Assembly: GCF_000190755.2 (NCBI RefSeq)
Contig: NZ_JH109153.1
Coordinates: 248,001 to 312,000, forward strand
DNA: 64,000 nucleotides
DNA from: Methylobacter tundripaludum SV96
Lineage (GTDB): Bacteria > Pseudomonadota > Gammaproteobacteria > Methylococcales > Methylomonadaceae
Direction: 5' to 3'
The notes beneath the pieces were generated by a model. The model was not told the DNA's origin. It did not search any database and was given only the letters and a program-made list of their open reading frames with translations. Of the stretch, positions 1 through 64,000 are shown one piece after another. Numbering within the stretch: the first letter of the stretch is position 1; each line of letters begins with the position of its first letter. The translations under genes were made by a program, and so were the position numbers.

Positions 1-862
1 AGTGACTACCCGTCGGGCCAAGAAAATCACCAGCGATTCCGTAAGGTTTTAGCGCATCCACACCGGACAGATTTCAGCGCGATCTTATGTAGATGACCTC
101 TGAGCGCCTCTCATACCTAAAAGGTACTAAAAACTCCACCCGCATAAGCACAGATGGTCAGAGGAATGGTGCTGTGTTTAAGCAGCTAAAGCCATTGAGT
201 AGTTTTCGTCATTTGCGAATACTTTAGTTTCAGTAGATTTTACGAGGTGTACTGTCCTCGGCATGCGCTTAAGGTTTCGCTACCCACGTCGAAGCCATGT
301 CGCCCCCCGTGATGTGTATATTATATGAATTGGCTAAAAATTGTACAATTATTTTTTTTGACCAGTATTCATGCGGCTTTCAGGACGGCAATCGTTGGTT
401 TACAGAAGCTAAAAATAGGGTAGCAGCCTCCCCTATTTCCGAATCGTGCCGGCGATTTTCCCGCACACGGCTCTCCATCGTGTCCTCCGTTTGCCAGAGA
501 CAAACAACCCAATCTCCGAGAAGTAGCACCGTCAGTCGCCAGAAATTTCATTTCGAATATCGGTTCGGTCGCACCCACAATACGACCTTAACCGTCGCTA
601 TTGCTGATTAGGCAACGCCATATCATACCGCTGTGTCTATGCCGATCGGTAATACTACTTATTGCTTCAAAACATTGATTTCTCTAATCTATTGATATTC
701 AAAAAGCAACATCCTCGGTGCGAACCTGTTTACTTTGCGGGAGGCTGAGTTAATTGCCCACTGTATTTCACATAGAACCCAATTATCTTTGTAAGAGTGG
801 GATGCCGAAATGACCTATCAATGCGTGCTCGACCGAGCGGCAGTCCAAACGGGGGAATACAT
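1..862. other. Gene-poor left margin
   Basis: No convincing coding region is visible here. Short open frames lack a ribosome site and family resemblance. The only interpretable structure is a decayed group II intron 3' end at 413-473 on the minus strand. The last 60 bases before the glucan synthase hold its leader and ribosome-binding site. Confidence 0.6.
413..473 (-). mobile_element. Group II intron 3' remnant (domains V and VI)
   Basis: On the minus strand, 473-441 reads as a degenerate domain V: it begins GAGCCGTGTGCGGG, has an AAAA loop and closes with GGCACGATTC. One stem pair (C opposite A) is broken relative to the family pattern. Immediately after it, 438-413 forms an 8-bp hairpin (AAATAGGG / CCCTATTT) in the place expected for domain VI. 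No reverse transcriptase frame remains upstream. I read this as the relic of a lost intron; a chance resemblance is possible. Confidence 0.5.
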
Positions 863-3800
863 ATGACAATGAAATTACGGGAGCATAGACGAAACGCCAG
901 GCTTGCCGATCCGGGCGGTGTGGACGAACCCATCCGGTTTGAGTTGTTTAGCGATGAACGGATGGCGCAGCATGCCGCCAGTTTAGCGAAAGCGCAAAAA
1001 GCCCGGATTATCCCCGGCGGACTCAAACTGATGCCGAGGGTTCGCGAAAACTCCAGAGTATTGCTTGAGGCTTACCAAGCCATAGGCAAGGCGGCGCGCG
1101 AGCACCGAGCCATCACGCCGGCCGCGGAATGGCTGCTCGACAATTTTCATGTGATTGAAGAGCAGATCAACGACATCAACCTCTATCTGCCCGAAAAATT
1201 TTATAAGCAGTTACCGAAGTTAACCGACGGTTTTCTTGCCGGTTACCCGCGTGTCTACGGCATTGCCTGGGCGCTGGTCGCTCATACCGACAGTCGTTTT
1301 TCTCCGGAACAGCTGACTCTTTTCATGCGCGCCTACCAGGAAGTCCAGCCGCTCAGTATCGGCGAGCTTTGGGCGCTACCGATCACGCTACGTATCGTGA
1401 TGATTGAGAATTTGCGGCGGCTGGCGTTAAAAGTCATGCGCTCGCAAATCGGGCGACGACTGGCTGACGAGTTCGTCGATCAAGCCGACAGGCTCGATCT
1501 TTCGACCCAGACTGCCGTCTTGCCCGTCGCGCGTTTCCGCCAAGCCTTTGCGGTCCAGATCGTGCAACGCTTGCACGAGCCGCATCCGGGTCCTGCGCCT
1601 GCACTCGATTTCCTGAATGAATGGCTGGCCGAACAAGGCGTCACGCTGGATGAAATCGTACACCGCGAACATGCCGGCCAAATTGCCGCCAACCTGACCG
1701 TACGCAATATCATTACCAGTATGCGCGCCATATCGGCGTTCGACTGGCCGCAATTTGTCGAAGATTCGAGCCTGGTCGATCAATGCCTGCGCGCTCACCC
1801 CAATTACAGGGCGATGGATTTTCTGACCCGAGACCGCTACCGTCATGCGATTGAGGATCTCTCCAAACACTCGCCGTATTCCGAAACGGAAATCGCCCGA
1901 AAAGTCATCGACAAGATTGACCGTGTCGGCAAAGAACCGGACGCCGGACCGCAAAGCCAGGAACCGGGCTATTACCTGATCGGCGCAGGCCGCGGCGAGT
2001 TCGAACAGGAAGTCGGCTTTCAGCCTACCTTCGGGCAAAAGTTACTGCGCGCTTATGTCGCCCATGCCGCGCCTGCTTATCTGGGCAGTCTGGCCGTAAT
2101 CACGTTGCTGTTACTGAACCTGCCTTTAAACGCCGCTTTCGACGCCGGTTTAGGCAGCTTAGCGATTACCCTGATTGCGCTGTTTGCCTTCTTTCCCGCT
2201 TCGGACATTGCCACCTGTTTGGTCAACCGCTTCGTCATCTCCGTGGTGCCGCCGCGTCATTTACCCAGACTTGAACTGAAGGACGGCATCCACGATGCGT
2301 TGCGCACCTTTGTTGTCGTGCCGACCATGTTTATCGACGAACAGAATGTTAAAAGGCAAATCGACGAACTGGAAGTTCACTATTTGTCCAATCCGGTCGG
2401 CGATGTTTATTTTGCCCTGCTGTCCGATTGGGTGGATGCGGATCAGGAAACCTTGCCTGAAGATGCGTTGCTGCTCAGCAGCGCCATTGCCGGGGTGGAC
2501 GCGCTTAACGCCAAGTACGGGGAACAACGCTTTTTCCTGTATCACCGTAAACGCGGCTGGAACCCAAGCGAGAACAAATGGATGGGATGGGAGCGCAAGC
2601 GCGGCAAACTGCATGAATTTAATCGACTGCTGCGCGGCGCGAAGGATACTTCTTTTATGCCGATTCATGGACAACCTGCGTTTGTGCCGCCGGATGTTCG
2701 CTATGTCATTACCCTGGATGCCGACACCAAATTGCCTATCGGCGCCGTGCAACAGTTGGTGGGCACCGCCGCCCATCCGCTCAATTGGCCTGTTCTCGAC
2801 CCGGTCACCCACTGTGTCGTTAGCGGGTACAGCATCCTACAGCCCAGGGTCACAGCGACTTTGCCGCAACGGCGCGAGCATTCGCTGTTTCATCAGCTTT
2901 TTTCCGGCGCGTGCGGCGTGGATGCCTATTCAATCTCCGTGTCCGAAGTGTATCAGGACCTGTTCGGGCTAGGAACATACAGCGGCAAGGGCTTGTATGA
3001 AGTCGATTCATTTGAGGCCGCGTTGGCCGGGCGCGTCCCGGAAAACGCCTTGCTCAGTCATGATTTGTTCGAGAGCGTGTTCGCCCGCTGTGCGTTTGTC
3101 AGCGATATTGAGTTGTATGAAGAATTCCCGTCCCATACGGAAGTTGCCGCGTCCCGCTCGCACCGTTGGGCGCGTGGCGACTGGCAATTATTGCCGTGGA
3201 TTTTCAGTCCGCTCGGCAAAGGCATGCCGCTAATCGGACGCTGGAAAATGATCGATAACTTACGCCGGACTTTTTCAGCGCCGGGCGCCTTTCTTACCCT
3301 GTTGGCAGCGTGGGCGATTCCGGATGCGCCGGTTGCGATATTGATGGGCTTGACCTTAACAGCCTTGGCTTTTCCCGCCTTCCTGTCCATCGCCGGGGAC
3401 TTGAAGCTTCGCCCCGACATTGCGTTGCGCAGCCAGTTGCGCGTCATCGCGGAAAACGCGTTACTGGGCTTAAGCAACAGCCTGATTACATTGACACTGT
3501 TGGCGCAACAGGCCTGGCTGATGACCGATGCCATCGCCAGCACTTTGGTGCGGCTGTTTATCACCAAACGGGAATTGCTCACCTGGGTCACTGCGTTGCA
3601 AGTCAAGGCAGCCTCAGGACATTCCATAAAGAGCCTGATCAAACCCATAGCCAGTCTGAGTATCGTGGTAGTTTGCTCAGGCTTGGTCTTACTGTTATTC
3701 AATCCCGCTTCACTTGAAATTGCCGCACCGTTCCTGCTGTTGTGGTTGCTGTCACCGATCATTGCCCACATCCTGAGTTTGCCGCCGAAACCCGATCCGA

Positions 3801-6800
3801 CCGAATCGTTACTCCCTGAAGATGCTTTGCAGCTACGGCAAGTCGCCAGGCGCACCTGGCGGTTTTTTACCGCTTTTGTAACGGAACAGGAAAACTATCT
3901 GCCCCCGGATAACTTCCAGGAAGACCCCGTAGCCGAGATCGCTCATCGCAGCTCACCGACAAACTTCGGTCTTTATCTGTTATCGGTACTCGCCGCGCAC
4001 GATTTCGGCTGGCTGGGCCTCATCGACACCGTTGATCGGCTGGAAGCGACTTTAGACACGCTGGACAAGATGCCGCGGCTGCATGGACATTTTTATAACT
4101 GGTACGACACCCGCACTTTGCATCCCCTGGAACCCAGGTATGTCTCGACCGTGGACAGCGGCAACTTGGCGGCCCATCTGCTGGTGCTTGCCGAGGGATG
4201 CAGAGATTTGACCAAGCAACCGTACCCGTTTGCCACCGTGTTAAACGGCATTGCCGATACCCATAGACAGCTTGTATCCGCGCTGGCCAAAACCAACGAT
4301 GACCGACGCATGCTGATGGTTACCCGGGAAGAGCTGCAAAAAAAATCGGACAAGCTGGGCGTTTTTTTGGCGTCCAATCCCGTTACTCATTATGACTGGG
4401 TCAGCTTGTGGCGACGCATGATTCCCTGCGTCGACAACCTGCTGGATCTGGCGCGCGCTTACGCCGCCGAGCGCGACGAACTGACCGATAACAGCGAAGT
4501 GCCGGCATGGGCTACGCTGCTGCACAATGACATCCACTCCCACCAGCGCGACATGGAAAGTTTCGGCTCGTCGATCCATTTCAAGCTTCCCCTTGCCGAC
4601 GATTCGCAGCCGGAAGTCCAGCACTGGAAAACGCTGAGCCAACGGATCAATACACTGGCGGAACTCGCCCATCAACTGTTCGTCGACATGGATTTTCGGT
4701 TTCTCTATGACACTAACCGGCGCTTGTTCTCGCTGGGGTATCGCGTTGAAAAAGGCGTTATCGACGATAGCTACTACGACCTGCTCGCCTCGGAAGCGCG
4801 CCTGACCAGCCTTATCGCTATCGCCAAGCGCGAAGTGCCGAGCGCTCACTGGTTTCACTTGGGGCGTCGGCTGACGCGAACCGCGAACGGCACCGTGCTG
4901 TTGTCCTGGTCAGGCTCGATGTTTGAATACCTGATGCCTGCGCTGGTGACTTATACGCCGTGTTACAGCATGCTCGACCAAACCTGTCGGCTGGCCGTGC
5001 AAAGTCAGATTGAATACGGCGAAGAGCGTGGTGTGCCGTGGGGCGTATCGGAATCGGCGTTTAACGGCCGCGACCGTTGGTTTACTTATCAATACTCCGC
5101 TTTCGGCGTACCCGGTCTGGGCATGAAGCGAGGGCTCGCCTATGATCTGGTGATTGCCCCCTATGCCACGGCCTTGGCGTCGATGTACCACGCCCATGCC
5201 GCGGCGCTGAATTTCGAGCGTCTGGAAAAGCTCGGCGCATTGGGTCGTTACGGCTTTTTCGAAGCGCTCGATTTCACGCCGTCGCGACTTGCGGAAGACC
5301 AAAAAGTGGCGTTTGTGCGCTGCTATATGGCTCATCATCAAGGCATGTCGTTGGTGGCTTTGGCTAATGTCATACACGATGGCGTTATGCGCCATCGTTT
5401 CCATCGTACGCCGATGATTCAGGGCGCTGAATTGCTGTTGCAGGAGCGGGTTCCGAACGGCTTTGACAGCGGCATTCCCGACTTCACCCAAGCCGAGGCT
5501 GAAGTCAAAGAAATCATCCAACTGCCGATACGCCGCCTGCTGTCGCCGATGTCCCTGACACCCTCGGCGCATTTGCTTTCCAACGGCCGTTACGGGGTGA
5601 TGATCACCGCTGCCGGTTCAGGTTACAGCGTTTGCGAAAAGCTGGCGATCACCCGCTGGCGCGAAGATGTGACGCGCGATTGCTGGGGCAGTTATATTTA
5701 TTTGCGCGATTTGGCCAGCGACAGGATCTGGTCGGCCGGGTACCAGCCGACTACAGCGGTTCCCGATCAATACGAGGTGGTTTTTCTCGAAGACCGGGTG
5801 CGTATCTCCCGCGAAGACGGCACCATCGCCAGTCGCTTGGAGATCATTGTCTCGCCTGAGGATGACGCGGAAATCAGGTGTTTGAGCTTAACCAATAACG
5901 GCTCGCACACCCAGGAAATTGAGGTGACCTCCTACTCGGAAATTGTGCTGGCGTCGCCTATGGCTGACAACGCTCATCCCGCGTTCTCGAATTTGTTCAT
6001 ACAGACCGAATACCTGCCGCAGGCCTGCGGACTGATCGCGCAACGACGGCCTCGGGCGGCCAATGATCCGCAAATTTGGGCGGCTCATGTGCTGGCATCG
6101 AGCGGCATCGGTACAGGACTCCAATACGAAACCGACCGAATGCGTTTTATCGGCCGCGGACAAACGCTACGCGCACCGGCTTCCGTGATCGATGGCCGTC
6201 CGCTCAGCAATACGGTCGGCGCGGTGCTTGATCCTATTTTCAGCCTGCGTACGCGGATCAGTATCGAACCGGGCGCGACTGTCCACGTAACCTTTACCAC
6301 GCTGGTTGCCGCGTCGCGTCAGGCGGTTGAAGACTTGGCCGACAAATATCACAACGCGGCCACTTTCGACCGGGTTTCCGATCTTGCCTGGACGCATGCG
6401 CATATCCAATTACGTCATTTACGCATCAAGCCTGACGAAGCCCAGTTGTTTCAAGCCCTGGCTAACCGCTTGCTGTACGCCGATTCGTCGCTACGGGCCG
6501 ATAGCAAGCTTATGCCCCTGAACCGCTTGAATGTCACCGGTTTATGGCGGTTTAGCATTTCCGGCGACAGACCCATTGTATTGCTGCGGGTCGCATCGAT
6601 AGAAGATCGGACGATTGTCGATCAATTGCTGCGTGCCCACGAGTATTGGCGCATGAAGCGCTTATCCGTCGACTTGGTGATCCTCAATGAAAAAGAAATC
6701 ACCTACGCCAATGAGTTGCAGACCTTAATGGAAGGCATGGTTCGGGAAAACCAGGCTTTTGCGGCTATCCATGAGTACGGCGGACACGGCGATGTTTTTG

Positions 6801-9400
6801 TGCTGCGCGGCGACCAACTCTCGGAGGAGGAGCGCGTGCTATTGCAAACCACAGCGCGCACGGTGCTTTTGAGCAACCGCGGCACCCTGGCCGAACAACT
6901 GATGAGGCATCCCAAGCTCCTACCGAAATTTATCGAGCCCAAAACCGTGTCGGCAACCGGTTCCGACGGGAGCGCCCCATCAATCGTCCCTGCCGATCTC
7001 GAATATTTCAACGGTCTGGGCGGTTTTGCCGAGGACGGGCGCGAATATGCGATCGTGCTGGGCAAGGGCCAATGGACACCGGCGCCCTGGATTAACGTGA
7101 TCGCCAATGCCGAATTCGGTTTTACCGTCTCGGAGCTGGGCAGCGGTTATACCTGGAGCCTTAACAGCCGCCTGAACCAGTTGACGCCTTGGTCGAACGA
7201 TCCGGTCAGCGATGCTCCCGGCGAAATATTTTATTTGCATGACGACGAGACCGGCGATTTATGGAGCCCGACTGCGTTGCCGATCCGCGTCGATAACGCC
7301 AGTTATGTGGTTCGCCACGGCCAAGGCTACAGTCGTTTCGAGCATTCCTCTCACGGTATTCACAGCGAGCTGCTGCAATTTGTAAGCTCGGACGACCCAG
7401 TCAAAATTTCAGTTTTAACGTTGAAAAACACTTCCGCTCGCCCCCGTAAATTAACGGTTGCCGCCTATGTCGAATGGGTGCTCGGCGCCTCGCGCACCGC
7501 CACCGCGCCTTATGTTGTCACTGAGCTGGATCAGGCGACCGGCGCCCTGTTGGCCTACAACAGCCTGGACGTGGACTTCGGCCGACGCATTGCTTTTGTC
7601 GATATGGCCGGTTTGCAAACAGGATGGACCTGTAACAGGACTGAATTTATCGGCCGTAACGGCAGTCTGGATGCGCCGATAGCCTTGCGTCAAGCCAAAG
7701 CGCTTAAAAACCGCGTTGGCGCGGGGCTCGATCCGTGCGCGGCATTGACCACGCAGATCGAACTTGCCGCCAATGAAAGCATCGAGATTGTGTTCCTGTT
7801 GGGCCAAGGCAGCGACCGCGATCATGCAAGCGAGCTGGTCCAGCGCTATCGAGCCGCGGACATGCAGCTTACCTTTGCCGCCGTGAAACAATCATGGTCG
7901 CGGACGCTCGGAAAAGTTCAGGTAAATACGCCGGACAGAGCGCTGGACTTGATGTTGAACGGCTGGCTGCTGTATCAAACCCTGAGCTGTCGAATGTGGG
8001 CGCGGGCCGCCTTTTACCAGGCTGGCGGAGCCTTCGGTTTTCGCGATCAATTACAGGACAGCATGGCGCTTGCGGTCGCCCGGCCCGACCTGGTCCGCGC
8101 GCATCTGGTCCGCGCGGCGGGACATCAATTTGTCGAGGGCGATGTGCAGCATTGGTGGCATCCGCCGTCCAATCGCGGGGTGCGCACCCATTTCTCCGAC
8201 GACCTTATCTGGCTGCCGTATGTGACATCCCACTACGTCAAAGTGAGCGGCGACAGCGCCGTACTCGACGAGATGCTGCCGTTCCTGGAAGGGCCGATAC
8301 TCACGCAGGAACAGGAAGACGCCTATTTCGAACCGACTGAATCGGCGCAACAAGCCAGCCTGTTCGAGCACTGCGCACGAACGCTGGATCTGAGTTTAAA
8401 AGTCGGCGCACACGGTCTGCCGCTGATGGGTTGCGGCGACTGGAACGACGGCATGAACCGTGTCGGCCATCTGGGCAAAGGTGAGAGCGTCTGGCTCGCC
8501 TGGTTCCTGATCGCTACCTTGTCGGAATTTGCCGATCTGGCCCAGGCACGCGGCGACACCGAACACGCCGTAGCTTGGCGCGCACATGCGGCCAAGCTGC
8601 AAGCGGCGGTGGAAGCGGAAGGCTGGGATGAGTCTTGGTACCGACGCGCCTATTTCGATGACGGTACGCCGCTGGGATCGGCCTCCAACACCGAATGCCG
8701 CATCGATTCGCTGGCCCAGAGTTGGGGCGTCATTTCCGGCGCCGCCGACCCCGAGCGGGCGCGGCTGGCGATGAATTCGGTCCGGGAATACCTGATCCAA
8801 TACGGCGATGATCTGGTGTTGCTGTTTACGCCGCCCTTCGACAAAACGCCGCTGGACCCCGGTTATATCAAAGGCTACTTGCCGGGCGTCCGGGAAAACG
8901 GCGGGCAATATACCCATGCGGCGGTCTGGTGCGTTATCGCCTACGCGATGCTCGGCGACGGCGATCAGGCAGCCGATCTTCTGCATATGCTGAACCCGAT
9001 CAATCGCACCGCAAACCGGACCGGAGTTTATGCCTACAAAGTCGAGCCGTATGTGATAGCGGCGGATATTTATGCCGTACCGCCCCATGCGCGGCGCGGA
9101 GGTTGGACCTGGTATACCGGCGCTGCGGGATGGTTTTACCGTGCTGGTCTGGAATGGATGCTGGGCCTGAATATCCGCGCAGGCAAAATGCATTTCAATC
9201 CTTGTATTCCGCGTGAGTGGCGTAGTTACACTTTACGTTACCGGCACGAAGAAACTTGCTATGAAATCATCGTCAATAATCCCAATGGCGTGTCGAAGGG
9301 CGTGGTGGTGATTGAGTTGGACGGCGTGCCGCAATCAGGCGGCAGTATTCCGCTGCTGCACGATGGGAAGACGCATCAGGTGTTGGTGGTAATGGGGTGA
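863..9400 (+). CDS. ndvB: Cyclic beta-1,2-glucan synthase (NdvB/ChvB family)
   Basis: A 2845-residue inner-membrane enzyme expected to build cyclic beta-1,2-glucan from UDP-glucose and export it to the periplasm, where such glucans act in osmotic adaptation and envelope properties. Hydrophobic segments lie near residues 400-465 and 800-960. The family-84 glycosyltransferase core is between them, with a DADTK nucleotide-sugar motif near residue 619. The glucoamylase-like and tandem beta-sandwich regions follow. The C-terminal family-94 phosphorylase domain has the GDWNDG catalytic motif near residue 2525. Length matches the family. The start at 863 is preferred over an in-frame ATG at 797 because GGGGGA lies 6 nt upstream. 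It stands alone, with repeats downstream. Confidence 0.93.
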   Translation: MTMKLREHRRNARLADPGGVDEPIRFELFSDERMAQHAASLAKAQKARIIPGGLKLMPRVRENSRVLLEAYQAIGKAAREHRAITPAAEWLLDNFHVIEEQINDINLYLPEKFYKQLPKLTDGFLAGYPRVYGIAWALVAHTDSRFSPEQLTLFMRAYQEVQPLSIGELWALPITLRIVMIENLRRLALKVMRSQIGRRLADEFVDQADRLDLSTQTAVLPVARFRQAFAVQIVQRLHEPHPGPAPALDFLNEWLAEQGVTLDEIVHREHAGQIAANLTVRNIITSMRAISAFDWPQFVEDSSLVDQCLRAHPNYRAMDFLTRDRYRHAIEDLSKHSPYSETEIARKVIDKIDRVGKEPDAGPQSQEPGYYLIGAGRGEFEQEVGFQPTFGQKLLRAYVAHAAPAYLGSLAVITLLLLNLPLNAAFDAGLGSLAITLIALFAFFPASDIATCLVNRFVISVVPPRHLPRLELKDGIHDALRTFVVVPTMFIDEQNVKRQIDELEVHYLSNPVGDVYFALLSDWVDADQETLPEDALLLSSAIAGVDALNAKYGEQRFFLYHRKRGWNPSENKWMGWERKRGKLHEFNRLLRGAKDTSFMPIHGQPAFVPPDVRYVITLDADTKLPIGAVQQLVGTAAHPLNWPVLDPVTHCVVSGYSILQPRVTATLPQRREHSLFHQLFSGACGVDAYSISVSEVYQDLFGLGTYSGKGLYEVDSFEAALAGRVPENALLSHDLFESVFARCAFVSDIELYEEFPSHTEVAASRSHRWARGDWQLLPWIFSPLGKGMPLIGRWKMIDNLRRTFSAPGAFLTLLAAWAIPDAPVAILMGLTLTALAFPAFLSIAGDLKLRPDIALRSQLRVIAENALLGLSNSLITLTLLAQQAWLMTDAIASTLVRLFITKRELLTWVTALQVKAASGHSIKSLIKPIASLSIVVVCSGLVLLLFNPASLEIAAPFLLLWLLSPIIAHILSLPPKPDPTESLLPEDALQLRQVARRTWRFFTAFVTEQENYLPPDNFQEDPVAEIAHRSSPTNFGLYLLSVLAAHDFGWLGLIDTVDRLEATLDTLDKMPRLHGHFYNWYDTRTLHPLEPRYVSTVDSGNLAAHLLVLAEGCRDLTKQPYPFATVLNGIADTHRQLVSALAKTNDDRRMLMVTREELQKKSDKLGVFLASNPVTHYDWVSLWRRMIPCVDNLLDLARAYAAERDELTDNSEVPAWATLLHNDIHSHQRDMESFGSSIHFKLPLADDSQPEVQHWKTLSQRINTLAELAHQLFVDMDFRFLYDTNRRLFSLGYRVEKGVIDDSYYDLLASEARLTSLIAIAKREVPSAHWFHLGRRLTRTANGTVLLSWSGSMFEYLMPALVTYTPCYSMLDQTCRLAVQSQIEYGEERGVPWGVSESAFNGRDRWFTYQYSAFGVPGLGMKRGLAYDLVIAPYATALASMYHAHAAALNFERLEKLGALGRYGFFEALDFTPSRLAEDQKVAFVRCYMAHHQGMSLVALANVIHDGVMRHRFHRTPMIQGAELLLQERVPNGFDSGIPDFTQAEAEVKEIIQLPIRRLLSPMSLTPSAHLLSNGRYGVMITAAGSGYSVCEKLAITRWREDVTRDCWGSYIYLRDLASDRIWSAGYQPTTAVPDQYEVVFLEDRVRISREDGTIASRLEIIVSPEDDAEIRCLSLTNNGSHTQEIEVTSYSEIVLASPMADNAHPAFSNLFIQTEYLPQACGLIAQRRPRAANDPQIWAAHVLASSGIGTGLQYETDRMRFIGRGQTLRAPASVIDGRPLSNTVGAVLDPIFSLRTRISIEPGATVHVTFTTLVAASRQAVEDLADKYHNAATFDRVSDLAWTHAHIQLRHLRIKPDEAQLFQALANRLLYADSSLRADSKLMPLNRLNVTGLWRFSISGDRPIVLLRVASIEDRTIVDQLLRAHEYWRMKRLSVDLVILNEKEITYANELQTLMEGMVRENQAFAAIHEYGGHGDVFVLRGDQLSEEERVLLQTTARTVLLSNRGTLAEQLMRHPKLLPKFIEPKTVSATGSDGSAPSIVPADLEYFNGLGGFAEDGREYAIVLGKGQWTPAPWINVIANAEFGFTVSELGSGYTWSLNSRLNQLTPWSNDPVSDAPGEIFYLHDDETGDLWSPTALPIRVDNASYVVRHGQGYSRFEHSSHGIHSELLQFVSSDDPVKISVLTLKNTSARPRKLTVAAYVEWVLGASRTATAPYVVTELDQATGALLAYNSLDVDFGRRIAFVDMAGLQTGWTCNRTEFIGRNGSLDAPIALRQAKALKNRVGAGLDPCAALTTQIELAANESIEIVFLLGQGSDRDHASELVQRYRAADMQLTFAAVKQSWSRTLGKVQVNTPDRALDLMLNGWLLYQTLSCRMWARAAFYQAGGAFGFRDQLQDSMALAVARPDLVRAHLVRAAGHQFVEGDVQHWWHPPSNRGVRTHFSDDLIWLPYVTSHYVKVSGDSAVLDEMLPFLEGPILTQEQEDAYFEPTESAQQASLFEHCARTLDLSLKVGAHGLPLMGCGDWNDGMNRVGHLGKGESVWLAWFLIATLSEFADLAQARGDTEHAVAWRAHAAKLQAAVEAEGWDESWYRRAYFDDGTPLGSASNTECRIDSLAQSWGVISGAADPERARLAMNSVREYLIQYGDDLVLLFTPPFDKTPLDPGYIKGYLPGVRENGGQYTHAAVWCVIAYAMLGDGDQAADLLHMLNPINRTANRTGVYAYKVEPYVIAADIYAVPPHARRGGWTWYTGAAGWFYRAGLEWMLGLNIRAGKMHFNPCIPREWRSYTLRYRHEETCYEIIVNNPNGVSKGVVVIELDGVPQSGGSIPLLHDGKTHQVLVVMG

Positions 9401-9455
9401 TTTTAGTTTCTACGGCGCTGCATCACTGTCCTTAAGTGCGATAGTTTCCACCGGT

Positions 9456-9529
9456 GTAGGGCGCGCCGTGCGCGCCAAGGATAGCAGGGTTTCTCAAGTA
9501 TCGGGAAAGGCGCGCACGGCGCGCCCTAC
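9456..9529. repeat. Long perfect inverted repeat
   Basis: Two perfect 21-bp arms (9456-9476 and 9509-9529, rich in GCGCGC) separated by 32 bp. A single arm recurs near 60012-60032. Directly downstream of the glucan synthase, it may also act as a transcript-end hairpin, though no T tract follows. Confidence 0.75.
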
Positions 9530-9612
9530 TCTCCTCATTCCCACGCGCTACGCTCATCAGTTATACGCAAGTATCTGCGAGCTGTCGTTAGACGAGAAAC
9601 ATGCCGATAGGC

Positions 9613-9645
9613 AGACCTTCCAGGTTTTTAAAACCTGGAAGGTCT
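9613..9645. repeat. Palindromic repeat, AGACCTTCCAGG family
   Basis: A near-perfect hairpin (AGACCTTCCAGGTTTT paired with AAAACCTGGAAGGTCT). The same element and its flank (TCTAACT-GCAACGTT) recur at 25107-25139, so this is a dispersed repeat. Confidence 0.8.
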
Positions 9646-9666
9646 AACTTGCAACGTTAGGGCTAG

Positions 9667-9769
9667 TTCCCAAGCTCCCGCTTGGGAATTCCGTGTGGGA
9701 AGCTCCAGCTTCCCGTCTCGCGAAGCTGGAGCTTCGTCATCTGGGTTCCCAAGCTGGAGCTTGGGAACC
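9667..9769. repeat. Cluster of AAGCTCCAGCTT-type palindromes
   Basis: Four palindromes in a row (9667-9688, 9697-9714, 9721-9736, 9744-9769), all variants of TTCCCAAGCTCCAGCTTGGGAA. The same family forms blocks at 16592-16692, 27545-27600, 38985-39045 and 59953-59982. With the two elements just upstream, this fills the 427-bp gap between the glucan synthase and the next gene. Confidence 0.8.
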
Positions 9770-9827
9770 CGCATAAACAGGCGGGACCTGTGACTCGCGG
9801 CACAGCGCATGGGAATGGGGTTAACGC

Positions 9828-12110
9828 TTAGCCCGCGCCCAACAGTTTCTCGAACTCACCCGCGGCCACCGGTTTCGAAAACAAATAGCCTTGTCCGTAA
9901 TCGCAACCGGCTGCCATCAGTAAATCGCACTGCTCCTGCGTTTCTATGCCTTCTGCGATTACCTTGATGCCCAATTTATGCGCCATCACGATGATCGCTT
10001 CGCACAACGCCAGATCATTGGCATCAGGGCTGAGGTTGCGGGTAAACGACTGGTCAATCTTGAGATAATCGATGTCGAATTTTTTCAGATAGGATAATGA
10101 AGAATAACCTGTGCCGAAATCATCCAGCGATACCTGAATGCCTGCATCTCGAAAAGCCAGCAGTTGGCCGGTAATTAAAGCCCCGGCATCCATCAGCAGT
10201 CCCTCGGTAATTTCAATAACCACGCTTTCCCCAGGCAGGCCGAGTTCCCGTAAATGCTCAAACCAGGCGAGATGTCCATTGTCCTCTTTTTGAAATTGCA
10301 CAGGCGATTTGTTAATACTGATCTGGAACTCGTTATGGTGTTTGGTACGCCATTGAGCCGCCTGTTGCGCCGCCTCGCGAAACACCCATTCACCGATGTC
10401 GATGATCATGCCGGTTGTTTCGGCGACCGGGATAAAATCGGCCGGGCTGATCAAACCGCGGGTCGGATGCTGCCAGCGAATCAGCGCCTCCGCCTTGTGG
10501 ATGAAACCGGTGGTCAATTCCACAATCGGCTGGTAAGCCAGCCAGAACTGGCGCTCAACCAATGCATTACGCAGGTCATTGATCAGCCGCATTCGGGTCA
10601 ACGCGGCTTCCTGCATTGAGATGGTAAAGTAGTGGCGGCAGTTGCGGCCCTGATCCTTTGCGGCATACATGGCCTGATCGGCATTTTTTATCAGCACGTC
10701 GATGTCATCGGTATCTTCAGGATATAAGGTGATACCGATACTGACCGACACATAAGCAATCTCGCCCGCCAGCTCGAACGGTTTGGTCAGCTGACATAGG
10801 ATGTCCTGGGCAAGGCGCTCAATACTGTCTTGCTCTTGTAATTCAGCCAGAATAATAGTGAATTCATCGCCGCCCAGACGTGCGACGGTGTCGGTACTGC
10901 GTACGCAATTGAGCAGGCGTTGCGCCATTTCCTTGAGCAGCAGGTCGCCTTTGCAATGGCCCAGCGTATCGTTAACATCCTTGAAATGATCGAGATCGAG
11001 AAACAGCAATGCCAGCGGTAAGCCCACCCGCCGGGATTTCTTCATTTCCTGCTCCAGCCGCTCGTAAAACAAGTGGCGGTTGGGCAGGCCGGTCAACGAG
11101 TCGAAGTTAGCCTGCTGCCAGATGGTCTGTTCCGCATGTTTCTGGTCGGTAATATCCGAGAACGTCGCGACCCGATGCCGCACCTTGTTTTGGTCGTCGT
11201 AAACAGTGTTAATCGTCAACCATTCAAGGTATATTTCGCCGCTCTTGCGCCGGTTCCATATTTCGCCCTGCCAATGCCCTGTCGTTTCCAGCGCATGCCA
11301 CATGATCTGGTAGAACGCTTCGTTTTGGTGTCCTGACTTGAGCAGCGTTGTCGATTGACCGACGGCCTCCTGCAATGAGTAACCGGTCAGTTCGGTGAAG
11401 GCCGGATTGACGGTGACAATCCGGTTATCGGCATCCGCCACCATGATGGCTTCGCCAATCGCTTGATAAACCAGGTTCGCAAGTTTCAGTTTATCTTCAT
11501 TGCCTTTACGTTCGGTAATATCGATGAGTATCACGCGACAGGTCTGCTCGTCATCATTGGCAATGGCTTCGAACTGTATAATCAGCGTTGGGCTCCGGTC
11601 GGCAGGGAGCAGGGTCAGTTCACAGCTTTGAGCCGTTTTGCCGACAAATACGCCGGACAGGAAATCGTTGAAAACAGGCAAAGAATCAACGCTGATAAAG
11701 CTTGAAAAGCGTTGCTGTTTTAGCTGCGAACGGAATATTCCCAACTGTCTGGCGGCCCTGAGATTGATCTGCTGGATAGCGCCGTCACGCCCCAACGTAA
11801 GATAACCGACCGGCGCCATGTCGTAGAGTTCGGTGTAACGTTCCAGACTCGCTTCCACTTCAGTCTGCGCTGTAAGCAGTTCCTCATTTTGCATTTCCAG
11901 CTCGATCTGGTGAACCCGTAATTCGTGCAGCAGTTTTTTTGCGTCCATTTCAATGCCGGATACGGTTGGCTGTTGCTGGGCAAGCTGTTGATTGGCGCGT
12001 CGGCGCAAGTTGTCGGCATCGGTAAATGGTTTGTTTGTTTTTGTCACACGTTCTCTCTGTACATCGTGAATATCCCAATATTTTTGCAAGGTATTATAGA
12101 CTGATGTCAC
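9828..12110 (-). CDS. PAS-PAS-GGDEF-EAL cyclic-di-GMP protein
   Basis: A 760-residue soluble sensor predicted to make and/or degrade cyclic-di-GMP. In order: a short coiled N-terminus, PAS domain about residues 85-200, PAS/PAC about 205-325, a GGDEF domain with intact GGDEF near residue 410, and an EAL domain with EALIRW near residue 540 and DDFGTGYSS further on. Both catalytic signatures look intact, so net activity cannot be told from sequence. The start at 12110 is GTG; another GTG at 12047, preceded by an AGAGAG stretch, is a reasonable alternative. No membrane segment is seen, so the PAS domains probably sense a cytoplasmic signal. Confidence 0.9.
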   Translation of the reverse strand: MTSVYNTLQKYWDIHDVQRERVTKTNKPFTDADNLRRRANQQLAQQQPTVSGIEMDAKKLLHELRVHQIELEMQNEELLTAQTEVEASLERYTELYDMAPVGYLTLGRDGAIQQINLRAARQLGIFRSQLKQQRFSSFISVDSLPVFNDFLSGVFVGKTAQSCELTLLPADRSPTLIIQFEAIANDDEQTCRVILIDITERKGNEDKLKLANLVYQAIGEAIMVADADNRIVTVNPAFTELTGYSLQEAVGQSTTLLKSGHQNEAFYQIMWHALETTGHWQGEIWNRRKSGEIYLEWLTINTVYDDQNKVRHRVATFSDITDQKHAEQTIWQQANFDSLTGLPNRHLFYERLEQEMKKSRRVGLPLALLFLDLDHFKDVNDTLGHCKGDLLLKEMAQRLLNCVRSTDTVARLGGDEFTIILAELQEQDSIERLAQDILCQLTKPFELAGEIAYVSVSIGITLYPEDTDDIDVLIKNADQAMYAAKDQGRNCRHYFTISMQEAALTRMRLINDLRNALVERQFWLAYQPIVELTTGFIHKAEALIRWQHPTRGLISPADFIPVAETTGMIIDIGEWVFREAAQQAAQWRTKHHNEFQISINKSPVQFQKEDNGHLAWFEHLRELGLPGESVVIEITEGLLMDAGALITGQLLAFRDAGIQVSLDDFGTGYSSLSYLKKFDIDYLKIDQSFTRNLSPDANDLALCEAIIVMAHKLGIKVIAEGIETQEQCDLLMAAGCDYGQGYLFSKPVAAGEFEKLLGAG

Positions 12111-12478
12111 TCACGCTAAGGAGTTTTTAGCACCAAGAAAACGAAAGCGCGTAGCTAGGGTTAGTTCGTAGTTCGTAGTTCGTAGTTCGTAGTTCGTAGG
12201 TCGTAGGTCGTAGGTCGTAGGTCGTAGGTCGTAGGTCGTAGGTCGGGTTAGCGATAGCGTAACCCGACATTTTGCGAGTGTGTGTCGGGTTACGGCTAGC
12301 GCCTAACCCGACCTACGCTTCTGGAGCAAAACAGACTTTTCTCGTTCCTACGCGCCGCGTGGGAATGCAGTCAAGGCGCGCTGCGCCGCGAGTCACGGTT
12401 AAATACAGGCCGGGCAAATCGGGACGCGGCGCGTCCTGCAATGCATTCCCACGCAGCGCGTGGGAACGAGGAAAACTA
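12111..12478. other. Repeat-filled intergenic region
   Basis: This gap holds no gene. It contains the heptamer tandem array (12164-12240), an inverted GGGTTA...TAACCC repeat (about 12242-12315) and two copies of the REP-like TTCCCACGCGGCGCGTGGGAA palindrome (about 12345-12475). The last copy abuts the stop codon of the CheB/CheR gene. Confidence 0.7.
12164..12240. repeat. Heptamer tandem array, 11 units
   Basis: Five perfect copies of GTTCGTA (12164-12198) run straight into six perfect copies of GGTCGTA (12199-12240). The two unit types differ at one position and are fully segregated, which suggests recent expansion by slippage from two founder units. Confidence 0.95.
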
Positions 12479-15409
12479 CTACAAATAAATGCCGTGCGTG
12501 GAATTATTATTCGCCTCCGGATTCCCCTGCCCCACCGAGCCGGTTTTCCGCTTATGGTGAGTAATGACCGTGCGGATAGCGACATACTGATAAGGTTTGC
12601 CTTTCGCGTTTAAAAAAGGAACGATGGTGGTGTCTACCCAATAAAGCGAACCGTCTTTGGCGCGGTTACGGATTTCCCCCTTCCAGACATGTCCGTGTCC
12701 AATGGTTCTCCACAGGTTATGCATGAACTCTTTGGAGTGATAGCCCGAATTGATAATACGGTGATCCTGTCCGAGCAGTTCTTCGCGCGAATACTTGGAG
12801 ATGGCGCAGAACTTGTCATTCACATAGGTCATCTCACCTTTCCGGTCGGTAATCGCTACAATCGCGTGTTCATTCAGCGCCAGCTCAAGATTTTTGGCGA
12901 GACTGATATCGACAAAGGTAATCACCACGCCGTCTATTACATTATCCATGGTGCGATAAGGCATGATGCGCACATCAAACCAGCGACTGTCATGAGTCTG
13001 GATTTGCTTATCCGAAACCACCAGTGTGCGCAGCACTTCTGTTGCGTCCTGCTGTAACAGTGGATAGTCCAAATCGGTCGTAATGTCGGATAACGGCCGC
13101 CCCTCGTCTTGCGGCAACAGTCTGAAGATCTGCGAGGTATGGGCGGTAAAGCGCCGCAGATGCAATTTGTTGTTGAGAAACACCGTAGCAATTTCGGTAC
13201 TGTTAAGCAGGTTCTTCATGTCGTTGTTGACCCACTGCAGCGCATCCAGCTTGGCTTGCAGCTCCGCGTTCACGGTCAGCATTTCCTCGTTCACCGACTG
13301 CATTTCTTCCTTGGAAATGAGCATTTCCTGATTTGCGAACTGGCTCTCTTCATGACTGGATTTGAGCGCTTCCTGCAAAAACTGTATTTCATTGCGCAAG
13401 GTCTGTATTTCCATCTGGGCCTGTTGCAGCGCTTCGGGCTGACGGAGCTTGGCAATGCGCTTGCGAGTATGCGCCGTCGCGACGTCGGTAAATACGATGA
13501 TGACCTTGCCGCGCAATGCCTGCACCTGCTCGATCGCTTGCACGGTCACATTGACCGTATGCGTACCGCTTTCGCCTGTTATCTGTAGGCCTTCCAGGCG
13601 TACTGCCGTTAATTGCTGCAACGCCAGGCGGATCGAACCCGTTAGCGCCTGACGCAAGCCCTCGCGCGCCATTGCATGGACGTTCAGGTTGGCTTTACCG
13701 GCAGAAGGTTCCAGATACTTGCCGGTGTGACCGCTAAAATAAAGGATGTCGCCTTCGGCGTTGACCAGCACCGCTGCCGGGGCGTAATGCGCGAGCAGTA
13801 GGTGATCCATCAGTTGTTGCAGATTAACGGGCAAGCTGCCGTCATCGACGGCCTGACGGGTGGCGGGCGCAGCGGTAAAATATTTATTTGGAAAGTTCAC
13901 TTCAGGTTTCGGCAATGGATTGTCAATGCGCCGGTAGAGCCGCACCTTGGCCTTGACCGGCGTAAACAGATAGCCGAAATTGCCGGTGCTTTCGGCAGAT
14001 CCCAGCAACAACATGCCATGCGGGTTTAGCGCATAGTGAAACAGCGGCAACAGTTTTTCCTGCAAATCGACGGAAAAATAAATGAGCAGGTTACGACAAC
14101 TTATTACATCCAGCCGGGTAAACGGCGGATCATTGATGATATTCTGCTGCGCAAAAATGATCTTTTCGCAGATTTCATTTTTTATCCGGTAACCGTTGTT
14201 TTCGGCGTAAAAGTAACGAGCCAGACGCTCCGGCGAAACATCGGCGACGCTATGGGCCGTATAAAATCCCTGGCGTGCATGAGCTATCGCATCCGCATCG
14301 AGGTCGGTAGCAAAAATCTGCAGCGGATAGTGTGCGTCGGGCTTGGCCTGTTCGATCGCTTCAATGAAAATGATGGCCAGCGTATAAGCTTCCTCGCCGG
14401 TAGAGCAAGCGGGCACCCACACTCTGATTGTCTTGCCGTCCGGGTAGTTTGCTATCAGCGCGGGTATCGCGTCGGTCTTTAAAGCGTCCCATACCGCCGG
14501 ATTGCGAAAAAAGCCGGTAACGCCAATCAGCAATTCCTTGAACAATAAATCCTGCTCCTGCGGGTTTTCGCGCAGATAACGGACATAAGTGGCGATATTA
14601 TCGAGCTGATGCAGTTCCATGCGTCGTTCAATACGGCGGTACATCGTACTTTTCTTGTATAGCGAAAAATCATTGCCGGTCCGGACGCGCAGCAGCACGG
14701 CAATTTTTTCCAAAGCGCTCAGGGAGCTACCTTCCAATAGCTGCCCTGAATTGGCCAAAGCATCCCTGTAGGGATGCTGGAGATAATTGATGATGTGCGC
14801 AGGCAGTTCTGCCGCGGGGCCTATAACATCGGCTAACCCTGCCTCAATAACGCTACGCGGCATACTGTCGTATTTGGCTTCGACGGGGTCCTGCACCAGC
14901 ACCAGACCGGATTTTTCCTTGATGGCGCGCAGGCCCAACGTACCATCCGAACCCATGCCCGAAAGCAGGATGCCGATGCTTTGATCGCGCCGATCTTCGG
15001 CAAGGCTACAGAAAAAAGCATCAATCGGCAGGCGTAATCCGCGCGGTGCAATCGGGTCGAGCAGGTAAAGCGTGCCGTGCAGGATGGACAGCTCTTTATT
15101 CGGAGGATTTATATAAACGCAATCCGGCTTTATTTTCATGCGATTTTGGGCTTCTAATACCGTCATCGCCGTGGTGCGTTGCAGCAATTCGGCCATCATG
15201 CCTTTGTGGTTGGGATCGAGATGCTGAACGACGACGAAAGCGACACCCATGCTATCAGGCACATGACTGAAAAATTGTTCGAGCGCATCAAGCCCACCGG
15301 CCGAGGCTCCGATACCTATAATCGGCAGTAGCCTGTCCACGCCGAGGTAAGCAGAATCAGTCGAGGTATCCAGAGAGAATGGGCCGTGGACGGCGGTTGA
15401 TTTATCCAT
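12479..15409 (-). CDS. CheB/CheR hybrid with PAS domains
   Basis: A 976-residue fusion of chemotaxis methylesterase and methyltransferase. The CheB-like part (about 30-215) has the Ser site in [12 protein letters not shown], a His in HLDPNHKG and an Asp in GMGSDGT. The CheR-like part (about 225-490) has [11 protein letters not shown] for S-adenosylmethionine binding. A long coiled coil with [12 protein letters not shown] follows near 680-720, then two PAS domains. No receiver domain is present. In other bacteria such fusions feed two-component signalling and not flagellar chemotaxis. An AGGAACC ribosome site precedes the ATG. The last residues run into a REP palindrome, so the C-terminus may be slightly altered. 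Confidence 0.9.
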
Positions 15410-15649
15410 GCAAGGTTCCTGCTATCTTTATGGTTGTATGGCTGCTTATGCTTTTTTGCTTGTCAAAACTCTGTTTTTTAGATCGCCTCTCCCTGACCGG
15501 AGAAAAGAGACGATGCCTTGCTGATGTGCAACGGATGTCTATTTTACACCGCCCTTTCTGAAGCTGTTTAAAAACAGGCGAATTCAAGATTGCGATCGTT
15601 TCATCATTCAATCTGCATAGATAAAGTACGCAACAGCGTATCAGCCTGA

Positions 15650-16438
15650 TTATTTTTCTTCCTGCAGCCAATTGATTTCTTTCGCGGTTTGTTCGCCAAT
15701 AACACATTCGTCCAAACTGGCCGCCATGCGCATACCGGTTTCCGACAGGGGAATGCGGCCAACCATGATTTCAGCCTTGGTTTGCGGATAAAGGGGCGAC
15801 TGCTCCGGGTCGGCATAGCCTGTTGGGAACAGGGCGCGGTTATCGGCAGCGTACTTGTCTGTTGCCCCGACCGTGTGCAGCAATTCGTGGGCAATGACAA
15901 TGTTGTTTTGCTGATCCTGGTCGATAGAGGCAAAAGCATGGATCACGGCTGCCAAGTCTTTGTCGAGTCCTAGTGAATGTTGCAGGCTTCTGCCTTCGAC
16001 GGCTGTATGGTAAAGCACAAAAACACGGATACGGCGCATATCTGAATCCGAATCGGGCGTGTTTTTATAAGTCCAATAGCGGAACTTAAGCCCCCACCAG
16101 ATAATTGAAGCATACCCCGAACCGGGTAGCGGCGCTTCGGGCGGTTGTACTGTCAACACGGGTCCCATCTGTATTTGGGTGGGCTGCCGGGTAATGAGCT
16201 TATATTTTTCGCTCTGCTGCCGCATAAACCGATCAACCGGCTCAAAAACGCCCGCGTCCAGTTCATTGATATATTCATTGACGACCGGGCTATTGTTATC
16301 GCCATTGATGCGGTAAATCACCACGCTTAAAGGTTCTGTCCACGATCTGGATTTTAGTTTTTGGTTTTTTGCATAAAACGCCACGACTACAAATACGGCC
16401 AATAAAATCAGGATGCGGATAATTTTGAATAGGGTCAT
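15650..16438 (-). CDS. Membrane-anchored protein with HExxH motif
   Basis: A 262-residue protein of unrecognised family. Residues 5-22 form one N-terminal membrane anchor, so the body is probably periplasmic. The motif AHELLHTVGATDKY has the HExxH pattern of zinc metallopeptidases (H184, E185, H188), with an acidic residue a few positions on. This suggests, but does not prove, peptidase activity; the rest of the protein matches no family I know. It lies alone between repeat-rich gaps. Confidence 0.7.
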   Translation of the reverse strand: MTLFKIIRILILLAVFVVVAFYAKNQKLKSRSWTEPLSVVIYRINGDNNSPVVNEYINELDAGVFEPVDRFMRQQSEKYKLITRQPTQIQMGPVLTVQPPEAPLPGSGYASIIWWGLKFRYWTYKNTPDSDSDMRRIRVFVLYHTAVEGRSLQHSLGLDKDLAAVIHAFASIDQDQQNNIVIAHELLHTVGATDKYAADNRALFPTGYADPEQSPLYPQTKAEIMVGRIPLSETGMRMAASLDECVIGEQTAKEINWLQEEK

Positions 16439-16591
16439 GGTTAATACACCATAGAGGAAATAGGGGATGCGTTTAAAGGATGCTGCATTTATTTATGGAT
16501 TCAGGATTTCAATAGTTTCGCTGAGCCGGAAAAAGCCATTACCCCTCATTCCCACGCGCGGCGTCACTGCCATTAAGTTACAAATACGCTA

Positions 16592-16692
16592 GTTCCCAAG
16601 CTCCAGCTTGGGAACCCAGATAACGAAGCTCCAGCTTCCCGCACCGAAGCTCCAGCTTCCCGCACCGAATTCCCAAGCCGGAGCTTGGGAAC
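16592..16692. repeat. AAGCTCCAGCTT palindrome block
   Basis: Four variants of the same palindrome seen at 9667-9769, in tandem, ending 27 bp from the topB stop codon. The 279-bp gap from 16439 also holds a partial REP-like copy near 16548. Confidence 0.8.
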
Positions 16693-16718
16693 TAGCCTCC
16701 CACGGAAAATCATTTTTA

Positions 16719-19088
16719 TTAACTCCCTGAGAAATCCATTTCAACTTTACCATCGACCAGTTTCAGGTTGGCGTCAAACTCTGTACCTTTAGCTGATTTA
16801 AAGCCTTTTAACATCCCCGTCTCCCCTTTGCTTAGTATTTTTTTAGCCATCGCCGCGGTGATTTTTTTATGCGCGACGGTTTTCCAGATCGCCATTTTGC
16901 AACCGTTGCGCCATTCGCTACAGCTGTAGGCTTTTACGGTTTCAATGATTTTGCCGTTACATAATGGGCAATCGGCAATGGCCTCTTTTACTACAGATCG
17001 CTTTCCCGACTCGGCTTTAACATAGCCTGTTTCGCCCAATTTATTGAGGGTCAGTTGAGCATTGAATACCTCATCGTCCAACTTGACCGCGTAACTGTGC
17101 AGGGTTCGGCTGTTTTGCAGTAATTGACAGGCCATGTCCATGGTGACCGGTACCCCATACATTTCCTTCCATAACACAAATTGGCAACCGGCTTTCCAGT
17201 CGCTGCACCCGTAGCCTTTTCTGCCTTCGATAACGGGTTTTTGGCACAACGGGCAGTCGCCCAAGCGGCTTTGGTCATAAAGCGGCCGGTCCGATTCGTC
17301 TTTTATTTTCTGGGTAAAGCGGACGATTTCGGTCATGAACTGATCGGCATCGTAAGCGTTGTGTTCTATTTTTTTGAGCTTGGCTTCCCACTCGCCGGTC
17401 ATGGCCGCAGACTTAAGCCTGTCGTCGGCGATGATGGAAATAAGATGCCGTCCCGATTCGGTGCTGATCAGGGTCTTTTTTTGCCGCTGGATGTAGTTTC
17501 GCCTGATTAACACCTCGATAATCGAGGCGCGGGTTGCCGGTGTGCCGAGCCCCTTTTCTTTTAGCGCTTCCTTGAGTTGTTCGTCGTCGCAGGTTTTGCC
17601 GGCCGATTCCATGATGCTCAGCAAGCTCGCTTCGTTATACGGCTTGGGCGGCGTGGTTTTGCCCTGATTTATCGACGGCTGATGCGGGCCGGTTTCGCCT
17701 TTTACAAAGTTGGGCAGGATTTTTGACTCTTTATCGGACGTCTTTGACGCATCATTTTTATACAAGACCTGCCAGCCGGGCGATTCGATAATGGTGCCGG
17801 TGGTTTTGAATTTTACGGTGGAAGATTCACCTTTTAGAACCCCCTCTCCCGATGGGAGAGGGGGACAAACCTCACCCAGAACCGTGGTAATTTGCTTGAT
17901 ACAGGGCGGATAAAAAGCCGCAATAAAGCGCTGGACTATCGCTTCGTAAACCTTGGCTTCGTTACCCGACAGCGAACCCGGCAATGCGGTCGTGGGGATA
18001 ATGGCATGGTGATCGGTGACTTTGGCGTCATTAAATATACGGCTGCCCAGCGTCAGTTTATCGAGATCAATCGGCTCAATCTGCTGCTCGAATCCGGATC
18101 GTAATTTCACCAACAAAGGCTTCATGCCCGGCTTCATATCGTTGGTTAAACAACGGCTGTCGGTACGCGGATAAGTGACGTGTTTTTTCTCGTATAACTG
18201 CTGGGCAGCGCTTAAGGTTTGATCAGCAGTCAGGCCGTAGCGAATGCTCATGTCTTTTTGCAGATCGGTCAAATCGTACAATAACGGCGGGCTGAGCGTT
18301 TCCTTCTTGCCCTTGACCTCGGTAATCCGGAAATCCCGATCCGAGATTTGGCTTAACCGGACTTCCGCACCGGCTTTGTGGTCGAAGCGCCCGTCGGCAT
18401 ATTGAAAATCGGCGTCCCGGTACAAGGTATGCAATTCCCAGAAATCCTTGGGTATGAAACCGGCGATGTCCGAATCTTTTTGCACGATCAGCGCCAGCAC
18501 CGGCGTTTGCACCCGGCCTATCGTCCATAAGCCGCCCTGCCGGCCGAACTTGAGGGTGTACAGCCGGGTGGCATTCAAGCCGACGATCCAGTCCGATTCG
18601 CTACGGCATTTGGCCGCGCGATAAAGTCCGTCATAAGCGTGGCCTTCCTGCAACGTTGCAAAACCTTTGCGTATCGCATCGTCGGTTAAGGAGCTGATCC
18701 ACAGGCGTTTAAACGGTTTTTGCAGGCACTCCGCCCAGGACAGAATATACCTGAAAATCAACTCCCCTTCCCTTCCGGCATCGGTCGCGCAGATGATTTC
18801 GTCGGCTGCCTTGAACAAGTGTTTGATGGTGTTCAGCTGTTTTTGAGCTGAGGCATCGCCCCTGGCTTTTAAGCCGAATTGTTCAGGAATGATCGGCAGG
18901 GATTCCAATGACCAGCGTTTCCAGGCGGGGTTATATTCATCCGGTTCTTTCAGTTCGACCAGATGGCCGAACGCCCAGGTAATTTGGTAGCCGTTGCCCT
19001 CAAAATAACCGTCGCGCTTGTTGCTGATACTCAGGCATTTGGCTATGTCGCGGGCGACTGAGGGTTTTTCGGTCAGGATGACTTTCAT
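16719..19088 (-). CDS. topB: DNA topoisomerase III
   Basis: A 789-residue type IA topoisomerase that resolves catenated and recombining DNA in the cytoplasm. The TOPRIM domain has DAGREGEL near residue 104; the catalytic tyrosine is in YPRTDSRCL near residue 310. The C-terminus has two Cys-rich repeats of the type CPLC...CS...GC. Between the core and the next block the reading frame runs through a perfect palindrome (17840-17864), adding about 15-19 residues (CPPLPSGEGVLKGE) not expected in the family. The gene starts with ATG at 19088. Confidence 0.93.
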   Translation of the reverse strand: MKVILTEKPSVARDIAKCLSISNKRDGYFEGNGYQITWAFGHLVELKEPDEYNPAWKRWSLESLPIIPEQFGLKARGDASAQKQLNTIKHLFKAADEIICATDAGREGELIFRYILSWAECLQKPFKRLWISSLTDDAIRKGFATLQEGHAYDGLYRAAKCRSESDWIVGLNATRLYTLKFGRQGGLWTIGRVQTPVLALIVQKDSDIAGFIPKDFWELHTLYRDADFQYADGRFDHKAGAEVRLSQISDRDFRITEVKGKKETLSPPLLYDLTDLQKDMSIRYGLTADQTLSAAQQLYEKKHVTYPRTDSRCLTNDMKPGMKPLLVKLRSGFEQQIEPIDLDKLTLGSRIFNDAKVTDHHAIIPTTALPGSLSGNEAKVYEAIVQRFIAAFYPPCIKQITTVLGEVCPPLPSGEGVLKGESSTVKFKTTGTIIESPGWQVLYKNDASKTSDKESKILPNFVKGETGPHQPSINQGKTTPPKPYNEASLLSIMESAGKTCDDEQLKEALKEKGLGTPATRASIIEVLIRRNYIQRQKKTLISTESGRHLISIIADDRLKSAAMTGEWEAKLKKIEHNAYDADQFMTEIVRFTQKIKDESDRPLYDQSRLGDCPLCQKPVIEGRKGYGCSDWKAGCQFVLWKEMYGVPVTMDMACQLLQNSRTLHSYAVKLDDEVFNAQLTLNKLGETGYVKAESGKRSVVKEAIADCPLCNGKIIETVKAYSCSEWRNGCKMAIWKTVAHKKITAAMAKKILSKGETGMLKGFKSAKGTEFDANLKLVDGKVEMDFSGS
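17823..17880. repeat. Palindromic repeat inserted in frame in topB
   Basis: Perfect 11-bp arms (CCCCCTCTCCC at 17840-17850 and its complement at 17854-17864) with a 3-bp loop, inside the topB reading frame. It is read as PPLPSGEG. The frame is kept on both sides. Exact limits are estimated. Confidence 0.7.
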
Positions 19089-19116
19089 GATGTTGGAATG
19101 ATATTTAAAAAATTAT

Positions 19117-19160
19117 CACCACGAAGACACGAAGTTTTATTTCTTCGTGTCTTCGTGGTG
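19117..19160. terminator. 18-bp perfect hairpin between ppnN and topB
   Basis: CACCACGAAGACACGAAG (19117-19134) pairs perfectly with 19143-19160 around an 8-nt T-rich loop. It could end ppnN transcription or protect the topB leader. No clear T run follows on either strand, so it may equally be a dispersed repeat. Confidence 0.5.
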
Positions 19161-19197
19161 AATAAACACTCTTTAGTCGCCTATAGTCAAAGACTCG

Positions 19198-20571
19198 TTA
19201 CTTGATAATCTTGTAACACGGCAAATATTTCTTGCCCGGCAATTTCATCCGGTGTTGCTCAACAAATGAGGCCAACAGGGAATCCATCAGCGCCATGATG
19301 TCCTCATCGCCGCGAATTTCGAAATGACCGTATTGTTCGATCGCGCGTATACCTTCGTCTTTTACGTTACCCGCCACGATGCCGGAAAACACGCGGCGCA
19401 GGTTGGCGGCGAGCTGGTGATTTTCCTGGTCTTTATGCAAGGCCAGATTTCTCATGTTTTCATGGGTCGGTATAAACGGCTGTTGAAACACATGGTCGAT
19501 CTTAAGCTGCCAGTTGAAATAGTAGGCATCGCCCTTTTCTTTGCGAAATTGCCGCACCTGCTGGATGCCCGCCAGCATTTCTTGAGCGACCAGCACCGGA
19601 TTATCGATAATGATTTGGTATCGCTGCTGCGCGGATTTACCCAGGGTGCCGGCAATAAACCGGTCGATTTCCTTGAAGTAATCTTCCGAACTGTCAGGCC
19701 CGGAAAATATCAGCGGAAACGGCATGTCTTTATTTTCAGGATGCAGCAGGATACCCAGTATATAAAGGATTTCCTCCGCCGTACCCGCACCGCCGGGAAA
19801 CACCACAATGCCATGCCCGGTACGGACAAAGGCTTCCAGGCGTTTTTCAATATCCGGCAGGATCACCAGGTCGTTGACGATCGGATTCGGTGATTCGGCG
19901 GCAATAATGCCGGGTTCGGTTATCCCCAAATACTGGCCGTTTTTTATCCGCTGCTTGGAGTGACCGATGGTTGCTCCTTTCATCGGACCTTTCATCGCGC
20001 CCGGACCACAACCGGTGCAAATATCCAAACCGCGCAGCCCCATCTCGTGACCGACCGTCTTGGTGTAATCGTATTCCTTCCGGCTGATTGAATGCCCGCC
20101 CCAACACACCACCATTTTTGGCGTGGTCATCGGCCGCAGAATTTTGGCGTTGCGCAAGATGTGGAACACGGCGTTACTGATGCCGTCCGAGGTGTTCAGA
20201 TCAAACATCGGATTATTATTGATCTCGTCGCTGACGTAGATAATGTCGCGCAGCACCGCAAACAAATGCTCGTTGATGCCTTTGATCATTTTGCCGTCGA
20301 CAAAGGCATGGGCCGGGGCGGACTTGACGTCCAGCTTAATACCGCGCTGCTCCTGGACTACGCGTATCTCAAAATCGGGATAGCGTTCCAGCAATTCCTT
20401 GCCGTCATCCATGCCGCTGCCGCAATTCAATACCGCAAGCGAGCAATTGCGAAACAGCCGGTACAATCCGCCCTGACTGGTATCGAGCAACTTGGTTACT
20501 TCGGCTTTGGACAGCACATCCAGACGGCCTTCGGGGGTGATGCGTGCGTCAACGACTTGATGGTGTTTCAT
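19198..20571 (-). CDS. ppnN: Nucleotide 5'-monophosphate nucleosidase PpnN (LOG family)
   Basis: A 457-residue cytoplasmic enzyme of the PpnN/YgdH type, which cleaves purine and pyrimidine monophosphates to base and ribose 5-phosphate. The LOG signature PGGAGTAEE lies near residue 255, and the N-terminal segment (LYRLFRNCSLAVLNCGS) is characteristic of the long proteobacterial form. I place the start at 20571, where AGGAAT precedes ATG and the protein begins like its relatives, in preference to an upstream ATG at 20631. Confidence 0.92.
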   Translation of the reverse strand: MKHHQVVDARITPEGRLDVLSKAEVTKLLDTSQGGLYRLFRNCSLAVLNCGSGMDDGKELLERYPDFEIRVVQEQRGIKLDVKSAPAHAFVDGKMIKGINEHLFAVLRDIIYVSDEINNNPMFDLNTSDGISNAVFHILRNAKILRPMTTPKMVVCWGGHSISRKEYDYTKTVGHEMGLRGLDICTGCGPGAMKGPMKGATIGHSKQRIKNGQYLGITEPGIIAAESPNPIVNDLVILPDIEKRLEAFVRTGHGIVVFPGGAGTAEEILYILGILLHPENKDMPFPLIFSGPDSSEDYFKEIDRFIAGTLGKSAQQRYQIIIDNPVLVAQEMLAGIQQVRQFRKEKGDAYYFNWQLKIDHVFQQPFIPTHENMRNLALHKDQENHQLAANLRRVFSGIVAGNVKDEGIRAIEQYGHFEIRGDEDIMALMDSLLASFVEQHRMKLPGKKYLPCYKIIK

Positions 20572-20701
20572 GATATTCCTTTTAATTATGTCAGCGTGAT
20601 TACCGGCTGTATTTAGCGGTAAACACAGCATGTCGATTCATTCGGCATTCAGCGATCTACAGATATTATTTAGCCTGGGTTAACTATCATGGGCTATAAA
20701 A

Positions 20702-21079
20702 ATGAATTCGATCACTAAAAAAATGCTGCTCATCGGTTTTGCGCTGCTGCCCAGCGCCTGTGCCCATTATCCACAGCAACATTCGTATTATCCAGGCAAC
20801 GCTGCTTATAGCAGCGGATATACCATTATGCATAGAAACTATTACGGCGAAAGACCGGATCACTATGATAATGGCTATCGCCAAGGTGATGCCTATTTTT
20901 CACATCATGACCATCATGATCAACACAGCGTTCAGCGCCAATGGGGCAACAACCATCCGGAATCCCGGCATCAACATGACAGGGGCCATGATCGTTCTTT
21001 TAGCGACGGAAATAGTCGCCAACATGACGGCGACAGCGATAGTCATCACAACAACTTCGAGCGTAGAAACTATCGTTAA
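20702..21079 (+). CDS. His-rich small lipoprotein, function unknown
   Basis: A 125-residue protein with a lipoprotein signal (LLPSAC, lipidated Cys near residue 20) and a polar body very rich in His, Asp, Arg and Asn (HHDHHDQHS and similar). Such tracts can bind metal ions, but no known family is recognised. The ribosome-binding site is weak. It is divergent from ppnN and precedes the cold-shock gene. Confidence 0.6.
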   Translation: MNSITKKMLLIGFALLPSACAHYPQQHSYYPGNAAYSSGYTIMHRNYYGERPDHYDNGYRQGDAYFSHHDHHDQHSVQRQWGNNHPESRHQHDRGHDRSFSDGNSRQHDGDSDSHHNNFERRNYR

Positions 21080-21346
21080 TAGGTTATCGGTCAATAAACG
21101 TCCCCTTTAAATTTAGGGCCTTTATCCCTCATGGAAACACGACCTTCTAAATTATCAATGGCTATACTGGGCATTAGCCTCTATAATGCAACGCTTAGTA
21201 GGCAGCACTCCGTACAAACGCGAGGCTTCTACTTAAGTTTTGCATGTTATTCAGCACTTTTCAGAAATTCCATTCGCTTTTCTCCTTAAAATTGCCCGGC
21301 ATGATTTGCAATCAAACATTTTTCATTGATTTATATAGGTAATTTT

Positions 21347-21553
21347 ATGGCAACAGGTACTGTTAAGTGGTTTAACGAAGCTAAAGGTTTTGGTTTTATT
21401 TCGCCTAGCGACGGTAGTGCAGACGTATTCGTACACTTTTCTGCAATCGCAAGCGACGGCGGTTACCGCACATTGGCTGAAGGCCAAGCGGTTAAGTACG
21501 ATGTAGAATCAGGCCCTAAAGGACCACAAGCGTCACAAGTAAGCGCAGCTTAA
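21347..21553 (+). CDS. Cold-shock protein (CspA family)
   Basis: A 68-residue single cold-shock domain with both RNA-binding motifs: [12 protein letters not shown] and DVFVHFSAI. It acts as an RNA chaperone in the cytoplasm. The ATG at 21347 is chosen because the product then begins MATGTVKWF like its relatives; an ATG at 21326 would add seven atypical residues. A hairpin lies just downstream and an RRM gene follows, so both products of this pair handle RNA. Confidence 0.95.
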
Positions 21554-21574
21554 TCCGCCTTACTGTCCAACACC

Positions 21575-21604
21575 CAACCCCGCCTTCGATAATTAGCGGG
21601 GTTG
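21575..21604 (+). terminator. Hairpin between csp and RRM genes
   Basis: CAACCCCGC (21575-21583) pairs with GCGGGGTTG (21596-21604), 22 bp after the csp stop. There is no T tract, so it may stabilise the csp message rather than terminate it. Confidence 0.5.
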
Positions 21605-21660
21605 TGGCATAACCGGATCATCCGGCCAATCAACTCACCCCCTAATTTAGGACATGTCTT

Positions 21661-21927
21661 TTGAAACGAATTTTTGTAGGAAACTTACCTAGCGAAGCCA
21701 CTGAAGAAACTGTACAGGCTTTATTTTCTGAATACGGCAAAGTCCGCTCCATTCAGCTTGTTTCCGATATCTTTAGCGGAAAATGCCGGGGCTTCGGCTT
21801 TATCGGAATGGAAGGTCACGAAGCAAGAGCCGCGATAGCCGCGCTAGACGGCAACCTGTATTGCGGAAAACCATTAAAAGTTAAATTTGAAGATACGACT
21901 GCCGGTAAAAATGGCAGACGCCATTAA
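21661..21927 (+). CDS. RNA recognition motif (RRM) protein
   Basis: An 88-residue single-RRM RNA-binding protein. RNP2 is IFVGNL (residues 4-9) and RNP1 is CRGFGFIGM. Proteins of this type in bacteria are often cold-induced. The start is TTG at 21661 with AGGA 8 nt upstream; a nearby ATG at 21654 is out of frame. The short basic tail (GKNGRRH) is typical. Confidence 0.9.
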   Translation: MKRIFVGNLPSEATEETVQALFSEYGKVRSIQLVSDIFSGKCRGFGFIGMEGHEARAAIAALDGNLYCGKPLKVKFEDTTAGKNGRRH

Positions 21928-22659
21928 AATATTAACCGCTCAGCTCCACTATCCCCTTATTATTCAACTGCCTTAGCCGCACCACGGCAACAGGGCGTTG
22001 TCACAAACTGATTATCTAAATCATTCCGTCCAACGGATTGATTTGAATGGATTTATACCCTCCGAAAAGATAGACAGCAGCAAGGCGCGTGAATATAGCC
22101 GAGCTATCTGGGCGACCTGCTTACCGGTCGCCCCCAATTCCGGGCAACGGCAGCATCCATTTATCCACGTATTTTCCGGATTCTTTAAAGCCATCCGCAA
22201 GCTCTTGACGCGAATATCCGTTTCAAGCGGCCGATAAATTCAACCGATTGGTTGAGTGATCAAACCCCGCCCTATTTCCACAAATAAAGCTTGACAACAA
22301 ATCTCGTGAATCGGCCTTTTCCACAAGCGCACTCAATACACTTTTGTTTCAATCGCATCACTGAAAAGCTCAGTCCGACGCTGGAAAAACGCCGCCAAAA
22401 TTATCTTTATGCCATCTAAGTAATTGATATTTGATGCTATATTCATAGCGAACCGCACACTGACTACAATCTGAACAATCTAACAAAAAAGCTTAAGAAG
22501 TGAATAGTTAGGGCGTTTACTTCCAGTTTACCCACAGAGTTATCCACAGAAAATGTGGATAACCTTGATCTGTAAAAGAGCATCCATTTTTATCGGTTTA
22601 GCCGCCAATAACTGTTGAAAAATATTGGCTACCTGACTGATTGGACCTGCCGAGGCATC
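21928..22659. other. Long non-coding gap with DnaA-box cluster
   Basis: About 730 bp without a supported gene. One open frame (21998-22237) lacks start signals and family resemblance. The right half is AT-rich and contains three DnaA-type boxes at 22528-22562. Confidence 0.6.
22528..22562. promoter_or_regulatory. DnaA-box cluster
   Basis: Two perfect TTATCCACA boxes in opposite orientation (22540-22548 forward; 22554-22562 reverse), 5 bp apart, with a one-mismatch box (TTACCCACA, 22528-22536) just before. The surroundings are AT-rich. This could be a DnaA-titrating or regulatory site, or part of an origin. No dnaA, dnaN, mnmG or parAB gene lies nearby, which argues against the main origin. 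Confidence 0.6.
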
Positions 22660-23022
22660 TTACTCCTGCTTGTCATTCACCAAATCGTAAGTGATGTCAG
22701 GATTGAACCCCATAGGCCAGTAGATAGCTGCAAACGGCGGCCAGAATAGTGAAACGGTGCGGAATTTTGTCCTCAACCTGCCCTCTTTGACAACCTTGCC
22801 CCCTTTTTCCAGACTGTAAGGAATACCTCCTTCCGGCGGTATTCCTGCGGCCGTCCAGAAAAACGGCTTGGTGGTCACCTTGCCGTCGGCCTTGATGTCT
22901 ACCGGTTCCGGCCTTTTGTAAACATGCAGATCAGTGCCGGGCGGCACTTTGAACGTACCTGTCGTGGTACAGCCTGAGACCAAAACCAGCAAAGCCAGGG
23001 CTAAACATATTTTTCTTATCAT
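22660..23022 (-). CDS. Small lipoprotein, function unknown
   Basis: A 120-residue protein with a clear lipoprotein signal (LVLVSGC, Cys18). The body is short and beta-rich and matches no family I can name. It lies 26 bp downstream of apeR on the same strand, so it may be the last gene of the APE operon; it is not one of the standard APE genes. Confidence 0.75.
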   Translation of the reverse strand: MIRKICLALALLVLVSGCTTTGTFKVPPGTDLHVYKRPEPVDIKADGKVTTKPFFWTAAGIPPEGGIPYSLEKGGKVVKEGRLRTKFRTVSLFWPPFAAIYWPMGFNPDITYDLVNDKQE

Positions 23023-23048
23023 TGTAGTTCTCCAGGTTGAGTGGGATA

Positions 23049-24278
23049 TTAGCTATCCCAGCGCTTAAAAATCAATGAAGTATTGATACCCCCAAAAGCA
23101 AAGTTATTACTCATCACATAGTCGCAATCGAGCTTGCGGATATCCTCTTTAATATAGTCCAACTGCGCGCATTCGGGGTCAATATTGTCAAGATTGGCCG
23201 TGGCATGAAACCAGCCTTCATTCATCATATTGACCGCCACCCAGGCTTCCAGCGCGCCGCAAGCACCCAGAGTGTGGCCGGTAAAGCTTTTCAGCGCACT
23301 GATCGGGGTTTTATTGCCGAATATCGCCGCAGTCGCATGGCTTTCGGCGACATCGCCGTGACTTGTTGCGGTGCCATGCGCACTGATGTAACCGATGGCG
23401 GAAGCCTCCAGCCTGGCATCCTGCAGGGCCAGGCGCATCGCAACCTGCATACTGTCACTGTTAGGCTGGGTGACATGCAGGCCGTCCGAATTGGTGCCGA
23501 ATCCCACCAATTCGGCATGAATATGAGCGCCACGCGCCAGTGCATGCTCCAACTCTTCCAATATCAAGGTGCCTGCGCCCTCGCCGATGACCAAGCCATC
23601 CCGGTCGCGGTCAAAAGGCCGGGGGCTTTTATCCGGCGTCTCATTGCGCAGACTGGTTGCAAACAAGGTGTCGAATACTGCGGACTGAATGGCCGATAAT
23701 TCTTCAGCGCCGCCTGCGACCATCAGCTTTTGCTGGCCGAACTTTATCGCCTCATAACCGTACCCAATGCCCTGACTGCCCGAGGTGCAGGCGCTTGAGG
23801 TTGTGTAAATCCTGCCGTTTATGCCGAAAAACAGGCTGATATTGACCGGCGCGGTATGGCTCATCATCCTGATATACGAAGTGGCATTCAAACCGCCGGT
23901 GGCATGGTTAAGGAGCATGTTGCCGAACTCGGCGATAGCATCGGGACTGCCCGATGAACTGCCGTAAGCGATGCCCATCTGCCCGCTTTTAAGGCAATCG
24001 TCACCCAGCAAACCGGCATCAGTCAGCGCCAGTTCGGTTGCGTAAGTCGCCATTAAAGCGATACGCCCCATGCCGCGAACTTGCTTGCGCGAATAATGCT
24101 CAGGCTTGGTGAAATCGGCGGGCGCCCCCAAGCGGGTATTCAAGCCTTGGTACTTATCCCAGTCCTGCATTGTTTGAATGCCGGTAGACTTGTTTTTAAG
24201 GCGTTCGGCAACTTGCCGCCAATCGTTGCCTATCGGCGAAATCCCCGCCATGCCGGTCACTACCACGCGTTTTAACAT
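23049..24278 (-). CDS. apeR: Beta-ketoacyl-ACP synthase ApeR
   Basis: A 409-residue FabF-type ketosynthase of the aryl-polyene pathway. The catalytic triad is intact: Cys164 in SSACTSG, His301 in SAHGTAT and His335 in FTGHTLGA. It probably starts or supports chain elongation on ACP. Its ATG overlaps the end of apeQ by 7 bp, indicating translational coupling. Gene letters here follow the E. coli/Xenorhabdus APE scheme, by order and family. Confidence 0.92.
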   Translation of the reverse strand: MLKRVVVTGMAGISPIGNDWRQVAERLKNKSTGIQTMQDWDKYQGLNTRLGAPADFTKPEHYSRKQVRGMGRIALMATYATELALTDAGLLGDDCLKSGQMGIAYGSSSGSPDAIAEFGNMLLNHATGGLNATSYIRMMSHTAPVNISLFFGINGRIYTTSSACTSGSQGIGYGYEAIKFGQQKLMVAGGAEELSAIQSAVFDTLFATSLRNETPDKSPRPFDRDRDGLVIGEGAGTLILEELEHALARGAHIHAELVGFGTNSDGLHVTQPNSDSMQVAMRLALQDARLEASAIGYISAHGTATSHGDVAESHATAAIFGNKTPISALKSFTGHTLGACGALEAWVAVNMMNEGWFHATANLDNIDPECAQLDYIKEDIRKLDCDYVMSNNFAFGGINTSLIFKRWDS

Positions 24279-24997
24279 AAGCCACCATTAACTGAAATAA
24301 CCTGCCGGGTCACGTAGGCCGCATCTTCGGACATTAAAAAAGCCACGACCGCCGCCACTTCTTTAGGGCTGCCTACCCTGCGCGCCGGAATCATTTTCTT
24401 GATTTCTTCCAGCGGCAATTCATTGACCATCTCCGTATCGATAAGGCCCGGCGCCACGCAATTGACGGTAATATCGCGTTTTGCCAGTTCCAAAGCCAGC
24501 GCTTTGGTCGCACCGATAATACCGGCTTTTGCCGCACTGTAATTGACCTGACCGCGATTGCCCATCAAACCGGAAACCGACGATAAAGTGACAATGCGCC
24601 CCGGTTTTCGCCGCCTGACCATCGGCATGACCACCGGCTGCAAGACATTGTAAAAACCGTCGAGATTGCTGTGGATCACGCTGTCCCACTGTTCGCCGGT
24701 CAGCGACGGAAAGGCGTTATCGGCAGTGATCCCGGCGTTGCATACCACACCGTAATAAGCGCCGTGGCTTTCAATATCCTGATTGAGTTGTTCGCCGCAC
24801 TGCGCGCGGTCGGCAATGTCGAATTGCAAGATCCTGGCGTGTCGGCCTAGCTGCCCGATTTCGGCAACAACCGCCTCGGCCTGAGTACGTTGGCTGCGAC
24901 AATGAATAACCAAATCAAAGCCCTGTTTAGCCAGATATAATGCAATCGCTTTACCAATGCCCCGACTGGAACCGGTCACTAAAACAGTTTTATTCAT
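24272..24997 (-). CDS. apeQ: 3-oxoacyl-ACP reductase ApeQ
   Basis: A 241-residue FabG-type short-chain dehydrogenase that reduces the 3-oxo group in each polyene elongation round. NADPH site TGSSRGIGK at residues 8-16; catalytic YSAAK near residue 150. It overlaps apeR downstream. Upstream, 178 bp of repeat DNA separate it from apeP, bounded by two near-identical 16-17-bp copies of the apeP end. Confidence 0.93.
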   Translation of the reverse strand: MNKTVLVTGSSRGIGKAIALYLAKQGFDLVIHCRSQRTQAEAVVAEIGQLGRHARILQFDIADRAQCGEQLNQDIESHGAYYGVVCNAGITADNAFPSLTGEQWDSVIHSNLDGFYNVLQPVVMPMVRRRKPGRIVTLSSVSGLMGNRGQVNYSAAKAGIIGATKALALELAKRDITVNCVAPGLIDTEMVNELPLEEIKKMIPARRVGSPKEVAAVVAFLMSEDAAYVTRQVISVNGGLC

Positions 24998-25003
24998 ATT
25001 GTG

Positions 25004-25190
25004 CTCATGTGTTGTTTCAATACTTCACCGCGTTCCCACGCGTTGCGTTCATCTTTAATTCCGGCAGTCCTTTACCTGGCGTTAGGCGGAAAACAGGCCA
25101 CTATCCAGACCTTCCAGGTTTTAAAAACCTGGAAGGTCTAACTCGCAACGTTTTCGACAGACGAAACATACTGTCTCATGTGTTGTTCAA
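25004..25190. repeat. Repeat block between apeP and apeQ with flanking duplication
   Basis: CTCATGTGTTGTTTCAA at 25004-25020 and CTCATGTGTTGTTCAA at 25175-25190 bracket the block; the right copy is the true 3' end of apeP. Inside are a partial REP-like sequence (about 25028-25060) and the AGACCTTCCAGG palindrome (25107-25139). Confidence 0.75.
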
Positions 25191-25676
25191 CGGAGGTCGA
25201 TAAACATTGAGGTTAGCCGCAACGTCCACGCCTTCCCCCAGAATTCGGCACTCAAAAACCCCCAAGCCGTCATCCTGCATGATTTTATTCACCCGTATCG
25301 TCAACGTTGCGCCGACCTTAAACGCAGAAACATTACTGTTGTAACGACGGGTTCCGAGCAGGAAGCCCATGCGTATCGGCTCATTGGCCTGCCTCGCCTT
25401 CACGCCGACATACGCGGCTATCGCTTGGGCCATATATTCAATACCGGCCCAGGCAGGAACGGTCTGATCATCGCCAAACAAACCATCGCCGCGTACCACC
25501 AGTTCGGCCGTCAAGCCCTGCTCGTCATAGTCAATGATACGCTCCAGCAACACCATGTCGCCGGTATGCGGAATCAGCTCGGTAACGGCTGATCGCTGTT
25601 CCAGACGCGATTCTACCTTCCTCATCCGTGGAGTCGTACCTCCTGCATCCATGCAGTTGTCGGCAATATCGTTCAT
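25176..25676 (-). CDS. apeP: 3-hydroxyacyl-ACP dehydratase ApeP
   Basis: A 166-residue hot-dog-fold protein that removes water from the 3-hydroxyacyl intermediate to give the conjugated double bond. The family signature region is IPHTGDMVLLERI, followed by AWAGIEYMAQAIAAY. About 35 residues precede the conserved part, more than usual; the start may be at an internal ATG. It overlaps apeO by 4 bp. It acts together with the ApeI domain fused to ApeH in this cluster. Confidence 0.85.
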   Translation of the reverse strand: MNDIADNCMDAGGTTPRMRKVESRLEQRSAVTELIPHTGDMVLLERIIDYDEQGLTAELVVRGDGLFGDDQTVPAWAGIEYMAQAIAAYVGVKARQANEPIRMGFLLGTRRYNSNVSAFKVGATLTIRVNKIMQDDGLGVFECRILGEGVDVAANLNVYRPPLNNT

Positions 25677-26944
25677 GCCCGCTCCACCACAATAGACAAG
25701 TTATTGCCGCCAAAGGCAAACGAGTTGCTTTGACAGGTATTGATTCTTCGCCCCAAGGTTCCGCCTTTTTTGACCAGATTTAACGCAGACAATGCCGTAT
25801 CCGGCTCATCATCGTTGATATTGGGAATCAACGCGCCCTGTTCATCGTCATGGGTCAGCAACAACCAACAAAAAGCCAATTCCAATGCGGCGGCAGCGCC
25901 CAGGGTATGCCCGGTCATGCCCTTGCTGGAGCTCGCCGCCAACTTTGATCCGAACACCGCATTAACGGCTTTGCTTTCCATCACATCGTTCAATACCGTT
26001 GCCGTTCCGTGCAGATTCAGATAATCGATCTCACCCGGTGTTTTGCCCGCATCATCCAGCGCATTTTGCATGGCCCTGATCACATCGGTCGCGTCAGGAT
26101 CGGGTGCGGCAAAATGATAGGCATCGCTGGTTGCGCCTATGCCTCGCAATACCACCGGCCCCGGTTCCTCACTCAACACAAAAAGGCTGACCGCTTCGCC
26201 GATATTGATACCGTCGCGGTGCATTCCAAAAGGCTTGCACAAGCCGCTGCTGATCGATTCCAGCGCCGTAAAGCCGTTAACGGTCAAGCCGCATAAACTA
26301 TCCGCCCCACCCACGATAACCGCATCGCATAGACCCTGCCTGATTAATCGCCGTGCCGAGGCAAACGCCTTGCCGCTGGAAGAACAGGCCGTAGAAATCG
26401 TGTAGGCCGGGCCTTGAACGCCCAGAAAATCCGCCAAAAAATCCGCCCCCGCACCCATTTGCTGTTGCTTGTAATGAAACTGATCCGGCAATACGCCGTT
26501 TTCAGCCCAATAATCCAACGCAAGTTCGGTATTGCGTACGCCCGAAGTGCTGGTGCCCAGCACAATGCCGATACGATCGGCGCCGAATCGGGCCATCATG
26601 TCAGTCACAGTCGGTTCGATCTGGCTTAATGCCGCCAGCAGCAGGCGATTATTCCGGCAGTTGTAAATCCCCCCCGGCCCCCCTTTTTCAAAGGGGGGAG
26701 AAAGAGAGCAATCTTCCGCGGACTCCCCTTTATTATCAAGCAGGACTCTCCCCCCTTTGAAGAAGGGGGGTAAGGGGGGGATTTCCGGGAGATCGGCAGC
26801 AACAGCGCCGACAATGCAGCGAGTCCCGAACTCATCGCTTGCTACCAATCCCGACCGGTCACCGGCCAGCAAGCGCTTTAGTACCTCGGCTTTACTATTA
26901 CCTAACGCACACAACAGGCCTAAATCATTCAGGTATAAGGTCAT
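25673..26944 (-). CDS. apeO: Beta-ketoacyl-ACP synthase ApeO with in-frame repeat insertion
   Basis: A 423-residue ketosynthase, the elongating partner of the chain-length factor ApeC. Active-site Cys187 (STACSSSGKAF), HGTATVLND and TGHTLGAAA are intact. Residues 55-93 (IPPLPPFFKGG ... PPFEKGGPGGI) are encoded by a 120-bp palindromic repeat inserted in frame before CRNNRLLLAA. The extra loop is ahead of the catalytic core, so activity may survive. It overlaps apeN by 20 bp. Confidence 0.9.
   Translation of the reverse strand: MTLYLNDLGLLCALGNSKAEVLKRLLAGDRSGLVASDEFGTRCIVGAVAADLPEIPPLPPFFKGGRVLLDNKGESAEDCSLSPPFEKGGPGGIYNCRNNRLLLAALSQIEPTVTDMMARFGADRIGIVLGTSTSGVRNTELALDYWAENGVLPDQFHYKQQQMGAGADFLADFLGVQGPAYTISTACSSSGKAFASARRLIRQGLCDAVIVGGADSLCGLTVNGFTALESISSGLCKPFGMHRDGINIGEAVSLFVLSEEPGPVVLRGIGATSDAYHFAAPDPDATDVIRAMQNALDDAGKTPGEIDYLNLHGTATVLNDVMESKAVNAVFGSKLAASSSKGMTGHTLGAAAALELAFCWLLLTHDDEQGALIPNINDDEPDTALSALNLVKKGGTLGRRINTCQSNSFAFGGNNLSIVVERA
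26665..26784. repeat. KGG-coding palindromic element inside apeO
   Basis: A 120-bp element with imperfect inverted ends (AAATCCCCCCCGGCCCCCC ... GGGGGGTAAGGGGGGGATTT) and an inner TCCGCGG. Its length is a multiple of three and both halves read as PPFxKGG. A related element lies in apeH at 37242-37367. Confidence 0.85.
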
Positions 26945-27491
26945 AACTTATCGTTTTAATGTTCAGGCGGTAATTGTACTGAAAATTGACCAGTTCAACG
27001 GCTTTCGGCCAAACCGGATCGGGGGATAAATAGTTAACTTCAACTTGTTTTTTACCACGGATCGTTAAAAAGCGCTTTTTATCGACTTCTTCCAAACGCC
27101 ATCCGGCCGGGAGTTTTTTTTGCAGCTCGGCAATCGGCCAGTAAACCAGTTGCAGATCGGAAATGATAAATTCCGGGTTGAGCGACTCCGGTAATAACGG
27201 GCTTTTATCGGACACGACAGTGTTACCGTCGTAAGCTAAGTTGAACAGGCTCAAGCCGTCATTACTGAGCCCGGCCATTGCGATATGCTTTGCATCCAGT
27301 TCCAGAACCGCCAGCAGGGATTCCTGCCGATCCGCCCAAACCGCGTTTATTTGCTGCACTATTCGTCTGGCCGGGCCTAAAGGTTGCGCGATCGGCATTA
27401 ATTCCGGCTTGGCGGCAACTTGCTCCGGCTGTATCAGCGCACAACCGGACAGCCAGAGTAAAAACATGGCACTGAGAATCCTTATCCGCAT
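26925..27491 (-). CDS. apeN: DUF3261 lipoprotein ApeN
   Basis: A 188-residue outer-membrane-type lipoprotein with LLWLSGC (Cys17), of the DUF3261 family found in APE clusters and thought to help place the polyene lipid in the outer membrane. Its ATG lies inside a 60-bp duplication of the end of the upstream flavoprotein gene (27481-27540), suggesting that the two genes once overlapped. Confidence 0.82.
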   Translation of the reverse strand: MRIRILSAMFLLWLSGCALIQPEQVAAKPELMPIAQPLGPARRIVQQINAVWADRQESLLAVLELDAKHIAMAGLSNDGLSLFNLAYDGNTVVSDKSPLLPESLNPEFIISDLQLVYWPIAELQKKLPAGWRLEEVDKKRFLTIRGKKQVEVNYLSPDPVWPKAVELVNFQYNYRLNIKTISYDLIPE

Positions 27492-27803
27492 AATTCAACC
27501 AGAGCATTCAACCTCGAACATGCATGGTTGACATAAGAGCGTGCTAGTTCCCAAGCTCCAGCTTGGGAATTCAGTGAGGGAAGCTCCAGCTTCCCGTCTC
27601 GCGAAGCTACGACTTCACCTCGTTCCCACATGCCGCGCTCATCGTTATACGCAAGTGCCTGCGCGACACAGTCATCCGTAACTCGCGGCGCAGCGCGCCT
27701 TGACTGCATTCCCACGCGGCGCGTGGGAACGAGCGACAACACGCTTATCGGCATAACTCAACCAAAGTATCCAACCTAGGCCGGGCATTTTTGACGTAAG
27801 GAT
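27481..27803. repeat. Repeat block with duplicated flavoprotein 3' end
   Basis: 27481-27540 and 27744-27803 are diverged direct copies (CTTATC-GCATAA-TCAACCA...). Only the right one ends the flavoprotein gene; the left holds the apeN start. Between them lie an AAGCTCCAGCTT palindrome (27545-27600) and a REP-like pair (27615-27735). Confidence 0.8.
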
Positions 27804-28974
27804 TATTTTCATCCCAAGCATAACCGGCCAGTATTGAACTGATCATCGCCTTAACTTCAGGCTGCTGCTGCGGATGAAAGATGACGTCCTGAAAACGGCC
27901 GTCATACCACGCATCGACAAACACCCGGAAGGTATCAACACCGCGCTGCAAGGGCTCGGCGTAATCCTGCTGCCAGTCCACAGCCTCATTGTTAAATTGC
28001 CTGACCAACACATCCGCAGCCAAACTGGCCGATTTCATCGCAATGGTAACGCCGGATGAAAACACCGGGTCCAAGAACTCACCGGCATTGCCCAACAGCG
28101 CATAGCCTTTGCCGTACAAGCTTTTTACATTGGCAGAATAACCGACGATGGTATTGATTTGCTCATCGAACGCAGCGTTCTGAAGCAACGCGGTCAAGCT
28201 GGGGTCTTGATTGATGATGTCCTTCAAGGCCTGGTCGTTATTGTCCCAGCCTTGAAGAAATTCAGGTTCCGCAACCACGCCCACGCTGCTGCGTCCGTTG
28301 CTGAACGGGATCAGCCAATACCAGACGTCTTGATGCTGAGGGTGTACCGTGATCCGGATTTTGTTTCGATCGAATTGGCCGTCACCAATCCGGTCTTCAA
28401 TATGCCCGAACAAGGCTTGCCTGACCGGAAACCCGGAAGGCGATTCCAAATCCAGTAACCTGGGCAGGATGCGCCCGAAACCGCTGGCATCCAGCACAAA
28501 ATCGGCGCTATAGGTCATGACTTCGCCCTGTTGATTGCGCACCATCAGCTCCGGCCGGTCGACGGAAAAATCGGCCGCCGTCACTTCCATTTGCCACTGT
28601 ATGTCAACGCCCATGCGCACCGCTTCATCGGCCAGCAACTTGTCGAACCGGCCGCGCTGTACCTGAAACGTGGTGCCGATGCCGGGGCTGAATTTATCTT
28701 CAAAGGAAAATTCGGTTTGCAGGTCCCGGCATACGAAAGACGCGCCGTTCTTGTACTGGAACCCGGCGTTGACTAACGCGTCCATCATCCCGGCCTGCTT
28801 GATGAATTCCATGCATTGCGGCAACAGGCTTTCGCCGATACTGAATCGCGGAAACAGCTGGCGCTCCAGAATGGTCACCTGAAAGCCCTGATTTTGCAGC
28901 AATGCACCGGCGATACTCCCGGACGGCCCGGCGCCGATGATGATAATTTCGCCTTTATTATTCTTAATTGTCAT
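27745..28974 (-). CDS. Halogenase-like FAD-dependent oxidoreductase
   Basis: A 409-residue flavoprotein with the FAD motif GAGPSGSIAG near residue 14, GESLLP near 47, and a WYWLIP motif resembling the WxWxIP of flavin-dependent halogenases. The halogenase catalytic lysine could not be confirmed. Related genes occur in flexirubin and some APE clusters, where they are thought to modify the aryl head or polyene. The position within the operon supports a tailoring role; a dehydrogenase or monooxygenase reaction is as likely as halogenation. Confidence 0.82.
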   Translation of the reverse strand: MTIKNNKGEIIIIGAGPSGSIAGALLQNQGFQVTILERQLFPRFSIGESLLPQCMEFIKQAGMMDALVNAGFQYKNGASFVCRDLQTEFSFEDKFSPGIGTTFQVQRGRFDKLLADEAVRMGVDIQWQMEVTAADFSVDRPELMVRNQQGEVMTYSADFVLDASGFGRILPRLLDLESPSGFPVRQALFGHIEDRIGDGQFDRNKIRITVHPQHQDVWYWLIPFSNGRSSVGVVAEPEFLQGWDNNDQALKDIINQDPSLTALLQNAAFDEQINTIVGYSANVKSLYGKGYALLGNAGEFLDPVFSSGVTIAMKSASLAADVLVRQFNNEAVDWQQDYAEPLQRGVDTFRVFVDAWYDGRFQDVIFHPQQQPEVKAMISSILAGYAWDENNPYVKNARPRLDTLVELCR

Positions 28975-29106
28975 GATGATTTGTTGCTACTCAAATGTTA
29001 AAAAATAGAACGCAGATGCCAAAAGTAGGCGCCTCTAGGCGACGCTGATAAATATGATGAGCACAGATGATTCAATAAAAATCTTATTTAATCATAATTA
29101 TCCGCG

Positions 29107-31467
29107 TCATCTGCGTTCCATTGTATCTGATGACTGAATATCCTTAAGCCCAATCAATGGCGCGCACAGCAGCGCGGTTACAATTCCGGCAGTTACGGTA
29201 AACCCGAACGCATGCACGATCTCGGTGGAACTGGTCGCCAACAAGCCGAACGCCAGCAAGGTCGTCAATGCCGAAAGCGTAACCCCCAATGAGGTGCTGG
29301 CGCGTCTGTCGCCCGCCATAAAAAAGAACAGCCCGTAATCGACGCCGATGCCCAACACCAGCAACAACGCAAACAGGTTGAACAAGCTGAACAACTGGCC
29401 GAACCACCCCAGCATGGCTAACGAAACCGCCAGCGAAACAACCGGCACCGACATGATGGTTACGCTATTGCGCCAACCGAACTTGAAGCCCAAGCCCAGC
29501 GAGGCCAGACAGAACGCAATCGCCAACAAGCCGCTGGCCCTGATTCTATAGCGCGCAAACAATGACGATATCGACTCGACCTGATCCACCCAGACTATGC
29601 CCGGCAAATCCTGTAGCGCAGCTAATGCGCCAGCATCATTAATACCGATTAAAGCAACCGTGCTTTGGCAGCGGCCGGAATCACAACCCAGCCACAACTG
29701 CTGCTTGGTTTCATCGGTAGTCGCCAGCCATTCCGGCAAGGTCAACGTGTTGCGCGCTGCTTCGGCAAACTGCTTGAGTTCGGCTTTCACGGCCATCTCG
29801 TCAAAGCCGAGATCGATCATGTAGCGTTCAAGCAAGCCGGAGTCGTACAGCTTGTGCTTTAACAGCCGGTAATTTTGCTGCTGTTGGTTTGCATCGGGCC
29901 AATAGCCGCTCAAGCCTTCATAAGCAGTCAGCGCTTTTTGCTGTTTTAACGCATCCAGGCGTTTAAGCAGTGTTTGTTCATTTTGATGCCAATCGGCTTG
30001 ATCTGTCCCCGACACCAGAAAAAACGGGTTGTCAGGACTCATCGGAAATAACTGCCGGATTTTATCGGCGGTGCGAAGTAACTCGGCTGGCGGCGATTGC
30101 AGCAAGCGCACATCATCCTGCGGCGTCAATATCCACAGACCGCCCGCGATAAAAACCGCCAATACCAATCCCAGCCAGCGCCGGTTTTTGTTGACCCAAA
30201 GCGGCCAGTGTTGCTCCCAATAAGTTGTCAGTTTAAGTATGGCCGGCTCATGATCGAAGGTGAACCCGGTTAACAGTAACGGAAACAGCAATACCACCGT
30301 CAGCCATGCGACCAGCAAACCCATCGCGGAAAATAACGCCACTTCCTGCAAGCCTGGAAACGGCGAAAAACCCAAGCCCGCATAACTTAGCAGATTGCTT
30401 AACAACCCTAAAGAAAGCCCCGGCAGAATAAACTTTAGGCCCTTCCGGGGATTCCAGTCCTTCTCGCCGAAACTGTCGCACAAAAAATGTTGTGCATAGT
30501 CATCGGCAACGCCGATCAAGCTGGCTCCGAAAACCAAAGTCAGAATATGTATCTTGCCGAAAAACAGCACGCAGATAACCAACGCGGCAAGCAGGCCGCT
30601 CCCGATTGCTAGGCTCGATAACAGCAACGGCCGTACGCTACGGAAAGTCGCCCACAGCAACACGATAATGCCGAGGCTCGAGCCTATGCCGACCGTGGAA
30701 ATCTCCTGTTTGGCCGACTGCGCGCCATGCGCGGTAAACAACGGCATGCCGGAAACCAGCAACTCGCCTCCGGCCGCTTTGACTTGCTCGGTTGCGCTGT
30801 CAACCAGGCTCGACAAGGTTTCCAGCTTGTCCAGCTGCAACCTTTCATCCTGCAAATCGGTCAATAACAATGCCCAAAAACGATGTTGATCGGACAACAC
30901 GACGATGCCCTGTTCCAGATTCAACTTGATCGGATTTTGCGCACTGAAATAACGGCTGAATATCAACGACGGATCGCTCTCAAGACTGGCCGCCTGCATT
31001 TGCCCGATGGGGCTGTTGAGTAACTCCAGATTTTGCTTGATTAACTCATCGGGCTTTGTCGCCAAGATTGCTTGGGTTTGCGCATCCAACAGCTGATAAC
31101 GATAAGGAAACAGTTGTTGATACTGCTTGATATATTGCTGCTGCGGAAACTCCAGCACCACCTTGTTAAACAGCTGGCTTTGCTCCAATTGCTGCTTAAG
31201 CTTTTGCGCATGATTGATGGCTTCTTGAGACGTCGCAGCACCGGCCAGCCAGACCACTTTCCGGTTCAGCAGCTGATTATGTTGCTGCGTGGCTTTGGCG
31301 ATTTCCGGCTGTTGTTCGCTGGTCGGCAATAACGCTAAAAAGCTGGTCTCCAGCCAGTCTTTAGTCAAGGCCTGACTGCCGAGAACACAGATGACCAGCA
31401 TTCCGACCAGCCAAAGCCCTGCGGTCAACTTAGGGTGATAAACGTTCAAAATCGGCTTCTTGTTCAT
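29107..31467 (-). CDS. apeM: MMPL/RND-type exporter ApeM
   Basis: A 786-residue inner-membrane transporter with two repeats, each of one N-terminal membrane helix, a large periplasmic domain and a bundle of helices (about 12 in all). The sequence GIGVDYGLFFF and its counterpart GVADDYAQHF carry the conserved acidic residues. It is expected to lift the finished aryl-polyene lipid out of the inner membrane, handing it to the LolA-like ApeL. It overlaps apeL by 38 bp. A 132-bp gap follows. Confidence 0.88.
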   Translation of the reverse strand: MNKKPILNVYHPKLTAGLWLVGMLVICVLGSQALTKDWLETSFLALLPTSEQQPEIAKATQQHNQLLNRKVVWLAGAATSQEAINHAQKLKQQLEQSQLFNKVVLEFPQQQYIKQYQQLFPYRYQLLDAQTQAILATKPDELIKQNLELLNSPIGQMQAASLESDPSLIFSRYFSAQNPIKLNLEQGIVVLSDQHRFWALLLTDLQDERLQLDKLETLSSLVDSATEQVKAAGGELLVSGMPLFTAHGAQSAKQEISTVGIGSSLGIIVLLWATFRSVRPLLLSSLAIGSGLLAALVICVLFFGKIHILTLVFGASLIGVADDYAQHFLCDSFGEKDWNPRKGLKFILPGLSLGLLSNLLSYAGLGFSPFPGLQEVALFSAMGLLVAWLTVVLLFPLLLTGFTFDHEPAILKLTTYWEQHWPLWVNKNRRWLGLVLAVFIAGGLWILTPQDDVRLLQSPPAELLRTADKIRQLFPMSPDNPFFLVSGTDQADWHQNEQTLLKRLDALKQQKALTAYEGLSGYWPDANQQQQNYRLLKHKLYDSGLLERYMIDLGFDEMAVKAELKQFAEAARNTLTLPEWLATTDETKQQLWLGCDSGRCQSTVALIGINDAGALAALQDLPGIVWVDQVESISSLFARYRIRASGLLAIAFCLASLGLGFKFGWRNSVTIMSVPVVSLAVSLAMLGWFGQLFSLFNLFALLLVLGIGVDYGLFFFMAGDRRASTSLGVTLSALTTLLAFGLLATSSTEIVHAFGFTVTAGIVTALLCAPLIGLKDIQSSDTMERR

Positions 31468-32017
31468 CGGTTAACTGTGCAGGGTGCGTGATGTTTTCGA
31501 AAGTAATGCGGGTGACATTGCCGCCTGCTTCGCGTATTTCCAACCAGCGCAGCTCGGTATCGCCCGACAGCACCATCGTGCTGATAATTTTTTGCAGCAT
31601 CTCATCCTTGGGTGTTAGCGCCAACTGCCAGACTGTTTTTTGATCGGTTCCGGTGATGGCAAAGCCATCTGTTAACGCCGCTAAATCACCACCCAACATG
31701 GCCTTGAAAACCTTGCCGAAAGCCGCCGGTACCGCTTGCTCGCCCTGCCCGGTCAACAGCCGCGACTCATTGACCAGCAGTAACGAAACAACCGGCGTCA
31801 GGGTTTTCCAGATAACGCCCTTGCTTTGGTGGTACGTAAACGTGCCCGTGGAAATTAAAGGCTTGTGTAGTACCTTCAGGTGTTTTTGCTGGTGAAAATC
31901 GCCCTGGGTGATCGGCGTTTTTGCCAATCGCGCGGCGATCTCAGTCAATACCGCTTCGCCTGCGACACCTTGGCTAAATGCCAAGCAATACAGCAGCAGC
32001 GCTTTTATTAAAATCAA
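31430..32017 (-). CDS. apeL: LolA-like periplasmic carrier ApeL
   Basis: A 195-residue protein with an N-terminal signal sequence (LIKALLLYCLAFSQGVAGEA) and a LolA-type body (TKTPITQGDFHQQK-like strand at about residues 33-48). It probably ferries the lipid across the periplasm. The start is a TTG at 32017 within TTGA that also ends apeK, a typical coupled start. It overlaps apeM. Confidence 0.82.
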   Translation of the reverse strand: MILIKALLLYCLAFSQGVAGEAVLTEIAARLAKTPITQGDFHQQKHLKVLHKPLISTGTFTYHQSKGVIWKTLTPVVSLLLVNESRLLTGQGEQAVPAAFGKVFKAMLGGDLAALTDGFAITGTDQKTVWQLALTPKDEMLQKIISTMVLSGDTELRWLEIREAGGNVTRITFENITHPAQLTDEQEADFERLSP

Positions 32018-32427
32018 GAAACCTCCAGGCCGAGTTTTTCAAACAACACAGCGGGCGATGCAAAGCACATTTCCCGCGTTGCCAACTTTACAGCCACTTG
32101 AACGCTATGGCCTTTGGTCAGCCTTAAGCCTGAGCTTTTATCGGTGATCAGGTAATTTATTTTCAGGCGATTTTCCCATTCGACGATTTGCGCTCTTACC
32201 GTAATGGTCTGCCCGAACACCGCCGGTTGCGCATAGCGGATGCCAAGATCGATCACCGGCCACGCATAGCCCGAGTCGCGCATTTGCGGATAGTTGTAAT
32301 CGATTTTGTCCAGCAGGGCGCAACGTGCGATTTCAAAATACTTGGCGTAATGCCCATGCCAGACCACTTCCATCATGTCGACATCATGAAAGGGGATTTG
32401 CAGGTCGATTGAAGTTTGATGAATCAT
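32014..32427 (-). CDS. apeK: Acyl thioesterase ApeK
   Basis: A 137-residue hot-dog thioesterase of the YbgC/4-hydroxybenzoyl-CoA type, with the motif HDVDMMEVVWHGHYAKYFE. It may release or edit polyene chains on ACP. I place the start at 32427 (GGAG upstream); the open frame extends to 32475 only through repeat DNA. A broken copy of its first 35 codons lies upstream at 32512-32621. Confidence 0.87.
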   Translation of the reverse strand: MIHQTSIDLQIPFHDVDMMEVVWHGHYAKYFEIARCALLDKIDYNYPQMRDSGYAWPVIDLGIRYAQPAVFGQTITVRAQIVEWENRLKINYLITDKSSGLRLTKGHSVQVAVKLATREMCFASPAVLFEKLGLEVS

Positions 32428-32511
32428 TATATTCTCCGAGCCTCGGGGCGCAGCGCGCCCGGACTGCATTCCCACGCAGCGCGTAGGAACGAGGAGAAAG
32501 TGACGCAGAGG
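32428..32511. repeat. REP-like palindrome between apeK and its fragment
   Basis: Contains GGGCGCAGCGCGCCC and CATTCCCACGCAGCGCGTAGGAACGAGG (about 32440-32495), the dominant REP-like family of this window. Confidence 0.8.
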
Positions 32512-32621
32512 ACAATTTCCAAATACTTGGCATAATGCTCATGCCTCCCCCCCTCCATCATGTCGACATCATGGAAAGGGATTTGTAGGTCGATTTCAGC
32601 GTAATGAATGTCTCTAATCAT
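32512..32621 (-). pseudogene. Fragment of apeK 5' end
   Basis: Reads from an ATG at 32621 as MIRDIHYAEIDLQIPFHDVD and on to HYAKYLEI, matching the apeK N-terminus apart from several changes (GGRHEHY in place of VVWHGHY). It then runs into REP DNA. It is a partial duplication made when repeat DNA entered the operon. Confidence 0.85.
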
Positions 32622-32627
32622 ATCTCT

Positions 32628-32685
32628 CTCGTTCCCACGCGCTGCGTGGGAATGCTGTGTAAGGCGCGCTGCGCCGCGAATCACA
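32628..32685. repeat. REP-like palindrome 3' of RAYT
   Basis: CTCGTTCCCACGCGCTGCGTGGGAATG followed by GGCGCGCTGCGCCGCGA. It matches the copy on the other side of the transposase (33230-33290) in inverted orientation. Confidence 0.85.
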
Positions 32686-33220
32686 GCCAATCCTTAAAAA
32701 CAGGAATCAACCCGGCAACGCCCGCATAATCCCTGGCGCTGGAATACCGCCAATGCGTAGCTTCATCGACATAGCCCCGTTTCACCGGATTTTGATGGAT
32801 ATACTCCAGCTTTTGCCGAAGCACCTGTTCGTTTTCGATTAACTGCGGATGCGATCCCTCTTCCCAACATTGATAATCACGATCCTCGCGTTTGTAATCT
32901 TTGCGGAAAAACGCCAACTGCTGCAATAACCGCTCGGCGCGACATTCCTTCAAGTGGTCGATCAGTTTACGGGCAGTGTAGGATTTGAAGCGCGGCAATT
33001 CCAACGTTAGATTCTTTGCTTGTACAATCATATGAAGGTGATTTTCCAGGATGACATAGCCGTATATTTTCCAGCCGTGTTCTTCTTGCCGGTATCGTAG
33101 TGCGTCGAGAACAATGCTTGCGGTTTGCTGACGGGTAAACAGCGGTATCCAGTTCAGCACCGTGCAGGTTAGAAAGTGCGGGGCTTGTTCATGGCAGATT
33201 CGATAGCGGCTACGGCCCAT
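32681..33220 (-). CDS. REP-associated tyrosine transposase (RAYT)
   Basis: A 179-residue Y1 single-strand transposase of the IS200-like RAYT family. The HUH metal motif is HLHMIV (H61, H63) and Tyr81 in FKSYTARKL is the likely nucleophile. The C-terminal half (YIHQNPVKRGYV, WRYSSARDY) is diagnostic for the family. RAYTs are thought to move REP palindromes, and this one is flanked by them. It sits inside the APE operon between the ammonia-lyase and apeK, in the same orientation, so it may be co-transcribed. Confidence 0.93.
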   Translation of the reverse strand: MGRSRYRICHEQAPHFLTCTVLNWIPLFTRQQTASIVLDALRYRQEEHGWKIYGYVILENHLHMIVQAKNLTLELPRFKSYTARKLIDHLKECRAERLLQQLAFFRKDYKREDRDYQCWEEGSHPQLIENEQVLRQKLEYIHQNPVKRGYVDEATHWRYSSARDYAGVAGLIPVFKDWL

Positions 33221-33225
33221 GGCGT

Positions 33226-34836
33226 TTAATCCTCGGGGCGCAGCGCGCCCTGAACTGCATTCCCACGCGGCGCGTGGGAACGAGGAGTAGTGTCTGGGAA
33301 CGAAGAATCATATAGTTCCCAATACTGCTTGCGACTCAACTCCAAACATAACCGCAGCTCTTGCTCCAACGCCCGATCGGCACTTAAAAACGGGCTATGC
33401 TCCCGTAATTGCCTGACGGTGTTTTGCAAAGCCGGGCTTAACGAATCCACATTGCCCCGCAACTCAACGCCCTGAACAACCGCAAGCAACACGGCTACGG
33501 CAACCTGCTCGGTCAGCTCCAAAATGCGGATGCAATCCCTAGCCGCAATGGTCCCCATGCTGACTTTGTCCTGATTGTGGCATTCGGTGGAACGGGAAAA
33601 CACGCTGGCGGGCATGGTCAGCTTAAGGGCTTCCGCCGTCCAGGCGGAAACGGCGATTTGCAAGGCCTTGAAACCGTGGCTCAACAAGGCTTGCTCGCCA
33701 ACGGCGCCGGAAAGATTGGCCGGCAGGCCGTTATTGAATTTAGGGTCCATCAACTGCGCCATTTGCCGATCCATTAAATCGGCCAAGTTAGCTACGGCGG
33801 TTTTAAGAGAGTCCATCGCAAAGGCGATATGTCCGCCGTAAAAATGACCGCCATGCAAAACATGTTCGCCTTCCGCATCGATGATCGGGTTGTCGTTGGC
33901 GCTGTTTAATTCGGTTTCGATAAACTGCCGCAGCCAGGGCAATGAATCTTCCAGCACGCCGATGATATGCGGCGCGCAGCGTAGCGAATAGCGATCCTGC
34001 AAGCGGGTGTCGTGACGCGGCGCACTGCGCCGCAACTGCAAATCCGCACGTATCCGCTCGGCGACGCGATTCTGGCCGGGGTGCGGTTTAACCGAAAACA
34101 ACTTTTCGTCAAAATGGTAGGCATTGCCTTTTAAGGCGACCGAAGCCAAGCTGGTGATGCGTGAGCTCAGCCTGGATAAATACTCGGCTCGCTGGTAGGC
34201 AAGACAGGCAATGCCGGTCATGGCCGCCGTGCCGTTCATAATCGCCAAGCCTTCTTTGGGTTTTAAGGTCAGCGCTTCGATATTGAGCCCGGCAAAAACG
34301 GTTTGCGTGGGTTGACGCTGCCCCTGATAAAGCACGTCCCGCTCACCGGCCAGAACGGCCGCGACATAGGATAACGGCGTTAAATCGCCGCTGGCCCCGA
34401 CCGAGCCTTCCTGCGGAATCATCGGCAGAATGTCCTGCTTTAATAATTCAGTCAGTTGCTGCAATAACTTGTAACGGACACCCGAGTAACCGCGCGCCAG
34501 ACTGGTCAAGCGCGCCGCCAGTATCGCCCGTGTTTGCCGGGCATCAAAATGATCGCCTAGCCCGCAACCATGGAAGGTGTAAAGCTGTCTGGGCAGTTGC
34601 TCGACCAGATTGAGCGGAATGGACACCGTGCAGGACTCGCCGTAACCGGTGGTTACGCCGTAGACAAAGCCTTCTTCCTTTAACAAGGTGTCGATAAACC
34701 GGGCGCCTTTGTTGATGCGCTCAATAAATTTCGGCTGCCTGCCTAACTTCGCCTGCGCTTGTTGGTTGGCAATTTGGCAAATCGCCTCAATTGTCAACGG
34801 CTGACCATCAAAAACTACGGTATTCTTACTGTTCAT
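33226..34836 (-). CDS. Aromatic amino acid ammonia-lyase (HAL/PAL/TAL family)
   Basis: A 536-residue lyase that makes an arylacrylate from an aromatic amino acid. The MIO prosthetic group forms from Ala148-Ser149-Gly150 (GSVGASGDLTPLSY); Tyr60 lies in VYGVTTGYGE. The substrate-selectivity pair aligns as Phe-His (TFHGCG), different from plain His-, Phe- or Tyr-specific pairs, so the substrate is open; Tyr giving 4-coumarate as polyene starter fits the cluster. About 20 C-terminal residues (PRSHAPRGNAVQGALRPED) are encoded by a REP-like palindrome, replacing the original end. Confidence 0.9.
   Translation of the reverse strand: MNSKNTVVFDGQPLTIEAICQIANQQAQAKLGRQPKFIERINKGARFIDTLLKEEGFVYGVTTGYGESCTVSIPLNLVEQLPRQLYTFHGCGLGDHFDARQTRAILAARLTSLARGYSGVRYKLLQQLTELLKQDILPMIPQEGSVGASGDLTPLSYVAAVLAGERDVLYQGQRQPTQTVFAGLNIEALTLKPKEGLAIMNGTAAMTGIACLAYQRAEYLSRLSSRITSLASVALKGNAYHFDEKLFSVKPHPGQNRVAERIRADLQLRRSAPRHDTRLQDRYSLRCAPHIIGVLEDSLPWLRQFIETELNSANDNPIIDAEGEHVLHGGHFYGGHIAFAMDSLKTAVANLADLMDRQMAQLMDPKFNNGLPANLSGAVGEQALLSHGFKALQIAVSAWTAEALKLTMPASVFSRSTECHNQDKVSMGTIAARDCIRILELTEQVAVAVLLAVVQGVELRGNVDSLSPALQNTVRQLREHSPFLSADRALEQELRLCLELSRKQYWELYDSSFPDTTPRSHAPRGNAVQGALRPED
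33230..33290. repeat. REP-like palindrome at end of ammonia-lyase gene
   Basis: GGGGCGCAGCGCGCC and CATTCCCACGCGGCGCGTGGGAACGAGG, overlapping the last codons of the lyase and lying just upstream of the RAYT. Confidence 0.88.
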
Positions 34837-35773
34837 CGCTTTTTTTATCAGCCAAGTGCCAAAAATCGAAAAAGTTAAACCACTGTAACGGTTCCATTAA
34901 ACAATAGCGCTCCAATCGCCGGGCATAGTTTTGTATAGTTTGCTGCATGGCTTGCTCTCGGTTTTTTCTGGGGAACGTCAGCCTATCGCTGAAATGCTCA
35001 AAATAGATCACCTGCTTGTCCTGTTGTTTCAAGCAAAACAGCGTGTAAACCGGACATTTAAGCAGTGAGGCCAGGATAAAGGGGCCTTGCGGAAACAACG
35101 CATCCGCGCCCAGAAACTCGGCATGGCTAACACGCGGATTCCGACCCACCGACGTTCTGTCTGCGGTAATAATGATCAATTCGCCGTTATCGATTTTATC
35201 GCTCAGCAGCATGGCCGTGGCGGCGCTGATGTCGGTCACCTGGATCAGGTTTAAACCGCTGTTCGCATTGGTTTGCTTTAGCAAGCGATTGAATTTTTCC
35301 GCATGTTTGGTGTGTACCAGCACGTTAATGCGAGGTGCATCATCCAGATCCGCAATCACGCGGCAGACTTCAAGATTACCCAAATGCGAACCCAGCAGGA
35401 TTGCGCCCCTATCCGCCTTGACGTGAGCCAACAGTTCGTCGCGTCCTCGATAACTGATGTCGGCACGCGACAACGCACCGGACCAGGCCGCCAATTTATC
35501 GATAATGGCGTTGGCAAAGCTAATGAAGTGCCGATAGCTGTCCCGGAGATTTCCGCTTAACTTTGATGCGGGCGAAAGCTGTGCAATGCGCTTTAGATAA
35601 GCCTGACTGGCCGCCCTGCCCGGTTTGTTCACTAGCCAGTAATAACTCACAACAGGATATAAAAACCACTGTAACACGGTACGCCCGAACAACAGGTAAA
35701 CACGCAGCAAGAAACGCATGCCCCAAATCATGCTCCACTCGCCCATCTCTGCCCAATGCGACGATTTACTCAT
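34826..35773 (-). CDS. Lipid acyltransferase (C-terminal half of ApeJ)
   Basis: A 315-residue LpxL/HtrB-like (COG4261) acyltransferase with an N-terminal membrane segment and the motif GSHLGNLEVCR in the active-site position. It probably attaches an acyl or the aryl-polyene chain to the lipid carrier. In several APE clusters this domain is fused behind a family-2 glycosyltransferase as ApeJ; here the two are separate genes overlapping by 4 bp. Confidence 0.82.
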   Translation of the reverse strand: MSKSSHWAEMGEWSMIWGMRFLLRVYLLFGRTVLQWFLYPVVSYYWLVNKPGRAASQAYLKRIAQLSPASKLSGNLRDSYRHFISFANAIIDKLAAWSGALSRADISYRGRDELLAHVKADRGAILLGSHLGNLEVCRVIADLDDAPRINVLVHTKHAEKFNRLLKQTNANSGLNLIQVTDISAATAMLLSDKIDNGELIIITADRTSVGRNPRVSHAEFLGADALFPQGPFILASLLKCPVYTLFCLKQQDKQVIYFEHFSDRLTFPRKNREQAMQQTIQNYARRLERYCLMEPLQWFNFFDFWHLADKKSDEQ

Positions 35774-36504
35774 CGACGGTGCCTGCCCAACAATTGCGGG
35801 ATGCGCAGCAACATGCCGAAAAACAGTTTGGCATGGGTTTTCGAGATCATCAGATTATCTTGCCACAACTTGAAATGCGACACGCCGTCGTACGGGTATT
35901 GCACCGCAGTCGGTCTATTGACGACATCAACGCCCTGCCAGTACAGGCGCACCAGAATGTCGATGTCAAAATCCATGCCTCTGGCTATGCGTGTGCCATC
36001 GGCTAACTTGGCCACCGCCGCCAAGGGGTACAAGCGAAAACCGCACATGCTGTCCGCAATCGCAAGCGACAAGGTGTTGATCCATACCCACAGATTGGCA
36101 ATGGTTCGACCGTAAACCCGGCTCTTTGGCGCTGTTTTATCAAACAGCGGTTGGCCTAAAATCAGCGCGTCGGGATGCTCCCTGCCCGCCTCAATAAACG
36201 CTGGAATGTCGTTGACGTTGTGCTGCCCATCGGCATCGATCTGGATCGCGTGGCTAAATCCCAAAGCCTGTGCCGCCTTAAAACCGTCCAGCACGGCTGC
36301 ACCTTTGCCGCCATTTTCCGAACGGTTGATTAACGTAAGCCACTCCGGTTCACGTTCGACACAGTCTGCTAAAATTTGGGAACAAAGCGCCGAGCTGCCG
36401 TCATTAATCAATATCGTCGGAAGGCCGAAGCTTTTTAATTTGGCAAGCACCTGGGGAATCGCGGCTTCGTGATTGTAAACGGGGATAATGATACAGGAGT
36501 TCAT
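35770..36504 (-). CDS. Family 2 glycosyltransferase (N-terminal half of ApeJ)
   Basis: A 244-residue GT-A-fold enzyme. It opens IIIPVYNHEAAIPQVL, has INDGSSALCS for nucleotide-sugar binding and DADGQHNVNDIP (DxD-like). It most likely adds a sugar to the lipid anchor of the polyene. The gene overlaps its neighbours on both sides by 4 bp, a tight translational unit with the following acyltransferase. Confidence 0.85.
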   Translation of the reverse strand: MNSCIIIPVYNHEAAIPQVLAKLKSFGLPTILINDGSSALCSQILADCVEREPEWLTLINRSENGGKGAAVLDGFKAAQALGFSHAIQIDADGQHNVNDIPAFIEAGREHPDALILGQPLFDKTAPKSRVYGRTIANLWVWINTLSLAIADSMCGFRLYPLAAVAKLADGTRIARGMDFDIDILVRLYWQGVDVVNRPTAVQYPYDGVSHFKLWQDNLMISKTHAKLFFGMLLRIPQLLGRHRR

Positions 36505-38312
36505 TCCTTACCCTCGTAAACCATGCGTCCTGAACTATGCATACCGCGCTCCGAACTGAAATTAAAGTACAGTTTTCCCGACGCCGCTTTCCAATCGAGA
36601 GCCAGCGTTAATTCATCGCCGGGCTGTATGACTTGGGTAAATTTAACAACTTCCAGCTGCGAGAACGGTTTATCAATCACAAAAAAAAGTTTACCGAAAT
36701 GTTCGACCCAGGCCAGTTGCACTACGCCCGGCAAAATCGGGTAACTCGGAAAATGATCGGGGAAATAAAGCAAATCTTCGGGCACCTTAAGGCCAAGCCG
36801 GACGCCTTCCGGCGTCAGTTCAAGAGTGAGTGCTTGAGGCAATTTTCGGTTGTCAAAATCCAACAGGCTTTTTAACAACGGCTGATTTATTTTACCTTGG
36901 CTCGTTAACGGCATGGTGTTCACAAACAACCATTTTCTGGGCAATACCACCGCCTCGAACCATTGCTCAAGCGCCTTGCGCAGTTGCCTGATCAGCCGGT
37001 TTCGACCCTGAATTGCCTCCTGCTCCAAGCCCTGCGAACTTAACACCACGATCGCCGCAACGACATCCCGGTGATGGGTTATCACCAGCGCATGCGCATC
37101 ATCTATCCACGGCTCGCTCATCAAGCGTTGTTCCAGTTCGACCAGAGACAGGCGTTTTTCTTCTATTTTGACTATGCGGTCCGAACGCCCATGCAGCATA
37201 AACCGGCCATCGTCCAGCAGGATGATTTGGTCGTCCAGTTGAATCCCTCCGGCCCCCCCTTTTTCTAAGGGGGAAAGATGCTTCCTTGGTGAAAAAGAGG
37301 ATTCCTCCGCGGTAAAGGAGGAAGATTCCTCATCCCCCCCCTTAGAAAAAGGGGGGCTAGGGGGGATTTCCAAATAAGGCGAATGCAAAAACCACTTCCC
37401 ATCAATACAGCTTAACCTCATGCCGGAAAATAACGTCCAAGCGGCCGTCATAGATTGTCGCCGCCAGGCAATACCGCCGGTCTCGGAGCTGCCGTAAATT
37501 TCAACCACCGCCTGCTTGCCATCGTTCAATATCTGCTCGGCAGCCTGCTCCGGCAACGCGCCGCCTGAACTGAAAATCGCCTTTAACTTGGCAATACCTT
37601 CCCAGGGCGAAGCTTGATCCAAGCGTTTTAAATGTGCCGGACTGGCAATCCAGTAAGCGGATTCGTGTTGAATGGCATTAACCAGCGTTTCAGGATTGAT
37701 ATAAGCCTGACTATGAAAACACCGTCCAGCCGACAACGGCCATAACACGCGAAACAGCAAGCCATAGATATGCTGATGGCTGACCGTTGCCAACGCCGCC
37801 GCATCGCCCAGTTGTTCGCCCCAATGTTTTTCCAGCGTAGCGATTTCAAGCTGAAACTGGTTTAGGCATTTGGCTATCGGCTTGGCCTGCCCCGTAGAAC
37901 CGGAGGTAAAAATGACCAGCTGACTTTCCGAAGGATTCAACGGCGACAAAGACCGGCTGGAACTAGCCGATGCCTCTAAACAGTAATCGAAGCACTCGCC
38001 GGTTTGCCAATCGCCCAGCAACTGACAGTCTGGCGATAATTGCTCGGCGGTGCCGGGGCGATTATTGCCGGGTATCCGGATCTGTTTACCGGCATGCAAC
38101 AACGCAAACAACAGCACGGCAAAAGGATAAGCGTCTTCGGTGTACAAGGCGTAGTGCTGAAACGGTTGCGCTTGCAGTTTATCGACCCAGTAGCTAACCG
38201 TGTTTGCAAACTGCCCTGCCGAATAATAATGCCCGGCATGATAGGCAACAGGCGCATCATTCGGCCTTTGAGCGATTAAACAGTGGGACAACGGCAGCAA
38301 CTTATCGGACAT
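36501..38312 (-). CDS. apeH: Acyl-ACP ligase fused to dehydratase (ApeH-ApeI) with repeat insertion
   Basis: A 603-residue fusion. Residues 1-485 form an AMP-dependent ligase (P-loop FTSGSTGQAKP at 135-145, YGSSETGG near 273) that loads the aryl starter on ACP. Residues 490-603 form an ApeI-type hot-dog dehydratase with HFPSYPILPG at 520-529. Residues 316-357 (IPPSPPFSKGG ... EKGGAGGI) come from a palindromic repeat inserted in frame between the two parts of the ligase domain, before LDDGRFMLHGRSDRIVK. ApeH and ApeI are usually separate genes. Confidence 0.9.
   Translation of the reverse strand: MSDKLLPLSHCLIAQRPNDAPVAYHAGHYYSAGQFANTVSYWVDKLQAQPFQHYALYTEDAYPFAVLLFALLHAGKQIRIPGNNRPGTAEQLSPDCQLLGDWQTGECFDYCLEASASSSRSLSPLNPSESQLVIFTSGSTGQAKPIAKCLNQFQLEIATLEKHWGEQLGDAAALATVSHQHIYGLLFRVLWPLSAGRCFHSQAYINPETLVNAIQHESAYWIASPAHLKRLDQASPWEGIAKLKAIFSSGGALPEQAAEQILNDGKQAVVEIYGSSETGGIAWRRQSMTAAWTLFSGMRLSCIDGKWFLHSPYLEIPPSPPFSKGGDEESSSFTAEESSFSPRKHLSPLEKGGAGGIQLDDQIILLDDGRFMLHGRSDRIVKIEEKRLSLVELEQRLMSEPWIDDAHALVITHHRDVVAAIVVLSSQGLEQEAIQGRNRLIRQLRKALEQWFEAVVLPRKWLFVNTMPLTSQGKINQPLLKSLLDFDNRKLPQALTLELTPEGVRLGLKVPEDLLYFPDHFPSYPILPGVVQLAWVEHFGKLFFVIDKPFSQLEVVKFTQVIQPGDELTLALDWKAASGKLYFNFSSERGMHSSGRMVYEGKE
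37242..37367. repeat. KGG-coding palindromic element inside apeH
   Basis: A 126-bp element with inverted ends (AATCCCTCCGGCCCCCCC ... GGGGGGCTAGGGGGGATT) and an inner TCCGCGG. It is kin to the 120-bp element in apeO. Length is a multiple of three and no stop codon is introduced. Confidence 0.88.
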
Positions 38313-38853
38313 GCTTTTGGGTTCTCATCCTGACCAGGTATTCGGCGGCGAATAAAACGCCCATCAACACGTAAGCGATCAGGCCATTGTATAAACTCCA
38401 CACTTCCAGGCTGCACCAAAACGCCGTTATCCATGCCAGAGTGCCGTTAACGATAAAAAAAACGCACCAAACTTGAGTCACACGACGGGTATAAATAACG
38501 CCTTCCGGCGGCAAATCGGGATGCTGTAAACGGGCCAGACGTTCAATCAAGCTGGGCGGCGAAAACAGGCTCCAGCCGAAAATGAGCAACATCAAGCCAT
38601 TGACCAGAATCGGATAAACCAGCAAAGTGCCTAACTGATTGCTCCACATCGCAAATACGCAATAACCGATGCCTGCAATCAATAGCGGGGTGCTCCAGTG
38701 TTTAATGGAATAACTGGCCGCCAGTCTGACCAGCAACAATGCAATCAATAGGCAGGCTATTTTCCAGGGCTCGAAATAATCTCTGCCGAAAAAAACGACC
38801 AACGGGTATAACAACGTCGATAACCCCATCACACCACTTACAAACAAGCGCAT
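38302..38853 (-). CDS. apeG: APE membrane protein ApeG (COG4648 family)
   Basis: A 183-residue inner-membrane protein with about five to six hydrophobic helices, of the COG4648 family found in APE clusters; its role is not established. It overlaps apeH by 11 bp. The start at 38853 (MRLFVSGVMGLS) is chosen because the same 12-residue start is duplicated at 39085. The upstream GGAACGAG that serves as ribosome site derives from a REP-like repeat. Confidence 0.78.
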   Translation of the reverse strand: MRLFVSGVMGLSTLLYPLVVFFGRDYFEPWKIACLLIALLLVRLAASYSIKHWSTPLLIAGIGYCVFAMWSNQLGTLLVYPILVNGLMLLIFGWSLFSPPSLIERLARLQHPDLPPEGVIYTRRVTQVWCVFFIVNGTLAWITAFWCSLEVWSLYNGLIAYVLMGVLFAAEYLVRMRTQKHVR

Positions 38854-39085
38854 AGTTATCTCGTTCCTATGCACTTATCGCATTGCGCCGCGAGCCGTAT
38901 GCGGGTTCCCCCAAGCTCAGGGATAATGAAGCTCTCGGCAACTGCTCCCTGCGTTGCTCTACCTCCTGCGCCCATGCAGTTGCAGCTTCGCGAGACGGGA
39001 AGCTGGAGCTTCCCGCACCGAATTCCCAAGCTAGAGCTTGGGCACCAGCACTCAAACCCATCACGCCGTTTACAAACAACCGCAT
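38819..39085. repeat. Repeat block with duplicated apeG 5' end
   Basis: 38819-38853 and 39051-39085 are direct copies of the apeG start (MRLFVSGVMGLS and MRLFVNGVMGL). The right copy follows the apeF stop at once, as in an intact operon, then runs into AAGCTCCAGCTT palindromes (38985-39045) and a REP remnant (38860-38900). Confidence 0.82.
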
Positions 39086-39086
39086 A

Positions 39087-39335
39087 TCAGCCATTAAGCA
39101 TCTTATAAACCGCCTCGACCACATCGCCAATAGTGCGGGCCGTTTTGAAATCTTCGGCTTTGATCGCTTTGCCGGTCATTTCTTTAAGCCTGACGATCAT
39201 GTCCACCGCATCGATACTGTCGAAATCCAGGTCTTCGTACAACCGGGCTTCCAAAGTAATCGCCTGTTCATCCATCTCAAACATCTCGACCATAATCTCC
39301 TTGATGGCCGTTAAAATTTCTTCGCGCTCTTTCAT
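39087..39335 (-). CDS. apeF: Acyl carrier protein ApeF
   Basis: An 82-residue ACP that carries the growing polyene. The phosphopantetheine Ser40 lies in DFDSIDAVD. It forms the second of two tandem ACPs; having two is standard in APE clusters. An 84-bp gap separates it from apeE. Confidence 0.93.
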   Translation of the reverse strand: MKEREEILTAIKEIMVEMFEMDEQAITLEARLYEDLDFDSIDAVDMIVRLKEMTGKAIKAEDFKTARTIGDVVEAVYKMLNG

Positions 39336-39419
39336 GCCCTACCTCCGTGTACGTCGCCTTGCGGGCGCGCTGTCATGCGTGAAAACCCTCTTTGCTGATA
39401 ATTTTTTATCATCATAGCC

Positions 39420-39668
39420 TCAATCGCGCGCCGCTTGAATGTAATCCGCCAGCGTTGAAACCGAGGCGAAAATCTTCACCACGTCTTCTTTTTCGGCATC
39501 AATTTTTACGTTGTATTTTTTTCGGATAGCCAAGCCCAATTCCAGGGCATCGATGGAATCCAGCCCCAAACCGTCATTAAACAACGGTGCCTGACTGTCT
39601 ATATCCGCCACGCTGATGTCTTCCAAATCCAGCGTATCAATAATGAGTTGTTTTAATTCATTTTCCAT
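39420..39668 (-). CDS. apeE: Acyl carrier protein ApeE
   Basis: An 82-residue ACP with phosphopantetheine Ser38 in GLDSIDALE. Its ATG overlaps the end of the acyltransferase gene apeD by 11 bp. It is probably the ACP loaded by ApeH or the one used for elongation; the sequence does not tell which. Confidence 0.93.
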   Translation of the reverse strand: MENELKQLIIDTLDLEDISVADIDSQAPLFNDGLGLDSIDALELGLAIRKKYNVKIDAEKEDVVKIFASVSTLADYIQAARD

Positions 39669-40452
39669 CGTGCTTATAAAGTTCTCTCTGTTGAGTAAAG
39701 TAATCTTGCTGATATTGTGTAAAGCGACGGACGCCTACCGATTTTGGACTGATGCCGGCAAATTCATCCAGTGGAATATCATCGCCGACGTGCATGGTCA
39801 GATGAAAGCGGCGCTCGGGAATTTGATACCACCGCTCGGTTTTGGTTAAGGTGCTGGGAGTGCAGGTCAACGTCACCGGGGTCACGATGGCATTCGCCTG
39901 CAAGGCAATGGCCGCCGCGCCGCGTTGAAAATGATACGGCTTGCCCGGTATTGATCGCGTTCCCTCAGGAAAAATAATCATCGATCCGCCTGAGCGTAAC
40001 CAGGCAACGCACTCGGCTATCATTTGCTCGGGATCGCCATTGCTGATGTATCCGGCGTTGAGTATGGGGCCGCGCATAAACGGATTATGCCACAGCTTGG
40101 CTTTGACAATACAACTGGCCTGTTTGATCCGGCTGATCAAAAATACAATATCGACCAGCGTTGGATGGTTGGCGATAATCAATTGGCCGGGGCGGTTAAG
40201 CTTTTCCAAACCCACGATTTCGTAAGTCATTACCCCCAGCCGGTGCATCAAACCGATGAACACATAAAAACTGTAACTCACCGTTTTTTGGCCCCGGCCG
40301 ACCTTTTGCCGCCGATTGCCGGGCAACAGCGACAGCACCGGAAACACGAAGACCCACAGCAATAAACCGCCGACGCCAAAACTAAAAAAACTTAATCCTG
40401 TTGCCAGAAGACGCCAGCCATAGCCTAATTTTGCCGCTATTTTTTGTGCCAT
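39658..40452 (-). CDS. apeD: Lysophospholipid-type acyltransferase ApeD
   Basis: A 264-residue PlsC-like membrane acyltransferase. Motif I is HPTLVD (H96, D101) and motif III is FPEGTRS (161-167). A hydrophobic segment at about 17-42 anchors it in the inner membrane. In APE clusters it is thought to transfer a chain to the lipid anchor. It overlaps apeC by 16 bp upstream and apeE downstream. Confidence 0.9.
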   Translation of the reverse strand: MAQKIAAKLGYGWRLLATGLSFFSFGVGGLLLWVFVFPVLSLLPGNRRQKVGRGQKTVSYSFYVFIGLMHRLGVMTYEIVGLEKLNRPGQLIIANHPTLVDIVFLISRIKQASCIVKAKLWHNPFMRGPILNAGYISNGDPEQMIAECVAWLRSGGSMIIFPEGTRSIPGKPYHFQRGAAAIALQANAIVTPVTLTCTPSTLTKTERWYQIPERRFHLTMHVGDDIPLDEFAGISPKSVGVRRFTQYQQDYFTQQRELYKHDGK

Positions 40453-41165
40453 TCCCAGCTATGTCTATGATTGCCCAGCACCAACGTGTTATCGTCGGCA
40501 ACAAGAAATTTTATAAAAGAGAGTATCTGCAAAGCCTGCTCGCCATCGTCGCGATGCGCGGATGAGTTGTTAAATTGCAACGGCAAGCCGTTCCCGGTTA
40601 AAGACACTTTTAAAGCCAGCGCACAAATGGCAGGCGCATTGAGCGCAAACGGCAACGACGGATAAAAATCCGATAGCGGTTCATCATACAACACGATCAG
40701 CACCTCGCTATGGTGTTCCTGCAAAAGCCCCAGGGCTTCAATAAACGCCGGAGCAATACCGTCCTGGCCCGGCGCAATCACGGTAATTTCCTGGTGACAG
40801 TCATAGGCTATTGAAAACAATCCCGCTATGGCGTTATGAACTGACAAACTAAAGGCTGTCGGAGAAACTTCCTCACCTTTCTGCATGCTTTTTAGCATCT
40901 CCAATGATTTATTCACTTCGCCATGGGCGGAGCTGAAAACAATAGGCAATGACTTATCGCTATCAATACAACCGTCCGCGGCATTAAAAACCGCTCTGGC
41001 TAATGGGCTTAATCTGCGTTGCAGTATCTTGGGCACCGCAGCCGGTATGGCCGCTTTTTCCTCTTGGGCAAAGGTCTGATGGTCGCGCCACTTTTGCCAA
41101 TCTTCGTGACAGCTCATTCCGGGAGCCCAAGCGTTCCAGTCTCGCAGTACAAAATCGACTGTCAT
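40437..41165 (-). CDS. apeC: Chain-length factor ApeC (ketosynthase-like)
   Basis: A 242-residue short ketosynthase-like protein (beta-ketoacyl synthase N-terminal type). It lacks the catalytic Cys; the matching region is SPTAFSLSVHNAIAGL. This is the expected form of the APE chain-length factor, which pairs with ApeO. As the first gene of the operon it is preceded by 112 bp to modE; the operon promoter should lie there, though none is clear. Confidence 0.87.
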   Translation of the reverse strand: MTVDFVLRDWNAWAPGMSCHEDWQKWRDHQTFAQEEKAAIPAAVPKILQRRLSPLARAVFNAADGCIDSDKSLPIVFSSAHGEVNKSLEMLKSMQKGEEVSPTAFSLSVHNAIAGLFSIAYDCHQEITVIAPGQDGIAPAFIEALGLLQEHHSEVLIVLYDEPLSDFYPSLPFALNAPAICALALKVSLTGNGLPLQFNNSSAHRDDGEQALQILSFIKFLVADDNTLVLGNHRHSWEWHKK

Positions 41166-41277
41166 TATATCAATCCGGTTGAACGTTTACACTTGACGGA
41201 CAATAAAAAATCCAGAGCGCTTGAATTCATATAATGAACGCAATTCCGGTCGGTTGTTGAAGATGGATTAACCGTTA

Positions 41278-42096
41278 TCAAAGCGGAGACATGACGCCCA
41301 GAACCGGGGCATTACTTTTAAACATCGCCCATACCGGCATGCCGGGCATAAGCGCCAGGCTTTGTACGCTTTGCGGCGTAACCATGGCAACCAGCGTTTC
41401 GCCGCCGGGCAACAAAACAATCACTTCCGCATTCACCTCGTCCTGTTGGACGCGAATCACACTGCATGACAAACGATTACGCGCTGTAAACCGATAGGGA
41501 TCGGAATCGACTGTTAGCGTTATGTCGGCGCTGTTGACCAACAAAACCGCATCGGCGCCGACCTGTAAGCCAAGATCGTTAAGCGACGTCAAGGTTACGG
41601 AGGTAACAACCTGTTCGCCCCCTTTCAATTTCACGCTGACCTCGGCATTCACCGCACCGGCTTGAATCGCGGTAATACAGCCAAAAATCTGGTTACGGGC
41701 GCTGGTTTTAACCACCAGCCGCTGCAACAACAAGACCGTATCCGGGTCGTCGGCGAGACTACGATTGAGCTGATCGAGAAACTGCCGATGCTGTTGTTCC
41801 AAGCGGGTAAACAGCGCCAGCAAAGAGCGTCCGGCCTCGGTTAAACAGGTGCCGCCGCCTTTGCTGCCGCCCGTGGCGGTGCTGACTAATGTTTTCGGTG
41901 CGCCGTTGTTAGCTCTTTCAATAATTTGCCAGGCGCCTTTGTAACTCAAGCCCATCTGCTTGGCGGCCTGATTGATTGAGCCGCTTTGATCTATCGCCCT
42001 TAGCAAGCCGATCATGCGGCTATCCAGTCCGACTAACCGCAATTCGCCATCGACCCAGGCTGTTGAAATATTGTTGTGGTTTAAGCTGTCAGCCAT
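41278..42096 (-). CDS. modE: Molybdate-responsive regulator ModE
   Basis: A 272-residue transcription factor. Residues 20-90 form a LysR-like winged helix (SINQAAKQMGLSYKGAWQII); two Mop/TOBE domains follow (about 128-195 and 200-268; TSARNQIFG, TARNRLSCS) and bind molybdate. The molybdate-bound dimer binds inverted repeats near mod promoters. It is divergent from the molybdate operon, and a matching operator lies at 42322-42355. Confidence 0.95.
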   Translation of the reverse strand: MADSLNHNNISTAWVDGELRLVGLDSRMIGLLRAIDQSGSINQAAKQMGLSYKGAWQIIERANNGAPKTLVSTATGGSKGGGTCLTEAGRSLLALFTRLEQQHRQFLDQLNRSLADDPDTVLLLQRLVVKTSARNQIFGCITAIQAGAVNAEVSVKLKGGEQVVTSVTLTSLNDLGLQVGADAVLLVNSADITLTVDSDPYRFTARNRLSCSVIRVQQDEVNAEVIVLLPGGETLVAMVTPQSVQSLALMPGMPVWAMFKSNAPVLGVMSPL

Positions 42097-42175
42097 AAAA
42101 GATTGTGTTGCGGTACAAGATTTGAATTAATCATTATTTCCCTAATGGTGTGAGGACAGTGTTAAGTCACTGCAC

Positions 42176-42191
42176 TGTCATTAAGTCTACA
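42176..42191 (+). promoter_or_regulatory. NifA-type upstream site 1 of mod operon
   Basis: TGT-N10-ACA, the consensus for NifA binding, 111 bp before the -24 element. It aligns with the site at 60320-60335 before nifH. Confidence 0.72.
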
Positions 42192-42204
42192 GAACAGAAC
42201 AAAA

Positions 42205-42220
42205 TGTTTGAAACACCACA
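42205..42220 (+). promoter_or_regulatory. NifA-type upstream site 2 of mod operon
   Basis: A second TGT-N10-ACA, 29 bp after the first. The nifH region has a near match (TGT-N10-ACG) at the same spacing. Confidence 0.68.
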
Positions 42221-42287
42221 TTGTTTACTCTTTTGACGCAAAACAATAATCAAAACAATTCAATGATGTAACCGCCATGTTAATAAT

Positions 42288-42303
42288 TGGCACGTCACTT
42301 GCT
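42288..42303 (+). promoter_or_regulatory. Sigma-54 promoter of mod operon
   Basis: TGGCACGTCACTTGCT fits the sigma-54 consensus TGGCACG-N4-TTGCT without mismatch. Transcription should start near 42314. The 100 bases upstream align closely with the nifH promoter region. Confidence 0.85.
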
Positions 42304-42321
42304 CTAAGGAACATTGTCACC

Positions 42322-42355
42322 AACAACGTTATGTACTTTGATACATAACGTTGTT
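42322..42355. promoter_or_regulatory. ModE operator
   Basis: A perfect inverted repeat with 14-bp arms (AACAACGTTATGTA / TACATAACGTTGTT) and a 6-bp spacer, matching the CGnTATnTA-N6-TAnATAnCG pattern of ModE sites. Placed at about +8 to +41, it suits repression by road-block. Confidence 0.88.
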
Positions 42356-42458
42356 AAACTGGAGCCGTGTCTTATTTTTAGTTTTCCCGAATAAGACGCT
42401 GTATACATCGACGAATCAGCGTCGATGTGAACATTATAATTACAATTATAGGTCATTG

Positions 42459-43964
42459 ATGATGCGAAGAAAATCTTTTACCGGCGTTACTGTTAACCAT
42501 ACACTCAGTTTAATAGTCGCCAGCGGTTTTTGCATGGGCGCCAACAACGCTATTCAGGCCGCCGAAAAGAAAACTTACACCAAACCCCCGTTTGCCGCTT
42601 TTTCCAGCCAAATGTCTGATCCTTTACTCGGTTCGGACAAATACGAAAAACCGGTCTGGAATCTGCACGATACACTGAACCTACCGAAATGGCTGTCTCT
42701 GTCGGTGGAACAGCGCACCCGCTACGAAACCATGGACGGCAGTTTCAAAGCCGGAGGTAAAGGCGGCGACCAACAAATTCCGTTGCAAACCGACGTATTC
42801 CTGGAGGCGCGCTTCAATCACCTACGCGCTGGAGCCGAGTTTCTGGATGCACGGCAGTTCGGCTCCGATAGCGGCTCCGGGATCAATAACACCCACGTAG
42901 ACGAGGCTGACTTTATCCAGGGTTATCTGGCCTGGGCCGATCAGAACTTAGCCTACAGCGGTCTGGGAGCGGAAGTCATCGTCGGTCGTCAATCGCTTAA
43001 TTTCGGTAGTCGCCGGTTGATTGCCAGAAACGCGATGCGCAACACCATCAATAGTTTCGACGGCATACGGCTGCGTTTGCTCGATTATAACAACTGGCAA
43101 TTCAATGCTTTTGTGACCAAACCGGTCGGTCGCTATCCGAATAACTCGGCGCAACTTCTTGATGGATTCCACAGTTTCGATGAACCGGAATACCAAACCT
43201 GGTTTTCCGGCGGAATCCTGGAAAAATACGACATCGCCTGGGGCATTAATGCCGAATTGTATTTGTACCATTTGGACGAAGGCGACCGCAACCGCAGCCA
43301 GACTGCCAACCGCCGTTATTTCACGCCCGGCATGCGCTTTTACATGAAACCGGCCAAGGGCGCATTCGATTTTCAAACCGAAACCATCGGCCAATTCGGC
43401 ACGGTGCGTTCATCGACCGCCGCCAACAATGGCACGGATTTGGACCATTCCGCCTGGTATCAACACCTGGATGCCGGTTACACCTTTGATATTCCCTGGT
43501 CGCCGCGTTTGGCGCTGGAATACGATTACGCCAGCGGCGATCACGACCCCAACGATAGAAAAGATCAGCGTTTCGATACTCTGTATGGCGCGCGGCGCTT
43601 CGAGTTCGGTGCAACCGGCATTTACGGCGCCTTTGCCCGCAGCAATATCAATACGCCGGGCTTGCGCTTAACCGCCGCGCCGCGAAGCGATGTGCAGCTT
43701 GGCCTCAGTCACCGGCTCTACTGGCTGGCCGAGGATAAGGACAGTTGGACCTCAGCCAATCTGCGCGATACCACGGGTAGAACCGATAACTTTATCGGCC
43801 AGCAACTCGAACTGACAGCTCGCTGGGATTTCAACAGCAGCCTGAATTTCGAAACCAGCTGGGCACATCTGTTCAAAGACACTTTCGCCAAGGAAACCGC
43901 CAATGCGCCAACTAATAAGAATGACGTCAATTATGTCTATGTACAAAGCATGTTGCGTTTTTGA
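42459..43964 (+). CDS. Outer-membrane porin, alginate-export family
   Basis: A 501-residue beta-barrel protein of the alginate-export (AlgE-like) family. A signal sequence covers about residues 1-35, ending near AIQAAE. Alternating strands follow and the chain ends in YVQSMLRF, with the terminal Phe typical of outer-membrane barrels. The start at 42459 (or 42462) has AGG upstream; the frame extends further but only across the ModE operator. As first gene of the mod operon it probably lets molybdate across the outer membrane, not alginate. Confidence 0.8.
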   Translation: MMRRKSFTGVTVNHTLSLIVASGFCMGANNAIQAAEKKTYTKPPFAAFSSQMSDPLLGSDKYEKPVWNLHDTLNLPKWLSLSVEQRTRYETMDGSFKAGGKGGDQQIPLQTDVFLEARFNHLRAGAEFLDARQFGSDSGSGINNTHVDEADFIQGYLAWADQNLAYSGLGAEVIVGRQSLNFGSRRLIARNAMRNTINSFDGIRLRLLDYNNWQFNAFVTKPVGRYPNNSAQLLDGFHSFDEPEYQTWFSGGILEKYDIAWGINAELYLYHLDEGDRNRSQTANRRYFTPGMRFYMKPAKGAFDFQTETIGQFGTVRSSTAANNGTDLDHSAWYQHLDAGYTFDIPWSPRLALEYDYASGDHDPNDRKDQRFDTLYGARRFEFGATGIYGAFARSNINTPGLRLTAAPRSDVQLGLSHRLYWLAEDKDSWTSANLRDTTGRTDNFIGQQLELTARWDFNSSLNFETSWAHLFKDTFAKETANAPTNKNDVNYVYVQSMLRF

Positions 43965-43979
43965 CGGATTGATGAGCCG

Positions 43980-44765
43980 ATGAAAACAGATAAGCTGAGC
44001 GTATTCGGCAGCGGAGCCATTATCGGCACATTGGGCGGCCTGATTGGACTGGGCGGCGCGGAGTTTCGCCTGCCCTTATTAATTGGGCCGTTCGGCTTCG
44101 CCGCCCTGGAAGCCGTTATTGTCAATAAAGCGATAAGTCTTATTGTCGTGGCCTCGGCGCTGCCATTCAGGATGGGAACAGTCCCGCTCAATGAGCTGGC
44201 GGCACATTGGAGCATAATTCTGAACCTGTTGGCAGGAAGTCTGTTAGGCGCGTGGTTCGGGGCTGGCTGGGCGATAAAGCTAAAAACCGAAAGCTTTTAC
44301 AAAGTCATCGCCGTGTTATTGGCGGCAATAGCCTTGTTGCTTGTATTCGGCCATAACCCGGCAAACGCAAGCCTGCCACCGCTTTCCGGCGCGCCTCAAG
44401 TTGCCGCCGGTGTGCTCGCGGGTTTTGGCATAGGCGTGGTCGCCTCGTTGTTGGGCGTCGCGGGCGGAGAGCTGCTGATTCCCACGCTGGTATTGCTATT
44501 CGGCACCGACATCAAGCTTGCCGGGAGCTTGTCGTTGGCGGTCAGCCTGCCCACCATACTGACCGGCTTCGCCCGCTACAGCACCGACCGGAGTTTCGCG
44601 GTGCTGGGCCGGAACCGTGACTTTGCGCTGGCGATGGCTGCCGGATCACTATTTGGCGCTTTCTTGGGCGGCCAGTTGCTCGGAATGATTCCGGCAGACG
44701 TATTACTGCCGTCATTGGCGTTGATATTGGCGATCTCGGCGATTAAGGTTTGGCGGCATGGATAA
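43980..44765 (+). CDS. TSUP family (TauE/SafE-like) permease
   Basis: A 261-residue inner-membrane protein with about eight helices and the paired glycine-rich motifs GLIGLGGAEFRLPLL and SLLGVAGGELLIPTL of the TSUP family, which moves small anions such as sulfite. It starts 15 bp after the porin gene and precedes modA. Its place suggests transport of molybdate or of a competing oxyanion, but the substrate cannot be read from sequence. Confidence 0.85.
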   Translation: MKTDKLSVFGSGAIIGTLGGLIGLGGAEFRLPLLIGPFGFAALEAVIVNKAISLIVVASALPFRMGTVPLNELAAHWSIILNLLAGSLLGAWFGAGWAIKLKTESFYKVIAVLLAAIALLLVFGHNPANASLPPLSGAPQVAAGVLAGFGIGVVASLLGVAGGELLIPTLVLLFGTDIKLAGSLSLAVSLPTILTGFARYSTDRSFAVLGRNRDFALAMAAGSLFGAFLGGQLLGMIPADVLLPSLALILAISAIKVWRHG

Positions 44766-44868
44766 GCGGTTACGCATAGCGCCGCTTTTAGCAGCCGGGG
44801 ATGATTACGCAGTAAACGGTATGCGCGGCATGCCATAGCAACACATCACTTAATTATTGGAGAATTTT

Positions 44869-45639
44869 ATGTTACATAATCGTTTTTTTCGCTCTATCCT
44901 CGCCGCATGGCTGCTTTTAATCGCTCCTGCAACCTGGGCCGATACGGTGCTGGTTGCAGTAGCTGCAAACTTCACCAAACCGATGACCGAAATCGCCGAG
45001 GCTTTTGAAAAATCTACCGGTCACAGCGCCAAGCTGTCGTTCGGTTCCTCCGGCAAATTCGTCTCCCAAATCGAGAACGGCGCGCCGTTCGAAGTGTTTA
45101 TGGCTGCGGATGCGGAAAACGCGATCAAATTGCAAAATGCAGGGCTGGCGGTGGCCGATACCCGCTTCACCTACGCGCTCGGAAAACTGGTGCTGTGGTC
45201 GGCAACGCCGGGATTGGTCGACGAGCAAGGCCAAATCCTTAGTAAAGACGGGTTCAAACATCTGGCGTTGGCCGATCCGAAACTGGCTCCCTATGGTGCG
45301 GCGGCGCTGGAAGTGTTGAAACATATGGGGCTTTTTGAAAAGCTGCAACCTTTATTTGTGCTGGGCGAAAACATCTCGCAAACCCACCAGTTCGTCAGTA
45401 CCGGCAATGCCGAACTGGGTTTTCTGGCGCTGTCGCAGGTTATCGCCGACGGCAAGATCGGCAGCGGCTCCGGGTGGATCGTACCGGACGACCGCCATGC
45501 GCCAATTCGGCAAGATGCGATATTGCTGAGCAAAGGCGTGGAAAATCCAGCCGCACCGGCACTGCTGCAATTTTTAAAAGCGCCGCAGGCCCAAACGATT
45601 ATCCGTAAATACGGTTACAACCTCCCCAACCAACCTTGA
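44869..45639 (+). CDS. modA: Molybdate-binding protein ModA
   Basis: A 256-residue periplasmic solute-binding protein. The signal peptide ends at ATWA (about residue 24). The mature start VLVAVAANFTKPM and FGSSGKFVSQIENGAPFEVFMAAD are typical of ModA, with Ser residues for oxyanion binding. ATG 44869 has GGAG 7 nt upstream; a TTG at 44857 is less likely. modB begins 4 bp after its stop. Confidence 0.95.
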   Translation: MLHNRFFRSILAAWLLLIAPATWADTVLVAVAANFTKPMTEIAEAFEKSTGHSAKLSFGSSGKFVSQIENGAPFEVFMAADAENAIKLQNAGLAVADTRFTYALGKLVLWSATPGLVDEQGQILSKDGFKHLALADPKLAPYGAAALEVLKHMGLFEKLQPLFVLGENISQTHQFVSTGNAELGFLALSQVIADGKIGSGSGWIVPDDRHAPIRQDAILLSKGVENPAAPALLQFLKAPQAQTIIRKYGYNLPNQP

Positions 45640-45643
45640 AGCC

Positions 45644-46330
45644 ATGTTAAGCGCATCCGATATTGCCACCTTGTGGCTGACATTCAAAGTTGCAGGTTAT
45701 GCCACACTGCTGATGATGTTGCTGGGAACGCCGTTGGCCTGGTGGCTGGCGCGCACTACATCGCGTTGGAAAGGCGTCTGCAACGCGCTGGTGGCCCTAC
45801 CGCTGGTGTTGCCGCCGACCGTGCTGGGCTTCTATCTGCTGGTAATGATGGGGCCGAACGGCGCTATCGGCCGCTTGACCACCGAACTGGGCCTTGGCAC
45901 CTTGCCGTTTACCTTTCCCGGATTGGTGGTGGCATCGGTGCTGTATTCGTTGCCGTTTGTCGTACAACCGTTGCAAACCGCGTTCGCCACGATCGGCGAA
46001 CATCCCCTGGAAGCCGCGGCGACTTTGCGCGCCAGCCCTTTCGATACTTTTTTCAGCGTCGTCGTACCGCTGGCGAAACCCGGATTCATGACCGCCGCTA
46101 TCTTAGGCTTTGCCCATACCGTCGGCGAATTCGGCGTGGTATTGATGGTCGGCGGCAATATTCCCGACAAAACCCGCGTGGTGTCGGTGCAAATCTACAA
46201 TCATGTCGAAGCCCTGGAATACAGCGAAGCCCACTGGTTGGCGGGCTGTTTGCTGTTGTTCTCGTTTAGCGTATTGCTGGTGCTGTACACCGCGCTGAAA
46301 ACACATCCCGTCGCTCACCCGCTTAAGTGA
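45644..46330 (+). CDS. modB: Molybdate ABC permease ModB
   Basis: A 228-residue inner-membrane permease with five to six helices and the EAA loop (EAAATLRASPFDTFFSVVVPLAKPG) that docks on ModC. It begins almost directly behind modA and runs up to modC, a standard modABC order. Confidence 0.96.
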   Translation: MLSASDIATLWLTFKVAGYATLLMMLLGTPLAWWLARTTSRWKGVCNALVALPLVLPPTVLGFYLLVMMGPNGAIGRLTTELGLGTLPFTFPGLVVASVLYSLPFVVQPLQTAFATIGEHPLEAAATLRASPFDTFFSVVVPLAKPGFMTAAILGFAHTVGEFGVVLMVGGNIPDKTRVVSVQIYNHVEALEYSEAHWLAGCLLLFSFSVLLVLYTALKTHPVAHPLK

Positions 46331-46335
46331 TAAAC

Positions 46336-47463
46336 ATGACAACAATCCAAGCCCGCTTCCAACTCGACTACGGCGACTTTAAACTGGACGTCGATTTAAA
46401 ACTGCCCGGCACCGGCATTACGGTGTTGTTCGGCCATTCCGGCTCCGGCAAAACCACCCTGCTGCGCTGCATTGCGGGACTGCAACAGGCGCCGCTGGGT
46501 TTCCTTGAAATCAACGGCCATATTTGGCAGGACAGCGAGCGCAACCTGTTCCTGCCTACTTATAAACGGCCGCTGGGCTATGTGTTTCAGGAAGCCAACC
46601 TGTTTCCGCATTTGACGGTACGGGAGAATCTTCACTACGGTTTGAAGCGGATCAAACACAATTCAGGCACGGTCAAACTGGAGCAAACCCTTGAACTGCT
46701 GGGCATCAGTCATTTACTTGAGCGCATGCCCGGACACTTGTCCGGCGGCGAACGGCAACGGGTCGCCATCGCTCGGGCCTTGGCGCTTAATCCTGAAGTC
46801 CTGCTGATGGACGAACCGCTGGCGTCGCTGGATTTCAAACGGAAGCAGGAAATCCTGCCGTTTTTAAGCCGCCTGCATCAGCAACTGGATATTCCGGTGC
46901 TGTACGTCACCCATTCCCAGCAGGAAGTCGCGCAACTGGCCGACACGCTGGTGATCATGGAAGACGGTCGGGCGCTGGCTTCGGGGCCGCTATCGGAAAC
47001 GCAAAGCCGTCTCGACGTGCCGCTGGCGCAAGATCGGGAAGCCGCCACGGTTTGGCAGGCGGCCGTCGCCGAACATGAAGCCGACTATCATCTGACCCGC
47101 GTCGCCTTTGCCGGAGGTTCACTCAGCCTACCGGCGGTCGATGCAGAGGTTGGCACACCGTTACGGGTACAGATTTACGCCCGCGATGTCAGCATCGCCC
47201 TTGAAGCGCCAACCGCCACCAGCATACTCAATGTACTGCCCGCGACCATCACCGGCATCGCCGACGGTCGCGACGGCCAGAGCGTAGTGCAGTTACGACT
47301 GCCAAGGATGGCGGAAGCGTCGCAATCGGTAGGGAACCGATGCGACCAGGTCGGCGATCAAGCGCTGCTGGCGCACATCACCCGCAAATCGGCGCTGTTG
47401 CTGGGTTTGCAGATCGGCATGGCGGTTTACGTGCAGATCAAGGGTACATCACTATTAAATTAA
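46336..47463 (+). CDS. modC: Molybdate ABC transporter ATPase ModC
   Basis: A 375-residue ATPase that drives ModB. Walker A GHSGSGKTT, signature LSGGERQRVAIARA, Walker B LLMDEPLASLD and the switch His in LYVTHSQ are all intact. The C-terminal third is a TOBE/Mop regulatory domain. The ATG at 46336 is chosen; a GTG at 46327 overlapping the modB stop is possible. Confidence 0.95.
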   Translation: MTTIQARFQLDYGDFKLDVDLKLPGTGITVLFGHSGSGKTTLLRCIAGLQQAPLGFLEINGHIWQDSERNLFLPTYKRPLGYVFQEANLFPHLTVRENLHYGLKRIKHNSGTVKLEQTLELLGISHLLERMPGHLSGGERQRVAIARALALNPEVLLMDEPLASLDFKRKQEILPFLSRLHQQLDIPVLYVTHSQQEVAQLADTLVIMEDGRALASGPLSETQSRLDVPLAQDREAATVWQAAVAEHEADYHLTRVAFAGGSLSLPAVDAEVGTPLRVQIYARDVSIALEAPTATSILNVLPATITGIADGRDGQSVVQLRLPRMAEASQSVGNRCDQVGDQALLAHITRKSALLLGLQIGMAVYVQIKGTSLLN

Positions 47464-47484
47464 CCAACACCCCGGAGATTCATC

Positions 47485-47913
47485 ATGAAAGCAAGTGCTC
47501 GTAATCAGTTTGTAGGTACCGTCACTGAAGTGCTCATCGGCGCGGTCAATGCCGAAGTTCATGTCGGCTTAAAGGGCGGCGAAACCATCGTCGCCTCCAT
47601 TACCAAGGAATCCGTCGAAAAGCTGGCGATCAAAACCGGCATTGAAGTTATCGCCCTGGTCAAAGCCCCGCAAATCATCATCGTTACCGATTTCGGCGGC
47701 TACCGGCTTTCGGCGCGCAACCAGCTGCAAGGCATGATAACCCAGGTCAAACCCGGCGCGGTCAACGCCGAAGTCGATATCGAGTTAAAAGGCGGCGAGC
47801 AGGTTGCCGCCACCGTGACTAACGACAGCGTCGAAGCTTTGGGCTTGAGCAAAGGCAAACCGGCCACTGCGGTGTTCAAGGCCGGCGCGGTGATTCTGGC
47901 TGTCGCCGGTTGA
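47485..47913 (+). CDS. modG: Molbindin with two Mop domains (ModG type)
   Basis: A 142-residue cytoplasmic molybdate-binding protein made of two tandem Mop domains (about 1-68 and 72-140), each with SARNQ near the start and a GAVNAEV motif. Multimers store or buffer molybdate, a useful function when nitrogenase is being made. CCGGAG precedes the ATG, 21 bp after modC. The domains resemble those of ModE in this window. Confidence 0.93.
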   Translation: MKASARNQFVGTVTEVLIGAVNAEVHVGLKGGETIVASITKESVEKLAIKTGIEVIALVKAPQIIIVTDFGGYRLSARNQLQGMITQVKPGAVNAEVDIELKGGEQVAATVTNDSVEALGLSKGKPATAVFKAGAVILAVAG

Positions 47914-48220
47914 TAAACTGGAGATATAACATCCGCTTTCTCGTTCCCACGCGCTACGCTCATCGTTATACACAAGTGTCTGCGGTAGATCGTCATTCCG
48001 GCAGGGATTGCCGGAATCCAGAGCACAGGGATGTGAACGGTTGATTTTATTGAGCAATTTTTTATGGCGTACTTGCTGCCTGTTTCGGTATTGCCATCCA
48101 TGGCTTCTGGATCCCGGCAATCCCTGCCGGGATGACGTGTTTTTAAAGACTTGTGTATAACGACGAGCGCAGCGCGTGGAAACGAGGAAACTTGTCCCCT
48201 TTTAATTAACAGAGGTAACC
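47914..48220. repeat. Repeat-rich gap between modG and ModC-like gene
   Basis: Contains partial REP-like copies (47940-47980, 48160-48190) around an inverted pair of the CCGGCAGGGATTGCCGG family (47995-48020 and 48100-48137). That family also frames the element near 60114-60265. The last 20 bp hold the ribosome site AGAGG. Confidence 0.7.
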
Positions 48221-49390
48221 ATGCTTCTGGAAATGAATGTAAAACTGCGCCGGGGACATTTCGACCTGACCACGCGCCTGTCGATCAGCGACTCCAGCGT
48301 CGGCCTGTTCGGCAAATCCGGTGCCGGTAAAAGCACGGTGCTCGGTTTGATCGCCGGTACCATTCAACCGCAAAGCGGACATATCGTGCTGGACGGCAAA
48401 ATCATGTTCGACAGCCGCAAAGGCATCATGATGCCGCGCGAACAGCGTCCTGTAGGCGCGGTATTACAGATCGACTGTGCCGATTCGGCCGAAACCGTTC
48501 GCGACAACCTGACCGCCACCTATAACCGCACGCTGAAACACCGCCGCATTTTCAAACGGGATTTTTTAATCGAGCTTTTGGAACTGGGCCCTATCCTCAA
48601 TCATGTCATCGAACTGCTTTCCGCCGGTGAACGCCAGCGGGTGGCGCTGGCCCGCTCGCTGCTGAAATCGCCGCGGCTGTTGTTACTGGATGAAACTTTT
48701 GCCGCGATCGGCAACGGTTACCGAATGCAACTGCTGCCGATTCTGAAACGCTTGCAGCATGAGCTGGGCTTGCCGGTGCTGTATGCCAGCCAATCCTTGG
48801 GAGAAATTCTGGAGCTGACCGACCGGCTGATCGTACTCGAACAAGGCAAAGTGCTGCACAACGGCTCGTTGCTTGATGTCGCCAAACAGCAAGGCATGCT
48901 GCGCTATCTGGGCATCCGCCAGATCGACAACATTTTGCCGGTGACCGTCCGCCGCCACGACTATGTGTCCGGTTGCAGCCAGGCCCATAGCTTCGGCCTG
49001 CCGCTGACCTTGCCGCTACGGCCGCATTTAGTTGTCGGCAGTGAAGCGCAAGTGTCGATACGCGCCAACGACATAGCCTTGTCGCGTAGTTATATCGACG
49101 GCATATCGATACAAAATCAAATCAAGGGCCGAATCTGCGCGCTGATTCCCAGCGGCGAAAGCCTGATCGTGCAGGTCGATTGCGGCACTACGCTGCTGGC
49201 CGAGATTACGCCGGGCGCATGCCGGGACATGGCCTTGCAGGAGGGCGAGGTCATCTATTGCCTGATCAAAACCCATTCCATTGCCTACCTCACCGAACTT
49301 GACGCCCTGCCCTATCAACGGGTGATCAGCCATGGCGACGGCCATTATTATCTCGATACCGCCGGACCGACTAGCGACTTATTGCCTTGA
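48221..49390 (+). CDS. Degenerate ModC-like ATPase with TOBE domain
   Basis: A 389-residue ModC paralogue. Walker A (GKSGAGKST) and signature (LSAGERQRVALAR) are intact and Walker B keeps its Glu (LLLLDETF). However, the D-loop reads AAIG where SLD is expected, and the switch-loop His is replaced by Gln (LYASQS in place of LYVTHS). The C-terminal part resembles the TOBE domain. It has no permease of its own. ATP hydrolysis is doubtful; a molybdate-sensing or regulatory part is possible, as is decay. Confidence 0.8.
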   Translation: MLLEMNVKLRRGHFDLTTRLSISDSSVGLFGKSGAGKSTVLGLIAGTIQPQSGHIVLDGKIMFDSRKGIMMPREQRPVGAVLQIDCADSAETVRDNLTATYNRTLKHRRIFKRDFLIELLELGPILNHVIELLSAGERQRVALARSLLKSPRLLLLDETFAAIGNGYRMQLLPILKRLQHELGLPVLYASQSLGEILELTDRLIVLEQGKVLHNGSLLDVAKQQGMLRYLGIRQIDNILPVTVRRHDYVSGCSQAHSFGLPLTLPLRPHLVVGSEAQVSIRANDIALSRSYIDGISIQNQIKGRICALIPSGESLIVQVDCGTTLLAEITPGACRDMALQEGEVIYCLIKTHSIAYLTELDALPYQRVISHGDGHYYLDTAGPTSDLLP

Positions 49391-50029
49391 ATAACCCGCC
49401 GCCTGATCGATGCGGCCTTTCGCGAAGCGGGCATAACCCCCAACATCATGCTGAAAACCGACTCGGTGTTCGCGTTGTACGCCTATGTTCGTAGCGCGGG
49501 ACTATACAGCGCGGTCGAGCAGGAGCTTAACCTGACCTATCACTCCAGTCTGGAAAGCCTGACCAAAGTGTGCGGCGTCGTGACCTTAAACTGTCCGCTG
49601 CATCCTGAAACCGAGCATATGCTCAACGAGCAGACGCTGAAAAACTTCAAACGCGGCGCTTACCTGATCAACACCGCACGCGGCAAGCTATGCAACCGCG
49701 ATGCGATTGTCGATGCGCTGGAAAGCGGTCAATTGGCGGGTTACGCGGGTGATGTCTGGTTCCCGCAACCGGCGCCCAACGACCACCCTTGGCGCACCAT
49801 GCCGAATCATGGCATGACACCGCACATTTCGGGCACCAGCCTGTCGGCACAGACACGTTACGCTGCCGGTACCCGCGAGATTCTGGAGTGCTACTTTGAA
49901 GGCCGCCCCATCCGCGATGAATACCTGATTGTCCAAGGTGGTCAGCTGGCCGGTGTCGGTGCGCATTCCTATAGTAAAGGCAATGCCACCGGCGGATCGG
50001 AAGAAGCCGCCCAGTTCAAGAAGGATTGA
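49391..50029 (+). pseudogene. LysR-regulator fragment joined to formate dehydrogenase C-terminus
   Basis: An open frame follows the ModC-like stop directly. Its first 40 codons (RRLIDAAFREAGITPN...) resemble the effector domain of a LysR regulator. From about 49514 it switches to the C-terminal 40% of NAD-dependent formate dehydrogenase (EQELNLTYH ... NTARGKLC ... PHISGTSLSAQTRYAAGTREILE ... GSEEAAQFKKD). The catalytic Arg and His are kept, but the Rossmann NAD motif and the N-terminal substrate residues are gone, so it cannot be an active dehydrogenase. A 193-residue product from ATG 49448 could still be made. Confidence 0.82.
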
Positions 50030-50112
50030 TAACAATCGCTTGAGCTGAAACAGGGGATGCGCAGGTCATTGCCGGCATCCCCTTTACCGACTTGGAAGGA
50101 GGGGCTTAACTC

Positions 50113-50604
50113 ATGTCGCTTAGAAATATAATCAGAAATGGCGGTAAAGCCCTTCCGCCAAGACCTTCACTATCGTCTATTGCGCTGGCTTGGCTCGGAT
50201 CGAGTTTGGCTATCGCTTCTATTGCCGTCTTGAGTCAACTTTCCGGTCAGCCCTGGATATTGGGCTCTTTCGGTGCATCCTGTGTGTTATTGTTCGGATT
50301 CCCGGATGCGGTATTTTCGCAACCGCGCAATCTGATCGTCGGCCATGTCCTTTGCTCTTTAATCGGCTTGGGTTTTCTCAAATTCGTCGGTCCCGACTGG
50401 TGGAGCATGACTTTAGCTGGCGGCACCGCCTTGGCTACGATGCTGGTCACGCGTACCGTTCACCCGCCTGCGGGTTCCAATCCTGTGATTATTTTTTTGA
50501 CCCGGCCGGACTGGTCGTTTTTATTGTTTCCAACCCTGGTTGGCGTAATATTTTTGTTGTTCCTGGCTCGTCTTATGCTCAAGGTAACTCGCACGGTTCA
50601 TTAA
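50113..50604 (+). CDS. HPP family membrane protein
   Basis: A 163-residue inner-membrane protein with four to five helices and the RTVHPPAGSNPVI signature of the HPP family. Some members are linked to nitrite transport, in line with a nitrogen theme, but function here is not known. A strong GGAGG ribosome site precedes the ATG. Confidence 0.88.
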   Translation: MSLRNIIRNGGKALPPRPSLSSIALAWLGSSLAIASIAVLSQLSGQPWILGSFGASCVLLFGFPDAVFSQPRNLIVGHVLCSLIGLGFLKFVGPDWWSMTLAGGTALATMLVTRTVHPPAGSNPVIIFLTRPDWSFLLFPTLVGVIFLLFLARLMLKVTRTVH

Positions 50605-50609
50605 CCGGC

Positions 50610-51134
50610 TTATATCTTAGCCGCGCAAATGCGTTGCATAACGGCAGGCCGTGGCATTGTCTCTTCACCCTGCTCAAACGCGATTATATTCAGCACAGGT
50701 GAATAGATTTCGAACAGTTCATCCGGCAGCAACAAAAAATCGGGATTGCTGGGCTTGCCATAGCGCTCGTTACCCGCCATGAAGGTTTCATAAATCAACA
50801 CTCCGCCCGGATTTAGCATTGCGGGAAGAGTATGGAGCAATGGCCGATACAGATAACGGCTGACGATTAATCCGTCATACTTCCGGTCTGGGTAAGGCCA
50901 GTCGCCTGCTTCAAGGTCGGCAACAAACACATTGATATTGTCCATCCCCTCCATGCTTGATACCACCTGCGCATCGCGATCAATCGCATCGACCTGATAG
51001 CCTTGCTTGGCAAGCCAGATTGCATGGCGTCCGTTACCGCAGGCAAGGTCGAGTACCCGCCCCGCTTTAGGTATCAACGGAGCGTGTTTAACAATCCAGG
51101 GCGACGGTTTTTCCAGCAAATAGTGTTTCATCAT
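50610..51134 (-). CDS. Class I SAM-dependent methyltransferase
   Basis: A 174-residue methyltransferase with motif I LDLACGNGRHAIWLA (about residues 28-42) and the acidic end of strand 2 in DAIDRDAQVV. It is of the TehB-like small-molecule type; substrate unknown. It converges on the HPP gene with 5 bp between stops. Confidence 0.87.
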   Translation of the reverse strand: MMKHYLLEKPSPWIVKHAPLIPKAGRVLDLACGNGRHAIWLAKQGYQVDAIDRDAQVVSSMEGMDNINVFVADLEAGDWPYPDRKYDGLIVSRYLYRPLLHTLPAMLNPGGVLIYETFMAGNERYGKPSNPDFLLLPDELFEIYSPVLNIIAFEQGEETMPRPAVMQRICAAKI

Positions 51135-51715
51135 GAGTGAGCCTTGGCTATAAGTTGTTGTCGTTATTGCGTAAATACGGGGTTATTGAGTAAATGGAAT
51201 TTAACCAAAGCTACCGATTTTTTATTATTTTACTGAGTTTTGATAAAAGCCGACATGTCTGCATTTGTCATTTTAAGGCAATTGTCTTGATAATTTATTA
51301 ACTGATGTTACGCACGGGTGGTACTTCTCCCGTTTGCCGCGCCGAGCACCGGAGCTTTTATCGAGAACAGCCCGTTAGGGGTGCGGCAGGGATGCCGCAC
51401 GTCAGCAGAGGGGCAGGAGCCCCTTCTGCTGACCCTCGATAAAAGCGAGGAGCGCAGGACGCAAGCGGCAACCGGGTCGCCTTTTCTTTGGTTACTTTCT
51501 TTTGGCGAAGCAAAAGAAAGTAACTCGCCTTCGGGTGCGAGAAGCCGATTCAAATAATCGTCGCGGTAGCGACACTTTTAATAATAAAAATGTTAATGCA
51601 GTCTAAATTCGAATAACTGCGTAACATCAGTTATTAAAAAATAGAGTACGAGGCTGCGCCAGGATGAGTGCATCCCACCGAAGACAGCCCCGCACATTGC
51701 GGCAGCAAGTCAGCC
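51135..51715. other. Gene-less stretch holding a MITE-like element
   Basis: About 160 bp of AT-rich leader DNA, then the element at 51299-51633, then 80 bp without visible features. No supported gene. Confidence 0.65.
51299..51633. mobile_element. MITE-like element with 16-bp terminal inverted repeats
   Basis: TAACTGATGTTACGCA (51299-51314) is repeated exactly inverted at 51618-51633, bounding 335 bp with no real gene. The ends are flanked by TA, as for IS630/Tc1-like insertion. The interior holds an inverted TTTGGTTACTTTCTTTTG / CAAAAGAAAGTAAC motif common in proteobacterial repeats. No transposase is present. Confidence 0.75.
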
Positions 51716-52180
51716 TCAATTCTTCACCGATCTCAATTTCCAGGCCGCCCTGACGACCAACACCACAGCCGTGAGAAACCCGACCGTCGTCAGCGTGAAG
51801 CTCAATCCCGCCTGAAACGGAAAATGCGCTTCAATAGGAATCGTCGCGACAACCGAAGGCTTCGGCGTCAAGCCTCTGACCAGAAATGACAATGGGTTGA
51901 AGAAAGCGCCGAAACAACAGGCGGCAACGACCCAGACCGGCGGATCGATGGCATACTGCCGAAACAGCAGGAAAAAGATAAACAGGAATTGGGACATCAT
52001 CAAATAGTCGATATGGGCCCTGATAATGTCGGCCCGTTCGACGAGGTGTCCGGCCAAGACGCCATCGGGGAAAAACAGTGTGACGCCGAGCACCCAGGCG
52101 ATGGTAAGCGCTATCGCCAGACACAGTCCGGCAAACGCCACAAGAAAAAGGTTGGTCATCGTCATTTTTTGGTTTGTCAT
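51716..52180 (-). CDS. Four-helix membrane protein, function unknown
   Basis: A 154-residue inner-membrane protein with four hydrophobic segments (about 9-32, 53-70, 80-105, 122-148). I do not recognise the family. The start at 52180 is preferred over 52192 because AGGA lies 6 nt upstream. It is divergent from the AraC-type regulator. Confidence 0.7.
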   Translation of the reverse strand: MTNQKMTMTNLFLVAFAGLCLAIALTIAWVLGVTLFFPDGVLAGHLVERADIIRAHIDYLMMSQFLFIFFLLFRQYAIDPPVWVVAACCFGAFFNPLSFLVRGLTPKPSVVATIPIEAHFPFQAGLSFTLTTVGFLTAVVLVVRAAWKLRSVKN

Positions 52181-52347
52181 GGTTATCCTCATCGTTATAC
52201 GGGGACTTGGGTCCCGTCTTGTTGAACGCCAATGTCGGCGAATTGCTCAAGCCGCTGTCAGTTGTCAATCGTCGGTGATTTGACTAAACTGCATCGCAAA
52301 CGCCTACGTTGAAAACGGGTGGCTCAAGACAATAAGGAGTATAAACA

Positions 52348-53154
52348 ATGGCAGACAGTCCTCGCTTGTATGAACGTGCTGCGACGGAGGCCGTCAAATT
52401 CGACGCGCTCTGGGACATCAGCGACGGCCGCACGTTTTTTACCGGACCGCTGTATTACAATGCGAGCCATCAGCACGGCGCACCGGTTTTTCTCGCCGGA
52501 ATTTACGGCAATTTTCGCCTGCGACTGGATGGCGGCGATTGGTTGTCCTGCCGCACCGCGATTATTCCCGCCGGTGTCCTGCATGAGCTGGATATAGGCG
52601 GCGATCCGCTGACGGTGTTTTATATCGAGCCGAACATCGCCGGAGCCGATGCCCTGAAACCGCTGATCCGCAATACCCGCGAGGTCAACGGCGCGTTGGT
52701 CGGCACGGCCGGGGAGATTTCATTCATGCGCGACCTGTACGAAGACCGCTACAATCCTCAATGGACTGCGGAACCGTTGGCCGACCTGATGGGCTTTGCC
52801 AAACGACGGGCAAGCGCCGAGCCGATCGATCCGCGCATAGCCCAGGTGGTGGAGTTTTTATTCGAACACGGCGACGATCTCACCTCGGTGGCAACGCTGG
52901 CCGGAACGGTCGGGCTGTCCGCCTCGCGGTTTCAGCACCTGTTCACGCAACAGATCGGCGTTCCTTTCCGCCGTTATCGAGGTTGGAACCGGATGCGGAA
53001 GGCGATACGCGAAATCATAAAAGGCAACAACTTCACTAGCGCGGCGCATGCTACCGGGTTTTCAGACTCGGCCCATTTCAGTCATGAATTCCGCAAGACC
53101 TTCGGCGCGCCGCCCACGGTCGGCCTGCACAAGCTGGCGCGGTTACAGCGCTGA
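52348..53154 (+). CDS. AraC family transcriptional regulator
   Basis: A 268-residue regulator with an N-terminal cupin-like sensing part (GGDWLSCRTAIIPAGVLHELDI) and a C-terminal pair of helix-turn-helices (about 170-262; VATLAGTVGLSASRFQHLF and AAHATGFSDSAHFSHEFRKTFG). AAGGAG lies 10 nt before the ATG. It is followed after 18 bp by the oxygenase gene, which it probably controls. Confidence 0.9.
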   Translation: MADSPRLYERAATEAVKFDALWDISDGRTFFTGPLYYNASHQHGAPVFLAGIYGNFRLRLDGGDWLSCRTAIIPAGVLHELDIGGDPLTVFYIEPNIAGADALKPLIRNTREVNGALVGTAGEISFMRDLYEDRYNPQWTAEPLADLMGFAKRRASAEPIDPRIAQVVEFLFEHGDDLTSVATLAGTVGLSASRFQHLFTQQIGVPFRRYRGWNRMRKAIREIIKGNNFTSAAHATGFSDSAHFSHEFRKTFGAPPTVGLHKLARLQR

Positions 53155-53172
53155 ACAACAAACGGAAAATAG

Positions 53173-54213
53173 ATGACTGCAAAACCTGAACTTGGCATTT
53201 CTTCAATGGAAACCGGTGAATTGGGCGTGCTGCACTTGCGGCGCTATTGGTGCAAACGGCTGCTGGAAGTCGGGGGTCGGCTTGACCAGGACAGCGTGCG
53301 GGACGAATACGGGCTGGATTTTACACTGATGCAGGGCTTGGGACTGGGCATCGTGGAACCGGCGGAATACCTGTTCCAACAGCGTCCAACTTATGCCGAA
53401 TTCGAACAATGGATTGTGCAAAAGCTCGGCGGCGTCCCTGAGCGCACTTTAGTCGAGCGCCTCAATAAAATGGTTAGACATTATCTGGAACAACCGCACC
53501 GTACCTATCCCGTTGAGGGAACAGATATTCATGAACCGGTATTGTCGGCAGCGGACTTGGCGTTTTGGCAGGAAAACGGCTACGTGGTGTTACGCAACGC
53601 GGTTTCAGTAGAAGATTGCCGGGAAGCCGAAGCGGCGATATGGGACTTTCTCGGCATGGACCCGCAAAACCCCGAGACTTGGTACGACGAAACGCATACG
53701 TTTTGGGTGCCGCTGTTCCAGCATCCGGTCCTGAATAAAAACCGCGCGTCGCAGCGCATCCGCAAAGCATTCGAGCAGCTTTGGGGAACCGATGACTTGT
53801 GGACTACCGTGGATCGCTCCAGCCTGAACCGGCCGGAGCGCGGCGGCATCGATATATCCGGCCCCAGCCGTCTGCACTGGGACGTCAGCCTTGCCTTGCC
53901 GATCCCTTTCGGTATTCATGGATTGCTGTACTTAAGCGATACCAGCGCCGAACAAGGCGCATTTCGTTGCGTACCGGGATTTCATCGCCGTATCGATCAA
54001 TGGCTGGGAAAACTCGCACCGGAGCAAAATCCGCGTGAACAGGATTTGGAGAGTCTGGGGCCGGAACCGGTTACCGGTTCCGCCGGAGATTTCGTCCTCT
54101 GGCGCCACGCCTTGCCGCACGGCAGCGGCCGTAACCTGGCGCATTATCCGCGGGTGGTGCAATACATCACGGTGTTTCCTCATGATTACGGCATCCATCC
54201 GGTCTGGAAATAA
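53173..54213 (+). CDS. Phytanoyl-CoA dioxygenase (PhyH) family protein
   Basis: A 346-residue Fe(II)/2-oxoglutarate oxygenase. Metal ligands are the HWD motif near residue 236 and His in LPHGSGRN near 317, followed by Arg for 2-oxoglutarate. About 115 extra N-terminal residues are not part of the core. Substrate unknown; members hydroxylate lipids, amino acids and natural products. It likely shares a transcript with the AraC gene. Confidence 0.87.
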   Translation: MTAKPELGISSMETGELGVLHLRRYWCKRLLEVGGRLDQDSVRDEYGLDFTLMQGLGLGIVEPAEYLFQQRPTYAEFEQWIVQKLGGVPERTLVERLNKMVRHYLEQPHRTYPVEGTDIHEPVLSAADLAFWQENGYVVLRNAVSVEDCREAEAAIWDFLGMDPQNPETWYDETHTFWVPLFQHPVLNKNRASQRIRKAFEQLWGTDDLWTTVDRSSLNRPERGGIDISGPSRLHWDVSLALPIPFGIHGLLYLSDTSAEQGAFRCVPGFHRRIDQWLGKLAPEQNPREQDLESLGPEPVTGSAGDFVLWRHALPHGSGRNLAHYPRVVQYITVFPHDYGIHPVWK

Positions 54214-54250
54214 CCCGACGGCTGCAAGGGAACTTGGCCTGTATGGAGCC

Positions 54251-54296
54251 TGCGTAATACGTGATTTAGCGGCCCGATGCCTCGCCCTTCCATTAC
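54251..54296. repeat. Direct repeat left of DUF2845 gene
   Basis: TGCGTAATACGTGATTT and following bases match 54870-54916 with scattered changes. The pair brackets the DUF2845 gene. Confidence 0.65.
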
Positions 54297-54307
54297 CAGA
54301 AACCGCT

Positions 54308-54637
54308 TTAATACCCTCGGCCTAAGCTTTTAACTTCTTTTAACCTGCCGTTTTCGAAACGAAGGTATTGCCGCAAACGTAAACGACCTAAATTGTATAC
54401 CCACTCATCTACTTGTATCTCTTCATATTGTTGCAAATCAATGGTTCTACCCGAAAAATGTAACGTTCTGCCCACTATTTTAGTGTGAGTTTCAACAAAA
54501 TCGGGCTCACCGCATCGAGTCAGAACATCATCTTTATAATCGCCCGGTTTAACCAGGTGGTTCCCGCATCTCATCGCATAGGCTGCATTGAAAGAACATA
54601 AGCTCAGACCTAAGACCCATATAGTGATATTTTTCAT
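54308..54637 (-). CDS. DUF2845 family secreted protein
   Basis: A 109-residue protein with a signal peptide (about 1-21, ending AAYA) and the DUF2845 pattern MRCGNHLVKPGDYKDDVLTRCGEPD. The two Cys may form a disulfide. Function is unknown. The frame extends upstream to 54853, but ATG 54637 with AAGG upstream gives the family-type start. Confidence 0.85.
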   Translation of the reverse strand: MKNITIWVLGLSLCSFNAAYAMRCGNHLVKPGDYKDDVLTRCGEPDFVETHTKIVGRTLHFSGRTIDLQQYEEIQVDEWVYNLGRLRLRQYLRFENGRLKEVKSLGRGY

Positions 54638-54869
54638 CGCACAAACCTTAAAGCAGTTAAAAATCATAGCGATATTAAAGAATGTTCGTATGATCTTCGT
54701 TGAGGCGGCAGAAATTCGATACTGGTTTCGAGTTCCGTCAATATTTGCTGGTATGCCTAAAAAACTTCTTCCGCTAAAGATTTCAGTATAACTCTTTGCG
54801 GAGAACACTTGGTAGAGAGCGTGATGCATACCTTTGTATATTAATGTTAACAAACAGCCCGTAGGAATT

Positions 54870-54916
54870 TGCGTAATACGAGATTTCGTGACCCCGATGC
54901 CCCGTATTCCATTTGT
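54870..54916. repeat. Direct repeat right of DUF2845 gene
   Basis: Partner of 54251-54296. It shares TGCGTAATACG, GATTT, CCCGATGCC and TTCCATT in the same order and spacing. Confidence 0.65.
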
Positions 54917-55004
54917 CTACTCGCTGAAAACAATTGACTGGAAAAGCATGTTAGGTCAGTATCTTACGGCATCAACACTGCCTTGTAGGCTACAAGAATC
55001 ACTT

Positions 55005-55298
55005 ATGTCCAGCTTATTTCAAACCTTACAGCAACAAAAACAGCGTATTCTCGACATTGCCGGTCAATATCATGCTGTCAATGTGCGCGTATTCGGTTCC
55101 GTCATACGCGGAGAGGAACGCGAAGACAGCGACATCGATTTGCTGGTGGATTTTCTGCCGGGAACAACGCTTTTGGATCAGGTCGGATTGAGCTTAGCGT
55201 TATCCGACGCACTAAAACGCAAAGTCGATATTGTCAGTGAAAGGGGCTTAAATAAACACTTGTGCCAAAGGATACTCCAGGAAGCCGTGCCATTGTGA
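55005..55298 (+). CDS. MntA-type nucleotidyltransferase antitoxin (orphan)
   Basis: A 97-residue minimal nucleotidyltransferase: GSVIRG near residue 31 and the metal-binding DSDIDLLV. In MntA-HepT systems it AMPylates the HepT RNase toxin. The usual hepT partner is missing: behind the stop only a GTG-started stub (VKDRFIFI) is seen before REP-like repeat DNA begins. ATG 55005 gives the family start; the frame upstream is repeat-derived. Confidence 0.85.
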   Translation: MSSLFQTLQQQKQRILDIAGQYHAVNVRVFGSVIRGEEREDSDIDLLVDFLPGTTLLDQVGLSLALSDALKRKVDIVSERGLNKHLCQRILQEAVPL

Positions 55299-55329
55299 AA
55301 GATCGTTTTATCTTCATCGCTGCGGCACT

Positions 55330-55440
55330 TTTTCTGGTTCCCACGGGCTCCGTGGGAACTGCGACGGCCCGCGCTGCGGGCTGCCACAGAGCGCAGCGCG
55401 CCTCGACTGCATTCCCACGCGGCGCGTAGGAACGAGGAAA
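55330..55440. repeat. REP-like palindromes downstream of mntA
   Basis: GGTTCCCACGGGCTCCGTGGGAAC and GCATTCCCACGCGGCGCGTAGGAACGAGG with GAGCGCAGCGCGCCTC between. They lie where a hepT gene would be expected. Confidence 0.82.
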
Positions 55441-55477
55441 ATGTATATTTTACTTATGTATAGGCTGATAGCTTCCG

Positions 55478-56692
55478 ATGCTCTGTTCTGAACATAACTG
55501 CTTTATGTGTCCACATTGCGGGCACACCCTGAATGTCCAAGATGTTGTACAAAGCATAAAAAAAGACGAGGCTCGAGGGTATTGTTCGCAATGCAAAATA
55601 TGGACTCCGTTTCAGCTTCCATCAATCCGCAAAAAACTTGTGTACTTGGATCAATCGTTCTTATCGGATATATGCTTTCCTGCGAATGAGACGGGAATCG
55701 AAAAGCGTCTTTATCACAAACTCTATGAACTGAAAGTACAGCAGAAGATTTTTCTTTTAGTGTCCGATATCCATAGTATCGAGACATCGGCTATCCCTGA
55801 TGAATACACGAAAAATAGGATGATACTTTGGGAGTTCCAGAATAATCTTGCTAATGGGAATATCGCTGGTAACTTCTACGATGTTTTTGCTGCCCAGACC
55901 AGAAGAATGCTCATAGAACAAGATGGCACTGATCCTTTCCCTTTTACCGATATTGGGCTAGACGATCCCCATCGGTGGCAGGTTGGGATGAATGTTGTGC
56001 CTACGAACTCCTGGCGGCTAAGGTTAAATCGCGCATATGCGCTGCCTCGTGACGAGATAAACGAAAAATTCCTCAATATCATTGATCGGCAAGTTAAGAA
56101 TATACCTGACTGCCGTGGGGTTCGTGATTGTCTAAATCACGTTACCGAGCTTTGGCGCAACGATATACAGCAAGGTATTAATGCTTACAATCAACAATGC
56201 GAAATATTGTTGATAATGCAGCAGCTCACAGAAGAATTTGAAACTGGAAAGCCAATCTCCAACCAAATCCCACAACTATCCGATGCCCCGTTTCGCCGAA
56301 TTGTTAGCGATGTTGTAAATGGACTGGATGAATCGGCTGTGCTCCTGCGATGGTCGGAGCTGTTGAAAAGCAATCCAATTCTAATATGTCCCGCCCTGCG
56401 AATTAAAATTGCTTTTGAGGCGGAACTACTCAGGATGCGGTGGCAAGGATATCGACCCAACCCCAAGAAATTCAATGCGAACTTCGGCATATCTCGCCAA
56501 AATGATATTGACCACATCTCGACATTTGTGCCTTACGTGGACGCTTTGACGACTGACAATGATATGAGTAACCTTTGTCAGCGCGAAGTCGTAGCGGAAG
56601 AACTGGCGCGTTTCCCTGCCAAGATTTTTTCCAAAAAGAATTACAACGACTTTGAAGCTTGGCTGGATACATTGCTGGTGACAAGTGCATAG
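55478..56692 (+). CDS. Zinc-ribbon protein with PIN-like domain
   Basis: A 404-residue protein with an N-terminal zinc ribbon (CPHC at 11-14, CSQC at 36-39) and a body arranged like a PIN-type nuclease. Asp58 is in LVYLDQSF, Glu102 in SDIHSIETSA, and Asp355 and Asp360 are in PYVDALTTDNDM. The fold call is inference from these acids; I cannot name the family. It lies between two orphan antitoxins, and its AT-richer composition suggests transfer. An RNase in defence or stress is possible. Confidence 0.65.
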   Translation: MLCSEHNCFMCPHCGHTLNVQDVVQSIKKDEARGYCSQCKIWTPFQLPSIRKKLVYLDQSFLSDICFPANETGIEKRLYHKLYELKVQQKIFLLVSDIHSIETSAIPDEYTKNRMILWEFQNNLANGNIAGNFYDVFAAQTRRMLIEQDGTDPFPFTDIGLDDPHRWQVGMNVVPTNSWRLRLNRAYALPRDEINEKFLNIIDRQVKNIPDCRGVRDCLNHVTELWRNDIQQGINAYNQQCEILLIMQQLTEEFETGKPISNQIPQLSDAPFRRIVSDVVNGLDESAVLLRWSELLKSNPILICPALRIKIAFEAELLRMRWQGYRPNPKKFNANFGISRQNDIDHISTFVPYVDALTTDNDMSNLCQREVVAEELARFPAKIFSKKNYNDFEAWLDTLLVTSA

Positions 56693-56782
56693 GATCAGCC
56701 AAACATCGAGCACCCCTTTTATTGTAATAATCAAGAGTTATGTGCTTTTCAGCCACATGCTAAATTTCAAAAATACAAATTA

Positions 56783-57010
56783 ATGGATAAATCGGCCATG
56801 AACATTAATCAAGTTTTAGAAAATGCAAAGCAATTGAATGTTGACGAAAGAGCCTTGGTTGCTCATTGTTTAATTTCTTCGCTTGAAATCAGCCAAGATG
56901 AAAGCGTTGAGCAGACATGGGCTGAATTAGCCGAACTTAGGTATCAAGAACTTGTTTCCGGTAAGGTTGCGTCTGTATCTTGGGACGATATAAAAAAAGA
57001 AGCCAAGTAG
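56783..57010 (+). CDS. Addiction-module antitoxin component (orphan)
   Basis: A 75-residue protein of the putative addiction-module family (unstable antitoxin type), recognisable by LNVDERALVAHCLISSLE and the tail VSWDDIKKEAK. The RelE/ParE-type toxin normally found next to it is absent: a palindrome (GGTACGCGATGCGTACC) and glcF-like gene follow. An ATG at 56798 is an alternative start. Confidence 0.82.
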   Translation: MDKSAMNINQVLENAKQLNVDERALVAHCLISSLEISQDESVEQTWAELAELRYQELVSGKVASVSWDDIKKEAK

Positions 57011-57086
57011 GATACGCATCGCGCACCTTTTTGGAGCTTGAGTGACAGGAATACTTTGGAAATGGTACGCGATGCGTACCCTACAT

Positions 57087-58319
57087 CTACGGCAACTGCC
57101 GAGCCAACAGCAATAAAGGATGCTCCACCCTGCCCCCATCGGCATTCAGATAAACCCCGCAACCAAAATTACCGCTAACCACCAAATCCGCCGACGAATC
57201 GGTGATGATTTGCCGCTTTAAAGCCCGCAACTGCCCGGCGTTATCTGGATGCGTCAGCATGTAGCTGCCGCCTGCGCCGCAGCAGATGTGGTTCTCGGCC
57301 AGCGCGGTAATGCTTAGACCGGGGATTTTTTGCAGCAGCGCATAAACAGCTTGCCGATTTTTAAGGACATTGCGCTGGCTACATGGTTCATGTACTGCGA
57401 CTTTTAGATTGGATGCCGTCAGTTGCAGCTCGTCCGGCCAGTGTTCTAATAAAAACTCGTTGATGTCGCACAAGCGTTGCCGGAACAGTTGTCCCACTTC
57501 ATCATCATTTTGATATTCGCTCAACATCGCCCCGCAACCGGTGGCGGTGTGGAGCACGGCATCGACGTCCATCGCGTTGAACACAGCGATATTGTTGTCG
57601 ATCAAACCGGCGGCAGACTGGCCGTTGTGCTGGTGTATCGCTCCGCAGCAACCTTGTTGCGGCGGCACCAGCACCTCGTAGCCTATCGCGTTGAGCAGCT
57701 TGATTGCTGCCAGCAAGGTCTCGCGGTCGAAATGTTCGGCGATGCAGCCGGTGAACAGCGCAACCCGGCCGCGTTTCGTGACACTGGTCGGATAAGAAAC
57801 CGCCAATGCCTGTAATGCCGGTTTACCCAGCAAGGCTTCGGCATCCGCCAAATGCAGTTTTTTCAACAATCCGGTGCTTCGTAACGGTTTTTGCAGACCC
57901 GATTTCAGGTAAATAGCCAGCAACGGCATTAACCGCCTCAGCCAATCTTTATTTTCAATCAGATTGAATGCCAGTTTTGCCAACCACCCCGGATTAACCT
58001 TTAACTGTGCCTGAGCCTGATCGAACAACTGCCCGTAAGCCATCCGGCTTGGGCAAACGGTTTCGCAGGCCCGGCATTGTACGCAGTTATCCAGATGCAG
58101 GCGTTCATCGGCGCTGATCGGCAGGTTTTCAACCAATATTTTGCTGATGGTGCGAATGCGTCGGCGCGGGGTTTCTTCGTCAACCTGGAACAAGCAAAAA
58201 GTCGGGCAACTAGCGATACAGATGCCGCAACGCATGCATTCCGCGGCATCCGGGATATACGGCCCCGAGCCGATCGGCTCGCCGAGTTCATCGTAGCTCA
58301 TGTCCATAAAATCAAACAT
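57087..58319 (-). CDS. GlcF-like iron-sulfur oxidoreductase subunit
   Basis: A 410-residue protein with two 4Fe-4S ferredoxin motifs (CMRCGICIASC near residue 24, CVQCRACETVC near 77) and two CCG domains (GCCGAIHQHNG, HICCGAGGSYM). This is the layout of GlcF, the electron-transfer subunit of glycolate oxidase. No glcD or glcE is present; it forms an operon with a small unknown gene and a SIR2-like gene next to nifH, so it may instead pass electrons in nitrogen fixation. Confidence 0.85.
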   Translation of the reverse strand: MFDFMDMSYDELGEPIGSGPYIPDAAECMRCGICIASCPTFCLFQVDEETPRRRIRTISKILVENLPISADERLHLDNCVQCRACETVCPSRMAYGQLFDQAQAQLKVNPGWLAKLAFNLIENKDWLRRLMPLLAIYLKSGLQKPLRSTGLLKKLHLADAEALLGKPALQALAVSYPTSVTKRGRVALFTGCIAEHFDRETLLAAIKLLNAIGYEVLVPPQQGCCGAIHQHNGQSAAGLIDNNIAVFNAMDVDAVLHTATGCGAMLSEYQNDDEVGQLFRQRLCDINEFLLEHWPDELQLTASNLKVAVHEPCSQRNVLKNRQAVYALLQKIPGLSITALAENHICCGAGGSYMLTHPDNAGQLRALKRQIITDSSADLVVSGNFGCGVYLNADGGRVEHPLLLLARQLP

Positions 58320-58326
58320 CTCGGGC

Positions 58327-58764
58327 CTACATCACCTTGGCATAGGCGCGGCGCAACAATTCCATTTCCGCAGGCGGCCTGCCGCGCAGTTCCGGCAAGG
58401 TCCTCATCCGGCAATCCCGGCTTTGCATCAGTTTGTGCGGCGGGTCGAGCAGCATGAAGCGCGCCATGTGGACGGTGATAATGCCGCCGGGCGCGTCGAT
58501 TTGTTCGCTAAACTCCGGTTCGACGCGCAACAGGTCGTTGTCCAGTTGCAAAAGCTGATTGATGTTGTTAACCAGCATGGCCGGATGAGTGCTGACTTTT
58601 TCGGTGATGAATTCTTCAGGCTCCAGTGCGCTGGACAACGCGGGCAGCGGCTCCGGAAAGCAGATGCTGCCGTTGCTGTGCTGGGCGAACAGCATCAAGG
58701 CGCTGATGTCGCCTTTGTAGTAAAGCAACAGGCGATGATGAGTGAATGCGTCGGACTGGGTCAT
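58327..58764 (-). CDS. Unknown 145-residue protein in Fe-S/SIR2 operon
   Basis: A 145-residue soluble protein that I do not recognise. It has no signal peptide, membrane segment or Cys motif. It overlaps the SIR2-like gene by one base (ATG sharing the stop), and precedes the GlcF-like gene by 7 bp, so all three are made together and may act together. Confidence 0.75.
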   Translation of the reverse strand: MTQSDAFTHHRLLLYYKGDISALMLFAQHSNGSICFPEPLPALSSALEPEEFITEKVSTHPAMLVNNINQLLQLDNDLLRVEPEFSEQIDAPGGIITVHMARFMLLDPPHKLMQSRDCRMRTLPELRGRPPAEMELLRRAYAKVM

Positions 58765-59603
58765 TAGACAAGTACGGTAGCCAGTAGTTCTTCAACATCC
58801 ACATCCAGGATTTCCAAGCCTATTTTTTTACAATAGCGGATTTCCTTATCGGTCGGGTTTTTGTTTAAAACCCAACCTTTTTTCTCTGCCGCGCCGTAAA
58901 CGATGTCGCTCATCACCATGCGCTCCGAATCCCTGTTGAGCGGCACGCCTATAAACAGGTATTGTTTGCCCTTGCGGTACTCTTTAAGAAAGTCAGGGAT
59001 AGCGAAGCCTCCCATTAGCTCGGTGATGTAATCGACATAATCGGCATCCGAAGCGATGTAGTTGGCTTCCGGCTTGGGCGTACCCAGAGGTTTAAACAAA
59101 ATGGGCAATCTATGGTCGACCTGTTCCTGCGGGATTTCAAAATAATCGCTGCCATCGAAGTGATATATTTTAAAGCGGAACTGGCTGGCGGTGATTCTTG
59201 CAACACCGACAATCAGCGTATGTTCTTCATCGGAATAGGTATCTTGCAATTGGGTATCCCTGTTTATATCGACAACATAAGCAGGCCGCCATTCCGCCAG
59301 CCAATCATGCACTGACGCCCGCGTATATTCGGTTTCGCCGTATAGCTTGGTGAGAAACTGGCCCAGAAAGTTCCGGCCTCTTTTTAGCTCCTGGTTCATC
59401 GCCGCCCTGGGAAACTCATACATAAGCTTGGGAGCCATCGGGTTGCCGTTATTCATCGCCAAAATCAGGCTATGGCTATCGGCAGGCATCGGTGCTCCGG
59501 TCAATTTATTGGTTGCATCAAAAAGCGCGCCCGGCCCCAGATAAGGTACGACCTTGTTTTCGTACAACCCATCAAGTATTTCAGAAAAATCGGTAGAAGA
59601 CAT
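58764..59603 (-). CDS. SIR2-like domain protein
   Basis: A 279-residue cytoplasmic protein of the SIR2-like (SIR2_2) type. NAD-pocket motif VVPYLGPGAL is at about residues 18-27; the end of the fold (YLFIGVPLNRDSERMVM) is near 215. It may bind or split NAD. Such domains occur in defence proteins, but here its operon with an iron-sulfur protein, divergent from nifH, suggests a nitrogenase-related role. ATG 59603 has GGAG 7 nt upstream. Confidence 0.8.
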   Translation of the reverse strand: MSSTDFSEILDGLYENKVVPYLGPGALFDATNKLTGAPMPADSHSLILAMNNGNPMAPKLMYEFPRAAMNQELKRGRNFLGQFLTKLYGETEYTRASVHDWLAEWRPAYVVDINRDTQLQDTYSDEEHTLIVGVARITASQFRFKIYHFDGSDYFEIPQEQVDHRLPILFKPLGTPKPEANYIASDADYVDYITELMGGFAIPDFLKEYRKGKQYLFIGVPLNRDSERMVMSDIVYGAAEKKGWVLNKNPTDKEIRYCKKIGLEILDVDVEELLATVLV

Positions 59604-59643
59604 TGCAAACTCCATTATTAAGTAGGTATATCTTTTTACTTAA

Positions 59644-59658
59644 GCAATATTTAATCCA
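59644..59658 (-). promoter_or_regulatory. Possible sigma-54 promoter of SIR2-like operon
   Basis: On the minus strand TGGATTAAATATTGC keeps the invariant GG-N10-GC spacing but lacks the CAC of the -24 element. It lies 41 nt before the ATG. No clean NifA site was found upstream. Confidence 0.3.
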
Positions 59659-59952
59659 GTTTTTACCGATTCATGATAAACAGCGTAACTTTATGATTAT
59701 GAAATGATTAAATGATTCTCTTCGAAAACAGGCGGTTGGGATTTTGTTCTGTTTGTAACAATTCTTCTGTTGTTTATCCTATCTACAAACACAAAATCTT
59801 CAATAAATCAGTATCGACACTTTTATATATAGGCGCAGGAACTTTAAGGCAGGCACGAATATTCGATTTAGACTCCAATAGGTGGCATCGTCGCTCCTCG
59901 TGGAATACATCCGGCACACTTCAGAGTTACTGCCATTAAGTTAAGAAACACG

Positions 59953-60033
59953 CTGGTTCCCAAGCTGGAGCTTGGGAACCAGCACAAAAACCTTGCTATC
60001 CCTTTGGCGCGCACGGCGCGCCCTACTCGATTA
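59953..60033. repeat. Palindrome and arm of GCGCGC repeat
   Basis: CTGGTTCCCAAGCTGG...CCAG (59953-59982) is an AAGCTCCAGCTT-family palindrome. It is followed by GGCGCGCACGGCGCGCCCTAC, one arm of the 9456-9529 repeat. Confidence 0.75.
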
Positions 60034-60134
60034 ACATTTTTTCTTAACTTAATGGCAGTGACGCGCTGCGTGGAAACGATAAAACCATTTATTGAATAGT
60101 TTGTCGTTGGATGCTCTCACATCCCTGTGTTCTG

Positions 60135-60248
60135 GATTCGCTACGCGCTCTAACGGGTCCGGCACAAATCTGTCTGGAACAGATTTGCATTAACCCGAAG
60201 GGCGTCAGGCAGGAGTCTGACGTGACCCGATAGAGCGCGTAGCGAATC
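60135..60248. repeat. 114-bp inverted-repeat element
   Basis: 18-bp perfect arms (GATTCGCTACGCGCTCTA / TAGAGCGCGTAGCGAATC), extended to 25 bp with one mismatch, enclose a small AAATCTGTC...GAACAGATTT hairpin. The element splits a CCGGCAGGGATT-family repeat also present intact at 47995-48020. Confidence 0.78.
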
Positions 60249-60319
60249 CCTGCCGGAATGACGGCGATATAGCCTGCGTAGATTCCTATGGATATTAGGA
60301 CAAGGCTAAATAACCGTAC

Positions 60320-60335
60320 TGTTACTAAGCTTACA
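60320..60335 (+). promoter_or_regulatory. NifA-type upstream site of nifH
   Basis: TGT-N10-ACA, 111 bp before the -24 element, a normal distance for NifA. A near match (TGT-N10-ACG) lies 29 bp further at 60349-60364. Confidence 0.82.
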
Positions 60336-60431
60336 GAACATAACAAAATGTTTGAAAGACAACGTTGCTTACGCTTTGCCGAAACAACAATAATCAATAC
60401 AATTCAATGACATAAATACAACAAAAGCAAT

Positions 60432-60447
60432 TGGCACACCCCTTGCT
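60432..60447 (+). promoter_or_regulatory. Sigma-54 promoter of nifHDK
   Basis: TGGCACACCCCTTGCT matches the -24/-12 consensus with GG-N10-GC. It lies 47 nt before the nifH ATG. Confidence 0.9.
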
Positions 60448-60482
60448 TTATCCCTAATGTCATTAACAACAACGTCCTATAA

Positions 60483-61376
<894 letters not shown>

Positions 61377-61387
61377 TAAATGACCAA

Positions 61388-61419
61388 CCGTAGAGACGCG
61401 ATAAATCGCGTCTCTACGG
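61388..61419 (+). terminator. Hairpin between nifH and nifD
   Basis: Perfect 15-bp arms (CCGTAGAGACGCGAT and its complement) with a 2-nt loop, 11 bp after the nifH stop. With no T tract it is more likely to protect the nifH message or allow partial read-through than to terminate fully. Confidence 0.7.
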
Positions 61420-61479
61420 GATTCCCGTCCTAAAACCTGTCTGTTGGGGGATTACCCACGGCATAAGTAGGAGACACTC

Positions 61480-62961
61480 ATGGCTGCTCTAACAAAAGAA
61501 GAGACCGAAGCGCTTATTCAAGAAGTGCTGGAAGTCTATCCCGAACAAGCAAGGAAAGATCGCGCCAAGCATTTGGCGGTTAACGATCAATCCCTGGAAA
61601 AATCGAACAAATGTATTACTTCAAACCGTAAATCCCAACCCGGCGTAATGACCATTCGCGGTTGTGCTTACGCAGGCTCCAAGGGTGTGGTTTGGGGCCC
61701 GATTAAAGATATGATTCATATCTCGCACGGCCCGGTCGGTTGCGGACAGTATTCGCGCGCCGGTCGCCGTAACTATTATGTCGGAACTACCGGTATCAAT
61801 ACGTTCGGCACGATGAACTTTACTTCCGATTTTCAGGAAAAAGACATTGTTTTCGGCGGCGATAAAAAGCTCGCGAAAATCATGAACGAAATCGAAGAAT
61901 TGTTTCCATTAAACAAAGGTATCAGTATTCAATCTGAGTGCCCGATCGGTTTGATCGGCGATGATATTGAAGCGGTCGCCAAAAAAGCCAACAAAGAAAT
62001 CGGCAAACCTGTCGTGCCGGTTCGTTGCGAAGGTTTTCGCGGTGTTTCCCAATCGCTGGGTCATCACATTGCTAACGATGCGATTCGCGACTGGGTATTG
62101 GAAAACCGTGACGGCGACGAAAGCTTTGCCACGACGCCTTATGATGTCGCTGTGATCGGCGACTACAACATCGGCGGCGATGCCTGGGCTTCGCGTACTT
62201 TGCTGGAAGAAATGGGCTTGCGTGTAGTGGCTCAATGGTCCGGTGACGGCACCATTGCGGAAATGGAAAAAACGCCTAAGGTGAAATTGAATTTGATCCA
62301 TTGCTATCGCTCAATGAACTACATTGCGCGGCACATGGAAGAAAAATACAAAATCCCCTGGATTGAGTACAACTTCTTCGGCCCCACCAAAATTGCCGAA
62401 TCGTTACGCAAAATTGCCGCGTTATTCGATGAAACGATTCAAGCCGGCGCTGAAAAAGTTATCGCTAAATACCAAGCTGAATACGATGCGGTTATCGCCA
62501 AATACAAACCGCGCCTGCAAGGCAAACGCGTGATGCTCTATGTCGGAGGCTTACGCCCACGTCATGTTATCGGTGCGTATGAAGACTTGGGTATGGAAGT
62601 GGTCGGTACCGGTTATGAATTCGGCCATAACGATGACTATGACCGTACTATCAAGGAAATGGGCAATGCGACGTTGATTTATGACGACGTAACCGGTTAT
62701 GAGTTTGAAGAGTTCGTTAAGCGAGTTCAACCTGACTTGATCGGTTCCGGTATCAAGGAAAAGTACATTTTTCAAAAGATGGGTATTCCGTTCCGCCAAA
62801 TGCACTCCTGGGATTATTCCGGTCCTTATCACGGTTATGACGGCTTCGCCATCTTCGCCCGAGATATGGACATGACACTGAATAACCCTTGCTGGAAACA
62901 GGTGAAAGTGCCCTGGAAAACAGCTGAAAGTTCAGATGTAGCGGTCGCCGCAAGCGCTTAA
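61480..62961 (+). CDS. nifD: Nitrogenase MoFe protein alpha chain NifD
   Basis: The 493-residue alpha subunit. P-cluster ligands Cys62, Cys88 and Cys154 and FeMo-cofactor ligands Cys275 (LIHCYRSM) and His442 (RQMHSWDY) are all in place. This confirms a molybdenum nitrogenase, not the vanadium or iron-only form. It follows nifH by 103 bp and is preceded by TAGGAG. Confidence 0.98.
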
Positions 62962-62967
62962 TTTTGT

Positions 62968-63001
62968 GTAGGAGCGGGGCTTCCCCCTTACCCGCTCCTA
63001 C
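62968..63001 (+). terminator. Hairpin between nifD and nifK
   Basis: GTAGGAGCGGG (62968-62978) pairs with CCCGCTCCTAC (62991-63001) across a 12-nt loop. It resembles common dispersed repeats and may tune nifD/nifK message levels. Confidence 0.6.
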
Positions 63002-63046
63002 TCCTTCAACCGTCGTCCACAGATTAGTGGCGCGTAGGAGATTATC

Positions 63047-64000
63047 ATGAGTCAAGAAGTCGAAAACATACAACCGAGCTACCCTTTATTCCGTAACGAT
63101 GAATACAAGGAAAGCCTCGCCAACAAACGTGAAGCTTATGAAGAGCGTCATCCCCAGGAAAAAATTGATGAAGTGTTTCAGTGGACAACCACCAAGGAAT
63201 ACCAAGAACTCAATTTTAACCGTGAAGCGTTAACCGTAAACCCTGCTAAAGCCTGCCAACCCTTAGGCGCGGTACTTTGCGCGCTGGGTTTTGAAAAGAC
63301 CATGCCCTATGTTCATGGTTCGCAAGGTTGCGTCGCTTATTTCCGTACCTATTTCAACCGTCATTTCAAAGAGCCTGTTGCCTGCGTTTCAGACTCCATG
63401 ACTGAAGATGCGGCGGTTTTCGGCGGCCAGAAAAACATGATGGCCGGTTTGGAAAATGCCAAAGCGTTGTATAAGCCTGACATCATTGCCGTATCAACCA
63501 CCTGTATGGCTGAAGTTATCGGCGACGACTTAAATGCGTTTATCAATAACGCTAAAAAAGCCGGACATATCGAACAGGAATTTCCAACGCCTTATGCGCA
63601 TACCCCAAGCTTTGTCGGTAGCCATACTACGGGTTGGGATAACATGTTCGAAGGCATGTTGCGCTATTTCACCCTGAATCATATGGACGACAAGAAAGTC
63701 GGTTCAAACGGCAAGATCAACCTGGTTCCCGGCTTCGAAACCTATCTGGGCAACTACCGCGTCATGCACCGCATGATGAAGGAAATGGGCGTTGATTACT
63801 CGTTATTGAGCGATCCTTCCGAAGTATTGGATACACCGGCAGACGGCACTTTCCGCATGTATGCGGGCGGCACGACCCAAGCTGAAGTGAAAGACGCGCC
63901 TAACGCGATCGACACCTTGTTGTTGCAACCCTGGCAGTTGGAAAAAACCAAAAAGTATGTGCAAACCATCATGCATCAACCCGCTACAGCCATCAATATT
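63047..64000 (+). CDS. nifK: Nitrogenase MoFe protein beta chain NifK (partial)
   Basis: The first 318 codons of the beta subunit, cut by the window end. P-cluster ligands Cys70, Cys95 and Cys153 (STTCMAEVIGDD) are present, and the frame is open to the last base. TAGGAG lies 6 nt before the ATG. It completes the nifHDK order. Confidence 0.97.
   Translation, partial: MSQEVENIQPSYPLFRNDEYKESLANKREAYEERHPQEKIDEVFQWTTTKEYQELNFNREALTVNPAKACQPLGAVLCALGFEKTMPYVHGSQGCVAYFRTYFNRHFKEPVACVSDSMTEDAAVFGGQKNMMAGLENAKALYKPDIIAVSTTCMAEVIGDDLNAFINNAKKAGHIEQEFPTPYAHTPSFVGSHTTGWDNMFEGMLRYFTLNHMDDKKVGSNGKINLVPGFETYLGNYRVMHRMMKEMGVDYSLLSDPSEVLDTPADGTFRMYAGGTTQAEVKDAPNAIDTLLLQPWQLEKTKKYVQTIMHQPATAINI

Follow-up and report, generated by a model that had tools for sequence, protein, structure and literature searches.

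The molybdate uptake (mod) operon of the methanotroph Methylobacter tundripaludum SV96 is preceded by a stretch of DNA that reads as a nifH promoter copied into this place, directly before a predicted ModE operator. We consider it likely that NifA and sigma54 drive the operon from this inserted promoter, and that molybdenum-loaded ModE blocks it through the older operator. With this arrangement, production of the uptake system is predicted to be confined to cells that are fixing nitrogen and short of molybdenum.

Organization of the mod Locus

The window, the whole stretch of DNA that was analysed, comprises 64,000 nucleotides of a 4.85-Mb genome, and all coordinates given here refer to it. 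The operon lies on the forward strand and starts with a porin gene of the Alginate_exp family (42462-43964; PF13372, 1.5e-58), followed by genes for a TauE/SafE-type permease (43980-44765; PF01925, 1.4e-27), modA (44869-45639; TIGR01256, 4.1e-70), modB (45644-46330; TIGR02141, 1e-71) and modC (46327-47463; TIGR02142, 4.2e-130), the three mod genes all scoring over their cut-offs. The last gene codes for a Mop-type molybdate-binding protein with two Mop/TOBE stretches (47485-47913; TIGR00638, 1.3e-44). Divergently oriented on the reverse strand is modE (41278-42096), coding for a molybdate-responsive repressor with HTH and TOBE/Mop domains. Its product scores over the cut-offs of Mop (TIGR00638, 1.2e-33) and Pfam TOBE (2.1e-27), and matches PRK10676 (ModE, 1.4e-45), ModE_repress (1.2e-25) and Pfam HTH_1 (5e-5) under their own cut-offs. 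The nifH gene is found in the same window on the forward strand (60495-61376; TIGR01287, 8.6e-139, over cut-off). A profile search of the genome revealed one protein over the NifA family cut-off (653 bits versus 529), and 13 further matches of about 200 bits or more, all under the cut-off. Molybdenum supply during nitrogen fixation is likely critical in this strain, since no AnfG or VnfG gene was found in a search of the genome.

The sequence-only reading had described two TGT-N10-ACA sites and a perfect -24/-12 element ahead of the porin gene, and both descriptions held. The predicted NifA upstream activator sites are located at 42176-42191 (UAS1) and 42205-42220, which places them 29 bp apart, and 112 and 83 bp ahead of the T of the -24 motif. 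The sigma54 element TTGGCACGTCACTTGCT (42287-42303, forward strand) contains the GG-N10-GC signature and reads TTGGCAC-N5-TTGCT; TTGGCAYN5TTGCT occurs without mismatch at six places in the genome, this being one of them. By the usual geometry of sigma54 promoters, the transcript is predicted to start near 42314, counting from the GC of the -12 motif at 42301-42302.

The predicted ModE operator at 42322-42355 had been called a perfect palindrome. This applies to its 14-bp arms, which are perfectly complementary, and not to the 6-nt spacer between them, so that 28 of 34 positions are palindromic overall. The operator consists of two inverted CGTTATxTA-type half sites and is conserved before mod in relatives. 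Its core, CGTTATNTAN6TANATAACG, has a single perfect occurrence in the 4.85-Mb genome, the next best being one place with two mismatches. In E. coli, an operator of the type CGTTATATA-N-TATATAACG allows ModE to repress modABC; there, however, the promoter is of the sigma70 type and is not subject to nitrogen control.

A Probable nifH Promoter Copy in the mod Promoter

The likeness between the mod promoter and the promoter of nifH (60320-60447, forward strand), the latter with a layout shared by other nifH promoters of the family and representing the source type of the inserted module, had been described as nearly base for base. Indeed, positions 42176-42303 and 60320-60447 are identical at 95 of 128 positions without gaps. 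A local alignment of the flanked regions scored 159, compared to a mean of 24.4 (SD 3.8, maximum 49) in 2000 dinucleotide shuffles, and to 30 for the best other stretch of the window (350-bp stretches taken each 100 bp, both strands). When the mod promoter was compared with the whole genome, nifH was the sole match at E <= 0.001 (1.2e-20); in the reciprocal search the nifH promoter retrieved mod (3.4e-21), and the next place had an E of 0.82. The NifA sites are shared in part: the first nifH site is an exact TGT-N10-ACA, while the second reads TGT-N10-ACG. The distance between UAS1 and the -24 motif is 111-114 in seven of the eight module-bearing Methylobacter mod promoters (the eighth, from G124, is devoid of an exact first site), and a TGT-N10-ACA site is found 110-115 before the -24 motif in 44 of 48 nifH promoters of the family. 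It is very unlikely that this sigma54 promoter responds to an enhancer-binding protein other than NifA. The 13 NifA-profile matches under the cut-off are what would be expected of other sigma54 activators, but the TGT-N10-ACA sites at nifH spacing and the nifH-derived sequence speak against them.

Profiles of nifH promoters delimit the copy in SV96 to approximately 42156-42321 on the forward strand (E 9e-27 with the family profile and 6e-26 with the genus profile), the profile alignment extending to 42328, into the operator arm. The copy, of about 150 bp and comprising the NifA sites, the spacer and the -24/-12 element, is placed before the ModE operator. Homology begins about 20 bp ahead of UAS1 and, in SV96, reaches the edge of the operator; it thus exceeds the functional motifs, covers the spacer between the sites and is specific to nifH. 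A profile built from 47 nifH promoters, that of SV96 included, was used to search 111 regions, duplicates included. It matched the region ahead of mod in 18 different genomes, each time as a single block 115-165 bp long (E 3e-29 to 6e-6), whereas ten shuffled sets gave no match at E <= 10. Weak matches around the -24/-12 element were also obtained for G057 and G007 (E 8e-4 and 2.5e-3).

Could NifA, IHF and sigma54 sites have imposed the likeness by convergence, without any copying? The region is rich in motifs and in AT, and an IHF-like block in the spacer could be under selection. Nevertheless, the nifH promoter matches no other place of the genome although other -24/-12 sites exist, homology runs through the spacer and passes the sites on either side, and a displaced element in three relatives (see below) reveals an insertion, all of which makes convergence barely credible.

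The proposal that one of the two regions arose from the other is therefore supported, in the direction from nifH to mod, by the nifH-promoter profile, the tree of modules and the displaced element. The argument originally put forward for it fared less well. The sequence AACAACGT was indeed present in the nifH leader, as in all 12 Methylobacter nifH leaders inspected, but on the mod side it was found in only one of the eight module-bearing Methylobacter, SV96 itself; before the operator, G120 and G042 share CATTAAC in its place, in an alignment from which the misplaced nifH rows of G128 and G124, lying at contig ends, were dropped. By itself, AACAACGT would be weak evidence of a shared origin.

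In module-free genomes, both inside the genus and in other genera, a conserved element (approximately ATTATTTCCC..GAAACAA..TTGTTT) abuts the operator on its modE side. This element is perhaps the modE promoter. In genomes with the module, it was detected upstream of the module in G125 (E 6e-7) and G120 (4e-5) and weakly in G042 (0.03), the best of 950 shuffles reaching 0.23. When the profile was built solely from other genera, the values were 7e-5, 7e-4 and 0.08, respectively, versus 0.10 for shuffles. Since the element lies upstream of the module in these relatives, the module was inserted between the modE-side element and the operator, an event that can be read directly in the sequences of G125 and G120 and weakly in that of G042. 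The element was significant in three of the seven Methylobacter carriers tested, SV96 not among them; in G000, G124 and G130 its first half is visible, which is not significant by itself, and no match to the element profile was obtained in G097. SV96 has a probable remnant at 42125-42147, ending in CATTATTTCCCTAATG at 42132-42147, assigned by alignment with relatives, its profile E being just 0.33, no better than shuffles; the complete element is found in G125 and G120.

Distribution of the Module among Relatives

The porin was searched for in 121 genomes of the family, 83 of which gave a match at E <= 1e-40, and one upstream region was taken from each of 60 genomes (identity of about 52% or more; weaker matches and the second copies G057b and G118b were left out). 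The paired promoter proposed for SV96 does occur in relatives: UAS, -24/-12 element and a ModE operator scoring at least 13/16 and lying 15-50 nt past the -24 motif were found together in 10 of the 60 regions, versus 0.0 per set in 40 rounds of shuffling. A NifA-sigma54 pair (UAS and -24/-12, 60-130 bp apart) was present in 14 of 60 regions, with an expectation from shuffles of 0.05. With the presence of nifH defined as a match at E <= 1e-120, the triple architecture was observed in 10 of 45 genomes with nifH and in none of 15 without it (p = 0.054, with relatedness not removed and some of the 15 genomes incomplete). The pair alone was not associated with nifH presence (12/45 versus 2/15, p 0.48).

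Of 23 Methylobacter genomes, 17 yielded a modE, and 7 of 16 modE upstream regions read carry the full triple. The module is present in 8 of the 17 Methylobacter genomes assessed (G065 being counted from its porin), among them M. tundripaludum OWC-G53F and M. marinus A45, and also in some members of other genera. It was detected in four of four genomes searched of the M. marinus group and, with weaker -24/-12 matches, in Methylomonas WSC-6 and SURF-2, and it is missing from M. psychrophilus Z-0021 and Methylomonas koyamae SM2. The ModE operator stands alone in G129, G083, G128, G121, G122, G110, G131, G132 and G015, in G132 before a Mop-like gene. At least five of the nine module-free Methylobacter have nifH or its promoter (G083, G015, G110, G129 and G121), and G083 and G129 are the two nearest relatives of SV96 by RpoB. 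Since nifH-bearing and nearest Methylobacter relatives go without it, the module is dispensable.

The patchiness of the module would reflect repeated loss or transfer. On an RpoB tree of 30 chosen genomes the module needs at least six changes, and its clustering does not exceed that of shuffled labels (9 changes versus a shuffled mean of 10.2); a porin tree with 54 rows likewise requires at least six changes, and there the label is clustered. The patchy pattern and the RpoB results would suit a module ancestral in the genus and deleted from the module-free Methylobacter. This is unlikely, considering that the same element adjoins the operator in module-free genomes in and out of the genus and that deletions would have to recreate this junction exactly.

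In a tree of 140 columns, the 18 mod modules formed one clade, with support of 91/89, below the starred level, among mostly Methylobacter nifH promoters. A tree reduced to 95 columns and 14 modules neither recovered this clade (6% of bootstraps) nor rejected it (p 0.34). AU tests against mod modules grouping with their own nifH gave p values of 0.044 for the M. marinus group and 0.011 for Methylomonas G094, the groups having been named post hoc; after removal of the outer columns, the value for the M. marinus group was 0.33. Since support drops on removing the outer columns, the claims of a single origin and of transfer are weaker, and transfer between genera is only suggestive. As a tentative scenario, a nifH promoter may have been copied once in a Methylobacter-like ancestor, the cassette then spreading across genera (M. 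marinus group, Methylomonas), with other lineages having arrived independently at their own versions, some with the operator upstream of the -24 motif.

Other arrangements were observed in the porin upstream regions. In G007, G057 and G059 (loci L065, L071 and L066), a ModE-like palindrome closely precedes a perfect -24/-12 element, from which a few bases separate it, with a UAS 81-122 bp ahead and nifH-profile matches that are weak at most. The palindrome of G007 is an exact CGTTATTAC-N6-GTAATAACG, and those of G057 and G059 have one change in the left arm; the G007 stretch also reads as a sigma70 promoter, TTGATT-N17-TATAAT. NifA-sigma54-ModE combinations without a nifH-profile match are found in G012 (L093) and G026 (L070), the latter with a ModE-like site immediately upstream of the -24 motif, and possibly have independent origins.

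The Operator and a Putative Ancestral sigma70-like Promoter

The porin-mod operons of the methanotroph family mostly carry just a ModE operator, which overlaps a sigma70-like promoter. In most of these ModE-only genomes, a TATAAT/TATACT-like hexamer follows the operator and TTTACT, read by eye, lies 16 nt upstream inside the left arm, an arrangement that would represent a sigma70-like promoter under ModE control with TTTACT as -35 and TATAAT/TATACT as -10. In SV96, TAAACT (42355-42360, forward strand) is found one base off the position of the sigma70-like -10 of relatives (TATACT/TATAAT/TAAACT in the alignment), and is probably weak as a -10.

We compared 63 operators, 44 ModE-only and 19 NifA-type, the latter including G082, which lacks an exact UAS, and G012, where the profile gives no sign of a nifH origin for the module; operators below 13/16, four genomes with the operator upstream and 18 named loci taken as duplicates were omitted. 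A T at position 7 of the left arm, matching TTTACT, is found in 37 of 44 ModE-only versus 1 of 19 NifA-type operators (Fisher 3e-9), and a -10 with at least a 5/6 match occurs in 26 of 44 versus 2 of 19. Fully symmetric 9-bp arms were found in 0 of 44 versus 5 of 19. Many of these promoters share descent, and the counts are not corrected for kinship. Decay of the -35 and -10 together with greater operator symmetry fits a relaxed sigma70 constraint once NifA had taken over. For Methylobacter, a weakening of the -10 from TATACT to TAAACT by the NifA module was considered and dropped, as members of the genus without the module have TAAACT too.

In SV96, TAAACT may still serve a residual sigma70 promoter, and control would then be partly independent of NifA. 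In a dual promoter of this kind, a sigma70 promoter under ModE would supply molybdenum for other molybdoenzymes and the NifA promoter would boost expression during nitrogen fixation, ModE repressing both. The -10-like TAAACT kept after the operator and the perfect TATAAT that G012 retains alongside its NifA-sigma54 elements are in its favour; against it, 18 of 19 NifA-type promoters have lost the T of the -35-like element and, as stated, few keep a good -10. We regard a dual promoter as conceivable rather than probable, bearing in mind that it is a milder version of the explanation preferred here and that the odds of the two overlap.

Predicted Regulation and Comparison with Known Systems

Control by NifA/sigma54 plus ModE, as initially proposed, is supported by the conserved triple architecture, the encoded NifA, the divergent modE and the lack of AnfG/VnfG matches in the genome, all of them sequence data. 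From these elements we infer protein binding, start site, roadblock and regulatory logic as follows. Under nitrogen-fixing conditions, the operon would be transcribed from the NifA-activated sigma54 promoter, a copy of a Methylobacter-type nifH promoter. Molybdate-loaded ModE, bound to the older operator at about +8 to +41 of the sigma54 transcript, would silence the porin-TauE-modABC-mop operon; at this position it would leave binding of sigma54-RNA polymerase to the -24/-12 element unaffected and obstruct open complex formation or early elongation as a roadblock. In the ancestral state, the operator would have overlapped the sigma70-like promoter, and the insertion would have split it from the modE-side element and brought the operon into the NifA regulon with ModE control kept.

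A gate turned on by NifA and off by ModE-type regulators is itself already known from the morAB promoter of Rhodobacter capsulatus, where NifA/RpoN activate and MopA/MopB repress (PMC6925177). Like mod here, morAB combines ModABC-like transporter genes, NifA/RpoN activation, molybdenum repression via ModE-type regulators and a divergent partner gene; it differs in being alphaproteobacterial, and an origin from a nifH promoter is not mentioned in the portion of that source consulted (PMC6925177). In the same account, morAB is a modABC paralogue whose deletion left nitrogenase activity unaffected (PMC6925177). The mopA-modABC genes of R. capsulatus, as described there, also couple activation by nitrogen starvation to ModE-type repression of molybdate uptake, but their activator is NtrC with the housekeeping sigma factor, not NifA with sigma54 (PMC6925177). 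NifA-regulated modABC operons, with NifA sites ahead of molybdate transport genes as here, have been predicted in Bradyrhizobium, Rhizobium NGR234 and Gluconacetobacter; neither a combination with ModE nor promoter ancestry is discussed for these alphaproteobacteria in the sections consulted (PMC4999443). In Azoarcus, mod genes are induced under nitrogen fixation (PMC8467165, PMC3916325). In the portions of the open-licence literature covered, we found no precedent in a methanotroph and no description of a nifH promoter inserted ahead of mod genes. To the extent of these searches, the derivation from nifH, the patchy occurrence across genomes and the versions of possibly independent origin are new, and the double control seems to have arisen in its own way in this methanotroph.

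The locus offers a before-and-after view of a metal-uptake operon joining the nitrogen-fixation regulon by insertion of a whole promoter beside an existing metal operator, and relatives with and without the module permit direct tests. This wiring is relevant to nitrogen fixation fed by methane.

Additional Features of the mod Operons

The mod operons of G120, G124 and G065 have porins just about 54-57% identical despite the conserved promoter, and the leading gene of these operons appears to have been exchanged; in G120 and G124 the adjacent modE is conserved as well. Further on in the SV96 window, a second modC-like ATPase is encoded at 48221-49390, scoring 267.6 bits, below the modC cut-off of 285.05, and no additional modA or modB adjoins it among the ORFs inspected. 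It is followed at 49448-50029 by a 193-aa piece of the D-2-hydroxyacid dehydrogenase family that covers only positions 74-178 of the 178 of the profile, which we take to be, perhaps, a truncated formate dehydrogenase gene.
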